Source: Siphonodentalium dalli (Eukaryota > Mollusca > Scaphopoda > Gadilida > Siphonodentaliidae). Taken from it: a stretch of 64,000 nucleotides of DNA. Below the pieces are notes generated by a model. The model saw only the letters and a program-made list of their open reading frames with translations. It was not told where the DNA came from and searched no databases. Made by a program: the position numbers and the translations under genes. Within the stretch, counting starts at the first letter, position 1, and each line of letters starts with the position of its first letter. The DNA is taken from NCBI GenBank assembly GCA_032622095.1, contig CP136069.1, positions 106,792,278 through 106,856,277 on the forward strand, given 5' to 3'. Shown one piece after another: positions 1 to 64,000 of the stretch.

Positions 1-211
1 ATCCCCACCACGCACATATATAGGTATCCCCACCACATACATATATAGGTATCCCCACCACATACATCTATAGGTATCCCCACCACATATATATATAGGT
101 ATCCCCACCACACACATATATAGGTATCCCCACCACATACATAAATAGGTATCACCACCACACACATATAGGTATTCCCGCCACATACATATAGGTATCC
201 CCACCACACAC

Positions 212-1408
212 ATATAGGTATCCCCACCACACACATCTATAGGTATCACCACCACATACATATATAGGTATCCCCAACACTTACATATATAGGTATCCCC
301 ACCACATACATATATAGGTATCCCCACCACATACATATATAGGTATCCCCACCACATACATCTATAGGTATCCCCACCACGAACATATATAGGTATCCCC
401 ACCACATACATATATAGGTATCCCCACCACATGCATATATAGCTATCCCCACCGCATACATATATAGGTATCACCGCCACATACATATATAGGTATCCCC
501 ACCACATACATATATAGGTATCCCCGCCACACACATATATAGGTATTCCCACCCCACACATATATAGGTATCACCACCACACACATATATAGGTATCCCT
601 GCCACATACATATGTAGGTATCCCCCACATACATATATAGGTATCACCACCACACACATATATAGGTATCCCCTCCACATACATATATAGGTATCCCATC
701 ACATACATATATAGGTATCCCCACCACATATATATAGGTATCCCCACCACATACATATATATGTATCCCCATCACAAACATCTATATGTATCCCCACCAT
801 ACACATATATAGGTATCCCCACCACATACATATATAGGAATCCCCACCACGCACATATATAGGTATCCCCACGACATACATATATAGGTATCCCCACCAC
901 CTACATCTATAGGTATCCCCACCACATACATATATAGGTATCCCCACCACATACATCTATAGGTATCACCGCCACATACATCTATAGGTATCCCCACCAC
1001 ATACATATATAGGTATCCCCGCCACACACATATATAGGTATCCCCACCACACACATATATTGGTATCACCACCACATACATCTATAGGTATCCCCACCAT
1101 ACACATCTATAGGTATCCCCACCACACATATATATATAGGTATCCCCACCATACACATCTATATGTATCACCGCCACACACATATATAGGTAACCCCACC
1201 ACATACATCTATTGGTATCCCCACCATACACATCTATAGGTATCCCCACCATACACATATATATGTATCACCGCCACACTCATATATAGGTATCCGCACC
1301 ACATTCATCTATAGGTATCACCAACACATACATATATAGGTATCCCCACCACATACACCTATAGGTATCCCCACCACACACATCTATATGTATCACCACC
1401 ACATACAT
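212..1408. repeat. 1.2-kb higher-order repeat, copy 1
   Basis: This block of about 48 units recurs immediately downstream with an offset of 1,197 bp, rising to 1,198 after a one-base C insertion near 2,014-2,018 in copy 2. Shared rare variants prove the pairing: the AACACTTACAT unit near 270, the TAGCTATCC unit near 430, the CCCACATAC short unit near 625 and the TCCGCACCACATTC unit near 1,290. Sequence before about 212 does not match the sequence before copy 2, which sets the left boundary. Confidence 0.9.
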
Positions 1409-2628
1409 ATATAGGTATCCCCACCACACACATCTATAGGTATCACCACCACATACATATATAGGTATCCCCAACACTTACATATATAGTTATCCCCACC
1501 ACATACATATATAGGTATCCCCACCACATACATATATAGGTATCCCCACCACATACATCTATAGGTATCCCCACCACGAACATATATAGGTATCCCCACC
1601 ACATACATATATAGGTATCCCCACCACATGCATATATAGCTATCCCCACCGCATACATATATAGGTATCACCGCCACATACATCTATAGGTATCCCCACC
1701 ACATACATATATAGGTATCCCCGCCACACACATATATAGGTATTCCCAACCCACACATATATAGGTATCACCACCACACACATATATAGGTATCCCTGCC
1801 ACATACATATGTAGGTATCCCCCACATACATATATAGGTATCACCACCACACACATATATAGGTATCCCCTCCACATACATATATAGGTATCCCATCACA
1901 TACATATATAGGTATCCCCACCACATATATATAGGTATCCCCACCACATACATATATATGTATCCCCATCACAAACATCTATATGTATCCCGACCATACA
2001 CATATATAGGTATCCCCCACCACATACATATATAGGAATCCCCACCACGCACATATATAGGTATCCCCACGACATACATATATAGGTATCCCCACCACCT
2101 ACATCTATAGGTATCCCCACCACATACATATATAGGTATCCCCACCACATACATCTATAGGTATCACCGCCACATACATCTATAGGTATCCCCACCACAT
2201 ACATATATAGGTATCCCCGCCACACACATATATAGGTATCCCCACCACACACGTATATTGGTATCACCACCACATACATCTATAGGTATCCCCACCATAC
2301 ACATCTATAGGTATCCCCACCACACATATATATATAGGTATCCCCACCATACACATCTATATGTATCACCGCCACACACATATATAGGTAACCCCACCAC
2401 ATACATCTATTGGTATCCCCACCATACACATCTATAGGTATCCCCACCATACACATATATATGTATCACCGCCACACTCATATATAGGTATCCGCACCAC
2501 ATTCATCTATAGGTATCACCAACACATACATATATAGGTATCCCCACCACATACATCTATAGGTATCCCCACCACACACATCTATATGTATCACCACCAC
2601 ATACATATATAGGTATCCCCACCACACA
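1409..2628. repeat. 1.2-kb higher-order repeat, copy 2
   Basis: Near-identical tandem copy of 212-1,408. By eye only about ten differences separate the two, including an extra C at 2,014-2,018 and ACACCT versus ACATCT at 1,357 versus 2,555. Neighbouring 25-bp units inside one copy differ from each other far more than this. Homology to copy 1 ends near 2,628, where this copy continues with TATATAGG while copy 1 has TCTATAGG. Confidence 0.9.
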
Positions 2629-2639
2629 CATATATAGGT

Positions 2640-3210
2640 ATCCCCACGACATACATATATAGGTATCCCCACCACACACATATAGGTATCCTCACCACAC
2701 ACATATATAGGTATCCTCACCACACACATATATAGGTATCCCCGTCATATACATCTATAGGTATCACCACCACATACATCTATAGGTATCACCACCACAT
2801 ACATCTATAGATATCCCCACCACATACATATATAGGTATCCCCACCACATACATCTATAGGTATCCCCGCCACACACATCTATAGGTATCCTCACCACAC
2901 ACATATATAGGTATCCCCACCACATACATATATAGGTATCCCCACCACACACATATATAGGTATCCCCACCACACACATATATAGGTATCCCCACCACAT
3001 ACATCTATAGGTATCCCCACCACAAACATATAGGTATACCCGCCACACACATCTATAGGTATCACCATCACATACATCTATAGGTATCACCACCACATAC
3101 ATCTATAGGTATCTCCACCACATACATATATAGGTATCCCCACCACATACATCTATATGTATCCCCGCCACACACATCTATAGGTATCCTCACCACACAC
3201 ATATATAGGT
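2640..3210. repeat. 0.57-kb module S, first copy
   Basis: This module starts at a CCCCACGAC unit, then runs through the short CACATATAGG unit, two TCCTCACC units, a TCCCCGTCA unit and a ladder of TCACCACC units. Further copies begin near 4,492 (offset 1,852), 5,286 (offset 796 from the second) and 8,269 (offset 2,983). The CCCCGTCA variant at 2,741, 4,591, 5,388 and 8,371 is the clearest shared marker. Confidence 0.8.
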
Positions 3211-4128
3211 ATCCCCACCACAAACATCTATAGGAATACCCGCCACACACATCTATAGGTATTACCACCACATACATCTATAGGTATCACCACCACATAC
3301 ATCTATAGGTATACATACCACATACATCTATAGGTATCCCCACCACACACATCTATAGGTATCCTCACCACACACATATATAGGTATCCCCACCACATAC
3401 ATATATAGGTATCCCCAACACACACATATATAGGTATCACCACCACATACATATATATGTATCCCTACCACATACATCTATAGGTAACCCCACCACATAC
3501 ATATATAGGTATCCCCACCACATACATCTATAGGTATCCCCACCACACACATATATATGTATCAACACCACACACATATATAGGTATCACCACCACATAC
3601 ATCTATAGGTATCCCCACCACATACATCTATGGGTATTCCCGACACATACATATATAGGTATCCCCACCACACACATATATAGGTATCCCCACCACATAC
3701 ATATATAGGTATCCTCGACACATACATATATAGGTATCACCACCACACACATATATACGTATCACCACCACACACATCTATATGAATCACCACCACATAC
3801 ATATATAGGTATTCCCACCACATACATATATAGGTATCCCCACCACATACATCTATGGGTATCCCCGCCAGACACATCTATAGGTATCACCACCACACAC
3901 ATCTATAGGTATCACCACCACATACATAATTATATAGGTACCCCACCACATACATATATAGGTATCCACACCACATACATATATAGGTATCCCCGCCACA
4001 CACATATATAGGTATCACCACCACATATATATATAGGTATCCCCACCACATACATCTATATGTCTCTCCACCACACACATCTATAGTATCACCACCACAT
4101 ACATCTATAGGTATCCCCACCACACACA

Positions 4129-4365
4129 TCTATAGGTATCCCCACCATACACATCTATAGGTATCCCCACCACACATATATATATATAGGTATCCCCACC
4201 ATACACATCTATATGTATCACCGCCACACACATATATAGGTAACCCCACCACATACATCTATTGGTATCCCCACCATACACATCTATAGGTATCCCCACC
4301 ATACACATCTATATGTATCACCGCCACACTCATATATAGGTATCCGCACCACATACATCAATAGG
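4129..4365. repeat. Partial third copy of the end of the 1.2-kb repeat
   Basis: The ordered variant string of the 1.2-kb block end recurs here. It comprises the TATATATATA-extended unit, the TAACCCC unit, the CTATTGGTATCC unit and the CCGCCACACTC unit, as at about 1,081-1,300 and 2,279-2,500. The TA-extended unit has grown further in this copy. Shorter pieces of the same string reappear near 5,060-5,150 and 8,043-8,133. Confidence 0.75.
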
Positions 4366-4499
4366 TATCACCACCACATACATATATAGGTATCCCCACC
4401 ACATACATCTATATGTATCACCGCCACACTCATATATAGGTATCCGCACCACATACATCAATAGGTATCACCACCACATACATATATAGGTATCCCCAC
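4315..4499. repeat. Exact 100-bp (four-unit) local tandem duplication
   Basis: The four-unit string starting GTATCACCGCCACACTC at 4,315 is repeated exactly 100 bp later at 4,415. The match continues until about 4,499, where CCCCACCAC is replaced by CCCCACGAC. The rare TCCGCACC and CATCAATAGG units occur in both copies, so this is a young duplication by an integral number of monomers. Confidence 0.85.
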
Positions 4500-5062
4500 G
4501 ACATACATATATAGGTATCCCCACCACACACATATAGGTATCCTCACCACACACATATATAGGTATCCTCACCACACACATATATAGGTATCCCCGTCAC
4601 ATACATCTATAGGTATCACCACCACATACATCTATAGGTATCACCACCACATACATCTATATATATCCCCACCACATACATATATAGGTATCCCCACCAC
4701 ATACATATATAGGTATCCCCGCCACACACATCTATAGGTATACTCACCACACACATATATAGGTATCCCCACCACATACATCTATAGGTATCCCCACCAC
4801 ACACATATATAGGTATCCCCACCACACACATATATAGGTATCCCCACCACATACATCTATAGGTATCCCCACCACACACATATAGGTATACCCGCCACAC
4901 ACATCTATAGGTATCACCACCACATACATCTATAGGTATCACCACCACATACATCTATAGGTATCTCCACCACATACATATAAAGGTATCCCCACCACAT
5001 ACATCTATAGGTATCCCCGCCACACACATCTATAGGTATCCTCATCACACACATATATAGGT
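4492..5062. repeat. 0.57-kb module S, second copy
   Basis: Same ordered unit variants as 2,640-3,210, with TATATATCCCC near 4,662 in place of TATAGATATCCCC. Homology with the next copy ends near 5,062, at the transition to the TAACCCC unit. The right half of this copy lies inside the first 2.98-kb block. Confidence 0.75.
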
Positions 5063-7832
5063 AACCCCACCACATACATCTATTGGTATCCCCACCATAC
5101 ACATCTATATGTATCACCGCCACACTCATATATAGGTATCCGCACCACATACATCTATAGGTATCACCACCACATACATATATAGGTATCCCCACCACAT
5201 ACATCTATAGGTATCCCCACCACACACATCTATATGTATCACCACCACATACATATATAGGTATCCCCACCACACACATATATAGGTATCCCCACGACAT
5301 ACATATATAGGTATCCCCACCAAACACATATAGGTATCCTCACCACACACATATATAGGTATCCTCACCACACACATATATAGGTATCCCCGTCACATAC
5401 ATCTATAGGTATCACCACCACATACATCTATAGGTATCACCACCACATACATCTATAGATATCCCCACCACATACATATATAGGTATCCCCACCACATAC
5501 ATCTATAGGTATCCCCGCCACACACATCTATAGGTATCCTCACCACACACATATATAGGTATCCCCACCACATACATCTATAGGTATCCCCACCACACAC
5601 ATATATAGGTATCCCCACCACACACATATATAGGTATCCCCACCACATACATCTATAGGTATCCCCACCACACACATATAGGTATACCCGCCACACACAT
5701 ATATAGGTATCACCAACACATACATCTATAGGTATCACCACCACATACATCTATAGGTATCTCCACCACATACATATATAGGTATCCCCACCACATACAT
5801 CTATAGGTATCCCCGCCACACACATCTATAGGTATCCTCACCACACACATATATAGGTATCCCCACCACATACATCTATATGTATCCCCACCACACACAT
5901 CTATAGGTATTACCACCACATACATCTATAGGTATCACCACCACATACATCTATAGGTATACATACCACATACATCTATAGGTATCACCACCACATACAT
6001 CTATAGGTATCCTCACCACACACATATATAGGTATCCCCGCCACATACATATATAGGTATCCCCACCACATACATCTATAGGTATCACCACCACATACAT
6101 ATATTTGTATCCCTACCACATACATCTATTGGTAAACCCACCACATACATATATAGGTATCCCCACCACATATATCTATAGGTATCCCCACCACACACAT
6201 ATATATGTATCAACACCACACACATATATAGGTATCACCACCACATACATCTATAGGTATCCCCACCACATACATCTATGGGTATTCCCGACACATACAT
6301 ATATAGGTATCCCCACCACACACATATATAGGTATCCCCACCACATACATATATAGGTATCCTCGCCACACACATCTATAGGTATCACCACCACACACAT
6401 ATATACGTATCACCACCACACACATCTATATGAATCACCACCACATACATATATAGGTATTCCCAACACATACATATATAGGTATCCCCACCTCATACAT
6501 CTATAGGTATCCCCGCCAGACACATCTATAGGTATCACCACCACACACATCTATAGGTATCACCACCACATACATATATAGGTACCCCACCACATGCATA
6601 TATAGGTATCCACACCACATACATATATAGGTATCCCCGCCACACACATATATAGGTATCACCACCGCATATATATATAGGTATCCCCACCACATACATC
6701 TATATGTCTCTCCACCACACACATCTATAGTATCCCCACCACACACATCTATAGGTATCCCCGCCACACACATATATAGGTATCCCCACCCCATATATAT
6801 ATAGGTATCCCCACCACATACATCTATAGGTATCCCCACCACATACATATATAGGTATCACCACCACATTCATATATAGGTATCCCCGCCACATACATAT
6901 ATAGGTATCCTCACCACATACATATATAGGTATCCTCACCACACATCTATAGGTATCCTCACCATACACATATATAGGTATCCCCACCACATACATATAT
7001 AGGTATCCCCGCCACACACATATATAGGTATCCCCACCACACACATATATAGATATCCCCACCACACACATATATAGGTATCACCACCACATACATATAT
7101 AGGTATCCCAACCACATACATATATAGGTATCCCCACCACATACATATATAGGTATCCCCACGACATACATATATAGGTATCCCCACCACATACATATAT
7201 AGGTATCACCACCACACACATCTATAGGTATCCCCACCACATACATCTATATGTATCCCCACCACAAACATCTATAGATATCCCCACCACATACATATAT
7301 AGGTATCCCCACCACATACATATATAGGTATCCCCACCACATACATATAAAGGTATCACCACCACACACATATATAGGTATCCCCACCCATACATCTATA
7401 GGTATCCCCACCAGATACATCTATAGGTATCCCCACAACATACATATATAGGTATCCCCACCACACATCTATAGGTATCACCACCACATACATATATATG
7501 TATCACCACCACACACATATAGGTATCCCCACCACACACATATATAGGTATCCCCACCACACACAAATATAGGTATCCCCACCACATACATATATAGGTC
7601 TCCCCACCACATACATCTAGAGGTATCCCCACCACACACATCTATATGTATCCCCACCACACACATATATAGGTATCCCCACCACATACATCTATATGTA
7701 TCCCCACCACACACATATATAGGTATCCCCACCACATACATCTATAGGTATCCCCACCACATACATCTATAGGTATCCCCACCACACACATATAGGTATC
7801 CCCGCCACACACATCTATAGGTATCACCTCCA
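4850..7832. repeat. 2.98-kb higher-order repeat, copy 1
   Basis: The variant string beginning at GGTATACCCGCC near 4,886 recurs 2,983 bp downstream, near 7,869. The same offset holds through the TTTGTATCCC unit (6,104 and 9,087), the CTATGGGTATTCCCG unit (6,278 and 9,261), the CGTATCACC unit (6,405 and 9,388) and the CCCATAC short unit. After about 7,390 the offset is 2,978, because small indels near 9,660-9,740 changed the second copy. Confidence 0.88.
5286..5858. repeat. 0.57-kb module S, third copy
   Basis: This copy lies 796 bp after the second and carries a private CCCCACCAAACAC unit near 5,320. That private change is also in the fourth copy at 8,269-8,841, so the fourth derives from this one through the 2.98-kb duplication. 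Confidence 0.75.
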
Positions 7833-10830
7833 CATACATCTATAGGTATCCCCACCACACACATATAGGTATACCCGCCACACACATCTATAGGTATCAC
7901 CACCACATACATCTATAGGTATCACCACCACATACATCTATAGGTATCTCCACCACATACATATAAAGGTATCCCCACCACATACATCTATAGGTATCCC
8001 CGCCACACACATCTATAGGTATCCTCATCACACACATATATAGGTAACCCCACCACATACATCTATTGGTATCCCCACCATACACATCTATATGTATCAC
8101 CGCCACACTCATATATAGGTATCCGCACCACATACATCTATAGGTATCACCACCACATACATATATAGGTATCCCCACCACATACATCTATAGGTATCCC
8201 CACCACACACATCTATATGTATCACCACCACATACATATATAGGTATCCCCACCACACACATATATAGGTATCCCCACGACATACATATATAGGTATCCC
8301 CACCAAACACATATAGGTATCCTCACCACACACATATATAGGTATCCTCACCACACACATATATAGGTATCCCCGTCACATACATCTATAGGTATCACCA
8401 CCACATACATCTATAGGTATCACCACCACATACATCTATAGATATCCCCACCACATACATATATAGGTATCCCCACCACATACATCTATAGGTATCCCCG
8501 CCACACACATCTATAGGTATCCTCACCACACACATATATAGGTATCCCCACCACATACATCTATAGGTATCCCCACCACACACATATATAGGTATCCCCA
8601 CCACACACATATATAGGTATCCCCACCACATACATCTATAGGTATCCCCACCACACACATATAGGTATACCCGCCACACACATATATAGGTATCACCAAC
8701 ACATACATCTATAGGTATCACCACCACATACATCTATAGGTATCTCCACCACATACATATATAGGTATCCCCACCACATACATCTATAGGTATCCCCGCC
8801 ACACACATCTATAGGTATCCTCACCACACACATATATAGGTATCCCCACCACATACATCTATAGGTATCCCCACCACACACATCTATAGGTATTACCACC
8901 ACATACATCTATAGGTATCACCACCACATACATCTATAGGTATACATACCACATACATCTATAGGTATCACCACCACATACATCTATAGGTATCCTCACC
9001 ACACACATATATAGGTATCCCCACCACATACATATATAGGTATCCCCACCACATACATCTATAGGTATCACCACCACATACATATATTTGTATCCCTACC
9101 ACATACATCTATTGGTAACCCCACCACATACATATATAGGTATCCTCACCACATATATCTATAGGTATCCCCACCACACACATATATATGTATCAACACC
9201 ACACACATATATAGGTATCACCACCACATACATCTATAGGTATCCCCACCACATACATCTATGGGTATTCCCGACACATACATATATAGGTATCCCCACC
9301 ACACACATATATAGGTATCCCCACCACATACATATATAGGTATCCTCGCCACACACATCTATAGGTATCACCACCACACACATATATACGTATCACCACC
9401 ACACACATCTATATGAATCACCACCACATACATATATAGGTATTCCCAACACATACATATATAGGTATCCCCACCTCATACATCTATAGGTATCCCCGCC
9501 AGACACATCTATATGTATCACCACCACACACATCTATAGGTATCACCACCACATACATATATAGGTACCCCACCACATACATATATAGGTATCCACACCA
9601 CATACATATATAGGTATCCCCGCCACACACATATATAGGTATCACCACCGCATATATATATAGGTATCCCCACCGCATATATATATATGTCTCTCCACCA
9701 CACACATCTATATGTCTCTCCACCACACACATCTATAGTATCCCCACCACACACATATATAGGTATCCCCACCCCATATATATATAGGTATCCCCACCAC
9801 ATACATCTATAGGTATCCCCACCACATACATATATAGGTATCACCACCACATTCATATATAGGTATCCCCGCCACATACATATATAGGTATCCTCACCAC
9901 ATACATATATAGGTATCCTCACCACACATCTATAGGTATCCTCACCACACATCTATAGGTATCCCCACCACATACATATATAGGTATCCCCGCCACACAC
10001 ATATATAGGTATCCCCACCACACACATATATAGATATCCCCACCACACACATATATAGGTATCACCACACACATATATAGGTATCCCAACCACATACATA
10101 TATAGGTATCCCCACCACATACATATATAGGTATCCCCACGACATACATATATAGGTATCCCCACCACATACATATATAGGTATCACCACCGCACACATC
10201 TATAGGTATCCCCACCACATACATCTATATGTATCCCCACCACAAACATCTATAGATATCCCCACCACATACATATATAGGTATCCCCACCACATACATA
10301 TATAGGTATCCCCACCACATACATATAAAGGTATCACCACCACACACATATATAGGTATCCCCACCCATACATCTATAGGTATCCCCACCAGATACATCT
10401 ATAGGTATCCCCACAACATACATATATAGGTATCCCCACCACACATCTATAGGTATCACCACCACATACATATATATGTATCACCACCACACACATATAG
10501 GTATCCCCACCACACACATATATAGGTATCCCCACCACACACAAATATAGGTATCCCCACCACATACATATATAGGTCTCCCCACCACATACATCTAGAG
10601 GTATCCCCACCACACACATCTATATGTATCCCCACCACACACATATATAGGTATCCCCACCACATACATCTATATGTATCCCCACCACACACATATATAG
10701 GTATCCCCACCACATACATCTATAGGTATCCCCACCACATACATCTATAGGTATCCCCACCACACACATATAGGTATCCCCGCCACACACATCTATAGGT
10801 ATCACCTCCACATACATCTATAGGTATCCC
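7833..10830. repeat. 2.98-kb higher-order repeat, copy 2
   Basis: Tandem copy of 4,850-7,832. It differs by a local rearrangement near 9,650-9,740, where a TCTCTCCACC unit is doubled and units rich in TATATATATA appear. One unit near 9,945 has also changed. The copy includes the fourth 0.57-kb module S at about 8,269-8,841. Its match to copy 1 ends near 10,830, where it continues with CATACATC units instead of the GGTATACCCGCC unit. Confidence 0.88.
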
Positions 10831-11742
10831 CACCACATACATCTATAGGTATCCCCACCACATACATCTATAGGTATCCCCACCACACACATATAGGTAT
10901 CCCCGCCACACACATCTATAGGTATCCCCACCACATTCATCTATAGGTGTCCCCACCGCACAAATATATAGGTATCACCACCACATACATATATAGGTAT
11001 CCCCGCCACAGACATATATAGGTATTCCCGCTACATACATATATAGGTATCCTCACCACACACATCTATAGGTATCCCCACCACACACATATATAGGTAT
11101 CCCCACCACACACATCTATAGGTATCCCCACCACATACATCTATAGGTATCCCCACCACACACATCTATAGGTATCCCCACCACACACATATATAGGTAT
11201 CACCACCACGTACATATATAGGTATCCCCGCCACACACATATATAGGTATCCCCACCACACACATATATATAGGTATCCCCGCCACACACATATATAGGT
11301 ATCCCAACCACATACATATATAGGTATCACCACCACATACATATATAGGTATCCTCACCTCACACATCTATAGGTATCCCCACCACACACATATATAGGT
11401 ATCCCCACCACACACATCTATAAGTATCCCCAACACATACATATATAGGTATCCCCACCACATACATATATAAGTATCCCCGCCACATACATATATAGGT
11501 ATCCCCACCACATACATATATAGGTATCCCCGCCACACACATATATAGGTATCCCCACCACACACATATATAGGTATCCCCACGAAACACATATATAGGT
11601 ATCCCCACCACATACATATATAGGTCTCCCCACCACATACATGTATAGGTATCCCCACCACATACATATATAGGTATCCCCGCCACACACATATATAGGT
11701 ATTCCCGCCACATACATATATAGGTATCCTCACCACACACAT
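10374..11742. repeat. 1.37-kb module XY, copy 1
   Basis: The module starts with a CCACCAGATACATC unit. It passes the CACAAATATAGG, CTAGAGGTATCC and TCACCTCCAC units, then the CACAGACATATATAGG unit near 11,010, and ends near the CATGTATAGG unit. The same string recurs at 12,946 (offset 2,572) and 15,510. Its first 0.45 kb (part X) also occurs at 7,396, 23,153, 26,764, about 29,388, 31,125 and 33,165. Confidence 0.85.
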
Positions 11743-12621
11743 CTACAGGTATCCCCACCACATACATATATAGGTATCACCACCACATACATATATAGGT
11801 ATCCCCACCACACACATATATAGGTATCCCCGCCACATACATATATAGGTATCACCACCATACACATATATAGGTATCCCCACCACACACATATATATAG
11901 GTATCCCCGCCACACACATATATAGGTATCCCCACCACATACATATATAGGTATCACCACCACATACATATATAGGTATCCTCACCACACACATCTATAG
12001 GTATCCCCACCACACACATATATAGGTATCCCCACCACACACATCTATAGGTATCCCCACCACATACATATATAGGTATCCCCACGACATACATATATAA
12101 GTATCCCCGCCACATACATATATAGGTATCCCCACCACATACATATATAGGTATCCCCACCACACACATATATAGGTATCCCCACCACACACATATATTG
12201 GTATCCCCACCACACACATATATAGGTATCCCCACCACATACATATATAGGTCTCCCCACCACATACATCTATAGGTATCCCCACCATACACATCAATAT
12301 GTATCACCGCCACACACATATATAGGTATCCCCACCACATACATCTATAGGTATCCCCACCATTCACATCTATAGGTATCCCCACCATACACATCTATAT
12401 GTATAACCGCCACACTCATATATAGGTATCCCCACCACATACATCTATAGGTATCACCACCACATACATATATAGGTATCCCCACCACATAAATCTATAG
12501 GTATCCCCACCACACACATCTATATGTATCACCACCACATACATATGTAGGTATCCCCACCACACACAGATATAGGTATCCCACCACATACATATATAGG
12601 TATCCCCACCACACACATATT

Positions 12622-12651
12622 GGTATCCTCACCACACACATAAATTATATA
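12622..12651. repeat. Diagnostic 30-bp unit variant (AAATTATATA insertion type), first of ten
   Basis: This unit reads GGTATCCTCACC, then ACACACATAAATTATATA, five bases longer than normal. By eye it recurs with the AAATTATATA core near 20,311, 22,973, 23,793, 26,459, 29,066, 30,821, 32,912, 38,191 and 41,623, and nowhere before 12.6 kb or after 41.7 kb. It marks one flavour of the 1.1-1.45 kb module of the central domain. Confidence 0.85.
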
Positions 12652-12945
12652 GGTATCCTCACCACACACATATATAGGTATCCCCGCCACATACATCTAT
12701 AGGTATCCCCACGACATACATATATAGGTATCCCCACCACATACATATATAGGTATCACCACCACACACATCTATAGGTATCCCAACCACATACATCTAT
12801 ATGTATCCCCACCACAAACATCTATAGATATCCCCACCACATACATATATAGGTATCCCCACCACATACATCTATAGGTATCCCCACCACATACATATAT
12901 AGGTATCACCACCACACACATATATAGGTATCCCCACCCATACAT

Positions 12946-14314
12946 CTATAGGTATCCCCACCAGATACATCTATAGGTATCCCCACCACATACATATATA
13001 GGTATCCCCACCACACATCTATAGGTATCACCACCACATACATATATAGGTATCACCACCACACACATATAGGTATCCCCACCACACACATATATAGGTA
13101 TCCCCACCACACACAAATATAGGTATCCCCACCACATACATATATAGGTCTCCCCACCACATACATCTAGAGGTATCCCCACCACACACATCTATATGTA
13201 TCCCCACCACACACATATATAGGTATCCCCACCACATACATCTATATGTATCCCCACCACACACATATATAGGTATCCCCACCACATACATCTATAGGTA
13301 TCCCCACCACATACATCTATAGGTATCCCCACCACACACATATAGGTATCCCCGCCACACACATCTATAGGTATCACCTCCACATACATCTATAGGTATC
13401 CCCACCACATACATCTATAGGTATCCCCACCACATACATCTATAGGTATCCCCACCACACACATATAGGTATCCCCGCCACACACATCTATAGGTATCCC
13501 CACCACATTCATCTATAGGTATCCCCACCACACAAATATATAGGTATCACCACCACATACATATATAGGTATCCCCGCCACAGACATATATAGGTATTCC
13601 CGCCACATACATATATAGGTATCCTCACCACACACATCTATAGGTATCCCCACCACACACATATATAGGTATCCCCACCACACAAATCTATAGGTATCCC
13701 CACCACATACATCTATAGGTATTCCCACCACACACATCTATAGGTATCCCCACCACACACATATATAGGTATCACCACCACGTACATATATAGGTATCCC
13801 CGCCACACACATATATAGGTATCCCCACCACACACATATATATAGGTATCACCGCCACACACATATATAGGTATCCCCACCACATACATATATAGGTATC
13901 ACCACCACATACATATATAGGTATCCTCACCACACACATCTATAGGTATCGCCACCACACACATATATAGGTATCCCCACCACACACATCTATAAGTATC
14001 CCCACCACATACATATAAAGGTATCCCCACCACATACATATATAAGTATCCCCGCCACATACATATATAGGTATCCCCACCACATACATATATAGGTATC
14101 CCCGCCACACACATATATAGGTATCCCCACCACACACATATATAGGTATCCCCACGAAACACATATATAGGTATCCCCACCACATACATATATAGGTCTC
14201 CCCACCACATACATGTATAGGTATCCCCACCACATACATATATAGGTATCCCCGCCACACACATATATAGGTATTCCCGCCACATACATATATAGGTATC
14301 CCCACCACACACAT
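12946..14314. repeat. 1.37-kb module XY, copy 2
   Basis: Offset of 2,572 bp from the first copy, with the same rare units in the same order, including CACAGACATAT near 13,579, the CACGTACATAT unit near 13,780 and the CACGAAACACAT unit near 14,153. After 14,300 it switches abruptly to a different block (the displaced copy of about 6.19 kb), so the tandem register is broken there. Confidence 0.83.
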
Positions 14315-15970
14315 ATATATGTATCAACACCACACACATATATAGGTATCACCACCACATACATCTATAGGTATCCCCACCACATACATCTATGGGTATT
14401 CCCGACACATACATATATAGGTATCCCCACCACACACGTATATAGGTATCCCCACCACATACATATATAGGTATCCTCGCCACACACATCTATAGGTATC
14501 ACCACCACACACATATATACGTATCACCACCACACACATCTATATGAATCACCACCACATACATATATAGGTATTCCCAACACATACATATATAGGTATC
14601 CCCACCTCATACATCTATAGGTATCCCCGCCAGACACATCTATAGGTATCACCACCACACACATCTATAGGTATCACCACCACATACATATATAGGTACC
14701 CCACCACATACATATATAGGTATCCACACCACATACATATATAGGTATCCCCGCCACACACATATATAGGTATCACCACCACATATATATATAGGTATCC
14801 CCACCACATACATCTATATGTCTCTCCACCACACACATCTATAGTATCCCCACCACACACATCTATAGGTATCCCCGCCACACACATATATAGGTATCCC
14901 CACCACATATATATATAGGTATCCCCACCACATACATCTATAGGTATCCCCACCACATACATATATAGGTATCACCACCACATTCATATATAGGTATCCC
15001 CGCCACATACATATATAGGTATCCTCACCACATACATATATAGGTATCCTCACCACACATCTATAGGTATCCTCACCATACACATATATAGGTATCCCCA
15101 CCACATACATATATAGATATCCCCGCCACACACATATATAGGTATCCCCACCACACACATATATAGATATCCCCACCACACACATATATAGGTATCACCA
15201 CCACATACATATATAGGTATCCCAACCACATACATATATAGGTATCCCCACCACATACATATATAGGTATCCCCACGACATACATATATAGGTATCCCCA
15301 CCACATACATATATAGGTATCACCACCACACACATCTATAGGTATCCCCACCACATACATCTATATGTATCCCCACCACAAACATCTATAGATATCCCCA
15401 CCACATACATATATAGGTATCCCCACCACATACATATATAGGTATCCCCACCACATACATATAAAGGTATCACCACCACACACATATATAGGTATCCCCA
15501 CCCATACATCTATAGGTATCCCCACCAGATACATCTATAGGTATCACCACCACATACATATATAGGTATCACCACCACACACATATAGGTATCCCCACCA
15601 CACACATATATAGGTATCCCCACCACACACAAATATAGGTATCCCCACCACATACATATATAGGTCTCTCCACCACATACATCTAGAGGTATCCCCACCA
15701 CACACATCTATATGTATCCCCACCACACACATATATAGGTATCCCCACCACATACATCTATATGTATCCCCACCACACACATATATAGGTATCCCCACCA
15801 CATACATCTATAGGTATCCCCACCACATACATCTATAGGTATCCCCACCACACACATATCGGTATCCCCGCCACACACATCTATAGGTATCACCTCCACA
15901 TACATCTATAGGTATCCCCACCACATACATCTATAGGTATCCCCACCACATACATCTATAGGTATCCCCA
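14300..15970. repeat. Displaced copy of the 6.19-7.8 kb block
   Basis: From the TATATATGTATCAACACC unit at about 14,300 the variant order matches 6,186 onward at an offset of 8,114 bp. The match covers CTATGGGTATTCCCG, the CGTATCACC unit, the GGTACCCCACC unit (KpnI-like) and the TCTCTCCACC unit. The offset holds to about 15,540, where one to two units are missing. This block also occurs in the second 2.98-kb copy from about 9,170, so it exists three times and is not adjacent to its source here. Confidence 0.8.
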
Positions 15971-16805
15971 CCACACACATATAGGTATCCCCGCCACACA
16001 AATCTATAGGTATCCCCACCACATTCATCTATAGGTATCCCCACCACACAAATATATAGGTATCACCACCACATACATATATAGGTATCCCCGCCACAGA
16101 CATATATAGGTATTCCCGCCACATACATATATAGGTATCCTCACCACACACATCTATAGGTATCCCCACCACACACATATATAGGTATCCCCACCACACA
16201 CATCTATAGGTATCCCCACCACATACATCTATAGGTATCCCCACCACACACATCTATAGGTATCCCCACCACACACATATATAGGTATCACCACCACGTA
16301 CATATATAGGTATCCCCACCACACACATATATATAGGTATCCCAGCCACACACATATATAGGTATCCCCACCACATACATATATAGGTATCACCACCACA
16401 TACATATATAGGTATCCTCACCTCACACATCTATAGGTATCCCCACCACACACATATAGAGGTATCCCCACCACACACATCTATAAGTATCCCCACCACA
16501 TACATATATAGGTATCCCCACCACATACATATATAAGTATCCCCGCCACATACATATATAGGTATCCCCACCACATACATATATAGGTATCCCCGCCACA
16601 CACATATATAGGTATCCCCACCACACACATATATAGGTATCCCCACGAAACACATATATAGGTATCCCCACCACATACATATATAGGTCTCCCCACCACA
16701 TACATGTATAGGTATCCCCACCACATACATATATAGGTATCCCCGCCACACACATATATAGGTATTCCCGCCACATACATATATAGGTATCCTCACCACA
16801 CACAT
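15510..16805. repeat. 1.3-kb module XY, copy 3
   Basis: Third copy of the module at 10,374 and 12,946, slightly shortened by loss of a few units near 15,540 and 16,310. After this copy the sequence follows copy 1 (11,743 to about 12,390, offset 5,063) rather than copy 2. Copies 1 and 3 therefore share a longer ancestry, and copy 2 is the rearranged one. Confidence 0.8.
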
Positions 16806-19800
16806 CTACAGGTATCCCCACCACATACATATATAGGTATCACCACCACATACATATATAGGTATCCCCACCACACACATATATAGGTATCCCCGCCTCA
16901 TACATATATAGGTTTCACCACCATACACATATATAGGTATCCCCACCACACACATATATATAGGTATCCCCGCCACACACATATATAGGTATCCCCACCA
17001 CATACATATATAGGTATCACCACCACATACATATATAGGTATCCTCACCACACACATCTATAGGTATCCCCACCACACACATATATAGGTATCCCCACCA
17101 CACACATCTATAGGTATCCCCACCACATACATATATAGGTATCCCCACGACATACATATATAAGTATCCCCGCCACATACATATATAGGTATCCCCACCA
17201 CATACATATATAGGTATCCCCACCACACACATATATAGGTATCCCCACCACACACCTATATTGGTATCCCCACCACACACATATATAGGTATCCCCACCA
17301 CATACATATATAGGTCTCCCCACCACATACATCTATAGGTATCCCCACCACACACATCTATATGTATCCCCACCACACACATATATAGGTATCACCACCA
17401 CATACATATATAGGTATCCCCGCCACAAACATATATAGGTATTTCCGCCACATACATATATAGGTATCCTCACCACACAAATCTATAGGTATCACCACCA
17501 CATACATATATATGTATCACCACCACATACATATATAGGTATCCCCACCACACATATATATAGGTATCCCCGCCACATACATATATAGGTATCACCACCA
17601 TACACATCTATAGGTATCCCCGCCACACACATCTATAGGTATCCCCACCACATACATATATAGGTATCCCCACCACACACATATATAGGTATCCCCACCA
17701 CATACATATATAGGTATCACCACCACACACATATAAGTATCCCCGCCACATACATATAGGTATCCCCACAACACACATATAGGTATCCCCACCACACACA
17801 TCTATAGATATCACCTCCACATACATATAGAGGTATCCCCAACACATACATATATAGGTATCCCCACCACATACATATATAGGTATCCCCACCACATACA
17901 CATATAGTTATCCCCGCCACACACATATATAGGTATCACCACCACACACATATATAGGTATCCCCACCACATACATATATAGGTATCACCATCACACACA
18001 TATATAGGTATCCCCACCACATACATATATTGGTATCCCACCACATACATCTATAGGTATCCCCACCTCACACATATATAGGTATCCCCATCACAAACAT
18101 ACATAGGAATCCCCACCACATACATATATAGGTATCCCCACCACATACATCTATATGTATCCCCACCACACACATATATAGGTATCCCCACCACATACAT
18201 ATATAGGTATCCCAACCACATACATATATATGTATCCCCACCACATACATCTATATGTATCCCCACCACATACATATATAGGTATCCCCACCACATACAT
18301 CTATAGGTATCCCCACCACATACATATATAGGTATCCCCACCACATACATATATAGGTATCCCCACCACATACATATATAGGTATCCCCACCACATACAT
18401 ATATAGGTATCCCCACCACATACATCTATAGGTATCCCCACCACACACATCTATATGTTTCACCACCACACACATCTATAGGTATCACCACCAAACACAT
18501 ATATAGGTATCTCCACCATACACATCAATATGTATCACCGCCACACACATATATAGGTACCCCCACCACATACATCTATAGGTATCCCCACCATACACAT
18601 CTATAGGTATCCCCACCATACACATCTATATGTATAACCGCCACACTCATATATAGGTATCCCCACCACATACATCTATAGGTATCACCACCACATACAT
18701 ATATAGGTATCCCCACCACATTAATCTATAGGTATCCCCACCACACACATCTATATGTATCACCACCACATACATATATAGGTATTCCCACCACACACAT
18801 ATATAGGTATCCCACCACATACATATATAGGTATCCCCACCACACACATATAGGTATCCTCACCACACACATATATAGGTATCCTCACCACACACATATA
18901 TAGGTATCCCCGCCACATACATCTATAGGTATCACCACCACATACATCTATAGTTATCACCACCACATACATATATAGGTATCCCCGCCACATACATATA
19001 TAGGTATCACCACCATACACATCTATAGGTATCCCCGCCACACACATCTATAGGTATCCCCACCACACACATATATAGGTATCCCCACCACATACATATA
19101 TAGGTATCACCACCACACACATATAAGTATCCCCGCCACATACATATAGGTATCCCCACCTCACACATATAGTTATCCCCACCACACACATCTATAGGTA
19201 TCACCTCCACATACATATAGAGGTATCCCCAACACATACATATATAGGTATCCCCACCACATACATATATAGGTATCCCCACCACATACATATATAGTTA
19301 TCCCCGCAACACACATATATAGGTATCCCCACCACACACATATATAGGTATCCCCACCACATACATATATAGGTATCACCATCACACACAAATATAGGTA
19401 TCCCCACCACATACATATATTGGTATCCCACCACATACATCTATAGGTATCCCCACCGCACACATATATTGGTATCCCACCACATACATCTATAGGTATC
19501 ACCACCGCACACATATATAGGTATCCCCATCACATACATACATAGGTATCCCCACCACATACATATATAGGTATCCCCACCACATACATCTATATGTATC
19601 CCCACCACACACATATATAGGTATCCCCACCACATTCATATATAGGTATCCCCACCACATACATATATAGGTATCCCCACCACATACATCTATATGTATC
19701 CCCACCACATACATATATAGGTATCCCCACCACATACATCTATAGGTATCCTCACCACATACATATATAGGTATCCCCACACATACATATATAGGTATCC

Positions 19801-20376
19801 GCACCACATACATATATAGGTATCCCCACCACATACATATATAGGTATCCCCACCACATACATCTATAGGTATCCCCACCACACACATCTATATGTATCA
19901 CCACCACACACATCTATAGGTATCCCCACCAAACACATATATAGGTATCCCCACCATACACATCAATATGTATCACCGCCACACACATATATAGGTATCC
20001 CCACCACATACATCTATAGGTATCCCCACCATACACATCTATAGGTATCCCCACCATACACATCTATATGTATAACCGCCACACTCATATATAGGTATCC
20101 CCACCACATACATCTATAGGTATCACCACCACATACATATATAGGTATCCCCACCACATAAATCTATAGGTATCCCCACCACACACATCTATATGTATCA
20201 CCACCACATACATATATAGGTATCCCCACCACACACAGATATAGGTATCCCACCACATACATATATAGGTATCCCCACCACACACATATAGGTATCCTCA
20301 CCACACACATAAATTATATAGGTACTCTCACCACACACATATATAGGTATCCCCGCCACATACATCTATAGGTATC
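16317..20376. repeat. 4.06-kb long-range duplication, left copy (offset 17.88 kb)
   Basis: Unit order from about 16,317 matches 34,195 onward at an offset of 17,878-17,880 bp for about 4 kb. Checked landmarks include the CACACATATATATAGG unit (17,551 and 35,429), the TATTTCCGCC unit (17,440 and 35,318), the CACAAATCTATAGG unit, the TATAACCGCCACACTC unit (18,635 and 36,514; 20,073 and 37,953) and the 30-bp AAATTATATAGG unit (20,311 and 38,191). Matching stops near 20,376. Confidence 0.85.
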
Positions 20377-23300
20377 CCCACGACATACATATATAGGTAT
20401 CCCCACCACATACATATATAGGTATCACCACCACACACATCTATAGGTATCCCAACCACATACATCTATATGTATCCCCACCACAAACATCTATAGATAT
20501 CCCCAACACATACATATATAGGTATCCCCACCACATACATATATAGGTATCCCCATCACATACACATATAGTTATCCCCGCCACACACATATATAGGTAT
20601 CACCACCACACACATATATAGGTATCCCCACCACATACATATATAGGTATCACCATCACACACATATATAGGTATCCCCACCACATACATATATTGGTAT
20701 CCCACCACATACATCTATAGGTATCCCCACCGCACACATATATAGGTATCCCCATCACATACATACATAGGTATCCCCACCACATACATATATAGGTATC
20801 CCCACCACATACATCTATATGTATCCCCACCACACACATATATAGGTATCCCCACCACATACATATATAGGTATCCCCACCACATACATATATAGGTATC
20901 CCCACCACATACATCTATATGTATCCCCACCACATACATATATAGGTATCCCCACCACATACATCTATAGGTATCCCCACCACATACATATATAGATATC
21001 CCCACCACATACATATATAGGTATCCCCACCACATACATATATAGGTATCCCCACCACATACATATATAGGTATCCCCACCACATACATCTATAGGTATC
21101 CCCACCACACACATCTATATGTTTCACCACCACACAAATCTATAGGTATCACCACCAAACACATATATAGGTATCTCCACCATACACATCAATATGTATC
21201 ACCGCCACACACATATATAGGTACCCCCACCACATACATCTATAGGTATCCCCACCATACACATCTATAGGTATCCCCACCATACACATCTATATGTATA
21301 ACCGCCACACTCATATATAGGTATCCCCACCACATACATCTATAGGTATCACCACCACATACATATATAGGTATCCCCACCACATTAATCTATAGGTATC
21401 CCCACCACACACATCTATATGTATCACCACCACATACATATATAGGTATCCCCACCACACACATATATAGGTATCCCACCACATACATATATAGGTATCC
21501 CCACCACACACATATAGGTATCCTCACCACACACATATATAGGTATCCTCACCACACACATATATAGGTATCCCCGCCACATACATCTATAGGTATCACC
21601 ACCACATACATCTATAGTTAGCACCACCACATACATATATAGGTATCCCCGCCACATACATATATAGGTATCACCACCATACACATCTATAGGTATCCCC
21701 GCCACACACATCTATAGGTATCCCCACCACACACATATATAGGTATCCCAACCACATACATATATAGGTATCACCACCACACACATATAAGTATCCCCGC
21801 CACATACATATAGGTATCCCCACCACACACATATAGGTATCCCCACCACACACATCTATAGGTATCACCTCCACATACATATAGAGGTACCCCCAACACA
21901 TACATATATAGGTATCCCCACCACATACATATATAGGTATCCCCACCACATACATACATAGTTATCCCCGCCACACACATATATAGGTATCCCCACCACA
22001 CACATATATAGGTATCCCCACCACATACATATATAGGTATCACCATCACACACAAATATAGGTATCCCCACCACATACATATATTGGTATCCCACCACAT
22101 ACATCTATAGGTATCCCCACCGCACACATATATTGGTATCCCACCACATACATCTATAGGTATCCCCACCGCACACATATATAGGTATCCCCATCACATA
22201 CATACATAGGTATCCCCACCACATACATATATAGGTATCCCCACCACATACATCTATATGTATCCCCACCACACACATATATAGGTATCCCACCACATAC
22301 ATATATAGGTATCCCCACCACATACATATATAGGTATCCCCACCACATACATCTATATGTATCCCCACCACATACATATATAGGTATCCCCACCACATAC
22401 ATCTATAGGTATCCCCACCACATACATATATAGGTATCCCCACACATACATATATAGGTATCCCCACCACATACATATATAGGTATCCCCACCACATACA
22501 TATATAGGTATCCCCACCACATACATCTATAGGTATCCCCACCACACACATCTATATGTATCACCACCACACACATCTATAGGTATCCCCACCAAACACA
22601 TATATAGGTATCCCCACCATACACATCAATATGTATCACCGCCACACACATATATAGGTATCCCCACCACATACATCTATAGGTATCCCCACCATACACA
22701 TCTATAGGTATCCCCACCATACACATCTATATGTATAACCGCCACACTCATATATAGGTATCCCCACCACATACATCTATAGGTATCACCACCACATACA
22801 TATATAGGTATCCCCACCACATAAATCTATAGGTATCCCCACCACACACATCTATATGTATCACCACCACATACATATATAGGTATCCCCACCACACACA
22901 TATATAGTTATCCCACCACATACATATATAGGTATCCCCACCACACACATATAGGTATCCTCACCACACACATAAATTATATAGGTATACTCACCACACA
23001 CATATATAGGTATCCCCGCCACATACATATATAGGTATCCCCACGACATACATATATAGGTATCCCCACCACATACATATATAGGTATCACCACCACAGA
23101 CATATATAGGTATCACCACCACACACATATATAGGTATCCCCACCCATACATCTATAGGTATCTCCACCAGATACATCTATAGGTATCCCCACCACATAC
23201 ATATATAGGTATCCCCACCACACATCTATAGGTATCACCACCACATACATATATAGGTATCACCACCACACACATATAGGTATCCCCACCACACACATAT

Positions 23301-23632
23301 ATAGGAATCCCCACCACACACAAATATAGGTATCCCCACCACATACATATATAGGTCTCCCCACCACATACATCTAGAGGTATCCCCACCACACACATCT
23401 ATATGTATCCCCACCACACACATATATAGGTATCCCCACCACATACATCTATATGTATCCCCACCACACACATATATAGGTATCCCCACCACATACATCT
23501 ATAGGTATCCCCACCACATACATCTATAGGTATCCCCACCACACACATATAGGTATCCCCGCCACACACATCTATAGGTATCACCTCCACATACATCTAT
23601 AGGTATCCCCACCACATACATCTATAGGTATC
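20150..23632. repeat. 3.5-kb higher-order repeat, copy 1
   Basis: Unit order recurs with an offset of 3,483-3,486 bp from about 20,150 (CACATAAATC unit). Shared landmarks are CACACAGATATAGG (20,238 and 23,721), the TATAACCGCC units (21,299 and 24,784; 22,736 and 26,222) and the AGAGGTACCCCCAAC unit (21,884 and 25,369). It contains two inner modules, one with and one without the 30-bp unit, spaced about 1.23-1.44 kb. Confidence 0.83.
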
Positions 23633-26600
23633 CCCACCACATAAATCTATAGGTATCCCCACCACACACATCTATATGTATCACCACCGCATACATATAT
23701 AGGTATCCCCACCACACACAGATATAGGTATCCCACCACATACATATATAGGTATCCCCACCACACACATATAGGTATCCTCACCACACACATAAATTAT
23801 ATAGGTACTCTCACCACACACATATATAGGTATCCCCGCCACATACATCTATAGGTATCCCCACGACATACATATATAGGTATCCCCACCACATACATAT
23901 ATAGGTATCACCACCACACACATCTATAGGTATCCCAACCACATACATCTATATGTATCCCCACCACAAACATCTATAGATATCCCCAACACATACATAT
24001 ATAGGTATCCCCACCACATACATATATAGGTATCCCCACCACATACACATATAGTTATCCCCGCCACACACATATATAGGTATCACCACCACACACATAT
24101 ATAGGTATCCCCACCACATACATATATAGGTATCACCATCACACACATATATAGGTATCCCCACCACATACATATATTGGTATCCCACCACATACATCTA
24201 TAGGTATCCCCACCGCACACATATATAGGTATCCCCATCACATACATACATAGGTATCCCCACCACATACATATATAGGTATCCCCACCACATACATCTA
24301 TATGTATCCCCACCACACACATATATAGGTATCCCCACCACATACATATATAGGTATCCCCACCACATACATATATAGGTATCCCCACCACATACATCTA
24401 TATGTATCCCCACCACATACATATATAGGTATCCCCACCACATACATCTATAGGTATCCCCACCACATACATATATAGGTATCCCCCACCACATACATAT
24501 ATAGGTATCCCCACCACATACATATATAGGTATCCCCACCACATACATATATAGGTATCCCCACCACATACATCTATAGGTATCCCCACCACACACATCT
24601 ATATGTTTCACCACCACACACATCTATAGGTATCACCACCAAACACATATATAGGTATCTCCACCATACACATCAATATGTATCACCGCCACACACATAT
24701 ATAGGTACCCCCCACCACATACATCTATAGGTATCCCCACCATACACATCTATAGGTATCCCCACCATACACATCTATATGTATAACCGCCACACTCATA
24801 TATAGTTATCCCCACCACATACATCTATAGGTATCACCACCACATACATATATAGGTATCCCCACCACATTAATCTATAGGTATCCCCACCACACACATC
24901 TATATGTATCACCACCACATACATATATAGGTATCCCCACCACACACATATATAGGTACCCCACCACATACATATATAGGTATCCCCACCACACACATAT
25001 AGGTATCCTCACCACACACATATATAGGTATCCTCACCACACACATATATAGGTATCCCCGCCACATACATCTATAGGTATCACCACCACATACATCTAT
25101 AGTTATCACCACCACATACATATATAGGTATCCCCGCCACATACATATATAGGTATCACCACCATACACATCTATAGGTATCCCCGCCACACACATCTAT
25201 AGGTATCCCCACCACACACATATATAGGTATCCCCACCACATACATATATAGGTATCACCACCACACACATATAAGTATCCCCGCCACATACATATAGGT
25301 ATCCCCACCACACACATATAGGTATCCCCACCACACACATATATAGGTATCACCTCCACATACATATAGAGGTACCCCCAACACATACATATATAGGTAT
25401 CCCCACCACATACATATATAGGTATCCCCACCACATACATATATAGTTATCCCCGCCACACACATATATAGGTATCCCCACCACACACATATATAGGTAT
25501 CCCCACCACATACATATATAGGTATCACCATCACACACAAATATAGGTATCCCCACCACATACATATATTGGTATCCCACCACATACATCTATAGGTATC
25601 CCCACCGCACACATATATTGGTATCCCACCACATACATCTATAGGTATCCCCACCGCACACATATATAGGTATCCCCATCACATACATACATAGGTATCC
25701 CCACCACATACATATATAGGTATCCCCCACCACATACATCTATATGTATCCCCACCACACACATATATAGGTATCCCACCACATACATATATAGGTATCC
25801 CCACCACATACATATATAGGTATCCCCACCACATACATCTATATGTATCCCCACCACATACATATATAGGTATCCCCACCACATACATCTATAGGTATCC
25901 CCACCACATACATATATAGGTATCCCCACACATACATTTATAGGTATCCCCACCACATACATATATAGGTATCCCCACCACATACATATATAGGTATCCC
26001 CACCACATACATCTATAGGTATCCCCACCACACACATCTATATGTATCACCACCACACACATCTATAGGTATCCCCACCAAACACATATATAGGTATCCC
26101 CACCATACACATCAATATGTATCACCGCCACACACATATATAGGTAACCCCACCACATACATCTATAGGTATCCCCACCATACACATCTATAGGTATCCC
26201 CACCATACACATCTATATGTATAACCGCCACATTCATATATAGTTATTCCCACCACATACATCTATAGGTATCACCACCACATACATATATAGGTATCCC
26301 CACCACATAAATCTATAGGTATCCCCACCACACACATCTATATGTATCACCACCACATACATATATAGGTATCCCCACCACACACATATATAGGTATCCC
26401 ACCACATACATATATAGGTATCCCCACCACACACATATAGGTATCCTCACCACACACATAAATTATATAGGTATCCTCACCACACACATATATAGGTATC
26501 CCCGCCACATACATATATAGGTATCCCCACGACATACATATATAGGTATCCCCACCACATACATATATAGGTATCACCACCACACACATCTATAGGTATC

Positions 26601-27250
26601 CCAACCACATACATATATATGTATCCCCACCACAAACATCTATAGATATCCCCACCACATACATATATAGGTATCCCCACCACATACATCTATAGGTATC
26701 CCCACCACATACATATATAGGTATCACCACCACACACATATATAGGTATCCCCACCCTTACGTCTATAGGTATCTCCACCAGATACATCTATAGGTATCC
26801 CCACCACATACATATATAGGTATCCCCACCACACATCTATAGGTATCACCACCACATACATATATAGGTATCACCACCACACACATATAGGTATCCCCAC
26901 CACACACATATATAGGAATCCCCACCACACACAAATATAGGTATCCCCACCACATACATATATAGGTCTCCCCACCACATACATCTAGAGGTATCCCCAC
27001 CACACACATCTATATGTATCCCCACCACACACATATATAGGTATCCCCACCACATACATCTATATGTATCCCCACCACACACATATATAGGTATCCCCAC
27101 CACATACATCTATAGGTATCCCCACCACATACATCTATAGGTATCCCCACCACACACATATAGGTATCCCCGCCACACACATCTATAGGTATCACCTCCA
27201 CATACATCTATAGGTATCCCCACCACATACATCTATAGGTATCCCCACCA
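23633..27250. repeat. 3.6-kb higher-order repeat, copy 2
   Basis: Tandem copy of 20,150-23,632. In its last part the offset rises to 3,611 bp because about five extra units lie near 26,550-26,760. It holds one-base C insertions near 24,483, 24,708 and 25,724, and private units CCCTTACGTC near 26,757 and CACATTTATAGG near 25,936. Confidence 0.83.
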
Positions 27251-27339
27251 CATACATCTATAGGTATCCCCACCACACACATATAGGTATCCCCGCCACA
27301 TACATCTATAGGTATCCCCACCACATTCATCTATAGGTA

Positions 27340-29860
27340 TCCCCACCATACACATCTATAGGTATCCCCACCATACACATCTATATGTATAACCGCCACA
27401 CTCATATATAGGTATCCCCACCACATACATCTATAGGTATCACCACCACATACATATATAGGTATCCCCACCACATTAATCTATAGGTATCCCCACCACA
27501 CACATCTATATGTATCACCACCACATACATATATAGGTATCCCCACCACACACATATATAGGTATCCCACCACATACATATATAGGTATCCCCACCACAC
27601 ACATATAGGTATCCTCACCACACACATATATAGATATCCTAACCACACACATATATAGGTATCCCCGCCACATACATCTATAGGTATCACCACCACATAC
27701 ATCTATAGTTATCACCACCACATACATATATAGGTATTCCCGCCACATACATATATAGGTATCACCACCATACACATCTATAGGTATCCCCGCCACACAC
27801 ATCTATAGGTATCCCCACCACACACATATATAGGTATCCCCACCACATACATATATAGGTATCACCACCACACACATATAAGTATCCCCGCCACATACAT
27901 ATAGGTATCCCCACCACACACATATAGGTATCCCCACCACACACATATATAGGTATCACCTCCACATACATATAGAGGTATCCCCAACACATACATATAT
28001 AGGTATCCCCACCACATACATATATAGGTATCCCCACCACATACATATATAGTTATCCCCGCCACACACATATATAGGTATCCCCACCACACACATATAT
28101 AGGTATCCCCACCACATACATATATAGGTATCACCATCACACACAAATATAGGTATCCCCACCACATACATATATTGGTATCCCACCACATACATCTATA
28201 GGTATCCCCACCGCACACATATATTGGTATCCCACCACATACATCTATAGGTATCCCCACCGCACACATATATAGGTATCCCCATCACATACATACATAG
28301 GTATCCCCACCACATACATATATAGGTATCCCCACCACATACATCTATATGTATCCCCACCACACACATATATAGGTATCCCACCACATACATATATAGG
28401 TATCCCCACCACATACATATATAGGTATCCCCACCACATACATCTATATGTATTCCCACCACATACATATATAGGTATCCCCACCACATACATATATAGG
28501 TATCCCCACCACATACATATATAGGTATCCCCACACATACATTTATAGGTATCCCCACCACATACATATATAGGTATCCCCACCACATACATATATAGGT
28601 ATCCCCCACCACATACATCTATAGGTATCCCCACCACACACATCTATATGTATCACCACCTCACACATCTATAGGTTATCCCCACCAAACACATATATAG
28701 GTATCCCCACCATACACATCAATATGTATCACCGCCACACACATATATAGGTAACCCCACCACATACATCTATAGGTATCCCCCACCATACACATCTATA
28801 GGTATCCCCACCATACACATCTATATGTATAACCGCCACATTCATATATAGTTATCCCCACCACATACATCTATAGGTATCACCACCACATACATATATA
28901 GGTATCCCCACCACATAAATCTATAGGTATCCCCACCACACACATCTATATGTATCACCACCACATACATATATAGGTATCCCACCACACACATATATAG
29001 GTATCCCACCACATACATATATAGGTATCCCCACCACACACATATAGGTATCCTCACCACACACATAAATTATATAGGTATCCTCACCACACACATATAT
29101 AGGTATCCCCGCCACATACATATATAGGTATCCCCACGACATACATATATAGGTATCCCCACCACATACATATATAGGTATCACCACCACACACATCTAT
29201 AGGTATCCCAACCACATACATATATATGTATCCCCACCACAAACATCTATAGATATCCCCACCACATACATATATAGGTATCCCCACCACATACATCTAT
29301 AGGTATCCCCACCACATACATATATAGGTATCACCACCACACACATATATAGGTATCCCCACCCTTACGTCTATAGGTATCTCCACCAGATACATCTATA
29401 GGTATCCCCACCACATACATATATAGGTATCCCCACCACACATCTATAGGTATCACCACCACATACATATATAGGTATCACCACCACACACATATAGGTA
29501 TCCCCACCACACACATATATAGGAATCCCCCACCACACACAAATATAGGTATCCCCACCACATACATATATAGGTCTCCCCCACCACATACATCTAGAGG
29601 TATCCCCACCACACACATCTATATGTATCCCCACCACACACACATATATAGGTATCCCCACCACATACATCTATATGTATCCCCACCACACACATATATA
29701 GGTATCCCCACCACATACATCTATAGGTATCCCCCACCACATACATCTATAGGTATCCCCACCACACACATATAGGTATCCCCGCCACACACATCTATAG
29801 GTATCACCTCCACATACATCTATAGGTATCCCCACCACATACATCTATAGGTATCCCCAC
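27340..29860. repeat. 2.6-kb higher-order repeat, copy 3 (shortened)
   Basis: Matches 24,734-27,250 at an offset of about 2,606 bp and inherits the private CCCTTACGTC unit (near 29,364) and the CACATTTATAGG unit (near 28,540). It therefore descends from copy 2 rather than copy 1. The right half contains an unusual density of five-C tracts and other one-base insertions. Confidence 0.8.
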
Positions 29861-30530
29861 CACATACATCTATAGGTATCCCCACCACACACATATAGGT
29901 ATCCCCGCCACACACATCTATAGGTATCCCCACCACATTCATCTATAGGTATCCCCACCACACAAATATATAGGTATCACCACCACATACATATATAGGT
30001 ATCACCGCCACAGACATATATAGGTATTCCCGCCACATACATATATAGGTATCCTCACCACACACATCTATAGGTATCCCCACCACACACATATATAGGT
30101 ATCCCCACCACACACATCTATAAGTATCCCCACCACATACATCTATAGGTATCCCCACCACACACATCTATAGGTATCCCCACCACACACATATATAGGT
30201 ATCACCACCACGTACATATATAGGTATCCCCGCCACACACATATATAGGTATCCCCACCACACACATATATATAGGTATCCCCGCCACACACATATATAG
30301 GTATCCCCCACCACATACATATATAGATATCACCACCACATACATATATAGGTATCCTCACCACACACATCTATAGGTATCCACACCACACACATATATA
30401 GGTATCCCCACCACACACATCTATAAGTATCCCCACCACATACATATATAGGTATCCCCCACCACATACATATATAAGTATCCCCGCCACATACATATAT
30501 AGGTATCCCCACCACATACATATATAGGTA
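28785..30530. repeat. 1.74-kb tandem repeat, copy 1 (rich in one-base insertions)
   Basis: This stretch is followed directly by a near copy at an offset of 1,743-1,754 bp. Landmarks are the CATTC/CACTC unit after TATAACCGCC (28,839 and 30,585), the AAATTATATA unit (29,066 and 30,821), CCCTTACGTC (29,364 and 31,118), the CTAGAGG unit and the GGTATCCACACC unit (30,379 and 32,121). Five-C tracts such as those at 29,527 and 29,578 are four C in the second copy. Confidence 0.8.
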
Positions 30531-32273
30531 TCCCCACCATACACATCTATAGGTATCCCCCACCATACACATCTATATGTATAACCGCCACACTCATATA
30601 TAGTTATCCCCACCACATACATCTATAGGTATCACCACCACATACATATATAGGTATCCCCCACCACATAAATCTATAGGTATCCCCACCACACACATCT
30701 ATATGTATCACCACCACATACATATATAGGTATCCCCACCACACACATATATAGGTATCCCACCACATACATATATAGGTATCCCCACCACACACATATA
30801 GGTATCCTCACCACACACATAAATTATATAGGTATCCTCACCACACACATATATAGGTATCCCCGCCACATACATATATAGGTATCCCCACGACATACAT
30901 ATATAGGTATCCCCACCACATACATATATAGGTATCACCACCACACACATCTATAGGTATCCCAACCACATACATATATATGTATCCCCACCACAAACAT
31001 CTATAGATATCCCCACCACATACATATATAGGTATCCCCACCACATACATCTATAGGTATCCCCACCACATACATATATAGGTATCACCACCACACACAT
31101 ATATAGGTATCCCCACCCTTACGTCTATAGGTATCTCCACCAGATACATCTATAGGTATCCCCACCACATACATATATAGGTATCCCCACCACACATCTA
31201 TAGGTATCACCACCACATACATATATAGGTATCACCACCACACACATATAGGTATCCCCACCACACACATATATAGGAATCCCCACCACACACAAATATA
31301 GGTATCCCCACCACATACATATATAGGTCTCCCCACCACATACATCTAGAGGTATCCCCACCACACACATCTATATGTATCCCCACCACACACATATATA
31401 GGTATCCCCACCACATACATCTATATGTATCCCCACCACACACATATATAGGTATCCCATACATCTATAGGTATCCCCACCACATACATCTATAGGTATC
31501 CCCACCACACACATATAGGTATCCCCGCCACACACATCTATAGGTATCACCTCCACATACATCTATAGGTATCCCCACCACATACATCTATAGGTATCCC
31601 CACCACATACATCTATAGGTATCCCCACCACACACATATAGGTATCCCCGCCACACACATCTATAGGTATCCCCACCACATTCATCTATAGGTATCCCCA
31701 CCACACAAATATATAGGTATCACCACCACATACATATATAGGTATCACCGCCACAGACATATATAGGTATTCCCGCCACATACATATATAGGTATCCTCA
31801 CCACACACATCTATAGGTATCCCCACCACACACATATATAGGTATCCCCACCACACACATCTATAGGTATCCCCACCACATACATCTATAGGTATCCCCA
31901 CCACACACATCTATAGGTATCCCCACCACACACATATATAGGTATCACCACCACGTACATATATAGGTATCCCCGCCACACACATATATAGGTATCCCCA
32001 CCACACACATATATATAGGTATCCCCGCCACACACATATATAGGTATCCCCACCACATACATATATAGGTATCACCACCACATACATATATAGGTATCCT
32101 CACCACACACATCTATAGGTATCCACACCACACACATATATAGGTATCCCCACCACACACATCTATAAGTATCCCCACCACATACATATATAGGTATCCC
32201 CACCACATACATATATAAGTATCCCCGCCACATACATATATAGGTATCCCCACCACATACATATATAGGTATC
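30531..32273. repeat. 1.74-kb tandem repeat, copy 2
   Basis: Second copy of 28,785-30,530. It lacks nearly all the one-base C insertions beyond 30,662. It has a private six-base loss near 31,451, where GGTATCCCATACATC replaces a full unit. Later parts recur again about 2.04-2.2 kb further on (31,125 matches 33,165; 32,113 matches 34,309), so this tract belongs to the same expanding family. Confidence 0.8.
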
Positions 32274-34194
32274 CACGCCACACACATATATAGGTATCCC
32301 CACCACACACATATATAGGTATCCCCACGAAACACATATATAGGTATCCCCACCACATACATATATAGGTCTCCCCACCACATACATGTATAGGTATCCC
32401 CACCACATACATATATAGTTATCCCCGCCACACACATATATAGGTATTACCGCCACATACATATATAGGTATCCTCACCACACACATCTATAGGTATCCC
32501 CACCACATACATATATAGGTATCACCACCACATACATATATAGGTATCCCCACCACACACATATATAGGTATCCCCGCCACATACATATATATAGGTATC
32601 CCCGCCACACACATATATAGGTATCCCCACCAAATACATATATAGGTATCACCACCACATACATATATAGGTATCCTCACCACACACATCTATAGGTATC
32701 CCCACCACACACATATATAGGTATCCCCACCACATACATATATAGGTATCCCCACCACATAAATCTATAGGTATCCCCACCACACACATCTATATGTATC
32801 ACCACCACATACATATATAGGTATCCCCACCACACACATATATAGGTATCCCACCACATACATATATAGGTATGCCCACCACACACATATAGGTATCCTC
32901 ACCACACACATAAATTATATAGGTATCCTCACCACACACATATATAGGTATCCCCGCCACATACATCTATAGGTATCCCCACGACATACATATATAGGTA
33001 TCCCCACCACATACATATATAGGTATCACCACCACACACATCTATAGGTATCCCAACCACATACATATATATGTATCCCCACCACAAACATCTATAGATA
33101 TCCCACCACATACATATATAGGTATCACCACCACACACATATATAGGTATCCCCACCCATACATCTATAGGTATCCCCACCAGATACATCTATAGGTATC
33201 CCCACCACATACATATATAGGTATCCCCACCACACATCTATAGGTATCACCACCACATACATATATAGGTATCACCACCACACACATATAGGTATCCCCA
33301 CCACACACATATATAGGAATCCCCACCACACACAAATATAGGTATCCCCACCACATACATATATAGGTCTCCCCACCACATACATCTAGAGGTATCCCCA
33401 CCACACACATCTATATGTATCCCCACCACACACATATATAGGTATCCCCACCACATACATCTATATGTATCCCCACCACATACATATATAGGTATCCCCA
33501 CCACATACATCTATAGGTATCCCCACCACATACATCTATAGGTATCCCCACCACACACATATAGGTATCCCCGCCACACACATCTATAGGTATCACCTCC
33601 ACATACATCTATAGGTATCCCCACCACATACATCTATAGGTATCCCCACCACATACATCTATAGGTATCCCCACCACACACATATAGGTATCCCCGCCAC
33701 ACACATCTATAGGTATCCCCACCACATTCATCTATAGGTATCCCCACCACACAAATATATAGGTATCACCACCACATACATATATAGGTATCCCCGCCAC
33801 AGACATATATAGGTATTCCCGCCACATACATATATAGGTATCCTCACCACACACATCTATAGGTATCCCCACCACACACATATATAGGTATCCCCACCAC
33901 ACACATCTATAGGTATCCCCACCACATACATCTATAGGTATCCCCACCACACACATCTATAGGTATCCCCACCACATACATATATAAGTATCCCCACCAA
34001 ATACATATATAGGTATCCCCACCACATACATATATAAGTATCCCCGCCACATACATATATAGGTATCCCCACCACATACATATATAGGTATCCCCGCCAC
34101 ACACATATATAGGTATCCCCACCACACACATATATAGGTATCCCCACGAAACACATATATAGGTATCCCCGCCACACACATATATAGGTATCCC

Positions 34195-37100
34195 CACCAC
34201 ACACATATATATAGGTATCCCCGCCACACACATATATAGGTATCCCCACCACATACATATATAGGTATCACCACCACATACATATATAGGTATCCTCACC
34301 ACACACATCTATAGGTATCCACACCACACACATATATAGGTATCCCCACCACACACATCTATAAGTATCCCCACCACATACATATATAGGTATCCCCACC
34401 ACATACATATATAAGTATCCCCGCCACATACATATATAGGTATCCCCACCACATACATATATAGGTATCCCCGCCACACACATATATAGGTATCCCCTCC
34501 ACACACATATATAGGTATCCCCACGAAACACATATATAGGTATTCCCACCACATACATATATAGGTCTCCCCACCACATACATGTATAGGTATCCCCACC
34601 ACATACATATATAGTTATCCCCGCCACACACATATATAGGTATTCCCGCCACATACATATATAGGTATCCTCACCACACACATCTATAGGTATCCCCACC
34701 ACATACATATATAGGTATCACCACCACATACATATATAGGTATCCCCACCACACACATATATAGGTATCCCCGCCACATACATATATAGGTATCACCACC
34801 ATACACATATATAGGTATCCCCACCACACACATATATATAGGTATCCCCGCCACACACATATATAGGTATCCCCACCACATACATATATAGGTATCACCA
34901 CCACATACATATATAGGTATCCTCACCACACACATCTATAGGTATCCCCACCACACACATATATAGGTATCCCCACCACACACATCTATAGGTATCCCCA
35001 CCACATACATATATAGGTATCCCCACGACATACATATATAAGTATCCCCGCCACATACATATATAGGTATCCCCACCACATACATATATAGGTATCCCCA
35101 CCACACACATATATAGGTATCCCCACCACACACATATATTGGTTTCCCCACCACACACATATATAGGTATCCCCACCACATACATATATAGGTCTCCCCA
35201 CCACATACATCTATAGGTATCCCCACCACACACATCTATATGTATCCCCACCACACACATATATAGGTATCACCACCACATACATATATAGGTATCCCCG
35301 CCACAAACATATATAGGTATTTCCGCCACATACATATATAGGTATCCTCACCACACAAATCTATAGGTATCACCACCACATACATATATAGGTATCACCA
35401 CCACATACATATATAGGTATCCCCACCACACATATATATAGGTATCCCCGCCACATACATATATAGGTATCACCACCATACACATCTATAGGTATCCCCG
35501 CCACACACATCTATAGGTATCCCCACCAGATACATATATAGGTATCCCCACCACACACATATATAGGTTATCCCCACCACATACATATATAGGTATCACC
35601 ACCACACACATATAAGTATCCCCGCCACATACATATAGGTATCCCCACAACACACATATAGGTATCCCCACCACACACATCTATAGGTATCACCTCCACA
35701 TACATATAGAGGTATCCCCAACACATACATATATAGGTATCCCCACCACATACATATATAGGTATCCCCACCACATACACATATAGTTATCCCCGCCACA
35801 CACATATATAGGTATCACCACCACACACATATATAGGTATCCCCACCACATACATATATAGGTATCACCATCACACACATATATAGGTATCCCCACCACA
35901 TACATATATAGGTATCACCATCACACACATATATAGGTATCCCCACCACATACATATATTGGTATCCCACCACATACATCTATAGGTATCCCCACCACAT
36001 ACATATATAGGTATCCCCACCACATACATCTATATGTATCCCCACCACACACATATATAGGTATCCCCACCACATACATCTATAGGTATCCCCACCACAT
36101 ACATATATAGGTATCCCCACCACATACATCTATATGTATCCCCACCACATACATATATAGGTATCCCCACCACATACATCTATAGGTATCCCCACCACAT
36201 ACATATATAGGTATCCCCACCACATACATCTATAGGTATCCCCACCACATACATATATAGGTATCCCCACCACATACATATATAGGTATCCCCACCACAT
36301 ACATCTATAGGTATCCCCACCACACACATCTATATGTATCACCACCACACACATCTATAGGTATCCCCACCAAACACATATATAGGTATCTCCACCATAC
36401 ACATCAATATGTATCACCGCCACACACATATATAGGTACCCCCACCACATACATCTATAGGTATCCCCACCATACACATCTATAGGTATCCCCACCATAC
36501 ACATCTATATGTATAACCGCCACACTCATATATAGGTATCCCCACCACATACATCTATAGGTATCACCACCACATACATATATAGGTATCCCCACCACAT
36601 TAATCTATAGGTATCCCCACCACACACATCTATATGTATCAGCACCACATACATATATAGGTATCCCCACCACACACATATATAGGTATCCCACCACATA
36701 CATATATAGGTATCCCCACCACACACATATAGGTATCCTCACCACACACATATATAGGTATCCTCACCACACACATATATAGGTATCCCCGCCACATACA
36801 TCTATAGGTATCACCACCACATACATCTATAGTTATCACCACCACATACATATATAGGTATCCCCGCCACATACATATATAGGTATCACCACCATACACA
36901 TCTATAGGTATCCCCGCCACACACATCTATAGGTATCCCCACCACATACATATATAGGTATCCCCACCACATACATATATAGGTATCACCACCACACACA
37001 TATAAGTATCCCCGCCACATACATATAGGTATCCCCACCACACACATATAGGTATCCCCACCACACACATCTATAGGTATCACCTCCACATACATATAGA

Positions 37101-38256
37101 GGTATTCCCAACACATACATATATAGGTATCCCCACCACATACATATATAGGTATCCCCACCACATACATATATAGTTATCCCCGCCACACACATATATA
37201 GGTATCCCCACCACACACATATATAGGTATCCCCACCACATACATATATAGGTATCACCATCACACACAAATATAGGTATCCCCACCACATACATATATT
37301 GGTATCCCACCACATACATCTATAGGTATCCCCACCACACACATATATTGGTATCCCATCACATACATCTATAGGTATCCCCACCGCACACATATATAGG
37401 TATCCCCATCACATACATACATAGGTATCCCCACCACATACATATATAGGTATCCCCACCACATACATCTATATGTATCCCCACCACACACATATATAGG
37501 TATCCCCACCACATACATATATAGGTATCCCCACCACATACATATATAGGTATCCCCACCACATACATCTATATGTATCCCCACCACATACATATATAGG
37601 TATCCCCACCACATACATCTATAGGTATCCCCACCACATACATATATAGGTATCCCCACCACATACATATATAGGTATCCCCACCACATACATATATAGG
37701 TATCCCCACCACATACATATATAGGTATCCCCACCACATACATCTATAGGTATCCCCACCACACACATCTATATGTATCACCACCACACACATCTATAGG
37801 TATCCCCACCAAACACATATATAGGTATCCCCACCATACACATCAATATGTATCACCGCCACACACATATATAGGTATCCCCACCACATACATCTATAGG
37901 TATCCCCACCATACACATCTATAGGTATCCCCACCATACACATCTATATGTATAACCGCCACACTCATATATAGGTATCCCCACCACATACATCTATAGG
38001 TATCACCACCACATACATATATAGGTATCCCCACCACATAAATCTATAGGTATCCCCACCACACACATCTATATGTATCACCACCACATACATATATAGG
38101 TATCCCCACCACACACATATATAGGTATCCCACCACATACATATATAGGTATCCCCACCACACACATATAGGTATCCTCACCACACACATAAATTATATA
38201 GGTATCCTCACAACACACATATATAGGTATCCCCGCCACATACATCTATAGGTATC
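34195..38256. repeat. 4.06-kb long-range duplication, right copy
   Basis: Right member of the pair with 16,317-20,376. Seen differences include TATATAGG at 35,390 versus TATATATG at 17,512, an extra T in GGTTATCC near 35,569, and a few unit-level gains and losses around 35,900-36,200. About 14 kb of related but differently ordered repeats lie between the two copies. The pair therefore reflects either a large 17.9-kb superunit later scrambled on one side, or a non-adjacent copying event. Confidence 0.85.
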
Positions 38257-41130
38257 ACCACCACATACATCTATAGTTATCACCACCACATACATCTATA
38301 GGTATCCACACCACATACATCTATAGGTATCACCTCCACATACATATAGAGGTATACCTAACACATACATATATAGGTATCCCCACCACATACATATATA
38401 GGTATCCCCACCACATACATATATAGGTATCCCCACCACATACATATATAGGTATCACCATCACACACATATATAGGTATCCCCACCACATACATATATT
38501 GGTATCCCCATCACATACATACATAGGTATCCCCACCACATACATATATAGGTATCCCCACCACATACATCTATATGTATCCCCACCACACACATATATA
38601 GGTATCCCCACCACATACATATATAGGTATCCCCACCACATACATATATAGGTATCCCCACCACATACATCTATATGTATCCCCACCACATACATATATA
38701 GGTATCCCCACCACATACATCTATAGGTATCCCCACCACATACATGTATAGGTATCCCCACCACATACATATATAGGTATCCCCACCACATACATATATA
38801 GGTATCCCCACCACATACATATATAGGTATCCCCAACACATACATCTATAGGTATCCCCACCACACACATCTATATGTATCACCACCACACACATCTATA
38901 GGTATCCCCACCAAACACATATATAGGTATCCCCACCATACACATCAATATGTATCACCGCCTCACACATATATAGGTATCCCCACCACATACATCTATA
39001 GGTATCCCCACCATACACATCTATAGGTATCCCCACCATACACATCTATATGTGTAACCGCCACACTCATATATAGGTATCCCCACCACATACATCTATA
39101 GGTATCACCACCACATACATATATAGGTATCCCCACCACATAAATCTATAGGTATCCCCACCACACACATCTATATGTATCACCATCACATACATATGTA
39201 GGTATCCCCACGACACACATATATAGGTATCCCACCACATACATATATAGGTATCCCCACCACACACATATAGGTATCCTCACCACACACATATATAGAT
39301 ATCCTCACCACACACATATATAGGTATCCCCGCCACATACATGTATAGGTATCACCACCACATACATCTATAGTTATCACCACCACATAAATATATAGGT
39401 ATCCCCGCAACATACATATATAGGTATCACCACCATACACATCTATAGGTATCCCCGCCACACACATCTATAGGTATCCCCACAACATACATATATAGGT
39501 ATCCCCACCACATACATATATAGGTATCACCACCACACACATATAAGTATCCCCGCCACATACATATAGGTATCCCCACCACACACATATAGGTATCCCC
39601 ACCACACACATATAGAGGTATCCCCAACACATACATATATAGGTATCCACACCACATACATATATAGGTATCCCCACCACATACATATATAGTTATCCCC
39701 GCCACACACATATATAGGTATCCCCACCACACACATATATAGGTATCCCCACCACATACATATATAGGTATCACCATCACACACATATATAGGTATCCCC
39801 ACCACATACATATATTGTTATCCCACCACATACATCTATATGTATCCCCACCGCACACATATATTGGTATCCCACCACATACATCTATAGGTATCCCCAC
39901 CGCACACATATATAGGTATCCCCATCACATACATACATAGGTATCCCCACCACATACATATATAGATATCCCCACCACATACATCTATATGTATCCCCAC
40001 CACACACATATATAGGTATCCCCACCACATACATATATAGGTATCCCCACCACATACATATATAGGTATCCCCACCACATACATCTATATGTATCCCCAC
40101 CACATACATATATAGGTATCCCCACCACATACATCTATAGGTATCCCCACCACATACATATATAGGTATCCCCACCACATACATATATACGTATCCCCAC
40201 CACATACATATATAGGTATGCCCACCACATACATATATAGGTATCCCCACCACATACATCTATAGGTATCCCCACCACACACATCTATATGTATCACCAC
40301 CACACACATCTATAGGTATCCCCACCAAACACATATATAGGTATCCCCACCATACACATCAATATGTATCACCGCCACACACATATATAGGTATCCCCAC
40401 CACATACATATATAGGTATCACCGCCATACACATCTATAGGTATCCCCACCATACACATCTATATGTATAACCGCCACACTCATATATAGGTATCCCCAC
40501 CACATACATCTATAGGTATCACCACCACATACATATATAGGTATCCCCACCACATAAATCTATAGGTATCCCCACCACACACATCTATATGTATCACCAC
40601 CACATACATATATAGGTATTCCCACCACACACATATATAGGTATCCCACCACATACATATATAGGTATCCCCACCACACACATATAGGTATCCTCACCAC
40701 ACACATATATAGGTATCCCCACCACACACATATATAGGTATCCCCGCCACATACATCTATAGGTATCACCACCACATACATCTATAGGTATCCCCACCAC
40801 ATACATCTATATGTATCCCCGCCACACACATATATAGGTATCCTCACCACACACACATATAGGTATCCCACCACATACATTTATAGGTATCCCCACCACA
40901 CATATATATAGGTATCCCCACCACACACATATAGGTATCCCCACCACACACATATAGGTATCCCCGCCACACACATCTATAGGTATCACCTCCACATACA
41001 TATATAGGTATCCCCACCACATACATCTATATGTATCCCCACCACATACATATATAGGTATTCCCACCACATACATATATAGGTATCCCCACCACATACA
41101 TATATAGGTATCCCCACCACATACATATAA
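37700..41130. repeat. 3.43-kb higher-order repeat, copy 1
   Basis: Recurs at offsets of 3,433-3,482 bp. The TATAACCGCC units at 37,953, 39,056 and 40,469 pair with those at 41,386, 42,537 and 43,851. The rare TGTGTAACCGCC form is found only at 39,056 and 42,537. The CACATGTATAGG unit (39,341 and 42,823), CACATAAATATATAGG (39,386 and 42,868) and the CACATTTATAGG unit (40,880 and 44,312) also pair. Confidence 0.85.
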
Positions 41131-44100
41131 AGGTATCCCCACCACATACATATATAGGTATCCCCACCACATACATCTATAGGTATCCCCACCACACACA
41201 TCTATATGTATCACCACCACACACATCTATAGGTATCCCCACCAAACACATATATAGGTATCCCCACCATACACATCAATATGTATCACCGCCACACACA
41301 TATATAGGTATCCCCACCACATACATCTATAGGTATCCCGACCATACACATCTATAGGTATCCCCACCATACACATCTATATGTATAACCGCCACACTCA
41401 TATATAGGTATCCCCACCACATACATCTATAGGTATCACCACCACATACATATATAGGTATCCCCACCACATAAATCTATAGGTATCCCCACCACACACA
41501 TCTATATGTATCACCACCACATACATATATAGGTATCCCCACCACACACATATATAGGTATCCCACCACATACATATATAGGTATCCCCACCACACACAT
41601 ATAGGTATCCTCACCACACACATAAATTATATAGGTATCCTCACCACACACATATATAGGTATCCCCGCCACATACATCTATAGGTATCACCACCACATA
41701 CATCTATAGTTATCACCACCACATACATCTATAGGTATCCACACCACATACATCTATAGGTATCACCTCCACATACATATAGAGGTATCCCTAACACATA
41801 CATATATAGGTATCCCCACCACATACATATATAGGTATCCCCACCACATACATATATAGGTATCCCCACCACATACATATATAGGTATCACCATCACACA
41901 CATATATAGGTATCCCCACCACATACATATATTGGTATCCCACCACATACATCTATAGGTATCCCCACCGCACACATATATAGGTATCCCCATCACATAC
42001 ATACATAGGTATCCCCACCACATACATATATAGGTATCCCCACCACATACATCTATATGTATCCCCACCACACACATATATAGGTATCCCCACCACATAC
42101 ATATATAGGTATCCCCACCACATACATATATAGGTATCCCCACCACACACATCTATATGTATCCCCACCACATACATATATAGGTATCCCCACCACATAC
42201 ATCTATAGGTATCCCCACCACATACATGTATAGGTATCCCCACCACATACATATATAGGTATCCCCACCACATACATATATAGGTATCCCCACCACATAC
42301 ATATACAGGTATCCCCACCACATACATCTATAGGTATCCCCACCACACACATCTATATGTATCACCACCACACACATCTATAGGTATCCCCACCAAACAC
42401 ATATATAGGTATCCCCACCATACACATAAATATGTATCACCGCCACACACATATATAGGTATCCCCACCACATACATATATAGGTATCCCCACCATACAC
42501 ATCTATAGGTATCCCCACCATACACATCTATATGTGTAACCGCCACACTCATATATAGGTATCCCCACCACATACATCTATAGGTATCACCACCACATAC
42601 ATATATAGGTATCCCCACCACATAAATCTATAGGTATCCCCACCACACACATCTATATGTATCACCATCACATACATATGTAGGTATCCCCACGACACAC
42701 ATATATAGGTATCCCACCACATACATATATAGGTATCCCCACCACACACATATAGGTATCCTCACCACACACATATATAGATATCCTCACCACACACATA
42801 TATAGGTATCCCCGCCACATACATGTATAGGTATCACCACCACATACATCTATAGTTATCACCACCACATAAATATATAGGTATCCCCGCCACATACATA
42901 TATAGGTATCACCACCATACACATCTATAGGTATCCCCGCCACACACATCTATAGGTATCCCCACAACATACATATATAGGTATCCCCACCACATACATA
43001 TATAGGTATCACCACCACACACATATAAGTATCCCCGCCACATACATATAGGTATCCCCACCACACACATATAGGTATCCCCACCACACACATATAGAGG
43101 TATCCCCAACACATACATATATAGGTATCCACACCACATACATATATAGGTATCCCCACCACATACATATATAGTTATCCCCGCCACAAACATATATAGG
43201 TATCCCCACCACACACATATATAGGTATCCCCACCACATACATATATAGGTATCACCATCACACACATATATACGTATCCCCACCACATACATATATTGG
43301 TATCCCACCACATACATCTATATGTATCCCCACCGCACACATATATTGGTATCCCACCACATACATCTATAGGTATCCCCACCGCACACATATATAGGTA
43401 TCCCCATCACATACATACATAGGTATCCCCACCACATACATATATAGGTATCCCCACCACATACATCTATATGTATCCCCACCACATACACATATAGGTA
43501 TCCCCACCACATACATCTATAGGTATCCCCACCACATACATATATAGGTATCCCCACCACATACATATATACGTATCCCCACCACATACATATATAGGTA
43601 TGCCCACCACATACATATATAGGTATCCCCACCACATACATCTATAGGAATCCCCACCACACACATCTATATGTATCACCACCACACACATCTATAGGTA
43701 TCCCCACCAAACACATATATAGGTATCCCCACCATACACATCAATATGTATCACCGCCACACACATATATAGGTATCCCCACCACATACATATATAGGTA
43801 TCACCGCCATACACATCTATAGGTATCCCCACCATACACATCTATATGTATAACCGCCACACTCATATATAGGTATCCCCACCACATACATCTATAGGTA
43901 TCACCGCCACATACATATATAGGTATCCCCACCACATAAATCTATAGGTATCCCCACCACACACATCTATATGTATCACCACCACATACATATATAGGTA
44001 TTCCCACCACACACATATATAGGTATCCCACCACATACATATATAGGTATCCCCACCACACACATATAGGTATCCTCACCACACACATATATAGGTATCC

Positions 44101-44512
44101 TCACCACACACATATATAGGTATCCCCGCCACATACATCTATAGGTATCACCACCACATACATCTATATGTATCCCCACCACATACATCTATATGTATCC
44201 CCACCACATACATCTATAGGTATCCCCGCCACATACATCTATATGTATCCCCGCCACACACATATATAGGTATCCTCACCACACACATATATAGGTATCC
44301 CACCACATACATTTATAGGTATCCCCACCACACATATATATAGGTATCCCCACCACACACATATAGGTATCCCCACCACACACATATAGGTATCCCCGCC
44401 ACACACATCTATAGGTATCACCTCCACATACATATTTAGGTATCCCCACCACATACATCTATATGTATCCCCACCACATACATATATAGGTATCCCCACC
44501 ACATACATCTAT
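41131..44512. repeat. 3.4-kb higher-order repeat, copy 2
   Basis: Tandem copy of 37,700-41,130. Length changes accumulate in units of 25 bp along the pair (offset 3,433, then 3,482, then 3,382, then 3,432). Homology ends near 44,512, where CCCCTCCACATAC replaces the run of consensus units seen at about 41,080. Confidence 0.83.
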
Positions 44513-45879
44513 AGGTATCCCCTCCACATACATCTATATGTATCACCACCACACACATCTATAGGTATCCCCACCAAACACATATATAGGTATCCCCACC
44601 ATACACATCAATATGTATCACCGCCACACACATATATAGGTATCCCCACCACATACATCTATAGGTATCCCCACCATACACATCTATAGGTATCCCCACC
44701 ATACACATCTATATGTATAACCGCCACACTCATATATAGGTATCCCCACCACATACATCTATAGGTATCACCACCACATACATATATAGGTATCCCCACC
44801 ACATAAATATATAGGTATCCCCACCACACACATCTATATGTATTACCACCACATACATATATAGGTATCCCCACCACACACATATATAGGTATCCCACCA
44901 CATACATATATAGGAATCCCCACCACACACATATAGGTATCCTCACCACACACATATATAGGTATCCTCACCACACACATATATAGGTATCCCCGCCACA
45001 TACATCTATAGGTATCACCACCACATACATCTATAGTTATCACCACCACATAAATATATAGGTATCCCCGCCACATACATATATAGGTATCACCACCATA
45101 CACATCTATAGGTATCCCCGCCACACACATCTATAGGTATCCCCACCACATACATATATAGGTATTCCCACCACATACATATATAGGTATCACCACCACA
45201 CACATATAAGTATCCCCGCCACATACATATAGGTATCCCCACCACACACATATAGGTATCCCCACCACACACATCTATAGGTATCACCTCCACATACATA
45301 TAGAGGTATCCCCAACACATACATATATAGGTATCCCCACCACATACATATATAGGTATCCCCACCACATACATATATAGTTATCCCCGCCACACACATA
45401 TATAGGTATCCCCACCACACACATATATAGGTATCCCCACCACATACATATATAGGTATCACCATCACACACATATATAGGTATCCCCACCACATACATA
45501 TATTGGTATCCCACCACATACATCTATAGGTATCCCCACCGCACACACATATTGGTATCCCACCACATACATCTATAGGTATCCCCACCGCACACATATA
45601 TAGGTATCCCCATCACATACATACATAGGTATCCCCACCACATACATATATAGGTATCCCCACCACATACATCTGTATGTATCCCCACCACACACATATA
45701 TAGGTATCCCCACCACATACATATATAGGTATCCCCACCACATACATATATAGGTCTCCCCACCACATACATCTATATGTATCCCCACCACATACATATT
45801 TAGGTATCCCCACCACATACATCTATAGGTATCCCCACCACACACATCTATATGTATCACCACCACGCACATTTATAGG

Positions 45880-46745
45880 TATCCCCACCAAACACATATA
45901 TAGGTATCCCCACCATACACATCAATATGTATCACCGCCACACACATATATAGGTATCCCCACCACATACATCTATAGGTATCCCCACCATACACATCTA
46001 TAGGTATCCCCACCATACACATCTATATGTATAACCGCCGCACTCATATATAGGTATCCCCACCACATACATCTATAGGTATCACCACCACATACATATA
46101 TAGGTATCCCCACCACATAAATCTATAGGTATCCCCACCACACACATCTATATGTATTACCACCACATACATCTATAGTTATCACCACCACACACATATA
46201 TAGGTATCCCACCACATACATATATAGGTATCCCCGCCACATACATCTATAGGTATCACCACCACATACATCTATAGTTATCACCACCACATACATCTAT
46301 AGGTATCCACACCACATACATCTATAGGTATCCCCACCACATACTTCTATATGTATCCCCGCCACACACATCTATAGGTATCCTCACCACACACATATAT
46401 AGGTATCCCACCACATACATCTATAGGTGTCCCCACCACACACATATATAGGTATCCCCACCACACACATATATAGGTATCCCCCACCACATACATCTAT
46501 AGGTATCCCCACCACACACATATAGGTATCCCCGCCACACACATCTATAGGTGTCACCTCCACATACATATATAGGTATCCCCACCACATACATCTATAG
46601 GTATCCCCACCACATACATATATAGGTATTCCCACAACATACATATATAGGTATCCCCACCACATACATATATAGGTATCCCAACCACATACATATATAG
46701 GTATCCCCACCACATACATCTATAGGTATCCCCACCACACACATC
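45880..46745. repeat. Module pair spaced 1.86 kb, left copy
   Basis: Unit order from the CCACCAAACAC unit through TATAACCGCC (46,032), CACATACTTCTATATG (near 46,340) and GGTGTCACCTCC (46,553) recurs about 1,862-1,866 bp later. The CACATACTTC and GGTGTCACC variants are rare and pair uniquely. This copy has a five-C tract near 46,481 that is four C in its partner. Confidence 0.75.
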
Positions 46746-47545
46746 TATATGTATCACCACCACACACATCTATAGGTATCCCCACCAAACACATATATAG
46801 GTATCCCCACCATACACATCAATATGTATCACCGCCACACACATATATAGGTATCCCCACCACATACATTTATAGGTATCCCCACCATACACATCTATAG
46901 GTATCCCCACCATACACATCTATATGTATAACCGCCACACTCATATATAGGTATCCCCACCACATACATCTATAGGTATCACCACCACATACATATATAG
47001 GTATCCCCACCACATAAATATATAGGTATCCCCACCACACACATCTATATGTATCACCACCACATACATATATAGGTATCCCCACCACACACATATATAG
47101 GTATCCCTCCACATACATATATAGGTATCCCCACCACACACATATAGGTATCCTCACCACACACATATATAGGTATCCTCACCACACACATATATAGGTA
47201 TCCCCGCCACATACATCTATAGGTATCACCACCACATACATCTATAGTTATCACCACCACATAAATATATAGGTATCCCCGCCACAAACATATATAGGTA
47301 TCCCCACCACATACATATATAGGTATCACCACCACATACATATATAGGTATCCCCACCACATACATATATAGTTATCCCCGCCACACACATATATAGGTA
47401 TTCCCACCACACACATATAGGTATCCCCGCCACACACATATATAGGTATCCCCATCACATACATATATAGGTATCCCCACCACATACATATATAGGTCTC
47501 CCCACCACATACATCTATATGTATCCCCACCACATACATATTTAG

Positions 47546-47670
47546 GTATCCCCACCACATACATATATAGGTATCCCCACCACATACATATATAGGTATC
47601 CCCACCACATACATATATAGGTATCCCCACCACATACATATATAGGTATCCCCACCACATACATATATAG
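47546..47670. repeat. Run of five identical consensus units
   Basis: Five successive 25-bp units are identical to the consensus with no substitution, starting at the second G of each unit. Flanking units carry TTTAGG (left) and CTATAG (right). Because consensus units have no stop on the - strand, this run sits inside the longest open frame of the window (47,054-47,689, - strand, 211 codons), which I read as a by-product of homogenisation. Confidence 0.9.
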
Positions 47671-47741
47671 GTATCCCCACCACATACATCTATAGGTATC
47701 CCCACCACACACATCTATATGTATCACCACCACACACATCT

Positions 47742-48585
47742 ATAGGTATCCCTACCAAACACATATATAGGTATACCCACCATACACATCAATATGTATC
47801 ACCGCCACACACATATATAGGTATCCCCACCACATACATCTATAGGTATCCCCACCATACACATCTATAGGTATCCCCACCATACACATCTATATGTATA
47901 ACCGCCACACTCATATATAGGTATTCCCACCACATACATCAATAGGTATCACCACCACATACATATATAGGTATCCCCACCACATAAATCTATAGGTATC
48001 CCCACCACACACATCTATATGTATCACCACCACATACATCTATAGTTATCACCACCACACACATATATAGGTATCCCACCACATACATATATAGGTATCC
48101 CCGCCACATACATCTATAGGTATCACCACCACATACATCTATAGTTATCACCACCACATACATCTATAGGTATCCACACCACATACATCTATAGGTATCC
48201 CCACCACATACTTCTATATGTATCCCCGCCACACACATCTATAGGTATCCTCACCACACACATATATAGGTATCCCACCACATACATCTATAGGTATCCC
48301 CACCACACACATATATAGGTATCCCCACCACACACATATATAGGTATCCCCACCACATACATCTATAGGTATCCCCACCACACACATATAGGTATCCCCG
48401 CCACACACATCTATAGGTGTCACCTCCACATACATATATAGGTATCCCCACCACATACATCTATAGGTATCCCCACCACATACATATATAGGTATTCCCA
48501 CCACATACATATATAGGTATCCCCACCACATACATATATAGGTATCCCAACCACATACATATATAGGTATCCCCACCACACACAT
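47742..48585. repeat. Module pair spaced 1.86 kb, right copy
   Basis: Partner of 45,880-46,745, with TATAACCGCC at 47,898, CACATACTTC near 48,205 and GGTGTCACCTCC near 48,417. Between the two copies lies a stretch including a run of identical consensus units at 47,546-47,670. Confidence 0.75.
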
Positions 48586-49340
48586 CTATATGTATCACCA
48601 CCACACGCATCTATAGGTATCCCCACCACACGCATCTATAGGTATCCCCACCACACACATATATAGGTATCCCCACCACACACATCTATATGTATCCCCA
48701 CCACACACATATATAGGTATCCCCACCACATACTTATATAGGTATCCCCACCATACACATCTATAGGTATCCCACCATACACATCTATATGTATAACCGC
48801 CACACTCATATATAGGTATCCCCACCACATACATATATAGGTATCACCACCACATACATATATAGGTATCCCCACCACATAAATCTATAGGTATCCCCAC
48901 CACACACATCTATATGTATCACCACCACATACATATATAGGTATCCCCACCACACACATATATAGGTATCCCCACCACATACATATATAGGTATCCTAAC
49001 CACACACATATAGGTATCCTCACCACACACACATATATAGGCATCCTCACCACACACACATATAGGTATCCCCACCACATACATCTATAGGTATCACCAC
49101 CACATACATCTATAGTTATCACCACCACATACATCTATAGGTATCCCCACCAAATACATCTATAGGTATCCCCACCACATACATCTATATGTATCCCCGC
49201 CACACACATCTATAGGTATCCTCACCACACAAATATATAGGTATCCCCTCCACAAACATCTGTAGGTATCCCCACCACACACATCTATATGTATCCCCAC
49301 CACATACATATATAGTTATCCCCACCACACACATATATAG

Positions 49341-49490
49341 GTATCCCCACCACACACATCTATATGTATCCCCACCACACACATATATAGGTATCCCCAC
49401 CACACACATCTATATGTATCCCCACCACACACATATATAGGTATCCCCACCACACACATCTATATGTATCCCCACCACACACATATATAG
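49341..49490. repeat. Exact 50-bp dimer repeated three times
   Basis: Units alternate strictly between a CACACACATCTATATG form and a CACACACATATATAGG form. They give three perfect 50-bp dimers at 49,341-49,390, 49,391-49,440 and 49,441-49,490. The same three-dimer cassette is found at 52,634-52,783 (with one TTT change in the first dimer) and 59,859-60,008. Confidence 0.92.
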
Positions 49491-49860
49491 GTATCACCAC
49501 CACATACATATATAGGTATCCCCGCCACACACATATATAGGTATTCCCGCCACATACATAGATAGGTATCCTCACCACACACATCTATAGGTATCCCCAC
49601 CACATACCTATATAGGTATCACCACCACATACATATATAGGTATCCCCACCACACACATATATAGGTATCCCCGCCACATACATATATAGGTATCACCAC
49701 CATACACATATATAGGTCTCCCCACCGCATACATCTATATGTATCCCAACCACACACATCTATATGTATCCCAACCACACGCATCTATAGGTATCCCCAC
49801 CACACACATATATAGGTATCCCCACCATACACATCTATAGGTATCCCCACCACACACATA

Positions 49861-50766
49861 TATAGGTATCCCCACCACACACATCTATATGTATCCCCAC
49901 CACACACATCTATAGGTATCCCCACCACATACATATAGAGGTATCCCCAACACATACATATATAGGTATCCCCACCACACACATATATAGGTATCCCCAC
50001 CACATACATATATAGTTATCCCCGCCACACACATATATAGGTATCCCCAGCACACACATATATAGGTATCCCCACCACATACATATATAGGTATCACCAT
50101 CACACACATATATAGGTATCCCCACCACATACATATATTGGTATCCCACCACATACATCTATAGGTATCCCCACCGCACATATATATCGGTATCCCCATC
50201 ACATACATATATAGGTATCCCCTCCACATACATATATAGGTATCCCCACCACATACATCTATATGTATGCCCACCACACACATATATAGGTATCCCCACC
50301 ACATACATCTATAGGTATCCCCACCACACACATATATAGGTATCCCCACCACATACATATATAGGTATCCCCACCACATACATCTATATGTATCCCCACC
50401 ACATACATATATAGGTATCCCCACCACATACATCTATAGGTATCCCCACCACATACATATATAGGTATCCCCACCACATACATATATAGGTATCCCCACC
50501 ACATACATATATAGGTATCCCCACCACATACATATATAGGTATCCCCACCACATACATCTATAGGTATCCCCACCACACACATCTATATGTATCACCACC
50601 ACACACATCTATAGGTATCCCCACCACACACATCTATAGGTATCCCCACCACACACATCTATATGTGTCCCCACCACACACATATATAGGTATCCCCACC
50701 ACATACTTATATAGGTATCCCCACCATACACATCTATAGGTATCCCACCATACACATCTATATGTA
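49861..50766. repeat. 0.95-kb higher-order repeat, copy 1
   Basis: Unit order including AGAGGTATCCCCAAC, CCCCAGCACAC, the CACATATATATCGG unit, TATGCCCACC and the CATACTTATATAGG unit recurs at an offset of exactly 948 bp. The match covers about 905 bp, ending at TATCCCACCATACACATC near 50,766. Confidence 0.87.
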
Positions 50767-50808
50767 TTCCCGCCACATACATATATAGGTATCCTCACCA
50801 CACACATC

Positions 50809-51714
50809 TATAGGTATCCCCACCACACACATCTATATGTATCCCCACCACACACATCTATAGGTATCCCCACCACATACATATAGAGGTATCCCCAACA
50901 CATACATATATAGGTATCCCCACCACACACATATATAGGTATCCCCACCACATACATATATAGTTATCCTCGCCACACACATATATAGGTATCCCCAGCA
51001 CACACATATATAGGTATCCCCACCACATACATATATAGGTATCACCATCACACACATATATAGGTATCCCCACCACATACATATATTGGTATCCCACCAC
51101 ATACATCTATAGGTATCCCCACCGCACATATATATCGGTATCCCCATCACATACATATATAGGTATCCCCTCCACATACATATATAGGTATCCCCACCAC
51201 ATACATCTATATGTATGCCCACCACACACATATATAGGTATCCCCACCACATACATCTATAGGTATCCACACCACACACATATATAGGTATCCCCACCAC
51301 ATACATATATAGGTATCCCCACCACATACATCTATATGTATCCCCACCACATACATATATAGGTATCCCCACCACATACATCTATAGGTATCCCCACCAC
51401 ATACATATATAGGTATCCCCACCACATACATATATAGGTATCCATACCACATACATATATAGGTATCCCCACCACATACATATATAGGTATCACCACCAC
51501 ATACATCTATAGGTATCCCCACCACACACATCTATATGTATCACCACCACACACATCTATAGGTATCCCCACCACACACATATATAGGTATCCCCACCAC
51601 ACACATCTATATGTATCCCCACCACACACATATATAGGTATCCCCACCACATACTTATATAGGTATCCCCACCATACACATCTATAGGTATCCCACCATA
51701 CACATCTATATATA
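50809..51714. repeat. 0.95-kb higher-order repeat, copy 2
   Basis: Second copy of 49,861-50,766, with private changes such as TTATCCTCGCC near 50,965 and GGTATCCATACC near 51,440. Two further versions of the block begin near 53,180 and 60,406, so it exists four times in the right third of the window. Confidence 0.85.
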
Positions 51715-52633
51715 TTACCGCCACACTCATATATAGGTATCCCCACCACATACATATATAGGTATCACCACCACATACATATATAGGTATCCCCACCACA
51801 AAAATCTATAGGTATCCCCACCACACACATCTATATGTATCACCACCACATACATATATAGGTATCCCCACCACACACATATATAGGTATCCCCACCACA
51901 TACATATATAGGTATCCCAACCACACACATATAGGTATCCTCACCACACACATATATAGGTATCCCCACCACACACATATATAGGTATCCCCACCACACA
52001 CATCTATATGTATCCCCACCACACACATATATAGGTATCACCACCACATACATATATAGGTATCCCGCCACACACATATATATGTATTCCCGCCACACAA
52101 ATATATAGGTATTCCCGCCACATACATATATAGGTATCCTCACCACACACATCTATAGGTATCCCCACCACATACATATATAGGTATCACCACCACATAC
52201 ATATATAGGTATCCCCACCACACACATATATAGGTATCCCCGCCACATACATATATAGGTATCACCACCATACACATATATAGGTCTCCCCACCGCATAC
52301 ATCTATATGTATCCCAACCGCACACATCTATATGTATCCCAACCACACGCATCTATAGGTATCCCCACCACACACATATATAGGTATCCCCACCATACAC
52401 ATCTATAGTTATCACCACCACATACATCTATAGGTATCCCCACCAAATACATCTATAGGTATCCCCACCACATACATCTATATGTATCCCCGCCAGACAC
52501 ATCTATAGGTATCCTCACCACACACATATATAGGTATCCCCACCACAAACATCTATAGGTATCCCCACCACACACATCTATATGTATCCCCACCACATAC
52601 ATATATAAGTATCCCCACCACACACATATATAG

Positions 52634-52783
52634 GTTTCCCCACCACACACATCTATATGTATCCCCACCACACACATATATAGGTATCCCCACCACACAC
52701 ATCTATATGTATCCCCACCACACACATATATAGGTATCCCCACCACACACATCTATATGTATCCCCACCACACACATATATAG
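52634..52783. repeat. 50-bp dimer repeated three times, second locus
   Basis: Same alternating two-unit cassette as 49,341-49,490. The first dimer carries GTTTCCCC instead of GTATCCCC; the other two are perfect. It lies in the left copy of the 7.2-kb-spaced duplication. Confidence 0.9.
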
Positions 52784-54827
52784 GTATCACCACCACATAC
52801 ATATATAGGTATCCCGCCACACACATATATAGGTATTCCCGCCACACACATATATAGGTATTCCAGCCACATACATATATAGGTATCCTCACCACACACA
52901 TCTATAGGTATCCCCACCACATACATATATAGGTATCACCACCACATATATATATAGGTATCCCCACCACACACATATATAGGTATCCCCGCCACATACA
53001 TATATAGGTATCACCACCATACACATATATAGGTCTCCCCACCGCATACATCTATATGTATCCCAACCACACACATCTATATGTATCCCAACCACACGCA
53101 TCTATAGGTATCCCCACCACACACATATATAGGTATCCCCACCATACACATCTATAGGTATCCCCACCACACACATATATAGGTATCCCCACCACACACA
53201 TTTATATGTATCCCCACCACACACATATATAGGTATCCCCACCACATACATATAGAGGTATCCCCAACACATACATATATAGGTATCCCCACCACACACA
53301 TATATAGGTATCCCCACCACATACATATATAGTTATCCCCGCCACACACATATATAGATATCCCCAGCACACACATATATAGGTATCCCCACCACATACA
53401 TATATAGGTATCACCATCACACACATATATAGGTATCCCCACCACATACATATATTGGTATCCCACCACATACATCTATAGGTATCCCCACCGCACACAT
53501 ATATCGGTATCCCCATCACATACATATATAGGTATCCCCTCCACAAACATATATAGGTATCCCCACCACATACATCTATATGTATGCCCACCACACACAT
53601 ATATAGGTATCCCCACCACATACATCTATAGGTATCCCCACCACACACATATATAGGTATCCCCACCACATACATATATAGGTATCCCCACCACATACAT
53701 CTATATGTATCCCCACCACATACATATATAGGTATCCCCACCACATACATCTATAAGTATCCCCACCACATACATATATAGGTATCCCCACCACATACAT
53801 ATATAGGTATCCCCACCACATACATATATAGGTATCCCCACCACATACATATATAGGTATCCCCACCACATGCATCTATAGGTATCCCCACCACACACAT
53901 CTATATGTATCACCACCACACACATCTATAGGGATCCCCACCACACACATATATAGGTATCCCCACCACACACATCTATATGTATCCCCACCACACACAT
54001 ATATAGGTATCCCCACCACATACTTATATAGGTATCCCCACCATACACATCTATAGGTATCCCACCATACACATCTATATGTATCACCACCACACACATA
54101 TTTAGGTATCCCCACCACACACATGTATATGTATCCCCACCACACACATATATAGGTATCACCACCACATACATATATAGGTATCCCCGCCACACACATA
54201 TATAGGTATTCCCGCCACATACATATATAGGTATCCTCACCACACACATCTATAGGTATCCCCACCACACACATATATAGGTATCCCCACCACACACATC
54301 TATATGTATCCCCACCACACACATATATAGGTATCACCACCACATACATATATAGGTATCCAGGCCACACACATATATAGGTATTCCCGCTACATACATA
54401 TATAGGTATCCTCACCACACACATCTATATGTATCCCCACCACATACATATATAGGTATCACCACCACATACATATATAGGTATCCCCACCACACACATA
54501 TATAGGTATCCCCGCCACATACATCTATATGTATCCCAACCACACACATCTATATGTATCCCAACCACACGCATCTATAGGTATCCCCACCACACACATA
54601 TATAGGTATCCCACCATACACATCTATAGGTATCCCCACCACACACATATATAGGTATCCCCACCACACACATCTATATGTATCCCCACCACACACATAT
54701 ATAGGTATCCCCACCACACACAGATATAGGTATCCCCACCATACACATCAATATGTATCACCGCCACACACATATATAGGTATCCCCTCCACATACATAT
54801 ATAGGTATCCCCACCATACACATATAT

Positions 54828-55475
54828 AGGTCTCCCTGCCACATACATCTATAGGTATCACCAACACATACATCTATAGTTATCACCACCACATACATCT
54901 ATAGGTATCCCCACCACATACATCTATAGGTATCCCCACCACATACATCTATAGGTTTCCCCGCCACACACATCTATAGGTATCCTCACCACACACATAT
55001 ATAGGTATCCCCACCACATACATATATAGGTATCCCCACCACACACATATATATGTATCCCCACCACACACATATATAGGTATAACCACCACATACATAT
55101 ATAGGTATCCCCGCCACACACATATATAGGTATTCCCGCCACATACATATATAGGTATCCTCACCACACAAATCTATAGGTATCCCCACCACATACATAT
55201 ATAGGTATCACCACCACATACATATATAGGTATCCCCACCACACACATATATAGGTATCCCGCCACATACATATATAGGTATCACCACCATACACATATA
55301 TAGGTATCCCCACCGCATACATCTATATGTATCCCAACCACACACATCTATATGTATCCCAACCACACGCATCTATAGGTATCCCCACCACACACATATA
55401 TAGGTATCCCCACCATACACATCTATAGGTATCCCCACCACACACATATATAGGTATCCCCACCACACACATCAA
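54828..55475. repeat. 0.8-kb-spaced tandem duplication, copy 1
   Basis: From the GGTCTCCCTGCC unit at about 54,828 the unit order repeats 797 bp later with few differences. It includes GGTTTCCCCGCC (54,954 and 55,751), GGTATAACCACC (55,079 and 55,876) and the GGTATCCCGCC short unit. The match runs for about 645 bp. Confidence 0.87.
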
Positions 55476-55624
55476 TATGTATCACCACCACATACATATA
55501 TAGGTATCCCCACCACACACATATATAGGTATCCCCACCACATACATATATAGGTATCCCCACCACACACATATAGGTATCCTCACCACACACATATATA
55601 GGTATCCTCACCACACACATATAT

Positions 55625-56272
55625 AGGTCTCCCTGCCACATACATCTATAGGTATCACCAACACATACATCTATAGTTATCACCACCACATACATCTATA
55701 GGTATCCCCACCACATACATCTATAGGTATCCCCACCACATACATCTATAGGTTTCCCCGCCACACACATCTATAGGTATCCTCACCACACACATATATA
55801 GGTATCCCCACCACATACATATATAGGTATCCCCACCACACACATATATATGTATCCCCACCACACACATATATAGGTATAACCACCACATACATATATA
55901 GGTATCCCCGCCACACACATATATAGGTATTCCCGCCACATACATATATAGGTATCCTCACCACACAAATCTATAGGTATCCCCACCACATACATATATA
56001 GGTATCACCACCACATACATATATAGGTATCCCCACCACACACATATATAGGTATCCCGCCACATACATATATAGGTATCACCACAATACACATATATAG
56101 GTATCCCCACCGCATACATCTATATGTATCCCAACCACACACATCTATATGTATCCCAACCACACGCATCTATAGGTATCCCCACCACACACATATATAG
56201 GTATCCCCACCATACACATCTATAGGTATCCCCACCACACACATATATAGGTATCCCCACCACACACATCTA
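55625..56272. repeat. 0.8-kb-spaced tandem duplication, copy 2
   Basis: Second member of the 797-bp pair. It differs by a CCACAATAC unit near 56,085. The corresponding region of the right-hand long duplication (about 62.4-63.1 kb) contains this segment only once. Confidence 0.87.
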
Positions 56273-59200
56273 TATGTATCCCCACCACACACATCTATAG
56301 GTATCCCCACCACACACAGATATAGGTATTCCCACCATACACATCAATATATATCACCGCCACACACATATATAGGAATCCCCACCACATACATCTATAG
56401 GTATCCCCACCATACACATATATAGGTATCCCCACCATACACATCTATATGTATAACCGCCACACTCATATATAGGTATCCCCACCACATACATCTATAG
56501 GTATCACCACCACATACATATATAGGTATCCCCACAACATAAATCTATAGGTATCCCCACCACACACATCAATATGTATCACCACCACATACATATATAG
56601 GTATCCCCACCACACGCATATATAGGTATCCCCACCACATACATATATAGGTATCCCCACCACACACATATAGGTATCCTCACCACACACATATATAGGT
56701 ATCCTCACCACACACATATATAGGTCTCCCCGCCACATACATCTATAGGTATCACCACCACATACATCTATAGTTATCACCACCACATACATCTATAGGT
56801 ATCCCCACCACATACATCTATAGGTATCCCCACCACATACATCTATATGTATCCCCGCCACACACATCTATAGGTATCCTCACCATACACATATATAGGT
56901 ATCCCCACCATACACATCTATAGGTATCCCCGCCACACACATTTATAGGTATCCCCACCACATACATATATAGGTATCCCCACCACACACATATATAGGT
57001 ATCCCCACCACATACATATATAGGTATCACCACCACACACATATAAATATCCCCGCCACATACATATAGGTATCCCCACCACACACATATAGGTATCCCC
57101 ACCACACACATCTATAGGTATCACCACCACATACATATAGAGGTATCCCCAACACATACATATATAGGTATCCCACCACATACATATATAGGTATCCCCA
57201 CCACATACATATATAGTTATCCCCGCCACACACATATATAGGTATCCCCAGCACACACATATATAGGTATCCCCACCGCACACATATATCGGTATCCCCA
57301 TCACATACATATATAGGTATCCCCACCATATACATATATAGGTATCCCCACCACATACATCTATATGTATGCCCACCACACACATATATAGGTATCCCCA
57401 CCACATACATCTATAGGTATCCCCACCACATACATATATAGGTATCCCCACCACATACATCTATAGGTATCCCCACCACATACATATATAGGTATCCCCA
57501 CCACATACATATATAGGTATCCCCACCACATACATATATAGGTATCCCCACCACATACATATATAGGTATCCCCACCACATACATCTATAGGTATCCCCA
57601 CCACACACATCTATATGTATCACCACCACACACATCTATAGGTATCCCCACCACACACATATATAGGTATCCCCACCACACACATCTATATGTATCCCCA
57701 CCACACACATATATAGGTATCCCCACCACATACTTCTATAGGTATCCCCACCATACACATCTATAGGTATCCCACCATACACATATATAGGTATCCCACC
57801 ATACACATCTATATGTATAACCGCCACACTCATATATAGGTATCCCCACCACATACATATATAGGTATCGCCACCACATACATATATAGGTATCCCCACC
57901 ACATAAATCTATAGGTATCCCCACCACACACATCTATATGTATCACCACCACATACATATATAGGTATCCCCAGCACACACATATATAGGTATCCCCACC
58001 ACATACATATATAGGTATCCCAACCACACACATATAGGTATCCTCACCACACACATATATAGGTATCCTCACCACACACATATATAGGTATCCCCGCCAC
58101 ATACATCTATAGGTATCACCAACACATACATCTAAAGTTATCACCACCACATACATCTATAGGTATCACCACCACATTCATCTATAGGTATCCCCACCAC
58201 ATACATCTATATGTATCCCCGCCACACACATCTATAGGTATCCTCACCACACACATATATAGGTATTCCCACCACAAACATCTATAGGTATCCCCACCAC
58301 ACACATCTATATGTATCCCCACCACATACATATATAGGTATCCCCACCACACACATATATAGGTATCCCCACCACATACATATATAGGTATCCCCACCAT
58401 ACACATATAATGGTATCCCCACCACACACATCTATATGTATCCCCACCACACACATATATAAGTATCACCACCACACACATCTATATGTATCCCCACCAC
58501 ACACATATATAGGTATTCCCACCATACACATCTATATGTATCCCCACCACACACATATATAGGTATCACCACCACATACATATATAGGTATCCCCGCCAC
58601 ACACATATATAGGTATTCCCGCCACATACATATATAGGTATCCTCACCACACACATCTATAGGTATCCCCACCACATACATATATAGGTATCAGCACCAC
58701 ATCCATATATAGGTATCCCCACCACACACATATATAGGTATCCCCGCCACATACATATATAGGTATCACCACCATACACATATATAGGTCTCCCCACCGC
58801 ATACATCTATATGTATCCCAACCACACACATCTATATGTATCCCAACCACACGCATCTATATGTATCCCCACCACACACATATATAGGTATCCCCACCAT
58901 ACACATCTATAGGTATCCCCACCACACACATCTATATGTATCCCCACCACACACATCTTTAGGTATCCCCACCACACACAGATATAGGTATCCCCACCAT
59001 ACACATCAATATGTATCACCGCCACACACATATATAGGTATCCCCATGACATACATCTATAGGTTTCCCCACCATACACATATATAGGTATCCCCACCAT
59101 ACACATCTATATGTATAACCGCCACACTCATATATAGGTATCCCCACCACATACATCTATATGTATCACCACCACATACATATATAGGTATCCCCACCAC

Positions 59201-59677
59201 ACACATATATAGGTATCCCCACCACATACATATATAGGTATCCCCACCACACACATATAGGTATCCTCACCACACACATATATAGGTATCCTCACCACAC
59301 ACATATATAGGTCTCCCCGCCACATACATCTATAGGTATCACCACCACATACATCTATAGTTATCACCACCACATACATCTATAGGTATCCCCACCACAT
59401 ACATCTATAGGTATCCCCACCACATACATCTATATGTATCCCCGCCACACACATCTATAGGTATCCTCACCACACACATATATAGGTATCCCCACCACAT
59501 ACATATATAGGTATCCCAACCACACACATATAGGTATCCTCACCACACACATATATAGGTATCCTCACCTCACACATATATAGGTATCCCCGCCACATAC
59601 ATCTATAGGTATCACCACCACATACATCTATAGTTATCACCACCACATACATCTATAGGTATCCCCACCAAATACAT

Positions 59678-62600
59678 CTATAGGTATCCCCACCACATAC
59701 ATCTATATGTATCCCCGCCAGACACATATATAGGTATCCTCACCACACACATATATAGGTATCCCCACCACAAACATCTATAGGTATCCCCACCACACAC
59801 ATCTATATGTATCCCCACAACATACATATATAAGTATCCCCACCACACACATATATAGGTATCCCCACCACACACATCTATATGTATCCCCACCACACAC
59901 ATATATAGGTATCCCCACCACACACATCTATATGTATCCCCACCACACACATATATAGGTATCCCCACCACACACATCTATATGTATCCCCACCACACAC
60001 ATATATAGGTATCACCACCACATACATATATAGGTATCCCCGCCACACACATATATAGGTATCCCCGCCACACACATATATAGGTATTCCCGCCACATAC
60101 ATATATAGGTATCCTCACCACACACATCTATAGGTATCCCCACCACATACATATATAGGTATCACCACCACATACATATATAGGTATCCCCACCACACAC
60201 ATATATAGGTATCCCCGCCGCATACATATATAGGTATCACCACCATACACATATATAGGTCTCCCCACCGCATACATCTATATGTATCCCAACCACACAC
60301 ATCTATATGTATCCCAACCACACGCATCTATACGTATCCCCACCACACACATATATAGGTATCCCCACCATACTCATCTATAGGTATCCCCACCACACAC
60401 ATATATAGGTATTCCCACCACACACATCTATATGTATCCCCACCACAAACATCTATAGGTATCCCCACCACATACATATAGAGGTATCCCCAACACATAC
60501 ATATATAGGTATCCCCACCACACACATATATAGGTATCCCCACCACATACATATAAAGATATCCCCGCCACACACATATATAGGTATCCCCAGCACACAC
60601 ATATATAGGTATCCCCACCACATACATATATAGGTATCACCATCACACACATATATAGGTATCCCCACCACATACATATATTGGTATCCCACCACATACA
60701 TCTATAGGTATCCCCACCGCACACATATATCGGTATTCCCATCACATACATATATAGGTATCCCCTCCACATACATATATAGGTATCCCCACCACATACA
60801 TCTATATGTATGCCCACCACACACATATATAGGTATCCCCACCACATACATCTATAGGTATCCCCACCACACACATATATAGGTATCCCCACCACATACA
60901 TATATAGGTATCCCCACCACATACATCTATATGTATCCCCACCACATACATATATAGGTATCCCCACCACATACGTCTATAGGTATCCCCACCACATACA
61001 TATATAGGTATCCCCACCACATACATATATAGGTATCCCCACCACATACATATATAGGTATCCACACCAAATACATATATAGGTATCCCCACCACATGCA
61101 TCTATAGGTATCCCCACCACACACATCTATATGTATCACCACCACACACATCTATAGGTATCCCCACCACACACATATATAGGTATCCCCACCACACACA
61201 TCTATATGTATCCCCACCACACACATATATAGGTATCCCCACCACATACTTATATAGGTATCCCCACCATACACATCTATAGGTATCCCACCATACACAT
61301 CTATATGTATCACCACCACACACATATATAGGTATCCCCACCACACACATCTATATGTATCCCCACCACACACATATGTAGGTATCACCACCACATACAT
61401 ATATAGGTATCCCCGCCACACACATATATAGGTATTCCCGCCACATACATATATAGGTATCCTCACCACACACATCTATAGGTTTCCCCACCACACACAT
61501 ATATAGGTATCCCCACCACACACATCTATATGTATCCCCACCACACACATATATAGGTATCACCACCACATACATATATAGGTATCCCCGCCACACACAT
61601 ATATAGATATTCCCGCCACATACATATATAGGTATCCTCACCACACACATCTATATGTATTCCCACCACATACATATATAGGTATCACCACCACATACAT
61701 ATTTAGGTATCCCCACCACACAAATATATAGGTATCCCCGCCACATACATATATAGGTATCACCACCATACACATATATAGGTCTCCCCACCGCATACAT
61801 CTATATGTATCCCAACCACACACATCTATATGTATCCCAACCACACGCATCTATAGGTATCCCCACCACACACATATATAGGTATCCCCACCATACACAT
61901 CTATAGGTATCCCCACCACACACATATATAGGTATCCCCACCACACACATCTATATGTATCCCCACCACACACATATATAGGTATCCCCACCACACACAG
62001 ATATAGGTATCCCCACCATACACATCAATATGTATCACCGCCACACACATATATAGGTATCCCCTCCACATACATATATAGGTATCCCCAACATACACAT
62101 ATATAGGTATTCCCACCATACACATCTATATGTATAACCGCCACACTCATATATAGGTATCCCCACCACATACATCTATAGGTATCACCACCACATACAT
62201 ATATAGGTATCCCCACCACATAAATATATAGGTATCCCCACCACATAAATATATAGGTATCCCCACCACACACATCAATATGTATCACCACCACATACAT
62301 ATATAGGTATCCCCACCACACACATATATAGGTATCCCCACCACATACATATATAGGTATCCCCACCACACACATATAGGTATCCTCACCACACACATAT
62401 ATAGGTATCCTCACCACACACATATATAGGTCTCCCCGCCACATACATCTATAGGTATCACCACTACATACATCTATAGTTATCACCACCACATACATCT
62501 ATAGGTATCCCCACCACATACATCTATAGGTATCACCACCACATACATCTATATGTATCCCCGCCACACACATCTATAGGTATCCTCACCACACACATAT

Positions 62601-64000
62601 ATAGGTATCCCCACCACATACATCTATAGGTATCCCCACCACACACATATATAGGTATCCCCACCACACACATATATAGGTATCACCACCACATACATAT
62701 ATAGGTATCCCCGCCACACACATATATAGGTATTCCCGCCACATACATATATAGGTATCCTCACCACACAAATCTATAGGTATCCCCACCACATACATAT
62801 ATAGGTATCACCACCACATACATATATAGGTATCCCCACCACATACATATATAGGTATCACCACCACATACATATATAGGTATCACCACCATACACATAT
62901 ATAGGTATCCCCACCGCATACATCTATATGTATCCCAACCACACACATCTATATGTATCCCAACCACACGCATCTATAGGTATCCCCACCACACACATAT
63001 ATAGGTATCCCAACCACACGCATCTATAGGTATCCCCACCACACACATATATAGGTATCCCCACCACACACATCTATATGTATCCCCACCACACACATCT
63101 ATAGGTATCCCCACCACACACATCTATAGGTATCCCCACCATACACATCAATATGTATCACCGCCACACACATATATAGGTATCCCCACCACATACATCT
63201 ATAGGTATCCCCACCATACACATATATAGGTATCCCCACCAAACACATCTATATGTATAACCGCCACACTCATATATAGGTATCCCCACCACATACATCT
63301 ATAGGTATCACCACCACATACATATATAGGTATCCCCACAACATAAATCTATAGGTATCCCCACCACACTCATCAATATGTATCACCACCACATACATAT
63401 ATAGGTATCCCCACCACACACATATATAGGTATCCCCACCACATACATATATAGGTATCCCCACCACACACATATAGGTATCCTCACCACACACATATAT
63501 AGGTATCCTCACCACACACATATATAGGTCTCCCCGCCACATACATCTATAGGTATCACCACCACATACATCTATAGTTATCACCACCACATACATCTAT
63601 AGGTATCCCCACCACATACATCTATAGGTATCCCCACCACATACATCTATATGTATCCCCGCCACACACATCTATAGGTATCCTCACCATACACATATAT
63701 AGGTATCCCCACCATACACATCTATAGGTATCCCCGCCACACACATTTATAGGTATCCCCACCACATACATATATAGGTATCCCCACCATACACATATAT
63801 AGGTATCCCCACCACATACATATATAGGTATCACCACCACACACATATAAATATCCCCGCCACATACATATAGGTATCCCCACCACACACATATAGGTAT
63901 CCCCACCACACACATCTATAGGTATCACCACCACATACATATAGAGGTATCCCCAACACATACATATATAGGTATCCCCACCACATACATATATAGGTAT
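59678..64000. repeat. Large duplication of the right third, right copy (cut by window end)
   Basis: Right member of the pair with 52,453-57,200. The match is still continuing at the window end: 63,622-63,960 corresponds to 56,818-57,156, sharing CACATTTATAGG, CACATATAAATATCC and AGAGGTATCCCCAAC units. The duplicated segment therefore extends past 64,000. Confidence 0.82.
59859..60008. repeat. 50-bp dimer repeated three times, third locus
   Basis: Three perfect 50-bp dimers with the same phase. The position is 7,225 bp after the 52.6-kb cassette, in agreement with the offset of the surrounding long duplication. Confidence 0.9.

Follow-up and report, generated by a model that had tools for sequence, protein, structure and literature searches.

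Clustered private insertions in a 25-bp satellite array of Siphonodentalium dalli most likely mark a lower-quality consensus patch

Clustered one-base changes in an assembled tandem repeat may be set beside known assembly faults and known mutational processes. For HiFi reads, passages of the HiCanu paper (PMC7545148) give homopolymer length as the main error mode, name microsatellites as error-prone as well, and state that depth can fall at low-complexity sequence. Excerpts from PMC12621783 add that satellites may show low depth, and that places where the graph is broken can be patched from split nanopore alignments. False duplications, according to parts of PMC9516828, stem from haplotypes and, more rarely, from read errors. 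Break-induced replication in yeast, as described in passages of PMC3039667, raises frameshifts 2,800-fold at most, in reporters that include a four-A run, and the changes are mostly 1-bp losses; the reporter begins in the +1 frame there, so that single gains would be largely unscorable.

The window analysed here, that is, the whole 64,000-base stretch taken from contig CP136069.1, contains no N and consists of a single tandem array.

1-64000, + strand: 25-bp satellite array with the unit GGTATCCCCACCACATACATATATA, about 2,570 units, uninterrupted, defined by TRF and by a split into units

TRF returned it as one row of period 25 with 2,570 copies and 87% matches, and the unit split yielded 2,571 units of 405 kinds. 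CCCC is the sole run in the consensus unit that exceeds two bases. The window gave no Rfam match at gathering thresholds, exact satellite patterns matched neither bacterial or archaeal contigs nor viral contigs, a 2.5-kb piece of the array compared with plasmids (where the low-complexity filter may have masked the query) remained unmatched, and a literature search by fragments of the unit produced no title on satellite DNA.

The array is widely block-copied within itself: repeated 60-mers span 61,424 of its 64,000 bases, the longest exact repeats reach 1,034 bp, and block copies at spacings of at least 0.8 kb are common throughout. Large exact block copies of recent origin lie at 4847-8863 (1,034 bp at a distance of 2,983), 26298-31458 (800 bp at a distance of 4,361) and 54818-56085 (471 bp at a distance of 797). 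For each unit we took its 13-unit context, found the closest other places in the window, and compared the middle unit with the best of these; a place, or copy, was called close at a context distance of up to 6. This replaced whole-segment BLAST within the array, which is unfit for finding the true copy because many array registers align at about 89-92%. The distance from a context to its nearest other place has a median of 3 and a 95th percentile of 16. Self-copying thus gives most places near relatives in the same window, and these serve as a control by which shared and private variants can be told apart. The mean closest-copy distance is 3.4 at 4-44 kb, 6.8 at 44-64 kb and 6.3 at 0-4 kb, a pattern that would fit recent copying mainly in the middle-left part of the array (4-44 kb).

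One tract of about 2 kb stands apart from its relatives.

28598-30662, + strand: suspect tract, which differs from its closest copies by nine C gains, one T gain, one CA gain and one C loss
28674-28699, + strand: 26-bp unit with an extra T (GGTTATCC); private, the T lying outside any run
28976-28999, + strand: 24-bp unit with a private one-C loss (at 28981), the sole loss in the cluster
29624-29650, + strand: 27-bp unit with an extra CA; its 35-base flanks occur eight times without the CA and once with it

The preliminary description had reported nine five-C tracts here, and all are present within one base of the places it gave (28603, 28780, 29527, 29578, 29731, 30305, 30456, 30557 and 30658), each being a one-base gain; the GGTTATCC and the extra CA that it placed near 28,675 and 29,640 were likewise found, in the units at 28674 and 29624. 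It did not list the second GGTT unit, at 35566, or the unit at 28976 that has lost a C. Its estimate of about five insertion tracts elsewhere needs qualification: the window holds 21 tracts of at least five C, so that 12 lie outside the cluster, and the five that it named (2014, 24483, 24708, 25724 and 46481) are exactly those that lengthen their unit to 26 bp. Together with the nine in the cluster they make up the 14 of the 21 tracts that are one-base gains. We considered whether the seven others might be inherited insertions and rejected this: five (18560, 21224, 21890, 25375 and 36439) result from a substitution (GGTAC) that leaves the unit at its normal length, and two (622 and 1819) represent one shared variant in a shorter unit of about 22-23 bp. 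Units of 26 bp number 16 among the 2,571, of which 14 carry an extra C and two an extra T (28674 and 35566), and ten of the 16 lie inside 28,598-30,662.

This clustering exceeds chance. Nine of 21 tracts within 2,060 bp were reached in none of 20,000 shuffles (largest number, 7), and nine of 14 C gains within 2,056 bp in none of 50,000; the bounds of the cluster were set after the preliminary description had pointed to it, and the shuffles allowed any location but kept the observed width. Counted per tract of at least four C, gains amount to 9/57 inside and 5/1,650 outside (p = 4.8e-11), or 9/57 versus 12/1,650 when the seven other five-C tracts are included (p = 5.8e-9). When every context is admitted and each unit is compared with its closest copy, the whole window shows 22 single-C gains, nine in the cluster and 13 outside; eight of the 13 do not produce a five-C tract (19625, 26373, 37659, 38506, 51891, 57994, 60038 and 63976), and the one at 26373 is the reverse side of the C loss at 28981. 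Some private C gains may accordingly be real, given the 13 outside. Three of the five outside gains that form 26-bp units (24483, 24708 and 25724) fall within 1,242 bp at 24478-25744, a grouping picked post hoc and reached in 514 of 50,000 shuffles, and the one at 24708 sits on a tract that already had five C through substitution; this is possibly a second, milder patch, to which we attach little weight.

All 16 of the 26-bp units show an indel relative to their closest copy, as opposed to 17 of the 248 units whose length is otherwise non-standard (19, 22, 23, 24, 27, 29 and 30 bp, with one 5-bp end piece excluded; p = 7e-17) and 22 of 2,306 units of 25 bp. A rare length class will more often be private by chance, a caveat answered in part by the classes of comparable rarity (22, 27 and 30 bp), where the proportion is 3/38. 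One 19-bp unit and two 29-bp units are also private. Each 26-bp unit has five best places listed, some of them distant or in shifted registers, and no 26-bp unit stands at any of these. At least one place at a distance of 6 or less is available for 14 of the 16; the units at 30451 and 30552, which hold the tracts at 30456 and 30557, have best distances of 19 and 15, and at these two tracts, which adjoin the duplication junction described below, the opposite copy of the duplication has four C. Where five C are due to substitution or to the shared variant, five C are still found in seven of eight places, the eighth being 24708, a GGTAC unit with another C. A five-C tract can thus persist and be copied in this array, and rapid five-C loss does not easily explain why copied +1 units are lacking.

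The changes are also selective in kind. Among the 12 indels of the suspect tract, nine add a C to a C4 tract, and the others are the CA gain, the C loss and the T gain outside runs; no gain was called at its 102 CC or 68 GG runs. In contexts within distance 6, indels and substitutions stand at 10:4 inside versus 22:275 outside (odds ratio 31, p = 2e-8), and substitutions are fewer inside, with 4 in 73 units versus 275 in 1,903 (p = 0.026, treating substitution counts as units). Without the distance limit, the counts become 12 indels and seven substitutions in the 83 units of the cluster, against 44 indels and 628 substitutions in the 2,488 units outside it. Part of the suspect tract, the 550 bp at 28,981-29,530, is identical to two other places. 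Since substitutions are scarcer inside, indels are raised without any sign of age.

The suspect tract overlaps a 1.75-kb tandem duplication, the copy boundaries of which are approximate, having been inferred from the onset of substitutions.

about 28771-30533, + strand: duplication copy 1, from pairwise alignment, with six of the nine five-C tracts
about 30523-32275, + strand: duplication copy 2, with two of the nine five-C tracts in its first 140 bases and a private 6-bp loss at 31458
30401-30603, + strand: duplication junction, where 13-unit contexts find nothing close in the rest of the window (best distance up to 21)

Alignment of the two copies shows three substitutions between them, together with eight C gains, of which copy 1 has six and copy 2 has two, the C loss, the CA gain and a 6-bp indel. 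The preliminary description had the cluster almost coinciding with copy 1, which does not hold: its left edge precedes copy 1 by about 170 bp and its right edge reaches about 130 bp into copy 2, with the tract at 28603 lying to the left of copy 1 and those at 30557 and 30658 inside copy 2. It had also described the second copy as having four C at the same places, and this is correct for the six five-C tracts of copy 1 and reversed at 30557 and 30658, where copy 2 has five C and copy 1 has four. The lone 19-bp unit of the window is probably the 6-bp loss of copy 2 at 31458. From 30,659 onward, 800 bp are identical to the sequence from 26,298 onward, so that the suspect tract ends sharply and the junction lies inside it.

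Taken together, these data lead us to regard 28,598-30,662 as a lower-quality patch of consensus with local residual homopolymer error, in an otherwise more accurate assembly, with a probability of about 0.86; the insertion cluster, real in the sequence, is most likely absent from the genome itself. A local consensus defect had already been proposed in the preliminary description, and the proposal is well borne out, with nearly all changes being +1 in the only long homopolymer of the unit, private, and accompanied by no rise in substitutions. The cause would be an error of sequencing or consensus, and the source a segment of thin coverage. Probably the sequence of the patch derives from a single uncorrected long read or a handful of them, or else from a gap fill, so that residual homopolymer-length errors would survive; as CCCC is the only run above two bases in the consensus unit, such errors would appear mostly as +1 C. 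The twelve private indels in 2,065 bases amount to 0.58%, or about Q22, and the remaining 61.9 kb, with its six 26-bp units, comes to about 1 in 10,000, or about Q40, if +1 units only are counted and all are taken as errors; a patch from one or a few reads would yield such a contrast. Against an error stands the gain at 16% of roughly four-C runs, which is high even for poor consensus reads, as well as the excess of gains (11 of 12 indels), since a mixture of gains and losses might be expected. The base composition of the suspect tract is ordinary and thus offers no evident sequence cause for a drop in coverage.

The insertions might instead be genuine. Error-prone copying, by break-induced replication or template switching, could have made the duplication and left slippage insertions across its junction, as the position of the cluster over the junction at about 30.53 kb and the frameshift increase in yeast (PMC3039667) would allow, although the changes in that system, as far as its excerpted results go, are mainly 1-bp deletions. 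We consider this very unlikely. Contexts that lack a close copy form 44 groups in the array, of which 37, by thresholds set in this analysis, have clean flanks and resemble breakpoints; of the 14 C gains, seven lie within 1.5 kb of the place at 30.40-30.60 kb, and none to two near each of the other 36, making it the only one of the 37 with more than two. The two gains near the breakpoint-like place at 27.3 kb are members of the same cluster (28,598-30,662). With so many such places and the gains massed at one, the duplication is ordinary for this array, and insertions are not usual at its breakpoints. The narrower version, in which the nine five-C tracts all stem from one copying event of very low fidelity across a fresh junction at 30.53 kb, is highly improbable: a single event hitting 9 of 57 tracts needs about 16% per tract, to our knowledge far above any known rate, and the 26-bp units, all 16 of them, lack a 26-bp counterpart among their listed closest places. 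If it were true, the five-C tracts would be a visible trace of satellite expansion by break-induced or template-switching synthesis. Slow accumulation of real insertions in an old, mutation-prone segment is scarcely credible; single-C gains relative to the closest copy do occur elsewhere at a low rate, but an old segment should have raised substitutions, which are instead lower than elsewhere, and no +1 unit recurs among its listed closest places.

A different question is whether the duplication itself is false, with one locus or its two haplotypes entered twice in the assembly, on the first occasion with errors. Such a fault is compatible with local homopolymer error, and both can hold; we think it improbable, though by no means negligible. 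The preliminary description had raised a misjoin, and the case for it is weak and divided. In its favour, the context at the junction has no like elsewhere in the window and falls within the suspect tract, and false duplications through haplotypes, less often through read errors, are documented (in the part of PMC9516828 drawn on here). Copy 1 alone in the window carries two of the three substitutions (its bases at 30123 and 30327 appear in no other 41-mer context, whereas those of copy 2 there occur 4 and 22 times), and the 6-bp loss is confined to copy 2; these differences could be errors or alleles, and only the third substitution, at 28841, clearly marks copy 1 as a locus of its own: its base is found at 26233 and is absent from copy 2. 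Besides that base, the idea is opposed by the frequency of block copies from 0.8 kb upward, with 37 breakpoint-like places in the array, and by the extent of the cluster on both sides of the junction, which leaves no contig-end mark there, although an end-to-end join of two haplotypes would still fit. As far as comparison within the window can tell, the 1.75-kb duplication is probably real in the genome.

As an artefact, the patch matters for quality control only: studies of variation among satellite units should mask the roughly 2 kb, and, pending confirmation by reads, the 30.53-kb junction ought not to be taken as evidence of a duplication. In an array that copies itself, the test of private versus shared length variants can flag bad patches without reads.

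Among the described systems, the suspect tract resembles residual homopolymer-length errors in long-read consensus, as characterised for HiFi in passages of PMC7545148, in that the changes occur in homopolymers or short tandem repeats, are locally clustered and are private; it differs in that the runs are only four bases long and almost all changes are gains. It is similar to the homotype and heterotype false duplications outlined in parts of PMC9516828 in having one copy that bears read-like errors, and dissimilar in that the errors span the junction, the base at 28841 is supported elsewhere and the window is free of N. With the mutation tracts of break-induced replication, as presented in excerpts of PMC3039667, it shares frameshift-type changes close to a rearrangement junction; in contrast to those, its changes are gains rather than losses, they affect 9 of 57 tracts, and nothing of the sort is seen at 36 other breakpoint-like places of the array.
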